Shown here one piece after another: positions 1 through 64,000 of a stretch of DNA of 64,000 bases (position 1 is its first letter; every line of letters starts with the position of its first letter). Below the pieces are notes generated by a model. The model searched no databases, had not been told where the DNA came from, and saw only the letters and a program-made list of their open reading frames with translations. The translations under genes and the position numbers were made by a program. This stretch comes from Ascidia mentula (lineage: Eukaryota; Chordata; Ascidiacea; Phlebobranchia; Ascidiidae): positions 9,731,001-9,795,000 of the forward strand of contig OX387197.1 in NCBI GenBank assembly GCA_947561715.1, in the 5' to 3' direction.

Positions 1-1908
1 TCCTGACGATGCATTACGAAACCCCAACAGTTCCATTTTTACTTTAGAATAAATGTAAACGAAATCCCGTACAAATAAATGTCAATTTGGACACTGTACG
101 ACCCCAGTGCAACAAGCCGCGGCTACAAATATACCTTGTCATATGGGACATAAAAACACACCGCATTACCGGATAATGAAATTTGATGCGCATTGTTACA
201 AATTACATCTTTTCTTGGTCGCTCAGGGACTAGGGATTATTTTAAAAGGGCCAATTTATTGGTTTTATTTATAGACATTCCGACCTTTGGCTTACAGAAA
301 CCGATGGAATAACCTTGTTCGCCCGAGCGTAACCAAGCGAGGAAACACCTCATTTTTCCATTGACATTTTTCTAAGAATGAAAGGTATTTATGCTTCTGA
401 AAACGGGATATCGTATTTGTCATTTAGTTGAAATAATGTCGTGCACAACTGAGAGACATTTCTAATCCAAAATAGTCCATCTCTGCATTTCAAGTAGCTT
501 TGTTTGTTTCGATTGTAATAATTCTCACAACAATAAATACCTTGAAACCAAATGTACAAGTTGTACGTACAGTAGGTGTATATTTTATTGTCCGACGAGT
601 GCTGGCTGTGACCGACGCCAGTCTTGCAGACACACAGTCTCTTGCCTGAACCCTTTCATGTGTTTCCAAACAAGTCGTTTCTAAGCATTGCCCTTGTTGT
701 TAGCGGGTCAGCGGGGAGGAAATTTCGGTACGCCACTGCGTAAAACCAAGACAGTAAGTTCTCCGTAACCCAACACCGTCCGCACGTGGGCGCTGATGCT
801 CGGTTTTGGTCGGACGCGACGTCAACCGACGGCGACAACATTAGAACCCAGAATGCTTGACTGCAGTTGGTAAATATGGGTTTGCTCCCAGTCCTTGACC
901 TCGCATAGTTGTGCGTTTTCTACGTGAGGTTGCATGCTGAGCATTCGTCCCAAGAACCAGAGGAATAACTTAAAATAAGAACGCCGAATTTCTGTCTTTG
1001 AGTGAAAAATGACACGCTTGCCTGTATTGCTCAGCGACCTGCGGGATGCGTCTATCGCCAAGTACTCGCCTTCGAATTGTTAATGGGCTACCAGCATGGG
1101 TTCAACACGTCGTCCTGTCCATCACAGCCCTTGATGGAAAAACTTGTTTTTTTCTGTACTCGGTGACTCTGTCTATATTGGAATATTGAAATAATGTATT
1201 GATCTAATAGAAGCCGCTGTAGACAAGATTCCAAAACCAATCCTCATAAATAAGTGACGATGAGTTTATTTTCGTCGAACACATGCCAAAACACAAAAAC
1301 ATCTGAAGATTAGATACAAAGGAAACAGGTTCACCAAAGAAAGGCGACACCAATAAAGCGGATGTTTTGCGACCGAGAAAAGAAATTAAACGAGCTGAAA
1401 AAGAGTTGGCACAAACAGTAGAGTATTTACAAATATACGAAATATATTAAGTAGGACAAACCTTGTGTAAATGTACAAAAAAAAATATCTTTTTAGGAAT
1501 TTTTGTGGCATTTCATTTTGAATTTCATCAGTACATGTTAATTGCAATTATTGTGTACAAAATTTTCCTATACCCGCTGACTTAATTTTATGAATCTTGA
1601 CACAAATATGCGGGGGGAAATTATAGTATGCAATTATATGCTCGAAAAGTGGTAAATATTTAAACAAAGCAACATTTAACCTGTTGGCAACGATATATGT
1701 AGAAAAATCAAAAAGCACACCGAGGAAATGGAACTAATACAGCACAAACAAACCACTGACTGTTAAGCAACAGTATCACGCAAAATAACAAGGCTGCCCT
1801 TACTTGGCGCACAAAGTAAGACATTACCACGCCCACAAAATCCCGAAATCCACTTCAAAAAGCTTCGACTAAAGCCGAATTGGATCGGTAGCTCCATTCG
1901 GGCAAATC
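1..1908. other. No gene recognised (left flank of SASS6)
   Basis: I see no convincing coding exon, RNA gene or transposon end here. Short open frames have no family features. The part next to 1908 should contain the 3' untranslated region of the minus-strand SASS6 gene. The rest is AT-rich intergenic sequence. Confidence 0.5.
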
Positions 1909-4900
1909 TTAGACTTTTTTGGGTAGCGCCCCTGTGAAGTACGCCGACACAATGGGTGGTGGGGGTTGGGTTTGCGGCTGGAAACGTACGTTGTTGGGTC
2001 GTCCTATCGTAGCCTTGTTAATCACCTGCACAGGAGAAATTTTAGGTTAAAATAGAAAACAATTCCAGTAGATCAGGACCGCCTGACAGTAGGGATTTGC
2101 ATCATTGAGAAGCGCACTCGTTTAGTCCTCATTGTTTATGAAAGTAAGACTGGGGGTTATCTCCGTCTTACACCCGACCCAAATCAAATAACTCAGGCCT
2201 CAAAACGTGTAACGCAAGTGCGTAAATCCATGACTAAACCACGCTTGTATTAGAGGCGCGCCAGAGATCTTGGCCGAGTTCCAACCTGCTGGCTGAGGCG
2301 GTTCGAAGGGTTGCTCATCGTTCTGGCGGCGGTTAAGGTCTTTGGTGGTGATGGGGCGCCCCCTGGCGACGCGCTGCGAACTGTGATGACGTCAGTTGAG
2401 CGAGCAAGGTATTTCGGGTCAATGGAATGTTCGCTCCTGAAATTTTTGATTTGTGTTTGTGAAAGGTTGGCAGGTTCAAAAACACCAATGCAGTAGCTTT
2501 TCATGCAAAACTTCCTAAAATTATGGAGGATCATTATTCACGCTGAATTTGATACCCGAATATGTGTGTTCTGTCGAATCAAATTTCAGATAATTTACGG
2601 CCGAGCGGTCTGGTCGATTTATCAAACGGCAACTTTCCCACCGCAAAGCTTTCGTACAGGACAACTTCATGTTATTTTAACCTGAACTCAACGCAGACAG
2701 GCAAACAATACGCATACTCTTGGTTTGCAGCAAAACAACAGAGTGTGCATGCGCTTGGTAAATTTGACCCATGTATAATACACCTTTACCACCGTAATAC
2801 ATGGTTTAGCACTTTCGAAAACTTACTACAAAGACAAGCGCAACCACATCTGACTGCATTTTCTTTACACAACAAAAATTTGACGTACAATATTTGTGAC
2901 TATTTGGGGATTCTGATTTATCCGTGCACGGGTGAAGTTGCTTTACCAATTATATCGGGTGTTAATAACATATTGAAAACTAACACTTGACTCAAAGAAC
3001 GCATTTTCACCTAAATTATTGGTATTTGCACATTATTTAAATTAAAAACCAAGCAGCTTTAAAAAACACATGCACAGCATTCTTTCTTGAGGCTGAACGC
3101 GACAAGAATTCGTTGACAGACGAGCTGCGATTTCGCAGAGGCGCAAACGAACATAAACAAAACCACCATTGGCTTACACTGACTTGGGTGATTGATTTTC
3201 CTTATCCTTCTTGCCCGGATTATAGATGACTTGGGACGGCGTGTTCACGTTGGGTCTGGGGATGCGAGCGGTCGGAGAGTTGGTTTTTCCCGCTTGCTGT
3301 TGGCTCCCTGGACTGGACGATATGGGAATGGGGGTGTTTTGGGACACGGAGATGTGCGGAGGGGTTGGGTTTAAACCGATCGGTGTGCTGTAGTGTGGCT
3401 GGTGATACAAGACGAGTTTTGTAAGGGGAGCTGCGGCCAATCGGCTTGAGGCATAATTATTACTAACAATCACATTTGGCTCGCGACTACGTTAGTTATA
3501 TTTTCAGAAGAAGTCGTTCAGGCTAACGAAACGTCTAAAGTTTAAACAAAGGCGTATGTTTCGTTTTTTTTAGTGACGCGCAGACAAGGCCACTTGACAT
3601 GATAGATCAAGATTACCAATGTCACTTTGGTGAGTTATTCGCTCATATTTGTATATTCCCTTTTTACTAGAAGAACCAACACAATAACACACTGATTCGA
3701 AAACTGCGTGAAAGTGGGTTAACAAGCTTACAGTTGTTCGGTCGTATGACGGGAAGCCGGGGTTTATATGATGATTGTAGGAGTGAAGTTCTTGAACAGG
3801 CGCAGGGTGATTGGAAGGTTGGGGTGCTGCCACCTTGCGGCCGATGATCTGCCGTTCGTTAAGCTGTTTGTTTAACCAGTTGATTACTGAAATGAAAATG
3901 TAATTTTGTTGGGGAAATGTTCACCCTGGGAGGTGAATACATAAACACGGTAAATAAACCATGCTGTTTGCTTCGATTATGATGGTTTATAAAAATATCA
4001 ATTAGCCCAGGTACCTACATACAGTTTAGTATGCATAATTTGGGTGTGATTTTTTTGGACAAGTACTAGCCAAATAGAAGTTGGGGACATTTTCGTAATG
4101 CTGCTTGCATACATAGCACTTATACAGTCTGGATTTTTTATTAATATTTTTTATGATTTTTTTTCAATGTAAAGATTAGCTGGAGAGCAATTGAAACTTC
4201 AAAGTTTAATTTGGTCATGAGAAGAACCCCTTAATGGAACATGGAACACATGTGTATTAAGGAGTGACCCCAAAAGCAAACCCGCCTCCCACCATTTTCA
4301 TTGGTTTTCAGCAATCCCTTGCTCTCCTCCAGTTTTTCTAGAGTTGTTGTAAGTTGCTCTTTCAGTTTTGAAGTTTCATCCTGGGATTTCTACAAACACA
4401 AAAGTTGATCAAATAAACATGGGTTTTTCCAAAACTAAGAAGAAAAATTTCACACCTGTAGATTGGTGGATTTTTCCTCCAGCTCCTTCTTCATTTTGTC
4501 CAAAGCTTTCTCATTTTCCCCGATCACGTGTTCTTGTCTTGTTGTCACCTCATTCTTGATCTTCACCTTGTTTATGAATGTTTTTCGCTCATCCTGGAGT
4601 TTTCTGATGATTTCATTGCCCTGCAATTTCAATAGATCGTTGGTAATAATTCATACTTCTAACCAAACAGTCTAAGCAACTCTTGAAACTACATGATTGA
4701 ATTGTTTAGTGTGACAGACTTAAGAAAAGATTGTGAGCAATCAATAGATTTATTCGCCAAATATTAAATTTCTTCTTAATATTTTTAAACTAATGATGGC
4801 CCATATAGTGGTCTAACTCCATGTTATATAGAGATGTACATAGTGACGCCACTGATCTCCACAGTCAATGTTTTCAGTACTATGTGCTGCTCTGTTTATT

Positions 4901-7900
4901 CTTAGTCTCTATGATTATATAAAAAGTTCCATGCACAGAAAAATGCAATATTTTTGAGTTATTAAAAAATATTTTCTGTGTTAAATGTTAAGTTTTATTA
5001 CAATATCTGCTAACATGTAACTTTCTGTAATGTTTAAACCACATTGTTTACCTTCTTGATTTCCTCTGTCATGGTCTTAATTGTTGCTTCAAGTTTTCGT
5101 ATTTGGGATTGTTGTTCACTCTTTCTTTCATCAAGTTGATCTTTCTGTTGTTCTGCCGCATCCAGTGATGAAGTTATCCTTGATACAAGCTGTTCCTTGT
5201 CCAGCAACTCTTGCTCCAACACTGCCACTCTGGTCTTCAACTGCTGGATAATTTTGTCCTGTGCAAACAAGCATGACATTTTTATATGAATTTGGAGGTA
5301 AGACCAATCAAAAAATTCAATATATATATAAATACTTTAGCAATAAAATGTTTTTACTTCATGAAATCTACCTAACCAGCAACACTTCTTTCACGTGACA
5401 CAAGTTAACCTTCAATTCAATTTTAAATGTTACTAGAACAACTTTGTGTCCACGCTTCTGATTTTAGAAAACATGTTTCGCATTTTATTATTTTATTAAT
5501 ATATTTTTATTAGAACTTCTAGTAACATTTAAAATTATATATACTTTAGTTTGACTGATATATACCATATAGAAAAGTATTTCCAAAAATTACTTGGTTG
5601 TGCCTTTCAGTGTCAAGTGAGCAACTCTCCCTTCTAGCTTGCTGCAAGTCATTCCTACATCTTCTGTGTTCCTCCTCAAGTGCATTCAGTTTGGTCTTAA
5701 GTTCACGGATTGTTGCTTCAGCTCTGTATCGCCTGTCAGTCAGATCCTACACGGCAGAAAGTAATGTGTTAATCAAGAGCTATAGCGAGTCGTTATGCTA
5801 ATTGGTGAAATATAAAAACGGACCTTGTTGGTATTTTCCAGCTCGGACAACCTTGCATCCCTCTGCCTTAGGTTTTTCTGATAGGAGCTTTCAAATTCCT
5901 TTCTTTCTCTGTCATATCTTTGTTGCATCTCATCTTGAATCTGGCACAAACAAACATAAATGTGAAAGAAATGGAATAGAAATAATAGACCAGACATAAC
6001 TTTGGCAAGGGAGAACAAAATATGCAACAACAGTCATCAGTAATGTAAAAGTCAAGGGATTGGAAATGTTATTCAAAAACCAAGAATATCTCGCGTTACA
6101 TTTATACATAGTTTTTTGTTATAGAGGCCAGTTAAATCTATAGGATGTCTAACCCAGGGATCCACAAATGGTGGGTCACAAACAACTCAATTTTTGGTTG
6201 CCAAAATATCCTTTGAGTCAAGAAAATTGTAAATATATTGACAAAGTTTTCTTTCTTTAAAATAAATACAATGTTTGCATAACTATCACTTGCATTAAGT
6301 TGCTACATAATAATTTTTCAAATGTTTCATTCTAATATCACAGTTTGTTGGGATTATCGCGAGCATAAATGATTGACAGTAAAATCGCATTTGTTCTTAT
6401 TTGGGTTGCGAGACACTACAAACATTTTTTGTTGGTCGCGCCAAAAAGTATTGGCGAACCCCTGGCCTAACCTACAATAATGTAAAGGCAGTGCATTGAA
6501 AAAAAGAACCTTGCATTATATATTTTACCTTAAGGGTCTTCTCCCTTTCCAAATTCATCTCTCTTGTATGTTGAGTAGTAAGTCTCTCAGATCTTCCACC
6601 AGCCTCTATCCTTAGTTGATCCAACTCCCTTGAACGATCGGACAACTGCTGCCTAGTGTGTTCCAACTTGTGTTTTAAATCAAGCTCAGTTTGTTGCAGT
6701 TTTCCCTCCAAAGCACTTTGTCTTTCCTGTCACACAAAATGCCATATTAGCGTCATTCAAAATTTCCAATGCACTTGTATTTACCATTGAAAGTTTCAGG
6801 CATGTTGCCAGGTATTTCTTCACATCAGTGTCATTAGCAGGGAGCAAATTCAAACAAAGATGAATAAGATGCTTGAATGGGTTTGTTTCGATAACTTTCA
6901 AAACTCCATTGCCCAAATGAAGGCCTTCAAATCCAGATGACGTTCTCTCATTCACTTCAAACTACAGGAATTTTTTTTAAATAACACATTTGAAAGAATT
7001 CATCCCAGAGAAAATAAAAGCAAAAGTTGCACGAACCTGTAACAAAAACTTTGGTGTTTCTTTTGTTTCTTCAATGTAACACTGTTGTAACAGAGCTATA
7101 AATCGCTGTGGGAAAGCGCTAAAGTCAACCAGAAGCCCTTGTTGCGTCTTTAAGCTGAAAACAATAAAATTGAACATTACCAAGTTGTTGTAAAAAACTG
7201 CTCCTAATCTAGTGGTTCTCAAATATTTCTGTCCCATGCCCACCACAATTAAAGCTTACTTTGTCATCAGTAAAAAAAATTCAAAACTACTTTGTGATAT
7301 AAATTATAAATGCTTAAGGTTATAGAATTGATAACACAATGCTGTTTACATATTTGCTTGATAACAAGAAAGGTTTCAGTCCAGTAATTTTTGATCTAGA
7401 ATTGATTTTTCTATGCATACACCAAATGTCCTCAGCAACCTACCAAATTTTTGCCCCACCCAACCAACAGGATGCTGAAATTTAAAAACCACTAATTTAA
7501 TAAAAGATTTTTTTACCATTGAAAATCTTCTTCCCCAAGACAGAGATTGTATAAAAAGAAAGGATCCTTGTCATCGGTAAACCGGACCAGAAGATCTTTG
7601 CGATGTAGTGGTGAGACGGTGGTTTGCACTTCCACAGTAACTTTGATATGTACTTGCCTTTATACAATATTGGCTACATATTAAAACAGTGAGGCCTAGA
7701 ACATGCCAATTAATAAATGTAGTTTGTATTATAAACAAAAAAATGGGTATTTAGGTTAAATTTGATGCATGTACTAGCCACTTGCTTTTCAATGGTGTAA
7801 ATTTTCAAATAACGTAATACATTTGTGAATTTTGACACTGTTTAGCTATATTTAAACTTACTTATCTTCCGCTTCCTGGCATTTTAGATTGACTCTGTGG

Positions 7901-7926
7901 GTCTCGGAGTACAGGGTTTCGGTCAT
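1909..7926 (-). CDS. SASS6: Spindle assembly abnormal protein 6 homologue (SAS-6)
   Basis: This is the centriole cartwheel protein, whose head domains form the nine-fold hub and whose coiled coil forms the spokes. I read 13 coding exons on the minus strand: 7926-7862, 7657-7517, 7154-7037, 6961-6785, 6726-6529, 5940-5824, 5746-5594, 5258-5052, 4620-4456, 4389-4293, 3886-3732, 3479-3180 and 2025-1909. All phases agree, giving about 669 residues (human about 657). Exons 1-4 encode the N-terminal head with the family strings [28 protein letters not shown] and ETNPFKHL. Exons 5-10 encode a long Glu/Lys/Gln-rich coiled coil (for example [24 protein letters not shown]). Exons 11-13 encode a low-complexity tail that ends [12 protein letters not shown], like the human SAYFPGQLP end. 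The start is the first ATG of the exon encoding [16 protein letters not shown]. The least certain boundary is the acceptor near 3479. The gene looks intact. Confidence 0.93.
2026..3179 (-). other. Last intron of SASS6 (about 1.15 kb)
   Basis: This is the longest SASS6 intron, with a GTGTAA donor just below 3180 and an acceptor at 2026-2028. A 142-codon plus-strand open frame inside it has no recognisable domain and is not called as a gene. No transposon end is visible. Confidence 0.6.
6155..6464. mobile_element. hAT-type MITE in a SASS6 intron
   Basis: The element is 310 bp and non-coding. Its ends are imperfect inverted repeats (CAGGGATCCACAAA at the left, TTGGCGAACCCCTG at the right). It is flanked by 8-bp direct repeats, GTCTAACC at 6147-6154 and GCCTAACC at 6465-6472, with one mismatch. 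An 8-bp duplication and CAGGG-type ends are typical of hAT DNA transposons. It has no transposase and is therefore non-autonomous. It lies in the intron between the exons 6726-6529 and 5940-5824. Confidence 0.75.
7210..7494. mobile_element. Probable hAT-like MITE remnant in a SASS6 intron
   Basis: The left end reads TAGTGGTTCTCAAA and the right end, on the opposite strand, reads TAGTGGTTTTTAAATTTC, giving imperfect inverted ends about 285 bp apart. The CAGTGGTTCTCAAA-like start is typical of hAT MITEs. I could not find a clean 8-bp target duplication, so the limits are approximate. It sits in the intron between the exons 7657-7517 and 7154-7037. Confidence 0.5.
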
Positions 7927-8808
7927 TATTTTGTCAAAACTTAGTTTGCCTGCTGAATAATTTATAAAAACAGAAAATACGTTTATATAAATTTTAACAT
8001 TTGCATTTGCCGCGTTTCCAAAACTTCGCGATTCACTAACGGATATTCTACGGTTGACTGGTTAACGTTCTTATGATATCTATGAATACGAATTTCTATG
8101 GCTTAAAAACTTAATTCATGAAAAATTGTTGTACTTTGAAAATACTACAATAACATTTGTGTTTGTTTGATGGCATAGAAGAAAAAGTAAGGACTATTGA
8201 AATCTGTTTGTTTTTTTGCAATTTTTGATGATTTTTAGCATGAAAACTTTTTTCACGCTAAATAAATAAAATAAAGATCACACGTTTTCCAACACGACTG
8301 GGTTTTATTGCTCTATGTACTTCAGAAATGCCTGGGCAATTATACGAAACATTACCAGCAAAGCTGTTTATGATACATATCGTGTTGTGTATTTGACAGG
8401 CATCTTGTTCCCCGATACATGTAACTTGATACAGGCCCAAACAATCAGCACTGTAGCGCAGAACTAGCTGCCTTCACAACCATCACCAAGCATTTAAAGT
8501 GGAAAGTAAATGTTTATGCTCTCTACAAACGTGTGTGGAGAGTGTAGATTGGTCGCCTGAAGCAAACGAAAAATAAATTTGTTGGATAGCAGCACATGGG
8601 CTACAACGGATTTGGAATTGTAACTTACCTATGAAATGAATTGTTTAAACCAGGCAATAGCTGAGGAAAGAATTCACCAGGTATGTTTGGAATGCGCAAT
8701 TGAAACAAAAATCCTAATGTTGTCGTAGTTTGAAAACTTGTTTCGGTAAAAGTAAACCACAAACTTTCCTCTGTGAAAGTCTTTGTCACTACTTTGGATT
8801 TTTTCAAG
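7927..8808. promoter_or_regulatory. Divergent intergenic region, SASS6 / ankyrin gene
   Basis: About 0.9 kb separates the SASS6 start codon (minus) from the first ankyrin exon I can support (plus). The interval should contain the SASS6 promoter and probably the missing first exon(s) and promoter of the ankyrin gene. I found no clear TATA box or start-codon exon. The call rests on gene arrangement only. Confidence 0.35.
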
Positions 8809-11451
8809 TCTGTTTACAAACTTTTACGATTATGGTCGTCATGTCATCAAGGTTCGACTCCTGCTCACCTTGGGTGTGGATCCTGAATTCAGAGACAAGA
8901 AGAATTTTTACAGAACTCCTCTTCTTAAAGCATCCATACTGTCATGCGAAGACTCGGCCCTTAAAATAACCAAAGTATGAATATAAACTAATAATGTGTG
9001 AGTAATTTAAGGCTATACAAGAACGCAGCAAGATTGTATGTAGAAGGCGTAAATGTTTGACATACTTTTTAGATCAGATTTGTGAATTATAGTGCACTGC
9101 CACCATATTGGTTAACACTTAAATTGGCGCCCCTTTATAAGACTATCATGACTCTCACAATCAAATTGTGGTGCGTTGTACTTTACCGTGAAACTTTATT
9201 TTGAAAGATTCTTCTTCGGATGGGCGTCAACGTTAACGCCATTGACGACAAATGTCGCTCTGCCCTGCATTACGCTTGTGAAAGCGGAAAAAGCAAATTG
9301 ATTGAAACGCTTTTAAAGGAGGGGTCTGTGGAACTGAATAAACAAGACACTGAAGGTATGGGTGATGTTTCGATACTTCGAAATCTTCTACAGCGTTTCA
9401 AAATATGTGGCAAACATATCCGTTATATTTACATGGAGTTGTTGTAGTTATAACAGCAAAAAGCTATATTTTACTGTCAGTTTTGCTTCAAGCGACAAAC
9501 CCACGTGTTGGCAAATTTGTCACAGGGCGCACACCTTTGATGTTGTCCGCGATGCACGGACATCTGCGAGCGTCCAGGATTCTTACACTGAGATTGGCCA
9601 AGTTTGATTTGGATATGGATTTGCGGGATAACCATGGTTTTACCTCTCTTTTATTTGCAATTAAAAATCAAAATTATGATATTGCCCATGATTTAATCAG
9701 GTGAATTCTACAAAATGGTTTTAGTTTTGAAAGCAGTGGTAGGGAATATAATGTCTTTTGTTTGGCAAAGGTACGGTAATGCGTCCACCACAATCCGTGA
9801 CGACGTACTTTTCAAAAACGCCGGTGATTGGCTGAAGAAAACTTTACTTGACAGTTATCCCTATTTCAATCAAGCGAAAAGGTTGGAAAAAGCGAAAGTC
9901 TCTGAAAACCAAGAGGAGAAAGAAAACCAATTTGATGCCGACCCGTCAAACGTTCCACTTGTAACGGTCGCAAGCTCGTACGATGGAACTAGCGAGTCAC
10001 AATTTAACGAAGGCGCGTCGGAGGCGACATCCACCATAAGGGAGGCCGCTGCGTTGTCTGGCCTGCTGTTTGAGCCCGATCCCTACGGAAGGCATAGCAG
10101 GCCTCCGTCGAGCGTCGTGTCTAAGTTTAGTGCCTCGTCGGCGTCGGTATTGAAATCATCTATTATTGGACCGTGGTTAACATCTTAATAGTTCTTGTGC
10201 CTTTTTGTTGCAGCCAAAGCGCATTCCATCCGCGATCTATTCTGATAAAATGCCGCAGCTTTCGGAGTCCGGTTCCGTGAGGGTAGACTCCTCCAAAAGC
10301 GGGAGAAACGTTTTGACGCAACGAGCATTGAGACAAAGTGCCGAAGAATCCGAACGCCGGTCTCAACGGGGCTCGGCGGTGTTGTTGCAGAGCAAGGAAA
10401 CCCAAAACGCGAGAACGAAAATAAACTCGGCAGCCAACAATATTCGTCGCGAAGCCATCTCAAATGCCGCCGTCAACCTGCCAATATCTGTAGATGCGCA
10501 ACAATACAACCGGCCAGCGAGCAAGAACAGTTTCCTACTTTTGGTCAAGGTACCCGCCAAGGACCACTCAAAAACCAACTTGACATCAATACAGAAACTA
10601 AAACAAGCGATTCATGAACAGCGAAGGCGGAAAGTAACACGCCCTAGTACCCGACTGACAAGACCCTACACCGCCATACCCTACGAGGCGGCAACTGAGG
10701 AATCCAAACTTCCTGTACGGCCTCACACAAGGGCCTATGTTGCAGGACAAGGTCGTAAATCCCCCATTGTTTCCAAGACAACACAAGTCATTGAACAAAC
10801 CGCGCCCACTCAGCCCTCCATAGCGAAAGCACAATCCTTGATATCGTTAAGCACACTCATTTCGGACGATGCTTATGCTTACGGCCCAAACCACCACAAA
10901 CAGGCCAGGTAAATAAACTTCCACCATCTACTGTTTACCATACCGTCTATACTAGACATACAATGTAACATTACTTATCGTCGCAATTCAGATCGATAGA
11001 AAAGGCACAACGAAACCTTCGAACGCTATTTGCGCTGTACACCGACAGTTATCTTTGGGTCCCAGCCAAACAGAAACCAGCGTCCCTCTCAGTTCAGGTC
11101 AGTTGCGTTGCAAGACCGGGCAATGACGTTGCATTTTGTTGTGCGTGCGTTAATGCTATTCCACGCAATACGGTTACTCTGTACCAAATCACGACAATCC
11201 TAATTATAGTTATGCTGTTACAGATGCCACCGGAACCAAGCGAAAAACTTACTCTGACGTCGGAGTTCACAACGTCAGTAAGCGATCTTGCAAGTATTGT
11301 GGAGCGCGGCTCTGTGGCACCAAGCGAGGCAATAAGTTTACGGCAAGAGGGCAGACTGGGCAGAGGAAGGCTGGCAAGTTCAAGCGCACTTTCCAGAACT
11401 TCGCGGAAGTCAGCGGGAGGGAAAAGCACGTCAAGCAGCAATTACAGATAA
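8809..11451 (+). CDS. Ankyrin-repeat protein with a basic, Ser-rich tail (5' end missing)
   Basis: I do not recognise a specific orthologue. Exons read on the plus strand: 8809-8974 (not the first), 9208-9355, 9526-9700, 9771-10146, 10214-10908, 10992-11097 and 11224-11451. Phases agree throughout and give about 630 residues. Exons 1-3 carry four ankyrin-like repeats, recognisable by VRLLLTLGVDPEFRD, CRSALHYACESGKSK, GRTPLMLSAMHGHL and HGFTSLLFAIKNQN. The rest is predicted to be disordered: an acidic/Ser segment, then a long Arg/Lys-rich region (EQRRRKVTRPSTRLTRPY) and a Ser-rich C terminus. This layout suggests a scaffold or cytoskeletal adaptor, but that is inference. No in-frame ATG precedes the first exon before a stop, so an upstream exon must exist. 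The 67-bp intron 10147-10213 is needed to keep the frame and is very short. Confidence 0.8.
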
Positions 11452-12149
11452 CTGAGTTGTTTGACTTGTTCGAATCGTTTGTTTGCATTCACCCTTTTTC
11501 TTCACGTGTCGAGCCAACATGGAAGCCACTGTGCCAATTGTACAGTTATGTGGCCTCAAAGGAGTAGTACACGGTGGAAATTACGCGCGTTGCAAAGAAT
11601 GTTACAAGATATATCGGGAGGTTATATATTGTTTAATGCTACATTTTGTTCAGTCATAACTTGCCGAACAGACAGAATGAAAGAACGCCCAAGGCTCTGT
11701 TTTTTTGTGCAGTGGTGCGGAACAGACAGCATCGTGTTGTGTTGTGTGAGAGAGGTTATTTATTGGTGTTATTCCAGTTTGTTCCAAAAACGCGATATTC
11801 GCTTTACTTTCGAAAAATATCAGGTTTTATTGAATAACATGCAGCAATTACATGAATGTCTGCTTGTTTTAGCGGGAGGTACTTGTCAAACTGGTTCGGG
11901 ACAAATCAAATACTGTCGAGGACCAATTTCCCGTGTACTCAAAATAGAATAGGACAATTGCCAATTAACTGCCTGAGGTGCAGGCAGACTGCATTCAGTT
12001 TGCATGCGGTCTTTGCATATTCAGGGTATTGTGCTTCGTGAAATTCCTTTTGTTGCAAGGAACGTGCTATTCACCGGTATTGATGTTTAGGATGTCACGC
12101 TGCAGTGTTTAGCGTGACTATAGGCAAACTTTGCCGGAAACTAGTTATC
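11452..12149. other. Intergenic, ankyrin gene to dehydrogenase gene
   Basis: About 0.7 kb lies between two tandem plus-strand genes. Open frames here (up to 163 codons) are Cys-rich, lack family motifs and overlap one another, so they are not called. It should contain the ankyrin gene's 3' UTR and the promoter of the next gene. Confidence 0.5.
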
Positions 12150-14555
12150 ATGGCTGGCACAGCAGCCACTCGGTTAGTGTACTTTGGAGCACAGCACAAA
12201 CCGAGGTGGTTTGTGGAACAATGTCCTGGTTTGCCCGACGTACAAGAGGGCGAAGTTATAGTGAGAGTTATTTTAACAACTCTCAGCGCTGATGATCTTA
12301 AAACGTTCACTGGTAGGTAATGATGGCACAGGAAATTACATATTTCCTACAACTTGGTAATAACTAATAAATTCCCAACTATATGACATGCTCGGACCGT
12401 GGCGGTAAGCGCTTACTACCATACTGTACTACACGTTCTAAACGCAACTGTGAGCACACGCCATTATCTTATAACACTGACAGACAAGTAATTTGAAGAC
12501 CTGCTTTATTTGCGTCTGGTGGTGTATTTACTGTCATGACAGCAGCTTAAAACTGACAGATATATAACCCTTTGTTGCGTTCAGTTAAACAACGCCACTT
12601 TCCTGTAGAAATGCGCAATGATGTTGTGCCAGCGGTGATTGGTTGCGAGGGAGTGTGCGAAGTTGTCCAGGACCGAAGATCAAACCTAGTCAGCTTCAAC
12701 CAACTCCATTCCAACACAAGCAACGGAGAAACCATTCCAGGCACCGAGCATTTCAATCGCGGGGAAGATATACCTTTGCCTATTGGAACACGGTGCTCTT
12801 TCAACATCTCCGTGCCTTGTGAAGAATGCCAAGAATGCAGGTTTCGAGTTAGATCAATGTTCTCTGTTGGCTTTTTAGTTGTTAACCCATAATCCAGTGG
12901 TTCCCAACTATCACGAATTGATGACGCACATTTCTCAAAAATCAAAATGTTATTACGACGCACACCAAAAATTCTGACCTTTTTTGAGACAGGCCTACGC
13001 TTTTTCTAGTGTTGACCTTTCTTTTGATAGCGCTTACGAAATACGGTAATTGGTTTTTTTAATTACTGAGCGAGCATGCAGTTTGATCTGGAAATAAAAT
13101 TCGTGTAGCTTCCAAGAAAGCTCCCCTAACATTGCTAAAACGACGCACCATTTAGGAATCTCCCCCGTAATCGATTGCTGCGTTGGTAATTTGCTGCAGT
13201 GACATTTCGTGGAAATAAAAATTGAGACTCAAATGTCACGTTATCGAAATACGTGTATCGAGAATTAAGCTACTAAATCCGATTTTCCTTACCTTATTGT
13301 AATGTTGCTTCTTTATACTTTTGACAGCGCTGTATCGAAATCATTAACAATTTCTCTAAATCTGGTCAAAACTATGGTATATTTTCAGGGCCGGGAACAC
13401 CCGTTGGTGTTGCAACAAAATAGAGTACGGCAGGTGTCCACTTTCTTCAGGCAAAGGTTTCAGCGGCACCTTCGCCACACACATAGTTCTGAGGAGAGGA
13501 ACGACGATTGTTCCAGTTCCTGTCTGTGTTTCCGACCGTTTGGCGTCCATTGCCAACGACACTGTAGCTCCGATGGTCCATGCTGTCGAACAGGCTCGGT
13601 ATATATATACTTATTCAGAATGGTATAAAAATAACAATTAGGCAGAAACATTTTGGAAATTCAGTTTTATACAGGGTTTCTTTGTTCAATGCGACAGCAC
13701 TTGTGACAGGATCCAACCTTTCTGCTGTATTCGCTTGCCTGTTGTTACGTCACAATGGGTGCGAGCGCGTTGTTTGTTGCGACACAAATCAGTCCAGACT
13801 CAAATTGATGGCTAAGTTTGGATTCGAAACTGCTTCCCCAGCGTACGTGGAAAACATGATGTGTTCGAAAAGTCGCCGAGGTAAAGGTGTTTACGTCACA
13901 TGCCTAAGGATGAAAACTTTACTTTGTCAAACAGAAGTCTGTTTAGGGTTCGTGAATATCATCGTTAATAATTCAAAGCTCATTTGTTTTTCAACCATGT
14001 CCGCTTGAAAGACAATAATGTTTTAACTAAAAATGTATTGCAAAAAAAGTTCACCGAACTTTGTGGTTACGCAGGTGCCGACTGCGTAATTGACACCGCC
14101 GGCAGTCAAAGCCTCATGGAAACAGGACTACGTGTCTTAAGATGTGGTGCCAGATACGTTTGTTGCAAATCAAGTGACAACATCTGTTTACAGATCAATA
14201 GCGCTGAGGTTAGTAATCTACATTTTTATTTGCGTTTCTTGGTGTTTGTACGCATGTAAATGTAATTAACAATGTCCCAATGGGTGGATAAACGTTAGCC
14301 TGCACAATCTTTTCAAAAAAAATCAAAAATGTGTTTGTGTTCACGCAGGTCATACGTAAGGGATTGTCGATAACCGGTGCGAGTGGATATGAACCTCACC
14401 ACTTAAAAGAAGCTCTGCGGTTCTTAGAAAATACACACGATCAATATCCATTCGATGAATTATTCAGTAGACGAACTTACAACCTCCACGAGTTCGAAGC
14501 CGCAATTCACGTGGCTGAGTTAAACGCCTTCCACCGGGTTTGCCTAACGCCGTGA
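12150..14555 (+). CDS. Zinc-type medium-chain dehydrogenase/reductase (MDR), divergent
   Basis: Six exons: 12150-12312, 12585-12840, 13389-13598, 13675-13880, 14012-14208 and 14349-14555. All phases fit, giving about 412 residues. The start is the ATG of MAGTAATRLVYFGAQ. An MDR catalytic-domain beginning is followed by the structural zinc loop, visible as CEECQECRAGNTRWC (C-x2-C-x2-C-x7-C). The Rossmann fold follows (VTGSNLSAVFACLL, with an acidic end VVCCDTNQ that favours NAD(H)), then GADCVIDTAG. Where classical enzymes have GHE, the catalytic zinc ligand and its neighbour, this protein reads GCEGV. The usual first Cys ligand position reads LSADDLK. The catalytic zinc site is therefore altered or lost. 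Intron 2 (12841-13388) contains a short hAT-like relic starting near 12895 (CAGTGGTTCCCAAC). The substrate is unknown. It could be a sorbitol/threonine dehydrogenase-like or zeta-crystallin-like enzyme. Confidence 0.85.
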
Positions 14556-16841
14556 TCAAAGTGGATCTTCCATACGTAGTGAAATTATGTTTTGCTCACA
14601 ATACACGCTGTGACCAGTTCAATCGTATCGCCACATAGTGATATATTGGTTACAGCATGTCGCCAGTTTTTCAGTTCATGTATATGTCATCACAGTGCGG
14701 TAAGGTTTCACGTGTATTGTCGTGACACTGGCTCTGAAATTCGCCAGTGAATCTATGTAGGTAATTGGATTGGCTTGAAATCTAATTTCCCAGTGACATT
14801 TGCTGATGCAATGACAGTAGCGAAATTTGAAGGCTGACGGTCGATCACGTTTGCACGGTTGTACGGCTCAGTTTAGTACGCAATATTTCTCTATTTTCAA
14901 CTTGAAATGTGTGCCACCGCAAATTAAGGAACAAATTAATATTTTGTACAAGCGAAGATTGTGTTTTTTCTCATACAAAATCCAATCTATTTAATTAAAT
15001 TTTCACAACCCTGTGCAATTCAATGTTATAGCTGATGGACTGGTCGAAAAAATGTTGATATTGCCTCGTTGTAGCAATCTTCGGAAGATTCTTTTCCGGA
15101 CCTAACGACATCAAGTTTAAACAAGCTTTTCTTTTCGCACTGTTTCAAAATGCAAACCCTCGTTTTGTATGAATAAAAAATTGGGACGCCAGCGGGTCAG
15201 CGTCACAGAAGTTTTTTACTTTGTGAGGTTGTTACGGAAGTGAACGAATCACATGCTTTTTAGAATATAAACAAATTTATGATACAAAATTGCACAATTA
15301 GTGTGACAGTCGAAGATGCATTGCAAAGGTTGTAGGATTGTAGGGAACTTTTGGGTGCAAATCTCAGCATTCCGTGACAATTTTAAGAGTGCTTTTAGAC
15401 CGTCTTGGCTTTTAACCAAATAAGAGCTGAAGATTTGGTCATGTTTTATGAAAAAAGGAAGGTGCTTATACCTAATTATTTATAATTGTATGTAAGACCC
15501 ATATCTATCTTTCACAATGCCGTGGAAATTATTTGCTGGATAGTTCCACTTCATAGAAGTATTCTCAGTTGCCACCGAGAGGGTGACTTTGCATCTTCTG
15601 GATCTAAATTTTCCAGCAAGTTTTTAATACATAAATGCGTTTTCGCTACAGTGCATAATGTACTTACAATTGATTTTTAGAGAAAATTAAGGTTACCAGT
15701 CAATTGGTACTACTGAAGTAAATAATTTAAAACAATGTTTTTATTTGCCTTATGAAACGCATGTGCTGTTTCATTATTTAGGCGATTCTTTTCATTTAAC
15801 TACAGTATTCAACTTTTGCATAACTCGGTCGTGTTTGCATTATTTAAACCTATATTGCCGAGAGCTTGTTTGCCTGTATTAGCTCAAGGTAGCATAATAC
15901 TACTTGTTTACACGACGTCAGAAAAAACTGACATACTAAATCACAAATTTCACATAAAAATATATATCTCCCTTATGTTGTTGTCAAACTTTTAAAAGCT
16001 CGCGTTAGTTTGGAGAAATAAAGGCCGTAATTTTTCATACAAGTGTGTTGCTAACTTGATCAGGGAGTTTGTTCACTGGTAAGTTATTGTCCGCGCAAAT
16101 TAACCCTCTGATTTCGGAGATTTCACCTTTTGTGGTGGACACTAACCTGAAAATAACGAAGGGCATAAAGTCAACAAACATAGGCCAGTACTGGTAAAAA
16201 ACTATTAGTCACATATAGCTACTATTAGTCACATATTTTTTAATGGCATGTTTGATAAGTTTGTGTTTGTACGTGCCTAAATGTAATTGGTTAAATGCAT
16301 AAATTTAGACACTGTCGACGATATTTGTAGAAAACCAATTAGAATTTGTGTATGTTAATGCTACGTATTTTAAATCTTGCCATTTGCGGCTGCGACGTTC
16401 AAAATCCGTTTTTACTCGTTAATTTAAGCGTAGATACGTAATTGGCGATTCTTACGAAATTAAACCAGTAGGTGGATGTAAATCATTTGTTAAGGATAAA
16501 TGAGAGTTTGATTTCTATGAATCGGCTGTGTAGTCTTTATGGCTGACAGAGACTCAGTAACGGATCAATGCAGAAAATGATAAATAATCCTAAGTCGTCT
16601 GTCTGTTTCAAGTTATAAGGATAAGTGAGAGGTGACTTGATCAGTAGTTTTATTGTTTATAATAAAACAAGTGAACGTAAACCCAAACCCGCAGAACTGA
16701 GTAAGTGAAAAATCCGGAAACGTGTTAGAGCACGATAAAGTGCGTCACATAAATAAAAGCTCTTCGTTGCTGTCTGGTTGTATGCAGAACCATGCGCATA
16801 TGCTACATATACTTTATCTTAAGTAAAGTTTGAGAGCAAAT
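14556..16841. other. Intergenic, dehydrogenase gene to P450 cluster
   Basis: About 2.3 kb, AT-rich, with no exon, RNA gene or transposon ends that I can support. The right end should hold the CYP-A promoter. An AATAAAAG string near 16752, about 90 bp before the start codon, could be a TATA-like element, though this is weak. Confidence 0.45.
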
Positions 16842-19373
16842 ATGGATTGTATGTTAACTTTAATTCAAGAATGGTTCACAATACCAGCAGTTGCAGCAGT
16901 TGTTTTGTTCATTGCTTCTGTAAACTACTTGTACAGGAGACCAAGAAACTTTCCCCCAGGACCGACAGGTTTACCGTTTGTCGGCATTTTGCCTTTTCTT
17001 GAGCAGAGCCCAGAGGAAAATTTCTTGAAATGGAGCAAAAAATGGGGACCGATAATATCTGTGAGCATGGCAATGGAAGACACAGTTGTGTTAAACGACT
17101 ATGAAAGTATTACACAGGCAAGTAATCAAAAGTCCCATTTTACACTGATAACTCTTTGAATCTATTATTACAGGCCTTAGTGAAAGAGAAGGAATTGGTT
17201 TCTGGTCGTCCGCCTTTGGATATGTTTAAGACATTTTCTGACGAAACGAACGGGTTGATTTTCGTCGACTATACGCCTGCATACAAAGCTCACAGGAAAT
17301 TTTGTCTGGCAAATTTTCGCCAGTAAGTACGTGACAATGGTGTGCTCTCAAACCTCAAATTTGTGGGGATTGTCGAAGTGTCCGGAATCTATCTTATGTT
17401 ATTTTTCAACTCATTCGTTTTGTGGTTGTTCGAGATGAGTTGTTTCAAACCCAAGACTTTAACTCGCTTAAACCCATAAAATACTTGGATTAAACCAAAT
17501 TTTTGTGTTGGCTATACGCTATTTAAAATTTGCCCTTGGTGCTTCGGTTTTGTCATAAGTTATGAAGAAAATATATTATGTAGGTTTGGAATTGGCAAGA
17601 AGAGCATGGAGACTTGCGTGATTGAGGAAATAAGTTATCTTAATCAATCCATTAAAAACCAGGAAGGAAGGCCTTTTCATATTGCAGTGAGTTAAATATA
17701 TTATAATATATAAGAAATATTTATTTACGTTGTTGAGACAAGCTTACGTGACAGGCCACCTTGCGGAATGCAGTGTCAAATAACATATGCAGTGTCGTTT
17801 TCGGGCAGCGTTTCGATTATTCGGATCCGATATTTGCGAGGTTGATGCATCTTCTACTAAATAGGTACCATATATAACTTTCGCGATCTGAAAATCAGTT
17901 ACACTGCTTTTTACATCATATTTGTCCAGTGTCAATGACCCCGACGTAGCAAGAAAACTCGCTTACGCAAGATTTGCAAACTGGTTGCGTTATATTCCAC
18001 CATTTTCTACTGCTGTTTGGCAATTACGGAAGGAAAATTCTGAGATGTGCGGTGCGTTTTTCTGTTGTTTCTTTCTGGAAATCAGATTAACATTTTTCAA
18101 ACACTGTGTAGATATAATGCGCGGCATTATTAATGAACACAAGAAGACTTTATTGAAGGAAAACCCAAGAGACATTGTTGATGAATACTTAATATCGATG
18201 AAGGGAGACGGTGCAGAATATTTTTCGGTAATGTATGTTATTTCAGAGCAGTGGGTTCCAGCCTGGGGTTCGCGGACACCAAAGGCGTCCGTGGGATGGT
18301 TCCAACCTGTGAAGCAAATACCTTCGTGTTTGTTGTACCTAAACTTTCGTGTCTGTTATTGTACACCCATAGCAATTTTGTAATGCAAAGTAATGTAAAA
18401 CTTAGTTCTTAACAAGGCGTACTGATAAGTTATCGTTCCGCAGATTTTATGAAAGGGGTTCATGATTACAAAAAAGGAACCGATGGTTTTGGGGTTAGAT
18501 TTCATTGTTGATTGCTGTTGTTCAGGATAATGGCCTGGTTGAGTTTTGCCGTGACTTGTTTATGGGCGGAACTGAAACGACCACGAGTACAATTCGGTGG
18601 GCAATAATATTTATGCTTCATAATCCTGAAACACAGAAGAAATTACGAAAGGAAATTGTCAATGTGCTTGGTAATTTTGGTGCAACTAATCAATGTCATA
18701 CATTGCGATAACTAAAAATAGAGTCAACAATTAACATTACGCCGTTATCATTTTCCATTTAAACCTGTATTGATACGTTGAAGGTTATCGGAAAAGTATT
18801 CAAATGCTTGAGAATTTAAACATAAACGATCATTGATGTTTAGGTCATGATGGAATCGCATCCATGTCGGACAAAACAAACATGTCTTACACCAATGCAT
18901 TTATTGACGAATTACAGCGGATGCGCCCATTGCTGCCTCTCGGCGTTGTGCACAAAACCAATGGAAAAGTGAAACTTGGAGGATATGATATACAGAAAGA
19001 TACCACGGTACAAATAATCCAATTAACTAAGATTTTTTTAATTTTCCATACTCTATAATAGGTATTGGCAAATCTCTGGGGTGTTCAAAACGACTCTGAT
19101 CTTTGGAAAAATCCCGAAAAGTTTCATCCAGAGCGACATTTGGACGAAAACGGAAACTTTGTGAAATCAAAATATATGATTTCTTTTGGACTTGGTGGAC
19201 GGCGATGTGTTGGGGAGACACTGGCAAAAGTCGAAGTGTTTCTATTTCTAGTTTCCATGGTACAAAAATTCCACTTTCGAGCGCCTCCAGACGGCCTTCC
19301 CAGTCTATATGACAGAAGCAACGTTGGGGTTATAATTCCAGCACCGTTTAAAGTAATTGCTGACGAGTTGTAA
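16842..19373 (+). CDS. Cytochrome P450, CYP2-like (CYP-A)
   Basis: This is an ER-anchored haem monooxygenase fed by NADPH-P450 reductase. Nine exons: 16842-17117, 17174-17322, 17584-17686, 17755-17864, 17930-18051, 18112-18227, 18526-18670, 18844-19007 and 19062-19373, giving 498 residues. A hydrophobic N-terminal anchor is followed by the proline hinge [12 protein letters not shown]. The I-helix is GGTETT (about 306-311), the K-helix ELQR (about 363-366), then PER (about 418-420). The haem motif is [10 protein letters not shown] with the Cys ligand at about 444. The C-helix reads YKAHR where most P450s have WxxxR. It is the only plus-strand P450 here and converges on CYP-B. Intron 1 has a GC donor (CAG|GCAAGT) needed to keep the frame. 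A possible polyadenylation signal AATAAA lies at 19590-19595. The substrate is unknown. Confidence 0.92.
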
Positions 19374-20837
19374 CGTCTTTGCATTAGAAGTTAAATAGCA
19401 ATTTCGTGGTCTGTTCAAAAACTTCGGTTCTGTGATGCATTTTGTATAGCCAACACAGGAAAATTATGCCACTACCTATACTGTGTTCCAACGATACTGG
19501 TATTAGCCATCGATAATTAAGGACACTGACAGATCTTTTTTGGAATACATGTTGCTTGTCTTGTGCCACGTAAAACGGCACTTGGTAAGAATAAAATTGT
19601 ACATACATGGATTGGATGTCTGAGATAGTTTACCAACAGAAGGAAATTAGGAGAGATGGGTTTGGCAGCGTTATTTTCAAAAAATCTGTCAGCTCTACAA
19701 ACCTGCAAAGCAAGTCAAACTTGGTTGATTAAATATTTTTGAAAATACTTTGGTGCAAAGTTTTTGTTGCTGAGAGCGTATCAGGCAGCGGATGATACCA
19801 AGAATCTACGTCCAATCGTGTTGGTCTTTTTATTACTATGCGACAACGAATTAAAGTCCGATGTGTAAAAAAAATAGGTGTTAGGTAAAGGATGTCAATA
19901 CTCAAAAACTGACAATACACGCTATCTCTTAACAATTACAAACTGTGTATATCGAGGTGTTTTGTTTTGAAAAATCCAATTAGCTTTGTATTTGGCCGTC
20001 AAAAACAACTATTTGTTAATATGTTCCACTTTTGAAATCAGCAATCCACAAGGTTTTAGTAACAAACATTTCAACAATGTAATAGGCTTTTTACAAGTGT
20101 TTTAACATAGTCTCGTTCCTATCAACTTATTGCAGCATTAAGTTTAAATCAGCTGATATACTGCCTACTTCAATTAAGGTAATTTATCAAGGATTACTCT
20201 TGTTAAAATGTCTGAAGAGGTAAGAGTTAGAGATATGAAAATGAATTTAAAAAGTATTCTAAAAAAAATAATTTTCTAATTTTAGGGCTGTGGAAAGAGA
20301 GAAAAGTATTGAAGCAAGGAAGCAAAATGCCGAAAATTGTAGACAAATATTTAACCGTAGCTATGTGCTTGTGCAAGTTTATTTGTTCCGTTTATTGTGT
20401 TTAGTATAGTTTATAAATGCATTTAGAAAATTCTAGGAACAGTAGTTTTGCCAAAATAGTTCTCAACAAGTTTATCCACATTTTGATCATGCTTACCTGG
20501 TCGTCTACAGCTTGTGTACAAGAGTATAAAGCTGGTTTGTGTGTTCTATTTGCATGGTGGTGTTATCATGTAACCAGGGATATTACGCATGTTAGAAATT
20601 CTACACTATCATGATTTAAATGCAGCAGACCAACGGTGAAACGTAAAAAGTTAATAATTTTATTCCGAGCATACCGGAAACAATCGTTGTTTTAAAAAAC
20701 GGAAACCAGAATTGATCTTCCACCGAATCTTTATTTAGTTTAATGTGCATCGTAATCAGAAAATGGAGTAATTAATTACAACTAAATGTATATCATGCAT
20801 TTTGCTATGAGGATGGAATGACGTCGATAAAATGCAA
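19374..20837. other. Intergenic between convergent CYP-A and CYP-B
   Basis: This should hold the two facing 3' UTRs. From about 20557 onward the sequence is a diverged copy of the stretch from about 26820, marking one edge of the B/C segmental duplication. No other gene is seen. Confidence 0.55.
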
Positions 20838-23039
20838 CTACAATTCTTCAGCTATAATTTTAAACGGTACTGGTATTGTTACACCAATGCCGCTTTCATT
20901 AATCAGGCTCGGAAGACCATCTGGAGCAGGAAGAAAATTAAATTTCTGCACCATAGAAACCACAAACAGAAAAAGCTCGGTTTTGGCCAATTGTTCTCCA
21001 AGACATCGACGTCCACCAAGTGAGAATGGAATCACATACTTTGAACTCACAAAATTTCCATTCTCGTCCAAATGGCGTTCTGGCCGAAACTGGTCTGGAT
21101 TATCCCAAAGATTTGTGTTGTTATGAACTGCCCACAGGTTTGGGAGGACCTTGAATTGTCGTAAAAGGTTTAATGTCGTTGTTCCACTAGACACACATTT
21201 AAATTCGTACCGTGGTATTTTTAGGAACATCATATCCACCAAGTTTTACATGTCCTGTGGTTTTGTGCATTAGACTCAAAGGAAGTAGTGTTCGATATCG
21301 ATTCAATTCTTCAATAAACGCCATGGTGTAAGGCATTTTTGCTCTGTGCGACATGGCGGCAGTTCCACTATTTCCTGCAAATATACGTTAAGCATAAGCC
21401 GTGGTAATTGAGCTCAATGAACTGAAAACACAGCGACCATCTACGCTGGGGCTATTCCTAATTGAAAACACCGCAGTTGTCAAGTAAGTGGTAATTGGTG
21501 ATGATATTAAATTTACTTCATACATCTTAAAACATTGGTGATAAATTACTGATTACAATGGTTATAATGAAAGGAACAGCAAAATATATATTGCATGTTT
21601 ACCCAACACATCAACAATTTCCTTTCGTAATTTCTTCTGTGCTTCAGGATTATGGACCATTACTATCAACGCCCACCGAAGAGTACTGGTCGTTGTTTCC
21701 GTTCCACCAAGAAACATATCATAACAAAAGAAAACAAGCTTCCTTTCCTGCAAACGACTGACGTTAATTCTGGTGCACTGAGTAAAATTTTGTAAGGTGA
21801 TCAAAATAAAAAGATTACCATGAAATATCCCGTAGTATCCTCATCCATAGAAATCAGAAATTTATCAATTACGTCTCTGGGATTATTTTTATCCAAGCTA
21901 GCTTTATGGTCGTCAATCATATCTCTAAACATTCCTAAAAAATATTTCAAGGTTAACATTCTATGGATACTGCGAGGACTAAAATAAAATGCACGTACCG
22001 CGCAATTCCAACGTGTCGTTTACGAATTGTTTCAAATTCGTAGAAAAGGGGGGGATATGTCGCAACCAACTCGCAAATCTGATGAGGGTGAGGCTTTTAC
22101 TGATGTTGACATCATTAATGCTAAAAAAATAAAAATGCAAAACCATCCGTTTTATTTTTGTCAGTTTACATCGCACATCATCAAGCTAAAATATTACCTA
22201 CAAGCTTTATTTTACCTTCTGTTGAGTAGAAGTATCATTCTTGCAAATATTGGGTCTGAGTATTCGAACCGTCTGCCAAAGGCTACACTGCACAAATTGT
22301 TCGAAACCGCTTTGTACATGATAGCCTTCAAAAAACGTTTAAAAGTATTAAACAAACGTTTGATGTAATCAGGCACAATAAGACGAAGTCATATTTGAAT
22401 CTACCGCTATATCAAATGGTTTTTCATGTTGGTTTTGAATAAATTGGTTCAAATAGCGAACTTCCTCAATCACGCGTTCCTCCACGCTTTTCTTGCCCAC
22501 TCCAAACCTAATATATAATGAAATTGCGCACATTTATATTATTTCAAGATGGTTCATACATACTCGCGAAGAGTAGAAAGGCCAAACTTTCTAGAAACTT
22601 TGTAGGCAGGCGAATAATCAGCATAGCCCACACCGTCGCTTATAAATTCGAAAAAACTGTTTGTCGGGCGGCCTGAAACCAGTTCTTTCTTTTGTACCAG
22701 CGCCTGAAACAAGCACATTATGGGCGATTTTGTTGACAAATGCTATGTTCATTACCGTACCTCTGTAATACTTTCATAGTCATTTAAAATCACAAAATCT
22801 TCCAATGCCATTCGTACTGACATAACTGGACCATAGGTTTTGCTCCAATTAAAAAACTTTGCTTCCGGGTCATTTCCAAGTGAAGGCAGAACTCCAACCA
22901 CAGGAAAGCCTTTCGGTCCTGGAGGGAAGTTTTTTGGTCTCACAACTCTCATGCAGTAAACGGAAACAAAAGTCAATATAATTCCAATCAAAACTTGTGG
23001 TGTGAGCCACACCTCTGTTAGTGACACTAAAGTTTCCAT
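20838..23039 (-). CDS. Cytochrome P450, CYP2-like (CYP-B)
   Basis: Nine exons on the minus strand: 23039-22761, 22703-22564, 22507-22405, 22325-22216, 22099-21999, 21934-21819, 21747-21603, 21374-21211 and 21149-20838. Phases fit and give 489 residues. The start chosen is the ATG of METLVSLTEVWL; upstream in-frame codons have no ATG. Landmarks are an N-terminal anchor, NFPPGPKGFPVVG, I-helix [13 protein letters not shown]-helix ELNRYR, PER, and haem motif FSLGGRRCLG (Cys at about 435). As in CYP-A, the C-helix Trp is replaced (YKVSR). It is very similar to CYP-C, with shared intron sequence, so the pair is a recent duplication. The small insertion with the ribozyme lies about 360 bp upstream of its start codon. 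Confidence 0.92.
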
Positions 23040-23403
23040 TGCGTAAACAACCACCACCTTCGAACTTTTTAACCTCTCTCACAGCAGTTGCCGTGTTCTG
23101 CAAGATGGCATCAGCTGTAACAGCACGCTTCGCATCCGCAATTGTTATTAGTGCACGGGCATTTCCGTTCTGTTCACTGCATGTAGCTCGAGGCAACCAT
23201 AAGCTACCAGTGGCTGTGCAAGCTCGGCTGACTAACAGACCGTTACAGTCTGTGAAAAAACGGACAATATATCAAAAACAAGACATTTCACCATTGCTAC
23301 AATTTCGGAAACGAAAAACAAGTGCTTAATTTTCATTACGAATTCTGGCCGAAGGATATTGGTATTTACATGTTTATCAGTTTCTTCCAATGAAGAAAAT
23401 AAC

Positions 23404-23520
23404 TAATGTGGAGCCAATAATATGAATTGTGTATAAGCTGCAGACAGATGGCCACTGTTTCGACCTAAAAGGTCTCATCAGTGCAGCTGGTGTGACTATC
23501 AGACGACATTGCTGACCAAA
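23404..23520 (-). mobile_element. 117-bp insertion carrying a hammerhead ribozyme, with 12-bp target duplication
   Basis: The insertion is bounded by identical 12-bp direct repeats GAAGAAAATAAC at 23392-23403 and 23521-23532. The matching upstream region of CYP-C (about 29649-29660, GAAGAAAATATC) has only one copy and no insertion, so it is the empty site. On the minus strand the insert contains a full hammerhead fold. Its right-hand part (minus-strand 5' end) also matches sequence beside a broken copy within the nearby Penelope-like element (about 25286-25383). It looks like a short non-autonomous Penelope-associated repeat, similar in concept to a retrozyme. It codes for nothing. Confidence 0.8.
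23436..23488 (-). ncRNA. Hammerhead ribozyme (type I layout), complete core
   Basis: Read 5' to 3' on the minus strand: stem I AGCTGCA, core CTGATGA, stem II GACCT-TTT-AGGTC, core GAA, stem III ACAG-TGGCCAT-CTGT, then C (cleavage site, GTC context), and the closing stem I strand TGCAGCT. Every strictly conserved core base is present and all three stems pair without mismatch. Hammerhead ribozymes in Penelope-like retroelements are known. Self-cleavage of this copy is inferred from sequence. Confidence 0.85.
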
Positions 23521-23754
23521 GAAGAAAATAACGTTGAAGCTTGAATAAAAATGCATTTTCGAATGTTTTAATTGTTTTTAATTATTGCTGCCTCTCGGCG
23601 TTGTGCACAAAATCAATGGAAAAGTGAAGCTTTTTGTGTTTGATCACTACAGCACCAATTTACACAGTTTTATTAATAATCATCAGTATTTATTGATAAA
23701 AAGTGATAACTAGGACTGGCCTAGATTTATACTTAATCATCCAAGCAAAATGTT

Positions 23755-25700
23755 TTTTTTTAATATATATATTTCGCCTATGCGGCATCCTCAGTATTCT
23801 AAAAACAACAAGAGTAATCGTAGTGATTAGCATCAATAGCACACATCAAGACTAACATGTAAACACTTAACCTCCAGACCGCCACCCTGTGCCAAACCAA
23901 ATGAAAAACACACAAGCATAGCAGCAGTTGAACGGTTGCAACGAAAAACTTTGTTGCGTCAGCGGTTTGCTGGCGGGTGTAAAGATAACATTTACAGGCA
24001 CCACGCCAGATGGATTAGAACGGTTTAAAAGATTAAAATGTAAATAAAAATAAAAAATAAAACAACAAGAAAACGTTGTGTTTATCGTATCCTGGGCAAC
24101 ACCATGCGTTGAATGTTAATTGTTGCATTGGTTATGGCCTGCCATTCCGCCTCGCATACGTCAAGTGTTCTGCAGCAAGGTTGTTCGGCAAACGTTACGT
24201 AGTAGCATTTATCCAGGCTAAGCTTTGTGCTTAGCGCCGTGTTGTGCTTGCTGACGTAATGCCCAAAAAATGCAGCTTTATCGTCTTTGCTTTTGCATAT
24301 CTCTGTGTGGGCTTTACCCCACAACGCTCTATGGCCACGCCACCTTGTGGAAAATGAATTTTTTGTTTGACCGACGTAGTTGGCGCCACATATCATACAT
24401 GTGGAAACATATATGCCATAGTTTCGGCAGTTTAGCACTTGTGGCAGTTGGTGGTTTTCCGTTTTGGTGTTATCGTCGAGGTTTCCTTGACCACAGACTT
24501 AGTGCCTCCTCTATTACCGCACAGACGGCAGTGTCCACACGGCTGTGATCGTCCAGCAATGGGTGTATTGCCACTGTCGTGAGCAATCTCTCGGTACTTG
24601 TGGAGTGTGCTTTCCAAAGTTGCTGGTGTTTTGTATGTAATCATCGCCCTTGGTTTAAGTTCTTTTTCTTTTTGTGTAAGGCGTACAAGTTTTGGGAAAG
24701 ATGTCGCCCAAACCAAAGGGGTTTTCGCGCTGTTTATTGGCTGTTTCGGGTGAAATCCATTTGCCATTCTTTCGCCCCTCGAAGTATGTTTTTGTAGGCT
24801 TTTGCAGGAAAACGCGATGATACACACTTTTTGCGGAGGTTATTAAGACTGGATAGGTAGTCTTCATCCCTTTCATTCAGTCTTCGTAGTCTAACTGCTT
24901 CACCATTCGCGATTGCCTGAAAGACTGACACAGGGTGATGCAAAGTGCCGTGGAGAAATTTTATGTGCATTGCCGTTTCTTTCTTTCTTGAAATCTTGTA
25001 GCACAAACCCGAACTGTGCGTCAAGGCTTGCACTTTTGCTACATCAAAAATGGCAAACTTGTCGTCCATGCCTCTCCAGTCGCGCGAAGGATGCGCAAAA
25101 GTGCCAAGGGCTGTCTACTCGATAGTTTCCATCACATTATTAGCCATTACAACAGATATGGGGGAACCCATCGCCGCCCGGAACACCTGTTGGTAATAAT
25201 AACCAGGAATGGAAAAATAGGTCGCGTTTGAACAAAATTTAAGTCGTTTAAACAAGCAAAGTGGAAGTCTTTGCTAGGCCGTTTGGTCAGCAAAGTCATC
25301 TTATCGTCACACCAGCTGCACACCTTTTTGGTCGAAACAGTGGCCATCTGTCTGCAGCTTATACACAATTCATATCATTAGCTCCACATTGCTTATCAAA
25401 ATTTAAATCCTTCTGAAATAACTTCCTGAGATGAAAGTGTTTGATCCTGAGGATAGTCGTCTGGTTTTTGAGCCTGCCATGGCTGTGGTGATTGCTTGGG
25501 ATACCGGTACATTGGTGAACAATGACACTACATTAAAGGATACCATGCTTTTATGTTGCGCCAATCGTAAGCTCTGTACTTCGGCTGCAAACTCACCAAA
25601 AAGTGCGATTATTTTAGCAAGAAACTTTGCAAGCATGTATCTCGGGAACCTTTAAACGAATCAATTGGTCTTAGGGGTACGCCTGGCTTGTGTACTGTAG
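23755..25700 (-). mobile_element. Decayed Penelope-like retroelement (GIY-YIG / reverse transcriptase)
   Basis: Reading the minus strand from right to left, several families of fragments appear. Near 25550-25600 is a reverse-transcriptase motif-A-like string (VSFNVVSLFTNVPVSQAI). Near 25140-25200 is motif-B-like GSPISVV. A DD-containing stretch lies near 25060. Linker sequence with a Cys/His cluster (CGHCRLCGN) lies near 24530. A GIY-YIG nuclease-like C terminus (YGIYVSTCMICGANYVGQ) occupies about 24082-24438. This domain order is that of Penelope-like elements. The coding sequence is clearly broken in several places, and a reverse-oriented ribozyme-bearing repeat interrupts it near 25.3 kb. 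The left end near 23755 shows an A-rich run on the coding strand. It looks old and inactive. The exact limits are uncertain. Confidence 0.8.
25314..25359 (+). ncRNA. Broken hammerhead ribozyme copy
   Basis: The plus strand carries AGCTGCA, then CACC-TTTTT-GGTC, GAAACAG, TGGCCAT, CTGTC and TGCAGCT. Stems I and III and the GAAA box match the complete copy at 23436-23488. The CTGATGA box is gone, so it should not cleave. It lies in reverse orientation inside the Penelope-like element. Confidence 0.7.
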
Positions 25701-27105
25701 CAATTCGGGCTAGGAAAACTTACGAAAGGACAACAACTTATTTTAACTGTTTCGCCTCCAGCAGTGTTTCGTTTTGCCTCTGCCACGTGATCTAATTAGC
25801 GGTGTCAACGTGTTCTTCTTTCTTTTTTGTGCCCCCTGAATGTTTCAGTGTGTTTCACGTTGAAATTGCGCTACCAAATACTGATGAAGTCTCGCTGAAT
25901 GGCAGACAAAACGTCGTAATAATATAACGTTGATTTTATGCCAGAAAATTAGTATATTTTAAATTATTACTTGTTTTGGCAATGTTGATTTAATGTGCAA
26001 ACATGACGAAACATTTGTACAAAAGGTCGAAGAAAATTGATAGGTGAAATCAAGCACAATATTCCCAGAAATCGTTGCATTGCAGCCCTTTAAGGAAATC
26101 ACTCTTCTGCCGTTTGGAATCCACGAAAAACTTAAGTCAATGCTTGCATTTTGAATTACAGTTCTTTAATTAATGTATAACGATGCATAGTATGTATGCT
26201 TGGAACGTTCGCAACATGTAACTACATGCCAAATCGTGGATGTTTTCTGCTCGTGTTGACGAACTTACTTTCTCTTGGGAAACAAATTTGACAAGAACAT
26301 AAAAAACACGTCTCCCAGATTACTGATAATGAAGGGTACAGAGGACATCAAGAACTTTCATACAACAAAGAATACATTTCTGTGTGTGACGCTGGTTCGT
26401 TTTTTCCAAGTTACCATTGTCACCAAATACGTTTTCAAAACTGAGACATGTTCAGATAATAAAACAAATATATTACATTTTTTCCTGTTTGTTCTAGCCT
26501 ACATAATAGTTGGTTCGGAAGTATGGTAAAAACCAACTTCACAATTCAAAGAAAATTTTACTCATCCAAATAAAGTGAGGAGAGATAAAAGTTTTTGGGT
26601 AAAACACTTACGAAAAATCTCGTAGGGAAACAGCTTTCCGAACATCAATGTCGCGTGGAATTAAAAATGAATTTCTCATGGAAATACGACTGTTTTACTT
26701 ATCCCGGTTAAAAAGAAGTTGGTCCTTAAATGAAGAATTTTAAGTGATATCCAAGCAACCAGCCACGAATGTCGCAAAATGTCATGTCAGAAACACAATA
26801 AGTATATGCATAAGAGTTTAAAAAGTGGTGCAATTTTGTCACCAGGGATAATACGCATAGTAGAAATTCTACCATATCACGATTTAAATGCAGCAGACCA
26901 ACGATAAAACGTAAACGTTCCACAGGATTATGATCCGTGCATACCGGAAACAGTGGTTGTTCCAAAAAAAAGGAAACCAGAACTAATTTTCAACGAATCT
27001 TTATTTAGTTTAAAGTGCATCGGAATCAAAAAATGGAGTAATTAATCACAACCGAATATATCATGCATTTTGCTATGAGGTCTGAATAACGTCGAAAAAA
27101 TGCTA
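25701..27105. other. Intergenic between the Penelope-like remnant and CYP-C
   Basis: There is no gene. A hammerhead-like string (CTGATGAAGTCTCG, then GGCAGACAAAACGTCG) lies at about 25881-25916 on the plus strand and is probably another retroelement relic. From about 26820 the sequence is the 3' flank shared with CYP-B. Confidence 0.5.
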
Positions 27106-29301
27106 CTACAACTCTTCAGCAATAATTTTGAACGGTGCTGGTACTGTTACACCAATGCCACTTTCAATAATCAGACTCGGAAGACCATCAGGAGCAGGAA
27201 GAAAATTAAATTTCTGCACCATAGAAACCACAAAGAGGAAAAGCTCGGTTTTGGCCAATTGTTCTCCAAGACATCGACGTCCACCAAGTGAGAATGGAAT
27301 CACATACTTTGAACTCACAAAATTTCCATTCTCGTCCAAATGGCGTTCTGGCCGAAACTGGTCTGGATTATCCCAAAGATTTTCGTTGTTATGAACTGCC
27401 CACAGGTTTGGGAGAACCTTGAATTATCATAAAACGACAAAGTTCAACAGTGTTGTGTCACTAGACACACATTTTCATTTATACCGTGGTATTTTTAGGA
27501 ACATCATATCCACCAAGTTTTACATGTCCTGTGGTTTTGTGCATTAAACTCAAGGGAAGTAGTGTTCGATATCGATTCAATTCTTCAATAAACGCCATGG
27601 TGTAAGGCATTTTTGGCCTGTGTGACATAGTGGCAGTTCCATTATTTCCTGCAATTATACGTTAAGCATAAGTAATGGTAATGAACTGAAAACACAGCGA
27701 CCATCTACGCTGGGGCTATTCCTAATTGAAAACACCGCAGTTGTCAAGTAAGTGGTAATTGGTGATGGTATTAAATTTACTTCATACATCTTAAAACATT
27801 GGTGATAAATTACTGATTACAATGGTTATAATGAAAGGAACAGCAAAATATATATTGCATGTTTACCCAACACATCAACAATTTCCTTTCGTAATTTCTT
27901 CTGTGCTACAGGATTATGGACCATTACTATCAACGCCCACCGAAGAGTACTGGTCGTTGTTTCCGTTCCACCAAGAAACAAATCAAAACAAAAGAAAACA
28001 AGCTTCCTTTCCTATAAACGACTGACGTTAATTCTAGTAAACTGTGTAAAATTTTGTAAGGTAATAAAAGTGCGATTTACCACGAAATATCCCGTAGTAT
28101 CCTCATCCATAGAAATCAGAAATTTATCAATTACATCTCTGGGATTATTTTTATCCAAGCTAGCTTTATGGTCGTCAATCATATCTCTAAACATTCCTAA
28201 AAAAAATTTTAAGGTTAACTTTCTATGGATACTGCGTGGAATGAAATATAATGTACGTGCCCCGCAATTCCAACGTGTCGTTTACGAATTGTTTCAAATT
28301 CGTAGAAAAGGGGGGGATATGTCGCAACCAACTCGCAAATCTGATGAGGGTGAGGCTTTTACTGATGTTTACATCACTAATGCTAAAACAATAAAAATAC
28401 AAAAACACCTGTTTCATTTTTGTCAGTCTACATCGCACATCATCAAGCTAAAATATTACCTACAAGCTTTATTTTACCTTCTGTTGAGTAGAAGTATCAT
28501 TCTTGCAAATATTGGGTCTGAGTATTCGAACCGTCTGCCAAAGGCTACACTGCACAAATTGTTCGAAACCGCTTTGTACATGATAGCCTTCAAACAACAT
28601 TTAAAAGTATCAAACAAAAGTTTGATGTAATCAGGCACAATAATACGAATTAATATTTAAATCTACCGCTATATCAAATGGTTTTCCATGTTGGTTTTGA
28701 ATATATTGGTTTAAATAGCGAACTTCGTCAATCACGCGTTCCTCCACGCTTTTCTTGCCCACTCCAAACCTAATATATAATCAAATTGCGCACATTTACG
28801 TTATTTCAAGACAGTTCATACATACTCGCGAAGGGTAGAAAGGCCAAACTTTCTGTAAACTTTGTAGGCAGGCGAATAATCAGCAAAAGCCACACCCTCG
28901 CTTAAAAACTCAAAAACCCTGTTTGTCGGGCGGCCCGAAACCAGTTCTTTCTTTTGTACCAGCGCCTGAAACAAGCACATTACGGGCGATTTTGTTGACA
29001 AATGCTATGTTCATTACCGTACCTCTGTAATACTTTCATAATCATTCAAAATCACAAAATCTTCCAATGCCATTCGTACAGACATAACTGAACCATATGT
29101 TTTGCTCCAATTAAAAAACTTTGCTTCTGGGTCATTTCCAAGTGAAGGCAGAACTCCAACCACAGGAAAGCCTTTCGGTCCTGGAGGGAAGTTTTTTGGT
29201 CTCACAACTCGCATGCAGTAAACGGAGACAAAAGCCAAGATAATTCCAATCAAAACTTGCGGTGTAAGCCACAGCTCTATTAGTGACACTAAAGTTTCCA
29301 T
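27106..29301 (-). CDS. Cytochrome P450, CYP2-like (CYP-C), duplicate of CYP-B
   Basis: Nine exons on the minus strand: 29301-29023, 28965-28826, 28769-28667, 28587-28478, 28361-28261, 28196-28081, 28011-27867, 27648-27485 and 27417-27106. They give 489 residues and are identical in exon lengths to CYP-B. Motifs are FPPGPKGFPVVG, I-helix [13 protein letters not shown]-helix ELNRYR, PER and haem FSLGGRRCLG. Exons and introns align along their whole length with CYP-B, about 6.27 kb away. The donor of intron 5 reads G|GCACGT where CYP-B has G|GTACGT. Keeping the frame requires a weak GC donor there, so splicing of this copy may be impaired. Otherwise the gene reads intact. Confidence 0.88.
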
Positions 29302-29831
29302 TGTACAAACAACCACCACCTTCGAACTTTCTAACCTCTCTTACAGCAATTGCTGTGTTCTGCAAGATGACATCAGCTGTAACAGCACGCTTCGCATCAA
29401 CAAACGTTTTTCGCACACGCGCATTTCCGCTCTGTTAACTGTAGCTCGAGGCAACCAGCAGCTTCCATCGACTGTGCGAGCTGGACTGACCAACAGACCG
29501 TGACCGTCTGGTAAAAAACGGACAATATATCAAAAACAAGACATTTTAATATTGTTACAATTTCGGACACGAAAACGAGTACTTAAACTTATATACAAAT
29601 TCTTGCCGAAGGATGTTGGTATTTACATGCTTATCAGTTTCTTTCAACGAAGAAAATATCGTTGAAGCTCTAATAAAATGCATTTTCGAATGTTTTTGAT
29701 TGGCGGCACAGTGATGTAGTTCTTATTTGTATCAATAGGGTTCAATCAAGAACATGATCCAATAATTTTTCTGCAGTTTTCTGCTAAATTATTTGCTTGA
29801 AACTATCTAACGAAACGAAAATGTGTGAATT

Positions 29832-29918
29832 TCCTTAAGTTCCTTAGTTCCTCAGCTCCGCAAATTAGTGTGAGTTTCCTTAGATTCCTTAGGTTCCTTA
29901 TTCCGTAAATTAGTGTTA
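29832..29918. repeat. Imperfect CCTTAG-rich direct repeat
   Basis: Two imperfect copies of a roughly 45-bp stretch, each with TTCCTTAG/TTCCTTAGG blocks and ending CGTAAATTAGTGT or CGCAAATTAGTGT. It lies upstream of CYP-C. No function is apparent. Confidence 0.45.
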
Positions 29919-30235
29919 CCCGTTTATGTGCAGGAATAGGTACGTTTATGTTAGTATTCCAAAAAGCTCCGTGGTACAAATTGTGTCGTTTATCGGTATA
30001 AGGTGGCAGTATTATTTACAGGACAATAATTCTAATGTGTGCAATACACGCGATTACAAGCGTACCATGGTGTCCTTTCTAATTTTAAATCCGCGGACTT
30101 TCAGAATTTCAGTAGTTAATAAGGAAAGCTTGTAATGGAGTCAAAGTGCGAATACGACCATCAAAGCATTGAGATAAAACATCAGTGTCCGGTCCTTTCG
30201 ATTTTCATACACCCACCCTTTCGTAATTTTTCCTG

Positions 30236-30340
30236 GTGTAGTTTTTTTCTGTGTTTCCGGGTAATGCAGCATGGTAATAATTAACCATCGCACAGTGCTG
30301 ATCGCTATCTTAAATGCATCTAATTGCCGCACATGAAAAA
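30236..30340 (-). pseudogene. Relic of a P450 exon 7 (I-helix region)
   Basis: The minus strand encodes ISTVRWLIITMLHYPETQKK, matching the segment after the I-helix in CYP-A to CYP-D (for example STLRWAIITMLHYPEAQKK in CYP-D). The AGTETT core before it is not preserved and no other P450 exon lies nearby. It is an isolated remnant of a lost P450 copy between CYP-C and CYP-D. Confidence 0.7.
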
Positions 30341-30654
30341 AGTTAAAAAAAGAAGCAGTTTTAGTAAACAACAAGTCGCATCGACAGGGGGGAGTCGCGA
30401 CGTGCAAGGCATATGGCGTATCAAGTGAAAGGAAATTACGCGGCAGCTTTACTAGAATTTGTTAAGGCGTATAATTTATAGAACAACCAGATAACTGTCA
30501 ATGTTTGCACAACCGTAAAAACATTGGTTTTCTTTCGCACGTTCAACGTTATTCCTGCATTTCTGCCCTAAATCGAATGTCATCTGAACACAAGTGATTA
30601 CTGCATCACATTTTTGTAACAATAAGAGAAATATGCTCAGACGAATTCTTTTTT

Positions 30655-30804
30655 ACAACAGTATGACAAAAAGACAATCATAAAACAACAGTACGACAAA
30701 AAGAAAACCGTAAAACAACAGTACGACAAAAAGACAACCATAAAACAACAGTACGACAAAAAGACAACCATAAAACAACAGTACGACAAAAAGACAACCA
30801 TAAA
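30655..30804. repeat. 30-bp minisatellite, five units
   Basis: Five head-to-tail units of period 30, each built on CAGTACGACAAAAAGACAAC plus CATAAAACAA. The first two units differ by one to four bases and the last three are nearly identical. The array lies between CYP-C and CYP-D. A minus-strand open frame across it (GCLFVVLLFY repeats) is an artefact of the period being divisible by three. Confidence 0.85.
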
Positions 30805-31014
30805 TAAATTCAGAACTAAAAAAATTCAATTTTTCTGTAAGCAACGCAATGTTAAATCTGTGCGTGAACATGCAAAGTGGTAACGCGCAAATCAAAAAAG
30901 TTCAAAATTGCACAAATATTGTTCATCATAACCATACACAATTGTGAAGATTGTCAAACACGAAGAACAAGTACACAGGATACTGAGGAAAACAAGTTAA
31001 GTTGAGTGTACCCG

Positions 31015-33450
31015 TTACAACTCACTTGCAACCACATCGAAAGGACTAGGAATAAAAGCGCCTGCGTTGCTGCCAGCTTCAATATCTGGCAAGCCACTGG
31101 GAGCTGGTTGAAATTCAAACTTTTGCACTAGAGAGACGAGAAACAAAAATACTTCCATCCGGGCCAACTGTTCACCAAGGCAATGGCGCGGACCCATTGA
31201 AAACGGAATCACGTGCTTGGATTTAGTAAACTGTCCACTTTCGTCTAGGTGGCGCTGCGGGTCAAATTTCTCCGGATTTTTCCACAGAGTGGGATCGTTG
31301 TGAACAGCCCAAATGTTGGGTAGTACCTACGAAAACAAAATTAACACCTTGCAGCAAAAACATTTAAACTAAAATGTGTTTGTAAGTGTTTCTGGGAACA
31401 TACCGCGGTGTTTTTTGGTATTTCAAATTCCCGAATTTTCATATCTTTGGAAGTTTTGTGAGGAAGGCTCAGTGGAACTAAAGTACGGAATCTGTACAGT
31501 TCTTCCATGAAAGCATTTGTGTATGGCATCTGCCCTCGATCAGCCATTGTTGGTACTGCTTCCGTGCCTGCGGAAACAAACGTGGTGCTAAATTACAGCG
31601 ATAGTATGACATAAATTATGCCATTACATATAGTTGCTTAGCCCATTAATACAACCAATATACGTGAATTTTGAAGAAACTGTTCTTTTGGCATAAAAGT
31701 TACGAGATTTTTTATTACAACAGACGTTTCGTCTAAAATACGTGATGTAAAAACTGACACTTGTTTTTTCCTAAACGTTGAATTTCACTCACCTATTACG
31801 TCTATTACTTCCTGGCGTAGTTTCTTCTGTGCTTCTGGATAATGGAGCATGGTGATGATCGCCCACCTTAGAGTGCTGGTCGTCGTCTCAGTTCCAGCAA
31901 AAAAGAGGTCGTGACAATAGTGGGAGAGCTGCTTTGCCTGTAGCCGATCAATATTTTTTGTCAGGGATAACTGCTCATTGGTTTCCAACTTTTATAAACT
32001 CGTGCCGCACTCGTTGAAAAGTTATGACGACACAACAAAAAAACACCCTTTTCTACGATACAGACACATACGTGTATCCCACAATAGTTTATAAACACGC
32101 ATATAACATAGAAACAAAAATTCAAAATTTTTTTTTTAAATCAGGCATATAATTTGGATGCTAAGTAAGCTGGCGACGAATCAACATTTGGCAATGCATT
32201 GCAACCTTCACTCACCGAAAACTGGCCATCTCGTTCTTTCTGGGCCGAAATGAGATAGGCATCAATAAAGTCCCGAGGGTTATCGACGTCTAAGGTTTCG
32301 CTGTGCTCGTTGATAATTTCGTTCAAGGATTCTGTTTCAATAATTGTCACATAAGAAACCTTAAACTTTTGCTAATGCAGACATGTAGTACCGTGAACTT
32401 TGTGCATATCGTTTTGCACGACTTTTAAACCGGATGAAAATGGAGGAATATTTTTCAAGAAAGGTGCGAACCTGACGAGTCCTGTCAACTTGCTTTCATC
32501 TGGGTCGGAAAGTCTAAAGTGAAAGCAAAGAATACGGACGGTTTATTTAAATGTGACACACTCATTTTGAATTAAATGTACATTTGCTTACCCTTTTGTA
32601 AGGTAGTAGAGAAGTTTTTCGAAATTTGGATCTGTATATTCAAAGCGTTTTCCGAAAACCACGCTGCAAATGTTATTTGAAATTGCCTTGCTCAAAGTTT
32701 TCTGCACAAAAAAGCGTATTTTTCTTTAAGTTGCTTTGGGATCATTGCGGCAAATTATATCATTGACTAATTAACAACACAATTGTTTACCTGAATATCA
32801 AAGGGTTTTCCTTCTTTCTCTTGGATGGATTTATTTAGGTAATGGACTTCTTCGACTACGCGATCTTCCATACTTTTTTTCCCCATTCCGAATCTGTATG
32901 AAGTAAATTTTTATATGGTTTGCACGTTTTCAATATTATACAATCGTTAAACTTACCCTCGCAGCGCCGTAATGCCGAACTTTCGTTCACTTTTAAAGTA
33001 AGGTGTGTAATCCATAAGCGCCAAGCCCAGTCCATTTTCGGTAATGGTATCAAACAGGGGATTTCGTGGACGACCGGACATAACTTCTTTGTTCTTCACC
33101 AGACCCTTTAACAGAAAAAAACATTGAAATATTTTCATTGAGAAAATATATTTCACAACGTGGGTCACTCCCTCACTTACCTCCGTAATACTCTCGAAGT
33201 CATTCAGAACTACAAAATCGTCAAAGCCCATGCGAACTGATATGATTGGTCCGTACTTCCTGCTCCAATCCCGCATCGTCTTTTCAGGCGATTTGCCAAG
33301 AAAAGGTACAATTCCAAGGACAGGTAAACCCCTTGGTCCTGGGGGATAGTTCTTCGGTCTTTTCCACAAGTAATATGCGCATAACGCAACAGCAACGCTT
33401 ACGACCGCCTGGGTCACAAGCTGGGTATGATATTCTTTTGTCGGTTCCAT
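31015..33450 (-). CDS. Cytochrome P450, CYP2-like (CYP-D)
   Basis: Nine exons on the minus strand: 33450-33181, 33105-32957, 32893-32791, 32701-32592, 32513-32392, 32331-32216, 31937-31793, 31567-31404 and 31326-31015. Phases fit and give 496 residues. The start is the ATG of MEPTKEYHTQLVTQ. An N-terminal anchor is followed by YPPGPRGLPVLG, I-helix [13 protein letters not shown]-helix ELYRFR, and PER-type and haem motif FSMGPRHCLG. The C-helix reads FKSER instead of WxxxR. It is intermediate between the A-C group and the E-J group: GKKSMEDR resembles the latter and the I-helix the former. It reads intact. The substrate is unknown. Confidence 0.92.
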
Positions 33451-35246
33451 TCTTTAATCTCAGTAGATTCTGTAAGCCACACACATATTGTATTTAGTGA
33501 ACGTAAAATCAGTGCAAGTAGTAACTTTACCTTGTAATTCGTTGCTTCAATAACCAATAAAAAATCGAAGGTTTTTCTTTGGTTTTAAGTCTTTAATATT
33601 TTGTAAAATATGGTTTGTGTGCCGGCCGTTCCAGTTTATATAGGCATCGTGATGCGGTATGTCATCAGCCGAGGAAACGACAACGTTTATGACGTTTCAC
33701 CCACATACATTGATAATGTGCTGTATTTCGTTGGTGGACTTTGGTCGCCGCCCGGCGCACAACAACTACAAACCGTCTGCCTGAAAACAAGTCGTGACGC
33801 GAAAAACCAGTGACGCACAAACTCGTAGGGGAAATTATGCGGCGGCCACGTTGGAGGTTTTGAGTATCGACTGTAAGTAAAGGGGCTTTTCTCAATACAC
33901 GCGGCACGAACTTGTACAGCGCAGAGTTGGCTTAGTTTTGCGGGCAGAAATTTTCGCTGCGGGAAAATTTGGTGTAAATTTAGCGATTTTCTCTTATAAT
34001 GTGTGTATTTTATATGAAACAAGATTGGTGTGATCTTCGACACCTAACAGTATCTCTTTGACGAAAAAGGTACAAGCACATCATAAGTTTAGCTGTTTAG
34101 AAAACCCACTCTAAATCGCCTGATTTTTGCGAGACTATTACACTGTGCGTTGCGCAACAGTCGGATAAGGTGATGACGTAGGCACAGTTGTGACGTCGTA
34201 AGCAAAACTGTTGCGCCACTCATCGAAAGAAAAACGCTCAAATCAATATCTGATCTAAGAACGGTTTGTGAATGTAAAAAGAAGGAAGAAATTTGTGTCG
34301 TTGATGTTTATCAATCAACAATAAATGGTAACTTGCTTCACTCCAAGTTCGGACTAGACGGCCATCTGTACATTAACATACAGTGTTACAAATTTAACCG
34401 CAGTTTAAGATGCAAAAAAAAGTCGTTGACAACACATCGCACACATGTGATCCTGATCTCCTGCACAACCGCAAGATCCACTATACCGTTCACACGGTTG
34501 TTCGCACAACGCATGACAGTGTGTAGAGTAATGACTCCCTTCCTTACATCGGACACCTTGTTGGGTATCAGAGAAACGGTTTCATTAGGTCCGGGAATGC
34601 CTTTAATAGTTATTGTTATGCGTGCACTCATTTCTTGTGCATTGGAACATTACTCAACAACCGGTTCGCTTTCAGAATATACTGGGTCAGCTAAAGTTTT
34701 TTTTACCTACGGTAAATTTTAACGTCGAACAAACCCTACCCCGGACTTATTTTATTTTATTTGTGTCATAATATAAAATTTCACATTCTGAAGGCTGTCC
34801 TGGCGTCAAGTTGCTTTATTTTGAGGTTAGGTTCATGAGAGAAAAATATGCGCCGATGCAAGGAAAATTTTGAGATCACATCAAATTGTAGAGGGGAGAA
34901 AGCTCTAGCAGTAGAAATTCCCCAGTTTTAAAGCAAATAATGTAGCATCAGGCACCAATTTGATATTTCTCGAACACACCTTGTGAGGCCTGATTTAGGC
35001 TTGTGAGGATGAAGTAGTGTGAGGATGAAGTAGCTTGTGAGGACACTGTATTTGCTATAATCTCGCTATGCAATAACACTTCCACCGACCCAAGTATCTT
35101 TCTCTCAACCAAGAAAAAAACGTTTTGGCGTTTATTGACGCAATAGATCCATGTGCATGCTACGTAAAAAGGTTTTATACATCAAATGTTTTCACTTGTA
35201 GGTAAACCTACATCTTCGACAGAAATAACAAAGTCAAAAGAAAATA
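33451..35246. other. Intergenic between CYP-D and CYP-E
   Basis: About 1.8 kb containing the CYP-D promoter and CYP-E 3' UTR. A 129-codon plus-strand frame at 34333-34722 and an overlapping minus-strand frame have no recognisable domain and are not called. Nothing else is seen. Confidence 0.45.
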
Positions 35247-37379
35247 TTACAGTCTTTCTTTTGCCACGATTTTGTAAGGAAGTGCGGTGAAGACTGTGCC
35301 GTTCGACCCCTTTTCAATGTCCAGAAGATTCCCGGGTTCAGGAAAAAATTCGAACTTTTGTATCATTGACGTCAGGAAAATGAAAAGCTCCATTTTGGCA
35401 AGTTGTTCTCCTACGCAATGCCGAGGTCCAACAGAGAAAGGTATGACGTAATTAGATTTGACGAAATAACCTTCAGCATCTAAATGACGTTCGGGTTTAA
35501 ACTTCTCCGGTTCATCCCATAAGTTGGGGTCGTTGTGAACTGCCCAGATATTCGGTGCCACCTGCGAAACAAATAATTTACAAAACAATACACGAAATAC
35601 AAGAGCTTGCAATGAAAACGATACATACTGTGGTTCCTTTTGGTATTTCATATCCAGCAATCTTAACATCTTCGGATGTGCAGTGAGGCAAACTAAAAGG
35701 CACCAATGTCCTGTATCTTTGAACTTCGTGAATAAATGCCGACGTGAAAGGCATATCGTCTTTCATTGACATTGAAGGTTTACCGCTTTCACCTGTAGTA
35801 TTTTACATTAGTTTCCCATCGTGACAAACTGTTCTTAAGTTGTATGGTCGTCCTACCAATTACTTGCATAACCTCCTTGTATATCTTGTCTTGGGCCTCA
35901 GGATGGTGAATAAGACAAAGAATCGCCCAACGCAAAGTGCTAGAAGTTGTCTCTGTTCCAGCCTCAAACAAGTCCCGGATGTAATGAAGAAGTTGCAGAT
36001 GCTATAATCAAACATAAGGTAATAGGTTACTCGTATGATCCAACATAGTTTGCAATTTGAAAAACGATTCATTCATCGGAAAATAGAAAATATATTACCG
36101 TAAATGTTTCTTTGTTTTCATCCATTTCAGCAAGAAATGCGTCAATAAAATCACGCAGTTCGTCGTTTTGAAATGTGGACTTGTGTTTTTCTACATCCTT
36201 TTCAAATTCACCTGCATACATTAACATTTAAAGCATATAAAAGCAAAGAGGAATAATGCTTATGACCGGGACTCACCGACGATGTGTTTGACGTCACTTT
36301 TCAGCTTAGCGACCATACCTGAAAATGGTGGAATGAACCGAAGCCCTGGCATGAAGGAGAGGGTTATGAAAAGGGCATTCATTTTCGGATTGTTAAACCT
36401 AAAGGACAATATTTATATTTTAATTTATCGTACATATTTAAATAACTATAAATCTGCCCATGCAAATATTAACATCGGCATGCACATCAATATACCAACC
36501 AATTATCCAATTCTTGAAGAAGTCCATTAAACCATGGATCATCGTAGTGGAATCGTCGTCCAAAGACAACACCACATATAACATTTGACACCGTGTTCGC
36601 CAAGATTCTCTAAAACAGTTTCAGACATAATTTCGACTGAACGTTCGTATTTAACGACAAGCAAGTGGTCCAACGAACCATAAATATCTTAATCAAAGCA
36701 ATCGTTGGTTCTTACTGTTATCGAAAATGGTTTTCCCTCTTGTTTTCTTAATTCTTCGTTCATGTAATCGACTTCTTCAATGACACGATCTTCCATGCTG
36801 TGTTTCCCCATTCCAAAACTGATATAACATAGAGTTGTGTAAGGTGAATCCAATTTAATATTCTGATTTATCACCAAAGTTTAAGGAGGCACATGGTAGC
36901 CTAAATACAAGACTTCTCACCCTCTCAAGGTCATGAGACCGAACTTTCTCTGGATCTTCCACTTTTTTCCATAATCGAGAAAACCCAGTCCGTGACCTTC
37001 CGTGAGTTCTTTGAAAAACACGTTGTTCGGTCTCCCAGAAAAATATTCACCAGATTTTACAAAAGCCTGTCCAGAAAAGTAAATTTCAAATATTGGCAAT
37101 AAATAAAATCTAAATTATTCAAACCTGCTGAATAGAATCGTAATCATTCAGAACAACCCAATCCTCACGTCCGAAACGGGTCGTCATGATCGGGCCGTAA
37201 GTTTTCCTCCACTTTGCGATAACTCGCTCGGGATAAGCGTCAAGATATGGGATGATCCCGACTAAGGGAAATCCCCGTGGTCCGGGTGGCATTTTCTTGG
37301 GTCTTCGGTACCAATAAAACAAGCCCAGCGCCACCACTAGGCAAACGGTAGAGTATGTGAAGTCAAAATATTCAAACAT
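35247..37379 (-). CDS. Cytochrome P450, CYP2-like (CYP-E)
   Basis: Nine exons on the minus strand: 37379-37125, 37066-36921, 36818-36716, 36609-36500, 36398-36277, 36211-36099, 36001-35857, 35792-35629 and 35561-35247. They give 490 residues. The start is the ATG of [14 protein letters not shown]. Landmarks are [12 protein letters not shown], a canonical C-helix WKIQR, I-helix [13 protein letters not shown]-helix EVQRYR, PER, and haem motif [10 protein letters not shown] (Cys at about 435). It is the first of four very similar tandem genes (E-H, spacing about 4-4.6 kb). Its intron 36002-36098 lacks the ribozyme-bearing insertion found at the matching place in F, G and H. It reads intact. Confidence 0.92.
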
Positions 37380-39814
37380 TTTTGAGGTTTCTGCACTGCT
37401 GCTATGAAAACCAAATAACACAGAATTTAACAACAACACAAATCCACCTTTAAAGCTGCTATGCCTAATATGTAGCATCGCCATGTACTATACTTAAAAC
37501 TGTGCATACTTAACAACAACTTTACCTCCAAATAAACACACTAAAGTAAACATTGTTTCGAGGCAGGAAATTCAGAAGGGGAATAGGTAATCAACAGATT
37601 GCACACACAACGTCACGCACTGTGCAAGCACAGGTACAGTCACCACGCATGCACATATATCTGTTAAAGTAATACTCAATAGCCAGCCCGAAGCATAATT
37701 ACAGCCTGCTGCGTTGTGTTTTTGGTACACTATTTCTCAGGCAAGCAGCATCAACTTTTCGTATTGACTTTGTCACACCCGGGCTTCGAGCAACTGGTTT
37801 ATATACGTTGCAACTCAGCCCGAGGTCACGAGACAAACAAGGAAAACGTGCCGCGTCTCGTCCGCAATACTATAGAGGTGTGTTGTGGGCGTCGTCATTA
37901 TACCTCATTATGTTGGTATCTGGGTTTTTTTTTTGTGTCATTTGTCTGTCATTGACCCAATTTTTTTAGAAATGTCACAAAAAATAAAAGCCATTTTGGA
38001 CACAATGTCCCAAAGGAAATTGGCTGGTAGATTATTCAAGTTGCTTACATTTTTGCAAACAAAAGTATTATGACGTAAATGACCAAAATAAATTGAAAAT
38101 GTCCTAAATTTTTGCTGGCATTTCGGTCATTTGACAGAAATTTTTTAGTGAAAAAAAAAACCCAGGTTGGTATTCTTTATCAACGGCCCTTTGTGGGACT
38201 CCCCATTTTTTTGAAAAAAACAAGAGTTTACGCTTGCCCATTTAAACAGTTATTACGTATATCCATGCATGGAAGCGCCTCGAATGCACTTTAAATAATA
38301 AACACCACAATTTTGATACAATCACGTGTTTCAATTGCAAGACTAATGTTTCCAAGCAACTCTAAGCATTGACAAGTTTCCTTTTTAAAAATCTCAATTG
38401 GATATTTAAGTAAAATTTAATTCTGTTATGAAAGCTAGATGTTATGATTTTTCATTTACCATCAGACTGTCATTCAACAGAGGTGACGTCATATCTTCCA
38501 GCGTGTAACCGACTTGTTGGAAGTGTGGCGCCACGCACGATGACGTGTGGCTGGTATGATGCAATACGAATGATCGAAACATGCACAACTGAAGTCATGC
38601 TGATGTATAAATGGTATATTTAGTCTGCTACACATAATAAGCTTAAACATATTTCCCAGTTAATTTAGCAGAAAAGACTTGAACCGTATCTCGGAAAAGC
38701 AAAAGTATTCCAAACACGCCAATTTTTGTTTGAACAATGTTTCATTTTGGGGGGTCACAAAAAAACGTAAAGTCCCGAAAAAGTCACAGATTTGTTTCCA
38801 AAATACGATGTAATGAAGAAGTCGGAATATGCTTGTGTGTTATCGACCGCAGTTCTGGTTTGTCGAATTAACACTGATATTCAGTAGTTAGTAGTTTGCC
38901 TTTCTTTATTAGTATTGCCATACTTGCGCTACAACCTTGTGCGGGTAATGACAGAACACAATTCCATTTAAACTTCTTTCATATTATGAAAAACATCTAT
39001 AGACGTTAAAAAAAAACGGTTACATAGATAGGTCCTCTATCTCCACCACACGGATATTATTAAAAACTATAGCTGCATCACGTCGATTTTTTTGAAATAT
39101 TGCTTTAGCTCTACCATGCGGATGTTATTAAAAATAATCCATTAGCTCCATCACGCGGGTGTTATTTAAAATAGCCACCTTTTAATATTTGGCGCCTTGC
39201 AGTGAGCTGTAAGTTTATTCTGAAAGCTTCTCTAACACACCGAGCAACTCTGTGACCATTATGCAATTTCCTTCAATTCCAATAAACTTCCGCCTTTTCT
39301 GAAGGGATGGATTTAGGTTATTTATGTGCACTCGATTAGAGAATGAACATTACGGCTCACAGTTTCAAAAAAACATCTTGTTCGTGGCTTTCTGTACCGT
39401 TTCGACTTATTTACACTACTATATATACTTATAGATCAATGTGAGGAAAATCTATATGTAATACGTCTGTATTGCCACTGTGCAATAACAGTTCCACTTT
39501 TCTCTGAACGAAAGCAACAATGTTACAAAAACATACTGCTGGTCGTTTGTTTTTACAAAAGATCAAGCCACACAACTCTTTTCACAAGGTTAATATATAC
39601 ACGCGGTAGGTGACGATCGGGAGTCGGTTAACCGCATCGTACAAGATGTAAATGGTCTCCTCGTACAGGGCATTTATATTTAAAAATTCCTAATGTAAGT
39701 GTCAAAAACATGAATAGATGAATGTACACAAGTTACGCAACAAACGCTTTATGCATTGAGGGTTTACATTTGGTTAACCCACATCACAAGCAGGAATATA
39801 TAAATCTGAAAATA
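37380..39814. other. Intergenic between CYP-E and CYP-F
   Basis: The part next to 37380 is the CYP-E promoter and resembles the upstream region of CYP-F. Stretches near 38480-38600 resemble 46970-47090, and 39565-39814 is nearly identical to 47760-48011 upstream of the CYP-H stop. These are traces of repeated segmental duplication. No gene is seen. Confidence 0.5.
39035..39180. repeat. Imperfect direct repeats (CTCCATCACGCGG type)
   Basis: Three diverged copies of a roughly 45-bp stretch based on TAGCTCCATCACGCGG followed by TGTTATTAAAAATA. A single related copy occurs near 43115 in the next duplicated unit. No function is apparent. Confidence 0.5.
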
Positions 39815-42098
39815 TTACAGTCTTTCTTTTGCCACGATTTTATAAGGAAGAGTGGTGAAGACTGTGCCGTTCGACCCCATTTCAATTTCAGGAAGATTCC
39901 CAGGTTCTGGAAGAATTTCGAACTTTTGAATCATTGAGGTCAGGAAAATGAAAAGCTCCATTTTGGCAAGTTGCTCTCCTACACAATGCCGAGGTCCAAC
40001 AGAGAAAGGTATGACGTAATTAGATTGGACGAAACAACCTTCAGCATCCAAATGACGTTCGGGTTTGAATTTCTTTGGTTCATCCCATAAGTTGGGGTCG
40101 TTGTGAACTGCCCAGATATTCGGTGCCACCTGCGGAAGAAATCATTTACAAAACAATAGTCGAAATTCAAGAGCTTGCAATGAAAACGATACATACTGTG
40201 GTTCCTTTTGGTATTTCATATCCAGCAATCTTAACATCTTCGGATGTGCAGTGAGGTAAACTAAAAGGCACCAATGTCCTGTATCTTTGAACTTCGTGAA
40301 TAAATGCCGACGTGAAAGGCATATCGTCTTTCATTGACATTGAAGGTTTGCCGCCTTCACCTGTAGTATTTTACATTAGTTTCTCATCGTTACAAACTAT
40401 TCTTAAGTTGTATGTTCGTCCTACCAATTACTTGCACAACCTCCTTGTATATCTTGTCTTGGGTGTCCGGATGGTGAATCAGACAAAGAATCGCCCAACG
40501 CAAAGTGCTGGAAGTTGTCTCTGTTCCAGCCCCAAACAAGTCCCGGATGTATTGGAGAAGTTGTAGATGCTGCAGCAGATTAAAAGAAAATACAAAAAAT
40601 AGTTAAGCGAAGGGACCTGTAAGGTCTCATCAGTGCAGCTGCTGACTGTGGAGCCAGCTTTTACATTTGCACTCACACAGATTTTCGATTTGTGGTACCT
40701 TTCGAGACGTTACAGGTGGAAACAGTGTGTACACTTTGTCTGCAGCTCTTTATGATTATTATGGCTCATTTTGCGGAAAATTAAAAAGATATTACCGTAA
40801 ATGTTTCTTTGTTTTCATCCATTTCAGCTAGATATGCGTCAATAAAATCACGTAGTTCGTCTTTCTGGAATGTGGACTTGTGTTTTTCTACTTCCTTTTC
40901 AAATTCACCTGCATGTAATCACACAAAAGGCATTTTATTGCTTACTGACTAGTAATACTGAACTTACCGATTATGAGTTTGACGTCACTTTTCAGCTCTG
41001 CGACTATACCTGAAAATGGCGGAATGAACCGAAGCCAAGGCACGAAGGTGAGGGTTATGAAAAGGGCATTCATTCTCGGATTGTTAAACCTTAAAGAAAG
41101 GATGTTTTTCTTACACATTTGAAAACAGGATTGAAATATTTGCAGAAAAATTAACATTGGCATGCACACCAATATACCAACCACTTATCCAATTCTTGAA
41201 GAAGGTCGTTAAACCAAGGGTCGTCGTAGTGGAATCTTCGTCCAAACACAACCCCACATATCACATTTGACACAGTGTTTGCCAAGATTCTCTGATAGAA
41301 ATTAAGCAGTGTTCGATGAAATTTCGACAAAAATTTTTCGGCAAGCAATTTATCAAAAGTAGTTTGTTTTCAAAGCAATCGTTGGCTCTTACTGTCATCG
41401 AAAATGGTTTTCCCTGTTGTTTTCTTATCTCTCCGTTCATGTAATCGACTTCTTCAATGACACGATCTTCCATGCTGTGTTTTCCCATTCCAAAACTGAT
41501 ATAACATAGAGTTGCTTAACCTTTGAATTTTGTAATATTTAGAGCTTTAAATCTTCACAGTATCCAAAATTTCATGCAATTAAAAAAATTTTCTCGAAGA
41601 TTGAGTCACGAGATATTATTTAGGTTTGAAAAATTCTCACCCTCTCAACGTCATGAGACCAAACTTTCTCTGTATCTTCCACTTTTTTCCATAATCGAGC
41701 AAGGCCAGTCCGTTACCAGCGGAGAGGTGGTGAAAAACCGCAATGTTCGGTCTCCCAGAGAAAGAATCACCAGATTTTACAAGGGCCTGTCCAGACAAAG
41801 TAAATTTCAAATAAACGCAAAACAAAATCTTAATTATTCAAACCTGCTGAATATAATCGTAATCATTTAGAACAACCCAATCCTCACGTCCGAAACGGGT
41901 CGTCATGATCGGGCCGTAAGTTTTCCTCCACTTTGCGATAACTCGCTCGGGATAAGCGTCAAGATATGGGATGATCCCCACTAAGGGGAATCCCCTTGGA
42001 CCGGGTGGCATTTTCTCGGGTCTTCGGTACCAATAGAACAAACCCAGCGCCATCACAAGGCAAACGATAGAGTATGTGAAGTCAAAATATTGAAACAT
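39815..42098 (-). CDS. Cytochrome P450, CYP2-like (CYP-F)
   Basis: Nine exons on the minus strand: 42098-41844, 41786-41641, 41495-41393, 41291-41182, 41089-40968, 40908-40796, 40569-40425, 40360-40197 and 40129-39815. They give 490 residues with the same exon lengths as CYP-E. The start is the ATG of [14 protein letters not shown]. Motifs are [13 protein letters not shown]-helix WKIQR, I-helix [13 protein letters not shown]-helix EVQRYR, PER and haem [10 protein letters not shown]. Exons 2-9 and their introns are nearly identical to CYP-H. The intron 40570-40795 holds a broken ribozyme repeat. It reads intact. Confidence 0.92.
40614..40747. ncRNA. Rearranged hammerhead ribozyme repeat in a CYP-F intron
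   Basis: The minus strand at 40640-40614 carries the first half of a hammerhead (AGCTGCA, CTGATGA, GACCT-TAC-AGGTC). The plus strand near 40729-40747 carries a second half (GAAACA ... TGTC, TGCAGCT). The two halves face in opposite directions about 90 bp apart, so no single strand forms a complete core. It is a relic of an inverted or recombined pair of copies. Confidence 0.65.
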
Positions 42099-43766
42099 TT
42101 TTTTGAGGATTCTGCACTGCTGCTTTAAAAAACAAACAACACAGAAGTTGACAAAAACACAAATCCACCTTGAAAGCTGCTAAGCCTTATATGCAGCATC
42201 GCCATGCACTATACTGACGTGCATGTGTTGCACATTCAACACTATGCAAACTTTAACAACAACTTTGCAAGTCATAGCACACTAAATTAAAAATACTTTC
42301 CAGGCCGGAACTTCAGAAGGGGGATAGGAAATTAACAGAGCGCACACACAACGTCACGCACTAAACAAGCACAGGCACAGGCACAGGCACAGGCACAGTC
42401 ACCACGCATGCACATATATAGTTGTCAAAGTAGTAATTAATAGTCTGGCCCGAAGCATTATTTCAGTCTGCTGCGTTGTTAGTGTTTTCAGTGCAAGATT
42501 TCTCAAGCAAGCAGAATTCAACAATACTGAGTTACACTCGGGCTTCGGGCAGTCGGTTTTGTGCGTTGCCCCTTAGACCGAGGTCACGTGACAAACAAGG
42601 TTTGGGTCTTTGTTTGCGGCCAATCTGTTCGTAAATACCTACATCAAAGTGTATTGTTTGGCATTTTCTGCCACACCCATGCGCTTGGCGTAATAAACTT
42701 CAGGAATTGTAATCTAGATACATTTACAAAGTTTGGGACATGTTAGTTCTGTAAATTCGCTACGGTCTATACAAACACTAAAGCCATTCATTAATAACTT
42801 TTAATAAATCAAGAACATCTTTTGGTTACCCAAAGTGAATGATTTAGAAGATAGAATGACAAGTTTATCAAGACACTGACATATTTTGTTGAATTACACA
42901 TTCATGCACGGAGAGTGTGTTTGTGGATAGTGTATCTTTTTATTTCTGTGTGACAAAAAATAGGATTCCGCAATGTTTACTGAACTACCTCTAGGGTTCC
43001 ATGCGGCCAAAAACGTGAAGGGCCCTGATTTGAAATAATCTTCCAGCTCAATGAATCGAATGTTGTACAAAATGGAACTCAAGCTAAAACAGGTTGATGT
43101 TATTCAAAATAAATCTTCAGCTCCATCACGGGGGTGTTATTTATCATAGACCACTTTTTTCAATATCATCCCCTTTACATGAATTTGGTGCGTTACAGTG
43201 ATGAAGCTACACTAACACACCGAGCAACTCTGTGATCATCAGGCAATTTCTTTCAATTCCAATAAAATCCCGTCTTTTCTGAAAGGATAGATTTAGGTTA
43301 TTTATGTGCACTCGAATCGAGTATGAACATCACGACACACTTTTTCAGACAAACATCTTGTTCATGGCTTTCTGTACCGTTTCGACCTTATTTTCAGTAT
43401 CAATGTGAGGAAAATCTATTTGTAATAGGTCATTTTTCTCTGAACAAAAGTAACAATGTCACGGAATAATACTGTTTTGTCGTTTATTTGTACAAAAGAT
43501 CAAGTCACAAACCTCCTTTCACAAGGGGTAATATATATACACGCGGGAGGTGCCTATCGGAAGCCGGGTAACCGCATCATACAAGATGTTTATGTTTACC
43601 AAAATGGTCTCCTCGTACAGTGCATTTATATTTAAAAATTCCTAATGTAAGTGTCAAAAACATGAATAGATGAATGTACACAAGTTACGCAACAAACGCT
43701 TTATGCATTGAGGGTTTACATTTGGTTAACACACATCACAAGCAGGAATATATAAATCTGAAAATA
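42099..43766. other. Intergenic between CYP-F and CYP-G
   Basis: CYP-F promoter side and CYP-G 3' UTR side. Much of it is a diverged copy of the equivalent interval beyond CYP-E. No gene is seen. A hexanucleotide microsatellite is listed separately. Confidence 0.5.
42369..42398. repeat. GCACAG hexanucleotide microsatellite
   Basis: About five tandem GCACAG units, roughly 270 bp upstream of the CYP-F start codon. The equivalent position upstream of CYP-E (about 37625) has one unit, so the expansion is young. Confidence 0.8.
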
Positions 43767-46004
43767 TTACAGTCTTTCTTTTGCCACGATTTTGTAAGGA
43801 AGAGTGGTGAAAACTGTGCCGTTCGATCCCTTTTCAATTTCAGGAAGATTCCCAGGTTCTGGAAGAATTTCGAACTTTTGAATCATTGAGGTCAGGAAAA
43901 TGAAAAGCTCCATTTTGGCAAGTTGCTCTCCTACACAATGCCGAGGTCCAACAGAGAAAGGTATGACGTAATTAGATTTGACGAAACAACCTTCAGCATC
44001 TAAATGGCGTTCGGGTTTAAACTTCTCCGGTTCATCCCATAAGTTGGGGTCGTTGTGAACTGCCCAAATATTCGGTGCCACCTGCGGAACAAAGTATTTA
44101 CAAAACAATAGACGAAATACAAGAGCTTGCAATGAAAACGATACATACTGTGGTTCCTTTTGGTATTTCATATCCAGCAATCTTAACATCTTCAGATGTG
44201 CAGTGAGGTAAACTAAAAGGCGCCAATGTCCTGTATCTTTGAACTTCATGAATAAATGCCGACGTGAAAGGCATATCGTCTTTCATTGACATTGAAGGTT
44301 TGCCGCTTTCACCTATTACATTTTATATTAGTTTATCATTTTGACAAACTATTCTTAAATTATATGTTCGTCCTACCAATTACTTGCACAACCTCCTTGT
44401 ATATCTTGTCTTGAGTCTCAGGATAGTGAATAAGACAAAGAATCGCCCAACGCAAAGTGCTGGACGTTGTCTCTGTTCCAGCCTCAAACAAATCCCGGAT
44501 GTAATGAAGAAGTTGCAGATGCTTTAACCAAACATAAGGTATTAGGTTACTCGTATGATCTAGCATAGTTTGCAATTTGCTATAGACAGGCTGTACACAC
44601 TGTTTCGACCAACATAAGGTCTCATCAGTATAGCTGTCTATGAAGCTCTCTATGTTTATTATGGCTGTTTTTGCGGAAAATTTTAAATATATTACCGTAA
44701 ATGTTTCTTTGTTTTTGTCCATTTCAGCTAGATATGCGTCAATAAAATCACGCAGTTCGTCTTTTTGAAATGTGGACTTGTGCGTTTCTACATCCTTTTC
44801 AAATTCACCTGCATATAACTACATTTCAAGCAAACGGCCTTTTATTGCCTACTAACGAGTAATACTGAACTTACCGATTATGAGTTTGACGTCACTTTTC
44901 AGCTGGGCGACTATACCTGAAAATGGCGGAATGAACCGAAGCCACGGCATGAAGGAGAGGGTTATGAAAAGAGCATTCATTCTCGGATTGTTAAACCTTA
45001 AAAAAATTGTTTTTCTTACACATTTGAAAACACGATTGAAATATGTGCAAAAAAATAACATCGCCATGCACGCCAATATACCAACCACTTATCCAATTCT
45101 TGAAGAAGGTCGTTAAACCAAGGGTCGTCGTAGTGGAATCTTCGTCCAAACACAACCCCACATATCACATTTGACACAGTGTTTGCCAAGATTCTCTGAT
45201 AGAAGTTAAACAGTGTTCGATAAAATTTCGACCAAAATTCTTCGGCAAGCAATTTATCAAAAAGTAGTTTGTTTTCAAAGTAATCGTTGGCTCTTACTGT
45301 CATCGAAAATGGTTTTCCCTGTTGTTTTCTTATCTCTTCGTTCATGTAATCGACTTCTTCAATGACACGATCTTCCATGCTGTGTTTCCCCATTCCAAAA
45401 CTGATAAAACATAGAGTTGCTTAATCTTTGAATTTTGTAATATTTAGAGCTTTAAATCTTCACAGTATCCAAAATTTCATGCAATTGAACAATTTTTCTT
45501 GAAGATTGAATCACGAGATATTATTTTAGGTTTGAAAAATTCTCACCCTCTCAACGTCATGAGACCAAACTTTCTCTGTATCTTCCACTTTTTTCCATAA
45601 TCGAGAAAGGCCAGTCCGTTACCAGCGGAGAGGTCGTGAAGAACCGCAATGTTCGGTCTCCCAGAGAAAGAATCACCAGATTTTACAAGGGCCTGTCCAT
45701 ACAAAGTACATGTAAAATAAACTCCAAACAAAATCTAACTTATTCAAACCTGCTGAATAGAATCGTAATCATTCAGAACAACCCAATCCTCACGTCCGAA
45801 ACGGGTCGTCATGATCGGGCCGTAAGTTTTCCTCCACTTTGCGATAACTCGCTCGGGATAAGCGCCAAGATATGGGATGATCCCGACTAAGGGGAATCCC
45901 CTTGGACCGGGTGGCATTTTCTTGGGTCTTCGGTACCAATAGAACAAGCCCAGCGCCACCACCAGGCAAACGGTAGTGTTTGTAAAGTTTAAACAGTCAA
46001 TCAT
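43767..46004 (-). CDS. Cytochrome P450, CYP2-like (CYP-G)
   Basis: Nine exons on the minus strand: 46004-45750, 45692-45547, 45400-45298, 45195-45086, 44996-44875, 44808-44696, 44521-44377, 44312-44149 and 44081-43767. They give 490 residues. The start is the ATG of MIDCLNFTNTTVCL. Motifs are [13 protein letters not shown]-helix WKIQR, I-helix [13 protein letters not shown]-helix EVQRYR, PER and haem [10 protein letters not shown]. Its N-terminal leader differs from E and F and resembles CYP-H. The intron 44522-44695 contains a complete hammerhead ribozyme on the gene's own strand. It reads intact. Confidence 0.92.
44579..44634 (-). ncRNA. Hammerhead ribozyme in a CYP-G intron, complete core
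   Basis: Read on the minus strand, which is also the CYP-G sense strand: stem I GCTATA, core CTGATGA, stem II GACC-TTATGTT-GGTC, core GAA, stem III ACAG ... CTGT, cleavage base C in GTC, closing strand TATAGC. All stems pair. Stem I differs from the 23436-23488 copy (AGCTGCA/TGCAGCT) on both sides at once, which is covariation that supports the fold. If active, it would cut the CYP-G pre-mRNA within the intron between exons 6 and 7. Confidence 0.82.
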
Positions 46005-47378
46005 CTTTTTAACGTTAGTGTACTGTGGATGCAACCAGTGTTGTTAAAACAACAGAACTCGATTTTTCAAGCGCAAAGCTGCTAAAACATTTATTGTGAA
46101 ACATCATAATGTATATGAACACAGTATACCAACAAGTATTGGTTGCATAGATGTTTGATAAGTTTTATTAGTTAACACGTCGCATACTTAAAGAGGCCTT
46201 TTCCCTACATAAACCATGCAGTCCACTCTAGTTAATACGTAAATACAGCGCTTCTGATCAGAAAACCAGACAGAGTAGGCTGGTAGACAGGGTGTACACC
46301 CAACGTAGCACGCTGAACAAACACAGGCGTTTGTCAACCAAGAATATGTCAAAATATATTTAGTAATGCTTGCTTGACTGACTGAACTATAAACTATTAG
46401 CCTGTTGGACTCTGATGATATTAGCCTGTTCGCTTTCAACACAAGATTTCTCAAGCAAGCAGCATTTAACATTCCGCAACGACTTTGTCACAACAATACT
46501 TTGTCACACTCAGTCTTCGAGCATCAGGTTTTATGCTTCGCGGCACAGCCCGAAGTCACGGGACAAACACGGGAAACGTGCCGCGTCTCGTCCGCAAAAC
46601 AAGAGGCGTGTTGTGGGCGTCGTCATTATCGATGGCTTTTTGAAGGACTGTCTGATTCAAAAACCAAAATGCCTAGGTTTGCTCCATCAACCAGTTGTCA
46701 AATATTCGACCATGAATGTAAATTGAAACTTACCACAATTTTGACAAAAATAATTCGTTTAATTGCATGACATTTGTATTGAAACTTCTCCCGGTATAGC
46801 TAAATTTAGAATATGCACAGAAGGTAAAATACTATTACACCGTGTCACAAAATTTTCGCTAAACTGGATTCACATATAAGTCTGTGTAGAATAGAAATCT
46901 GTGCGAAGTGACCCGGTGTAATAATATCTTCAGCACAGAAGAATAATGAGCATGTGATTTCTATTCTTTATCAGTGACGTCACATCTTCCAGCGTGTAAC
47001 CGACTGGCCCCATGGCGATCACGAGGGTGGCGTCGCGCATAATCACATAGCGCGAATGATGCAATACGGGCGAAGATATACTGTTAACATCGTGCTTTAT
47101 GTCAATATTTTTATGCAAAAGCTATTAGTAATATTTCACACATGATGAAAAGAAATGTCGACAACATCTATAATAAGGGAACAGTTGAAGTATACCCACA
47201 TTTACATTTTACACAAAAATGTTTTGTTGAAAAACTTTTACTAAGCAAGACAAAATGGATGCAAGGCCTTTCCTAGCGCACAAAAGCAACAAAAATCTTA
47301 CCGCGAAAATCAATCGAATATGCCTCTGAATTCAACATAAATCGAAAGGAACAAGCTAATATTTGTTGTTTTATTAGT
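46005..47378. other. Upstream region of CYP-G and intergenic
   Basis: The first roughly 750 bp (CYP-G promoter side) are closely repeated upstream of CYP-H at about 50297-51040. No gene is seen. Open frames here are shared by both copies but show no domain. Confidence 0.5.
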
Positions 47379-47687
47379 TTATTGCCTTTCTTGCGCCACA
47401 ATTTTATAGGGATATGGAGTGAAGACATTTCCGTTTGAACCGTTCTCAATTTCAGGAAGATTTCCAGGTTCTGGAAGAAATTCGAACTTTTGAACCATTT
47501 TACCACGACAGAAAATTTCGAGGATAAAAAATCATTTGATTACCAATTTCTTGAATAATTTCGTTGTATATTTTTTCCTGTGTTTCTGGATATGAACAAG
47601 ACAAAGAATGGCCCAACGCAAATAACTCGACGTTGTTTCTGTGCCGGCCACAAACAAATCTCGTATGTAGTAAAGTAGCTGCATTAA
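47379..47687 (-). pseudogene. Truncated P450 pseudogene (exon 7 joined to half of exon 9)
   Basis: On the minus strand, exon-7-like sequence ([27 protein letters not shown]) is followed, after a few dozen bases, by only the C-terminal half of an exon 9 ([19 protein letters not shown] ... VAQERQ). The rest of exon 7 carries a 1-bp frameshift (SYPETQEK in a shifted frame). Exon 8 and the haem-binding half of exon 9 are missing, so it cannot make a P450. It resembles the E-I group and lies between CYP-G and CYP-H. Confidence 0.85.
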
Positions 47688-48011
47688 CTGAAAAGAAAAA
47701 CATCTACGATGCAATGCATCTGTATCGAGCAAGATAAACATGAGGAGTTATACTGTGAAAAGAACAAACCACAAAACTCTTTTCACAAGGGTAATATATA
47801 CACGCGGTAGGTGACGATCGAGAGTCGGTTAACCGCATCGTACAAGATGTAAATGGTCTCCTCGTACAGGGCATTTATATTGAAAAATTCCTAATGTAAG
47901 TGTCAAAAACTTAGATGAATGTGCACAAGTTCCGCAACAAACGCTTTATGCATTGAGGTTTTACATTTGGTTAACGCACATCACAACCAGGAATATATAA
48001 ATCTGAAAATA

Positions 48012-50296
48012 TTACAGTCTTTCTTTTGCCACGATTTTATAAGGAAGAGTGGTGAAGACTGTGCCGTTCGACCCCATTTCAATTTCAGGAAGATTCCCAG
48101 GTTCTGGAAGAATTTCGAACTTTTGAATCATTGAGGTCAGGAAAATGAAAAGCTCCATTTTGGCAAGTTGCTCTCCTACACAATGCCGAGGTCCAACAGA
48201 GAAAGGTATGACGTAATTAGATTGGACGAAACAACCTTCAGCATCCAAATGACGTTCGGGTTTGAATTTCTCCGGTTCATCCCATAAGTTGGGGTCGTTG
48301 TGAACTGCCCAGATATTCGGTGCCACCTGCGGAAGAAATCATTTACAAAACAATAGTCGAAATTCAAGAGCTTGCAATGAAAACGATACATACTGTGGTT
48401 CCTTTTGGTATTTCATATCCAGCAATCTTAACATCTTCGGATGTGCAGTGAGGTAAACTAAAAGGCAACAATGTCCTGTATCTTTGAACTTCGTGAATAA
48501 ATGCCGACGTGAAAGGCATATCGTCTTTCATTGACATTGAAGGTTTGCCGCCTTCACCTGTAGTATTTTACATTAGTTTCCCATCGTGACAAACTATTCT
48601 TAAGTTGTGTGTTCGTCCTACCAATTACTTGCACAACCTCCTTGTATATCTTGTCTTGGGTGTCCGGATAGTGAATAAGACAAAGAATCGCCCAACGCAA
48701 AGTGCTGGAAGTTGTCTCTGTTCCAGCCCCAAACAAGTCCCGGATGTATTGGAGAAGTTGTAGATGCTGCAGCAGATTAAAAGAAAATACAAAAAATAGT
48801 TAAGCGAAGGGACCTGTAAGATCTCATCAGTGCAGCTGCTGACTGTGGAGCCAGCTTTTACATTTGCACTCACACAGATTTTCGATTTGTGGTACCTTTC
48901 GAGACGTTACAGGTGGAAACAGTGTGTACACTTTGTCTGCAGCTCTTTATGATTATTATGGCTCATTTTGCGAAAAATTAAAAAGATATTACCGTAAATG
49001 TTTCTTTGTTTTCGTCCATTTCAGCTAGATATGCGTCAATAAAATCACGTATTTCGTCTTTCTGGAATGTGGACTTGTGTTTTTCTACTTCCTTTTCAAA
49101 TTCACCTGCATGTAATCACACAAAAGGCATTTTATTGCTTACTGACGGGTAATACTGAACTTACCGATTATGAGTTTGACGTCACTTTTCAGCTCTGCGA
49201 CTATACCTGAAAATGGCGGAATGAACCGAAACCAAGGCACGAAGGTGAGGGTTACGAAAAGGGCATTCATTCTCGGATTGTTAAACCTTAAAGAAAGGAT
49301 GTTTTTCTTACACATTTGTAAACACGATTGAAATATTTGCAGAAAAATTAACATTGGCATGCACACCAATATACCAACCACTTATCCAATTCTTGAAGAA
49401 GGTCGTTAAACCAAGGGTCGTCGTAGTGGAATCTTCGTCCAAACACAACCCCACATATCACATTTGACACAGTGTTTGCCAAGATTCTCTGATAGAAGTT
49501 AAACAGTGTTCGATAAAATTTCGACCAAAATTCTTCGGCAAGCAATTTATCAAAAGTAGTTTGTTTTCAAAGTAATCGTTGGTTCTTACTGTCATCGAAA
49601 ATGGTTTTCCCTGTTGTTTTCTTATCTCTTCGTTCATGTAATCGACTTCTTCAATGACACGATCTTCCATGCTGTGTTTTCCCATTCCAAAACTGATATA
49701 ACATAGAGTTGCTTAACCTTTGAATTTTGTATTATTTAGAGCTTTAAATCTTCACAGTATCCAAAATTTCATGCAATTAAAAAAATTTTCTCGAAGATTG
49801 AGTCACAAGATATAATTTTAGGTTTGAAAAATTCTCACCCTCTCAACGTCATGAGACCAAACTTTCTCTGTATCTTCCACTTTTTTCCATAATCGAGCAA
49901 GGCCAGTCCGTTACCAGCGGAGAGGTGGCGAAAAACCGCAATGTTCGGTCTCCCAGAGAAAGAATCACCAGATTTTACAAGGGCCTGTCCAGACAAAGTA
50001 AATTTCAAATAAACGCAAAACAAAATCTTAATTATTCAAACCTGCTGAATAGAATCGTAATCATTCAGAACAACCCAATCCTCACGTCCGAAACGGGTCG
50101 TCGTGATCGGGCCGTAAGTTTTCCTCCACTTTGCGATAACTCGCTCGGGATAAGCGTCAAGAAATGGGATGATACCGACTAAGGGGAATCCCCGTGGTCC
50201 GGGCGGCATTTTCTTGGGTCTGCGGTACCAATAGAACAAGCCCAGCGCCACCACTAGGCAAACTGCAGTGTTTGTATAGTTTAAACAGTCGTTCAT
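48012..50296 (-). CDS. Cytochrome P450, CYP2-like (CYP-H), mosaic of F-like and G-like sequence
   Basis: Nine exons on the minus strand: 50296-50042, 49984-49839, 49692-49590, 49488-49379, 49286-49165, 49105-48993, 48766-48622, 48557-48394 and 48326-48012. They give 490 residues. The start is the ATG of MNDCLNYTNTAVCL. Motifs are [13 protein letters not shown]-helix WKIQR, I-helix [13 protein letters not shown]-helix EVQRYR, PER and haem [10 protein letters not shown]. From intron 1 to the 3' flank it is nearly identical to CYP-F. Its leader and upstream region match CYP-G instead. It reads intact. Confidence 0.92.
48811..48944. ncRNA. Rearranged hammerhead ribozyme repeat in a CYP-H intron
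   Basis: This is the same arrangement as at 40614-40747: a minus-strand half with AGCTGCA and CTGATGA, and a plus-strand half with GAAACA ... TGTC and TGCAGCT. One extra change (GATCTC for GGTCTC on the plus strand) weakens stem II. It is a co-duplicated relic in the intron 48767-48992. Confidence 0.65.
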
Positions 50297-52446
50297 AATT
50301 TTGTGCTCTGAGAATGCAATTGCTCATGTTTACAAACAGCAGAACAAGTTTTCATAAACGCTAAGTTTGTTAAAATAACAGAACTCGATTTTCTTGGCGC
50401 AAAGCTGCTAAAACATTTATTATGTTACATCATAGTGCACAGTATACCAACGAGTATTGGTTGCATAGGTTTTTGGTAATTTTTATTAGTTGACACGTTG
50501 CATACTTAACGTGTTAACTAACTAAGGCCTTCTCCCTACAAACCAGTCCACTCTAAAGTAAATACAGCGCTTCTGAGCTGAAAATCAGACAGATTAAGCT
50601 GGTAGACATGGTGTACACCCAAAGTGGCACGCTGAACAAACACAGGCATTTATCAACCAAGAATATGTCAAAATATAGTTAGTAATGTTTGCTTGACTGA
50701 CTGAACTATAAACTATTAGCCTGTTGGACTCTGATGATATTAGCCTGTTCGCTTTCAGTACAAGATTTCTCAAGCAAGCAGCATTTAACATTCCGCAGCG
50801 ACTTTGTCACAACAATACTTTGTCACACTCAGTCTTCGAGCATCAGGTTTTATGCTTCGCTGCACAGCCGGAAGTCACGGAACAAACACGGGAAACGTGC
50901 CGCGTCTCGTCCGGAAAAAAAGGGGCGTGTTGTGGGCGTCGTCATTCTCGGAATAGTTCCTGGCTTTTGTGAAGACCTGCCTCATTAAAAAAACAAAATG
51001 CCTAGGTTTGCTCCGTCAACCGGTTGTCAAATATTCGACCATGAATGTAAAGTATTTGTAAGACAAACATGCGTACATGTGCAAACGCTTCTGGTCCTGT
51101 GCACGCTTCACTGGTCGCGTATTTACAAGCGAAGGAAAAAAGTCTTTCGGCAAAAGCAAAACAATCCGCAAAGCCGTTACGCACCATTGCACAATAACAC
51201 CATTCGAAATTTAGTTTGGAAGCTATTTATTCAAAACATTGCGCTATATGGGTAAAACACATACTGTTGCGGACAAGAGATTTGTTTGTAAAAAGTTGTC
51301 ACACTTATACTGTGGGCCAAGTTAAACTTTGAGTATAGATGTCAATATCAAGCAGTCATTTCAAACACTTACATCTGAAGTGCTCTTTCTGAATAAATGA
51401 TACGGGCTGCCCTGGCGGTGCCCATCAACAGGTAGATATTTGCAAAAGACAAGCAAAACGCAATTTTTTTTGTCTTTTTTAATTAAACTTTGTACACAAA
51501 TAAACTTATTTTACGCGAAAAACTATAACGTTAATGAAGATGCAAAGTTCCAACAAAAAATTTATAGCATATTTTGAGTCAGCATGTTTAAGCCGATTTT
51601 ACAAAAATATTTTGCAAAGCTTTGTTTAGTCTCTGAAAAACCTACATTTATAAAAAATTGAGCTAATGATGATTGGTCATGTGTGACGAATTTTCCATTT
51701 TTATTAATTTTGCCTTAATGGTTGCCTTTGTTCGTAACAGGGTTTTGCGACAGTTATTTGGTTGTTTTCTTTTGGAACATATTGGTTGTCATGACTTTAG
51801 GCTCAACAATACTCTATCGACAATGGGTTCGTAGGTTAAGAGAAAAATGTCAATTAGAAAGCGAGATGGTACCGACGGATCTGTCTTGTAGACAACAGAT
51901 GCAAACATACATGCCCCTACAACTACTTTTACACGTCAAGTTGTGCGACTCCTATCTAACGATTGGACCATCATGCCATTTCTTCCACATTTTTTCGGTA
52001 AATTAATAAAGATAAAAAAAAAATGCTGGATTAAAATTGTCTTGTACTTCTCTTTTTAGTCTATGGCAAAGTAAACTGTAGGGTTAACCGCCTTGGCATA
52101 CAGCAAGCTGACACGAATGTTGTTAAATTTTATTACTGAATAATAACCGCCAAATAGGTTGCGGAGCAGCTTAAACCACACACTCATGATGCAGAAAAAG
52201 GCATGGCGAAGATCAAAATACTTGAGGTACTTAGGCTATATAGTGCGTCATTGTTTGCCGCATCAAGACCAGTCTCACAGAAACGAGCAACAAGAATGTT
52301 GTTTGTCATTGCACACATGTAACAACAGTGGTTTTGCTTGCTAGAAAGCACATTTAGTTAACTGAAAGCGAATTTTAACAAATCTATTGCAACTCCTTTA
52401 TTCAAATAAATTCGACAAACCAATACTTTAAATATTCAAACGAATT
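50297..52446. other. Intergenic between CYP-H and CYP-I
   Basis: 50297 to about 51040 is a close copy of the region upstream of CYP-G. The remainder is AT-rich with no exon, RNA gene or transposon end that I can support. Confidence 0.5.
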
Positions 52447-55423
52447 TTATAACCTTTCATTGGCTACTATTTCATAAGCATACGGTGAGTACACAGTTCC
52501 TTTGGAGCCTTCATCAATATCAGGAAGATTTCCAGGTGCCGGTGAAAATTCGAATTTTTGAACCATTGAAATCAAAAATACAAAAAGTTCAATTTGTGAC
52601 AAAAGTTTTCCGAGACAATGTCGTGGTTCTACTGAAAACGGTATGACGTAATTTGATTTGACGAATCGGCCGTCGGCGTCCAAGTGCCGCTCTGGTTTAA
52701 ACTTTTCCGGTTCGTCCCAAAGGTTTGAGTCGTTATGAACAGCCCAGATATTTGAAACAACCTACAAAAAAATAACATTCAGATAACACCACTGCTTATG
52801 CGACAATTACGCGATCTTACTGGTGTGCCTTTCGGAATTCGAAATTCTCCCACATTCGCATCTTCAGAAGCCGCGTGACGAAGGCCTAAAGGAACCAAAG
52901 TACGGTATCTTTCAAGTTCTTGTATGAATGCAGATACGTAAGGCATGTCTTTTTTCATTGACATTGTAAGGTTGCCGCTCTCTCCTGCGCCAAAATAAAC
53001 ATTTTGGTTTGTTGAAATTTGTCTTGAAGTTTCTAAAACTGCAAATAAGTTGACTCTACCAATAACATTGATGATTTCTTCGTGCAACTTTTTCTGTGTT
53101 TCTGGGTAATGGACAAGACAAAGAATGGCCCAAGCAAGAGAACTTGATGTTGTTTCAGTGCCGGCCACAAACAAATCTCGTATGTAGTGAAGCAGCTGCA
53201 TGAGCTGCATAAAAAACAGTTTCCAGCAATTTGTTAAGTAAGGCGAGTATTCAAGTACTTAAAATGATAAGTACAAATTCTCACAGTAAAAGTATCTTTG
53301 CCCTTTTGCATCTCCACAAGAAAAGCGTCGATAAAATCACGCAACTCATCTTTCTGGAAATCTTCCTCGTGCTCTTTCACTTTCTTTTCAAATTCACCTG
53401 CATTAAACGAAGATACAACGAAATTGATGTCTTGTCTTTTTTGACGAAAACCTGCTGTTTTGTATTTGTTCTTTAAAATATTTTGTTACAAAAATGCAAT
53501 ATTTTCCGTATAAAATAGAGGATACGTCCTAGGAACTTTATGTTTCAAAAATAACTCTAATAGACATTGTCTCTAATAGACGTTGTTTAGGCTACTGACC
53601 TATAAGAAAACCGACATCTGCGAGAATTTGTTTCATGTATCCAGAAAAAGGTGGTACCCACTGCAACCACGGCGCGAAAGCAAGCATGTGCAAAACATTA
53701 CTCGTTTTTGGATCTGTCAACCTAAAAATTGAAACAATTTTGCCACTAAGTTTAACAAGAAGTTCAAAGATCTCTGAAGAAGCCGATCCCTACCATTTGT
53801 GTATAACGTGAAGTAATGTTAAAAACCATGGGTCGTTGTAGTCATAGCGCCTTCCAAACACAACCCTGCATATCACGTTTGAAACAGCGTTCTCCAAATG
53901 GTTCTGCACATTGCGTACAAAACAAAATAATTGCCAGAAGAGCTGTATTGCAGCGAAAAAACATTTCGGGCAGTATCAGCAGTAATTTAGTTATTTTACG
54001 TTTGTGAATTAAAATATAGGTTAATGAGCTTTTTCTAATTTGTTTACTCTCAAGACGAAAGGTTTTCCATGATATTTTCTTATTTCTTCGTTCATATATT
54101 CGACTTCTTCCAGAACAAGATTTTCCATGCTGCTTTTTCCCAATCCGAACCTGAACATTGCAAATATATTTAGTATGTTTTTGTTACGATTTTTCTTTCC
54201 TTCACGTCACCTTTCACTTTTGTTAGTCATTGTATCTATTTCATTGTTTTCACCTTTCTTGCTGGCACCTTGTAATTTCACTGTTTTCTTTCGTTGTAAC
54301 CACTTATTTATTATATTGTTTTACGCACGTATATCGCTTCTCTAACTTCACTTTCACCACACTAGTTTATTACATTCGTCTCCCCTTTCCTATTATTTTA
54401 CGCTCCGTTTATTTTTGTATGCCCCGGATGTGCCGCGTGTCGGAAAGGCGCATCCTGATTGGTTGGCGATTGCATGTAACGAACGATTTCCCTAAAACGA
54501 GGAGTCTTCTTCTGGGCGTCGCGTTGTGAACATCTCAGTGTTGTGTGAGTTGTCGGGATCTTTGCCAGAACGTATTGTATTGTTTTTAGTCGCTTTTAGT
54601 TTAACACGACGTCCAATAAGTTAAATCAGCCTGGGTTACTTTGGCTTTGTGGTGAGCCGTTATTGCAGGGTTCTGGGCAGTATCAGAATTTGGGAGGCAG
54701 TTTTGTGCAAAGTACCGAATTAGGTAGAAGGGTTAATTGGGGGATAACATCGCCACCCAAAAACATCTAACCGCTTAATTGCAAAGCTGCCGAAATAATT
54801 CCGTAACATTTTTTTCTGCTGTTGGTCGGGTAGACTGTGTATAATGACGTGTACTATGTACCTTTGCACATGAATGCAACTGGGTTTGCCTGCTAATTGT
54901 TGCAAAAAAAACCTCGAGACATGCCAAAACAGTCCTATATTGCAACAAGCTATTCTTACTCTCGAAGCGTCATCATTCCAAATTTCCTCTGCGTTTTCCA
55001 TTTCATTCCCTCGGTGAGAATCAATCCGTTTCCATGTGAAATCGCCTCTAACACCGGCACTTTAGGACGCTCGGAGAAAGACTCGTGACTCTTCACAAAG
55101 AGCTAACAACGGAAGCAGCTGTTTTGAACCATGTGTTGCAACTCACGCTTCTTTGAGCAGTTTACCTCGTTTATGACGTCATAGTTGTTGAGAACAATCC
55201 AATCCTGTCGACCAAACCGCACTGACATGATGGGACCGTATGTCTTTCCCCACTCCGCTAAGTTACGTTCCGGATGTGAACCGCGAAAGGGGATAACACC
55301 CAACAAGGGTATTCCCCTTGGACCAGGTGGCATTGTTTTTGGTCTGCGATACCAATAGAAAATACCCAACACGGCAGTAATACAACCGACCAGTGCGGTC
55401 CAACTTCCAAAGAAATCTTCCAT
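52447..55423 (-). CDS. Cytochrome P450, CYP2-like (CYP-I), with altered haem motif
   Basis: Nine exons on the minus strand: 55423-55166, 55102-54960, 54150-54048, 53903-53794, 53721-53600, 53397-53285, 53204-53060, 52984-52821 and 52761-52447. Phases fit and give 490 residues. The start is the ATG of MEDFFGSWTALVG. Landmarks are MPPGPRGIPLLG, C-helix WKTQR, I-helix [13 protein letters not shown]-helix ELERYR and PER. The haem motif reads FSVEPRHCLG: the normally invariant Gly of FxxGxRxC is Glu, while Arg and the ligand Cys (about 435) are kept. SGRP of the relatives reads SERP. Intron 2 is long (54151-54959, no gene seen in it). No stop or frameshift is present. Confidence 0.88.
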
Positions 55424-56095
55424 ATTCTTTTGATTCAACGCGCTTGTACTGTGTTTTTGAAATGTTTGTCAAGTTATGTCAAATACCTCAATATTCACGA
55501 ATTATTGTATTTGCATACCGATTTTAACCATCGTAAATAAAGGTGAAACCTTGCATTCTCAAAATTAACCATAACTTTTCGAAGAAAACTACTGCCAACT
55601 GTTTTAATGCGTTATGGCGAGTGAATGCACTACACTGCAACGCCATATTGTCGACTGTATTGCGAGGCGGAAAAATACAATGTTTTGCAACGAACTAGAA
55701 GCGCTGTTGACAAATGCTGATCAAAACATAAAATCCTATGGCCGATTTAAAAAATTCGTAAACTTGAGAAACCTATACTGCTTTTTTTGCTGCCAGGCAT
55801 ACTTATTAATCAGAATTGTTCTTCTGGCACTCAAGTTTCTAGTCTTTATTTGAAACCGACGTTTCGTCTGCCATCCGGCGAGACTTTCCACTTTGATTAC
55901 CTACTTTGATTCTTAACCTTTTTAGTGTAATGCTACCTAACATGAAAAAAAGGTCTAATTTTTCGCGACCATCAACAAATACTTCCGCTAAACGTGTTAT
56001 GAAGTCAAAACGACTAGCACTTTTGTGAAATTAGCCTTTCGTCAGGGGTGTTTGGGAGAACACACCAATCTCATGAATTTTTATGCAATACAGTA
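55424..56095. other. CYP-I upstream region
   Basis: This should hold the CYP-I promoter. On the minus strand near 55845-55890 lies a hammerhead-like fragment (AGTCTCGCC, GGATGGCAGAC, GAAACGTCGG) related to the one at 25881-25916. The CTGATGA box is not kept here. No gene is seen. Confidence 0.4.
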
Positions 56096-56334
56096 CACTG
56101 TTAAAAAAATTTACAGTAAAAACTACTGTCAGTAAAAAGACGAACCCGTCCCGTAAATTTTACGGCAAAATGTATGTATATGTTACAATGTTTTTTTGGG
56201 TAATTTACCAAATCATACTGTCAAAACTAGCCTACATTTTACTATCTATACCTCCGTAAAATTTCAAGTTATAGCACCAAATTTACTGTGGATTCATAAG
56301 TATATTTTGGTGTTTCAACATCATAACCACCAAT

Positions 56335-57066
56335 GCCACAGCGAACGAAATACATACCAACCACCGGTGCCACAGCGAACGAAATACATACCAACCACCG
56401 GTGCCACAGCGAACGAAATACATACCAACAACCCGTGCCACAGCGAACGAAATACATACCAACCACCGCTGCCACAGCGAACGAAATACATACCAACCAC
56501 CGGTGCCACAGCGAACGAAATACATACCAACCACCGGTGCCACAGCGAACGAAATACATACCAACAACCCGTGCCACAGCGAACGAAATACATACCAACC
56601 ACCGGTGCCACAGCGAACGAAATACATACCAACAATCCGTGCCACAGCGAACGAAATACATACCAACAATCCGTGCCACAGCGAACGAAATACATACCAA
56701 CAACCGGTGCCACAGCGAACGAAATACATACCAACCACCGGTGCCACAGCAAACGAAATACATACCAACAACCCGTGCCACAGCGAACGAAATACATACC
56801 AACCACCGGTGCCACAGCGAACGAAATACATACCAACAATCCGTGCCACAGCGAACGAAATACATCCTAACCACCGGTGACACAGCGAACGAAATACATA
56901 CCAACCACCGGTGCCACAGCGAACGAAATACATACCAACCACCGGTGCCACAGCGAACGAAATACATACTAACAACCCGTGCCACAGCGAACGAAATACA
57001 TACCAACCACCGGTGCCACAGCGAACGAAACACATTTCAACAACGGGTGCCACAGCGAACAAAATA
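56335..57066. repeat. 34-bp minisatellite, about 22 units
   Basis: Tandem units of 34 bp with a constant part GCCACAGCGAACGAAATACA plus TACCA and a variable 8-bp part. The variable part takes a few states (CCACCGGT, CAACCCGT, CAATCCGT, CAACCGGT, CCACCGCT), arranged in a mixed order. The array ends about 20 bp from the stop codon of the SAM-like gene. Because 34 is not a multiple of 3 and the unit has no stop in several frames, long false open frames run through it on both strands. Confidence 0.95.
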
Positions 57067-57087
57067 ATCACTTAATTTTACAGATAA

Positions 57088-59071
57088 TTATGCTTCAGTG
57101 TCATTTCCCAGAAGCTTTGCAAGCTTTAAAATCTTGGAATTAACTCCTGAAAACCTCCTTTTTTTGGTGGATTTTGCACCAGGTGCATTAATCTTGAAGA
57201 TAAATCTACATGATCAACAAAATTTGTCACAAACTTCAGACTAAATGATTTTAAGTATCATACCTTTGTAAGAACTCCATAGTGAGTTCACCATACTTGG
57301 GATAACTTATATTAAACACATAGTATGTTGCAAAAAGGCAGACCAAGGCCACAAAAAAGTTTTCTGTTGAGCATACAATATTTTTTTCAGCTGCAACACA
57401 TATCTCATTGCTGGAGGACGGAGAGCTACCTGTAAAATCAAATCTCATAACAAAAGAAAGTAAACTTGGAATTGGCTTACATACCAAATATGATCAAAAA
57501 TGGTGTGGGTGGAATTTCTCCCAAAATGTCGTCCATCATAAATTCATCCTATATACAAAATTGCATTATATACATGTAAGCAATAAAGTAAGTTTGTACT
57601 TCACATGTTACATAAAACTAAATTTGTCCAGGTACAATTCAATTTGAACTTGACATGGTCAATTATTTTATCTGAACCATAAACAAGTTTCAAATGTTTT
57701 AATTATAAATACCATGTAGCATTTAATTAATGCATGTTGTTCCTCGTTGAAATAGGCTGTCAGCAATGCCAAAACTTCCATTGTTTTAGGACTTTTTTCC
57801 TCTAATTGAACACATTGATCTTTAATGTCTTTATACACTGCTTTTATTGGAAGTTTTGAAGAAAACTTCAGTGCCCTACAAAAGATGCACTGAATAGACT
57901 GGTTAAAGGATAAAAATGTCTGCTGGAAATTACTTGTATATTTGCTGACTTTGTTTCCTCACATCTGTCGGAAGTCGTTTAAAGGTGTCATGAGTCTGCC
58001 TTAGCTGATCATAATGTTGCAAAAGATATTGGGGTTTGCTTAAAAATGGCCAATCCTCCATAACTGTTTTAATTGTGTTACCATCGTTTATACTCTTCCT
58101 TTGTTGACCAAAAGTACTTTTCATTAACCTGCCAACTTGTTCAATATCTTTGTCAACTTTTTTAAATTCATTTAAAAGCCATGTTTTGGCGGTTGTATCG
58201 GATACATCTACATCGGGCTTCCAATTTACCACTCCATATGGCTGCAAACGCTTCCCACTTTGTGGTACTGTCCTGTTTCCAGTACATTGAAGCTTTCTAA
58301 AATTTCTACTTTCATTTTCAAACCTATAGTAGAGCTGATTCGTTAGGGTGTTGTGGCCACTCCCAATAGGGATGCCATCAATCAGATCCCTAAAAGAATC
58401 TGGATATTTCTCAACTATCGCAATCGCGATTCTTTCGAGGTTTCTCCTGCCTGGAGTCTTGGTTATCTGAATAAACCTTTCATTTTGCTTCAATCATACA
58501 GTAACAACTTATAATTAAACTAATATAAATCCAAACTCGACACTACAACAAAAGCTAAACTGAGTTAAAACTGTTGGTAGTTTTTTGCACATATCTACTA
58601 TTGTAACTAAATATAACCTTCATAACATCTTCAACTGTTGCATGGACAATCTCTTTGCTTAAATAAATTGGGGGTCTCTTTCCACTTTCCAAAATGTCCA
58701 TGAGTTTCGGAGAACATTTATTCCATGGAATTTTGAAACTATACATCCACTGTGATGTATTTAAATCATCATTTGAACTTTGTGAGGAACAGGGCTCCGT
58801 CGAAGAACCAGATATAGAATCTATAACAATAAAATTATTACCAGCAAATCTATATGCACCAACTTCTAACTTACCAACCTGTATCAAATTTAGCAGCTTT
58901 CAAAAGTTTCCGGGCCTGGACTAAATTAAAAATTCCAAGTAAATCACTCGTTTCTACATGTTCCAAGTCTTTCAATGTCAACACTCCAAGACTCTCCAAA
59001 AATGAGGAGCAGTTTTGTAAGTGTGTGTCACTTGACAATTCGGGTAAAATTCTCAGTAAGTTAGCATTCAT
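57088..59071 (-). CDS. SAM-like domain protein in the TIR element
   Basis: Seven exons on the minus strand: 59071-58879, 58820-58618, 58466-57934, 57875-57713, 57548-57485, 57429-57264 and 57205-57088. All phases fit and give 479 residues from the ATG of MNANLLRILPELSS. Exon 1 has a SAM-like helical segment (LGVLTLKDLEHVETSDLLGI, then ARKLLKAAKF). Exon 2 has IPWNKCSPKLMDIL and KRPPIYLSKEIVHATVEDVM. Exon 3 has KTPGRRNLERIAIAIVEKYP, YGVVNWKPD and QRKSINDG. Exons 6-7 have FFVALVCLFATYYVFNISYP, MEFLQRF and a basic end KSTKKRRFSGVNSK. From memory this matches a large, poorly characterised family that is multicopy in fish genomes (often labelled SAMD3-like). I do not know its function. It has no catalytic motif that I can name. 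It reads intact, which suggests a recent insertion or selection. Confidence 0.75.
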
Positions 59072-59128
59072 TTTGTCACCTATAAAAAGTACGAAATTTT
59101 TTTGGATGCTATTGCAAAACAATTTCAC

Positions 59129-59566
59129 TTAAAGTACAGATTGTTTCAGCGCAAATATTTTAGCACCATTAACATTATAAATAAAGAATGGAGCATGTGA
59201 AGGCAGTGTGTGTACAGACACACAACATATTTCAGATAGCTGGGGTGAAATAGTATAAACACCATAGTGAGGATAACAACATGCCAGGTGTTTGCGGACA
59301 ATGCAATGTAAACTGCCTTCATGAATGAATAAACCAATCAAAAGACCCAATTGCAGGTCAAGGTTGACTTTAGAAATTATTACATACATATTGATTTGGA
59401 ACAGTGTGCAATTAAATTTCGCCGATTTCACAAATACACACTTTAGAGCATCAACTCCAAAATTCTTTACAGCATCAATTATTTCCTGTGGATATGATAC
59501 ATTTCCACACACAATTTCAACCTCAGGACCAAAATAACCACATTCAAGTAAGCATGATTGAAGCAA
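59129..59566 (-). CDS. C-terminal part of a second element gene (5' end unclear)
   Basis: A 145-codon open exon on the minus strand, with an acceptor at about 59567 and a stop at 59129-59131. It contains YFGPEVEIVCGNV, KNFGVDALKCVFVKSAKF, GLLIGLFIHEGSLHCIV and HAPFFIYNVNGAKIFALK. This resembles the C-terminal region of long uncharacterised proteins that are multicopy in fishes and invertebrates (from memory). An upstream exon at about 59659-59775 (VSNFTCNTSSEASLYASLFM, donor near 59658) may splice to it. Alternatively a donor near 59439 could join its first part to the SAM-like gene exon at 59079 in frame. The stop lies only 58 bp upstream of the SAM-like gene's ATG, so the two form a tandem pair on one strand. 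The N-terminal part of the family is absent. Confidence 0.5.
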   Translation of the reverse strand: MLQSCLLECGYFGPEVEIVCGNVSYPQEIIDAVKNFGVDALKCVFVKSAKFNCTLFQINMYVIISKVNLDLQLGLLIGLFIHEGSLHCIVRKHLACCYPHYGVYTISPQLSEICCVSVHTLPSHAPFFIYNVNGAKIFALKQSVL

Positions 59567-60401
59567 CTGGTGGCTGTGTGATAATGAGTAACAAACATTT
59601 TAAAAATTTTTAGAGTGTCGTATTATTCGTTTGAAATATGAATGCTTGCTTTCAAACCTCAAAGTTGAATAATACACCAATGGGCCAAACTGCAATATAG
59701 CCCATGAATAATGAAGCATATAATGATGCTTCGGACGAAGTGTTACATGTAAAGTTTGAAACCATGACCATTCCTTTTTTAACCAGCAAAAATTCTAAGA
59801 AACTTAACAGTAGCTGTAATCTGTTACAAAACATATATTTATAAATTACACTACGAAGTACAAATAGTGCTACTCACCAACAACTTCCAAGTTCCAACCA
59901 TCGGAAAACAAAACCAGAAGACCACGCCAAGTCTTTCCCGCCGAAGCTTACATTGACCCCTCACCTATAATTACGTCATACGGAACATAGAAACATTTGA
60001 CGGATGAGTCAAAGTGCTAGGATAACTAAAAACGCACCGTGCTAACAGTACTGACTACATTAGCAGTATTGTCTCCATTAAAAAAGAGAAATATCCAATT
60101 ATTTTCAACAATATCGCCATAAAAGCAAAAAAGTTTGACCAGGTGTAATTATTTTCTTGTTCGGATCGGACAGTTTGAATCTGACCGGAAGTATTTAAAA
60201 CAGTAAAAAAATGAATCTGTCTGCCAAAACAACAATAAATTGGATGAAATATACTTTAGCAGACTGCTATAAACAATACAAGAATCTCCCGTAAAATATA
60301 ATATAATTCACTGGTTATATGCTGTAAAATGTTTTACAAATATGTTTCGTAAAATTTTACGGCGTCGAAAGCGGTAAAATTTACGAAAATTTTTAACAGT
60401 G

Positions 60402-61457
60402 TAACATGTTAGCAACTGCCGCCGTAGAACATAAAGGTTGTATCTTACATCATTAGTTTTCAATGTGTTATAGACATACAAATCTCAGAGACATGGTCAG
60501 AACAATCTTTTAAGTCAATTTTTTGCTTAGGAGAGATTGACCGAATATACAATACAAAATGAATGTGCACTTTTCCCATCCCATTTGCACAAATTTAAAC
60601 AAAACGTTTTGCTGCTTGCCGCCAAAAAAGCAGAAGATTCAAAAACGTGGGGGTATCTGAAGCCTGCAACCTATTTTAGCGCCCAGTGCGATGACGAGTG
60701 AGCGACTGTTTTTTAACCTTTCCACAAAACGCATTGTTGTTCGAGGCAAAATATCACATCCTTACAACAAGCTGACGTAATAAGCCAACTACAAATTCCA
60801 AAGATGTCTTGATACGTACTAACAACTGATTGAGCATCTGTGTTCACTCAGTCATTAAATTTATCGTCAGGTATAAATGATTCCTGGACCACATATTTAT
60901 CAACCATAGCAACTGCCCTGTTTCCAAAGACGTAATAAACAAACCTATAGATTACAACGGATAAAACTGAGTAAAAACATATATTTACACACAAGGCGCA
61001 AAATAAAAAAAACTATGTTGACCTTTTGTGAAACAGGCGGCAACAAGCAGTGGCAGGAATAAAATCAGTGGTTTCACGCCGAAACAGCGAGTTCCAAATA
61101 ACAATTGGATTCTAAATACAAACGGTACAAGGAATTACTCGCCTTGTTGCACATCCACTACTTGAAAACCTATATTTGTCGAAGAGGTTTTTTGCAACCA
61201 CAAAAGCTAGACCAATATTGCACTTTTCTCCACGTTGCATTTTGAAACAATGGATCGACATAAGCAAAACAGAACATGCGCCAAAAAGAAAAAAACTTTT
61301 GATTTGTGTATCGTATGGCTGCATAATAATGTGAGTATTTATGATTGTTGAATCATAGTAGTCATGATAGAGTTTCAGCAAATATTTGCGATCAAGAGTG
61401 TTTCAATGATTTTCTGAAGTTCTGGATATTAATCCTCAAGGGTAATCAACGCTGTAT
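60402..61457. other. Intergenic between the TIR element and the CYP-J pseudogene
   Basis: About 1 kb, AT-rich, with no gene. It should contain the 3' flank of CYP-J. Nothing else is seen. Confidence 0.5.
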
Positions 61458-61988
61458 TTATCGTTCATTGGCCACAACTTCGTATTCACACGGTGAAAAC
61501 ATAGTTCCTTTAGAACCTTTATCAATATCAGGAAGATTTCCAGGTACAGGGAAAAATTCAAACTTTTGGACCATTGAAATCAAAAATATAAAAAGTTCAA
61601 TTTCAGCAAAAGGTTTTGCTAGGCATTGTCGTGGCCCAATTGAAAACGGTATGACGTACTTTGATTACATGAATCGGCCGTCGGAATCTAGGTGGCGCTC
61701 TGGTTTGAACTTTTCTGCTTCATCCCACAAGTTTGGGTCGTTATTTACTGCCCAGAGGTTAGGAATAACCTGCAACAAAATTTTGAGCTTGTTTTCTTTC
61801 TGGATGTAATCATTGATCTTACTGTGGTGTCTTTCGGAATAAAATATTTTCCCAAATTCGTATCAGCGGATGTTGAATGATGCACGCCTAAAGGACCCAA
61901 AGTACGGTATCTCATAACCTCCTGGATGAATGCAGAAACGTAAGGCATGTCGTCTTTCAATGACATTGCCGGCTTGCCACTTTCACCT

Positions 61989-62212
61989 GATAAAGAATAG
62001 GCCCATTAGAAAGTGCTTGTATGTTATGGATCTATCGCACTAAAGTGTACAACACATTTAAAGGTTGCCTCCATTTGCTTTAAAATTATTTCTTTAAATT
62101 GATAAAGAATGGGTCGATTTGAAAGTGCTTATATGTTATGGATCTATCGCACTACAGTGTACAACACATTTAAAGCTTGCCTCCAATTACTTTAAAATTA
62201 TTTCTTTAAATT
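61989..62212. repeat. 112-bp tandem duplication in a CYP-J intron
   Basis: Two adjacent copies (61989-62100 and 62101-62212) starting GATAAAGAAT and sharing TATGTTATGGATCTATCGCA. They differ at roughly ten positions. Both lie in the intron between the exons ending at 61986 and starting at 62259. Confidence 0.85.
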
Positions 62213-63274
62213 GTTACAAAATATCGAATCCTGTACAAACAGTGTATACTAATTTTACCAAAAACTTTGATAATTTCTCTATACAACTTTTCTTGGGCTT
62301 CCGGATAATGGACAAGACAAACAATGGACCAGGCAAGAAAACTTGCTAATGTTTCTGTGCCGGCCACAAACAAATCTCGTATGTAGTGAAGCAGCTGCAT
62401 ATGCTGCAAAAAGAATCAGTTTGTAGCTATTTGTTAAGTGTGGTGCGTATTCAATTACTTCAAGTTAGAAAAGTGAAAATTCTCACAGTGAAAGTGTCCT
62501 TGCCCTCTCGCATCTCCACAAGAAAAGCGTCGATAAAATCACGCAAGTCATCTTTCTGGAAATCTTCCTCGTGCTCTTTTACTTTTTTTTTCAAATAGAC
62601 CTGCAATAGAAACACAAGTAACTTACATGGAAATGATTGTGGGACGCCATGCTGGAGAAACTTACAGCAACGTAACCAACATCGTTTACTTTCCTTGCCA
62701 TGTCATTACCCTTTTCACATTTTTAGCAAATATAATTCAAAGTCTGTTGGCACTTTTCACAACAACTTTTATATTTTGTACCAAAGAGAAGTAAAAGTAT
62801 GCATGGGTAGGTTAACTAAAACAATTTAAATGTTTTGTTTCGAAAGTTATCGACTAACTTATTTCAGTATTGATATCCTCGACAAGTTCTTTCAAGTACC
62901 CGGAAAAAGGTGGAATGTATTGCAACACCGGGGCGAATAGAAGCATGCTCAATACGCGTGTCACTTTCGGATCTATCACCCTTAAAATTTCATTGTTTGT
63001 GGATTTATGATCAATTTTTAGTTAACATAATAATTTGCGCTTATAAGCACTTATTTCAACACCAACCATTTCTTCACCAAGTCAAATAAATTGATGAACT
63101 CTGGATCGTTGTATTGGAAGCGGCTTCCAAATACAACCTTGCATGTCAGATTTGCAATAGCCCTCTCCATGTGTCCCTATACATGGAGATTACGTTTATT
63201 GATATATATGAGCATTTTGGCATTACTAAATCCAAGTTTATGTGCGGCTTATAAAATAAGTGTTGGCTCTAGAG

Positions 63275-63766
63275 CAGTGGTTCCCAAAGTGGGCGGCAGC
63301 ACCCCCCTGGGGGCGTTTGTAAACGTACGGGGTCACTGGAGACTAAATGGGCGATTGGGGGGCGCTTGGTGACATGGCAAATTTTCTCTTATAGCGGAAG
63401 TCTGTGTTTCCCAACCGGTGGTACGTTTACCACTAGTGGTATGCGACCGCATTTCGGGTGGTACGCGAGCACCTTTCCGTAATTATCTTAGTTCTTACTT
63501 GGTGGAATGTGCGTTTAGCGCATTCACCACTCTTTTAGATGGAAAAAGAAATCTTCCTGATATCGACAATTGAGGAGAATTACGATTGTTATTGTCCGAC
63601 ATGAAACTTAATATTGAGAAATTGGTGTCATTGTACTAACCTCACCCATCACATTAATTTACAAGCAACAAATAAATTCGTTGTGTTTTTTGTCTGGTCT
63701 GTTGGGCGTTGTTAAATGACCAAGGTGTTTGGGGGTCAGTGCAGAAAAAAAGTTTGAGAAACACTG
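63275..63766. mobile_element. hAT-type MITE in a CYP-J intron
   Basis: The element is 492 bp and non-coding. Its ends are inverted (CAGTGGTTCCCAAAGTGGG at the left; CAGTGTTTCTCAAACTTT at the right, read on the opposite strand). It is flanked by 8-bp direct repeats CTCTAGAG (63267-63274) and CTTTAGAG (63767-63774) with one mismatch, as expected for hAT elements. A second hAT-like start (GTTTCCCAACCGGTGG) near 63408 suggests a nested or composite structure. Confidence 0.8.
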
Positions 63767-64000
63767 CTTTAGAGAATAATCGATGCAAGACAATACTTGA
63801 TTTTTCGCCAAATGTGTTATTTTACCTTAGATCAAAGCACACAAACCTAGGTTTTGTTATCAATTTATAGTTAAATTCGCTAAATAGGTTTCATGTTACA
63901 TTTTGCAATTGTGTGTAATAGCTCTTCAGGATCGTTAACAGATTTGTTTACTTTTATAAAGAAAGGTTTTCCTTGATGTTTTCTAATTTCTTCGTTCATG

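Follow-up and report, generated by a model that had tools for sequence, protein, structure and literature searches.

A hammerhead ribozyme in a cytochrome P450 intron of Ascidia mentula as the probable relic of a retrozyme moved by Penelope-like elements

Introduction

Does a complete hammerhead ribozyme in the sense strand of an intron serve the gene that carries it, or is it what remains of a mobile element? This question is raised by a locus of the ascidian Ascidia mentula, within a stretch of 64,000 nucleotides (assembly GCA_947561715.1, contig OX387197.1, positions 9,731,001 to 9,795,000 of the forward strand) that was analysed as a whole and is referred to below as the window. If the hammerhead belongs to a mobile element, a second question concerns the machinery that moved it. 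In the available portions of two papers (PMC7229834 and PMC7761336), Penelope-like elements (PLEs) are proposed as strong or likely candidate movers of animal retrozymes, mainly on the grounds of their type I hammerheads, their tandem arrangement and the co-occurrence of both kinds of element in the same genomes.

Results

A complete type I hammerhead core was found on the minus strand at 44579-44634, exactly where the preliminary description had placed it (Table 1). Read from 44634 to 44579, its 5' part consists of stem I GCTATA, CTGATGA, stem II GACC with loop TTATGTT and GGTC, and GAA, and its 3' part of stem III ACAG with loop TGTGTACAGC and CTGT, then C17 and stem I TATAGC. The core CTGATGA...GAAA, a NUH cleavage triplet and three helices with an open stem I, which characterize type I hammerheads, are thus all present, with 4, 6 and 4 intact pairs in stems II, I and III, respectively, according to the family parse. 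A chance or degenerate match without ribozyme history could be suspected, since Rfam returned no match at gathering scores over the whole window, the focal copy falling short of the cut-off of the hammerhead model, and relaxed limits on 44300-44900 yielded only a sub-threshold RAGATH-1-hammerhead (20.5 bits against a gathering score of 56.3; E 0.68). However, a loose core pattern matched the window twice (23457-23481 and 44602-44628) where 0.10 matches were expected by chance, and a strict one matched the 196-Mb genome 1829 times (909 forward and 920 reverse) with none for the reversed-pattern control; together with the family context described below, these controls already refute a chance origin. 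The string CCTTATGTT occurs twice on the same strand, in the region of loop II (44607-44621) and near the 3' splice site (44522-44545). We considered loop II TTATGTT as a copy of the 3' end of the intron, but the resemblance is likely to be due to chance, as TTATG is found at this place in some copies of the same family.

The hammerhead is flanked on both sides by same-strand exon pieces of a cytochrome P450 gene, in which Pfam recognized the p450 domain in two pieces. As these pieces lie on the minus strand, the hammerhead is in sense orientation, as the preliminary description had held. The intron begins with GT at 44695 and ends with AG at 44522, both dinucleotides occupying equivalent aligned places in three paralogue introns, and intron base 111 is the last before the predicted cut. 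P450 genes are arranged in tandem here, those near 36, 40 and 48 kb being paralogous to the focal one. The equivalent introns at 40 and 48 kb each contain a hammerhead in inverted orientation that has decayed and a truncated one in sense orientation, and the intron at 36 kb has none, so that an intact hammerhead is kept in none of the three paralogues in the window. The 36-kb gene (35240-37398) is a mosaic with respect to the focal gene, which it matches at 93.7% downstream of 44579 and at 79.9% upstream of 44674, and the break coincides with the insertion site. We therefore dropped its intron as a clean empty site, a converted intron being as likely as a pre-insertion one. The length of the focal intron (44360-44818 region) is a multiple of three and it has no stop in the frame of the gene, so a retained intron would be read through; stops are present, by eye, in the introns at 36 and 40 kb.

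Table 1. Positions of the features discussed, in window coordinates
Feature	Position	Strand	Basis
Type I hammerhead core with three helices, family B	44579..44634	-	Sequence reading, pattern match, family parse
Catalytic CTGATGA	44622..44628	-	Sequence reading
Catalytic GAA (G12-A14)	44604..44606	-	Sequence reading
Predicted cleavage site, after C17 (44585), between bases 44585 and 44584	44584..44585	-	Hammerhead consensus
Sense arm of family B element, ending at the short end	44579..44628	-	B unit 1-42 = 44628-44584, 91%; final bases read by eye
Inverted arm of the same element, long end, about 42 nt	44634..44675	+	B unit 31-72 = 44628-44671, 77%, E 0.004; to unit 75; end by eye
Decoy ATAGACAG, complementary to CTGTCTAT at the cleavage site	44634..44641	-	Predicted pairing
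P450 intron holding the hammerhead, 174 nt, phase 0	44522..44695	-	GT/AG, exon continuity, four-paralogue alignment
Head-to-head family B remnant with decayed hammerheads, paralogous intron (L012)	40614..40775		Paralogue alignment, unit mapping
Head-to-head family B remnant, second paralogous intron (L011)	48811..48972		Paralogue alignment, unit mapping
Third paralogue, equivalent intron position, 17 unmatched nt, without hammerhead	36060..36076	-	Paralogue alignment
Family A retrozyme copy, intact hammerhead 23457-23481, 12-bp target duplication	23399..23520	-	Pattern match, unit mapping
Third window copy, family A, without the first 8 nt of the hammerhead core	25257..25398	+	Unit mapping

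When the focal intron was used to search the genome, 42 matches were obtained, most of them spanning the hammerhead alone (best 40 of 99 candidates scored). The copies fall into two tandem-repeat families of the animal retrozyme type, with units of 285 nt (family A) and 287 nt (family B). Family A, represented in the window by the copy at 23457, has the stem III loop TGGCCA and 285-nt tandem units; family B, to which the focal copy belongs, has TGTGTACACC and a spacing of 287 nt in L113. The commonest stem I in both is AGCTGCA/TGCAGCT. Both families consist of tandem units that each contain one type I hammerhead and fall within the range of about 150-450 bp, the focal copy being a fragment, and they share with the non-LTR retrozymes of animals (Cervera and de la Pena 2020, PMC7229834; available portions) type I hammerheads, tandem units of a few hundred bp, many copies and target duplications of more than 4 bp. 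The focal object is therefore of a known kind, an animal-retrozyme hammerhead, and its descent from a mobile family, which the preliminary description had put forward, is borne out by arms matching the B unit.

In a pattern-chosen sample of 46 parsed family B copies, drawn from 60 genome regions, the core was kept in 32 and the core with all helices in 11, so an intact copy is not rare. The third window copy should be inactive, judging from the missing core nucleotides. Near-identical tandem family A units (98-100%) at L060, L057 and L067 suggest a recent spread. The palindrome GTGTACAC is frequent in family B stem III loops, and could allow two ribozymes to pair as dimers.

The preliminary description compared the focal hammerhead with the copy at 23436-23488. 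The differences that it gave for stem I and loop II are correct, but the stem III loop also differs, because the two copies belong to different families. With respect to the family form, stem I is indeed altered on both sides (GCTATA/TATAGC against AGCTGCA/TGCAGCT). The paired change had also been taken as direct evidence of selection on the fold, and this interpretation did not hold in our covariation analysis of 100 distinct parsed copies (25 of family A and 75 of family B), a non-random sample picked by similarity or by stem III pattern. Among 600 stem I cells, 92 had a one-sided change with loss of the pair, 19 were G-U and only 6 were changed on both sides and still paired. Five paired double-change cells were counted in family B with the focal copy included, two of them in the focal copy itself, a value reached by 8% of 2000 shuffles; the 74 other family B copies had three such cells against a shuffle mean of 2.1, reached by 35%, and hence no excess. 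There is no family-wide stem I covariation, and the focal double change remains unusual; selection on stem I, as read from paired changes, is unsupported beyond the focal copy.

The exact 5' variant, GCTATACTGATGAGACC, occurs twice in the genome, in the focal copy and in L070, a family A copy that has lost the catalytic G12 and in which GCTATA/TATAGC can still form (judged by eye; its 3' side was aligned differently by the automatic parse). A source element already carrying the variant, or templated mutation in an inverted repeat, explains the paired change as well as selection does. The second of these, in which quasi-palindrome correction in the inverted repeat, rather than selection, would have made or spread the change, draws on the perfect 8-nt complement now common to the upstream inverted arm and the 3' strand of the ribozyme, and on the presence of TGTCTAT in both where the family has TGTCTGC. 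However, a variant source element could equally have supplied these changes, and L070, where no inverted arm was detected, can form this stem too, so we consider templated mutation a tentative and rather doubtful explanation.

Mapping of the units on 3-kb loci distinguished sense arms, inverted arms and tandem units, whose outward ends cluster at two sites about 30 nt apart, referred to here as short and long. In family A (62 ends), 22 ends lie at unit 44-67, none at 68-75 and 30 at 76-99, with nine running on and one shorter; in family B (95 ends), the corresponding numbers are 57 at unit 40-62, three at 63-70 and 32 at 71-95, with three running on. Head-to-head insertions had one short and one long end in 21 of 24 cases (p 0.00014 if the ends are independent and equal, with class borders set after inspection of the data), corresponding to the PLE-type arrangement of head-to-head arms, one of which bears a 30-40-bp tail; the three exceptions are L002, L051 and L017, the last of which is at the class border. 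The 24 insertions exclude same-place duplicates (L006-L008, L054, L058, L061 and L069) and irregular loci (L003, L011, L012, L045, L053 and L055). Target duplications were significant (p<0.05) at 28 of 46 loci when compared with 1500 random flank pairs (about 2 expected; L005 and L007 are copies of one insertion), and 19 of these 28 were 12-14 bp long. The focal copy fits the two-end layout, its sense arm extending to unit 42 and its inverted arm to unit 75; a target duplication was sought at this locus and none was found. The often head-to-head arrangement and the two fixed end zones of families A and B distinguish them from the retrozymes of PMC7229834, in the available text of which they are not described and the word 'inverted' has no occurrence. 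We found no description of the two-end layout of retrozymes in the literature searched, the scope of which was largely limited to papers outside subscription.

At least 121 GIY-YIG matches were obtained in the genome (150 of 382 candidates scored). The proteins of two PLE loci, L131 and L132, matched both RVT_1 and GIY-YIG, and that of L133 matched GIY-YIG alone (E 0.001). A hammerhead-like CTGAAGA...CGAAAC word is present in L132 and L133, and this pattern is absent from L131 and L134. In the insertions at L132 and L133, one inverted arm ends short and the other long; their tails measure 42 and 33 nt and their duplications 12 bp, the end strings of these two having been picked by eye with no null model. 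The available portions of PMC11167929 and PMC3846280 describe PLEs with GIY-YIG as inverted repeats placed head-to-head, one arm of which may bear a tail of 30-40 bp, with short target duplications (8-10 bp in PMC3846280) and a hammerhead-like motif, all of which we observed in L132 and L133. The retrozyme unit, by contrast, is only 285-287 nt long, would not be expected to hold an open frame and has no sequence in common with the four PLE loci read (L131-L134; units of both families compared at E 0.1), and an end sequence shared between retrozymes and PLEs was likewise not found in these loci. One GIY-YIG match (L137), lying close to a family B copy, was considered as a possible composite, and the unit search gave the family B copy alone. 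At L131 (G000:C67:6140500-6147400), tandem Penelope-like copies 2870 bp apart have two 892-residue open frames, which suggests recent activity. Two matches to glycosyl hydrolase 6 were also obtained in the genome, in keeping with a tunicate, the cellulose synthase of tunicates bearing this domain.

Folding of the hammerhead alone placed the active fold 1.3 kcal/mol above the optimum, with a modelled share of 0.028. In context, the predicted gap increased to 10.1 kcal/mol with 10 nt upstream, 10.4 kcal/mol in the intron and 11.1 kcal/mol in a 351-nt stretch. This penalty of about 10 kcal/mol arises because the upstream decoy (Table 1) pairs with the cleavage site. With 60/40-nt context, 29 of 52 intact-core family B copies were scored and had a median gap of 3.4, against 10.7 for the focal copy, a value equalled or exceeded in three of the 29, the focal copy included; in family A, 20 of 23 copies were scored, with a median gap of 1.5. 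These values are predictions from a calculation that ignores tertiary contacts, dimers, co-transcriptional order and proteins.

Discussion

We propose that the focal motif is the relic of a PLE-moved retrozyme that was inserted into an intron of a P450-family gene and is trapped by its own inverted remnant, a reading that we hold to be probable. On this view, the inserted retroelement would be short, non-autonomous and of the animal retrozyme type, and the motif its ribozyme part. The hammerhead would serve, in the life cycle of such an element, to divide multimeric element RNA into single units; this RNA could be reverse-transcribed from one or the other of two internal sites separated by about 30 nt, a mechanism suggested by the observed layout. 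Priming on both strands of a 12-bp staggered break would then produce copies that are truncated at their 5' ends and joined head-to-head, with a short end on one side and a long end on the other. The PLEs of this genome are the best candidates for the machinery. The insertion in the focal intron would since have lost most of its middle, so that the inverted remnant of the long end came to lie immediately ahead of the surviving hammerhead, where it may pair with the cleavage site.

The layout of the retrozymes looks PLE-made because two PLEs of the same genome have the same two-end layout and 12-bp duplications, to which published PLE features can be added. According to the available portions of PMC11167929, both strands are cut and extended by a lizard PLE, which begins reverse transcription at two adjacent internal sites bounding the genomic PLE tail; PMC3846280, as far as its available portions go, reports inverted repeats of which one carries a tail. 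The layout of the retrozymes and of the two PLEs therefore supports the published idea that Penelope machinery moves animal retrozymes. Several observations count against this reading: no target duplication was found for the focal copy, whose inverted arm is short and weakly matched (77%, E 0.004), no sequence is common to the four PLE loci and the retrozyme ends, and three of 24 insertions break the two-end rule. Furthermore, in the available portions of PMC11167929 the start sites in vitro are reported not to differ between the top and bottom strands, and such strand independence does not predict one end of each kind.

Machinery of the LINE type could be considered instead. Twin priming also yields head-to-head, 5'-truncated arms with target duplications, and the outer end of its inverted arm would fall at varied internal places. 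However, both arms of the retrozymes end in the same two narrow zones, like the two PLEs read, so that LINE-type machinery, rather than PLEs, appears an unlikely mover.

The preliminary description had also raised the possibility that the hammerhead acts on the host gene. If kept by host selection, it would cleave either the pre-mRNA of the P450 gene or the lariat after excision, and so modulate splicing or the turnover of the intron. The intact core and helices, complete in only 11 of the 46 copies of the pattern-chosen sample, the alteration of stem I on both sides and the sense-strand location are all compatible with such a role, and the available portions of PMC6155905 report conserved intronic hammerheads in amniotes, such as that of RECK, which are likewise of type I and in the sense strand of an intron. 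Unlike these, the focal hammerhead is not kept among the window paralogues; moreover, family-wide covariation is absent, and the predicted trap is matched or exceeded in few of the scored family B copies. We therefore regard host selection as very improbable. Because pairing with the inverted remnant can block the cleavage site, we expect the pre-mRNA to be cut rarely, if at all. The focal copy is most likely an insertion relic that cuts little, and an active pre-mRNA switch, though possible, is unlikely.

The insertion is probably of minor consequence for its P450 host gene: it is a passenger of the intron, and one that may have marked a recombination edge between tandem P450 paralogues. The scars left by the element hint at the copying machinery, and the layout of the ends is the part worth following. 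Insertion ends are more direct evidence on the mover of retrozymes than the published arguments from shared features. The PLE question can be tested in this genome, where copies are numerous and several PLE frames seem intact. On balance, we favour the view that animal retrozymes are parasites of PLEs and that an insertion uses each start site once, each strand of the 12-bp staggered break being extended from its own template site, about 30 nt from the other; the copy in the P450 intron would be one such event. If this is true, every full insertion event would leave one short and one long arm, head-to-head.
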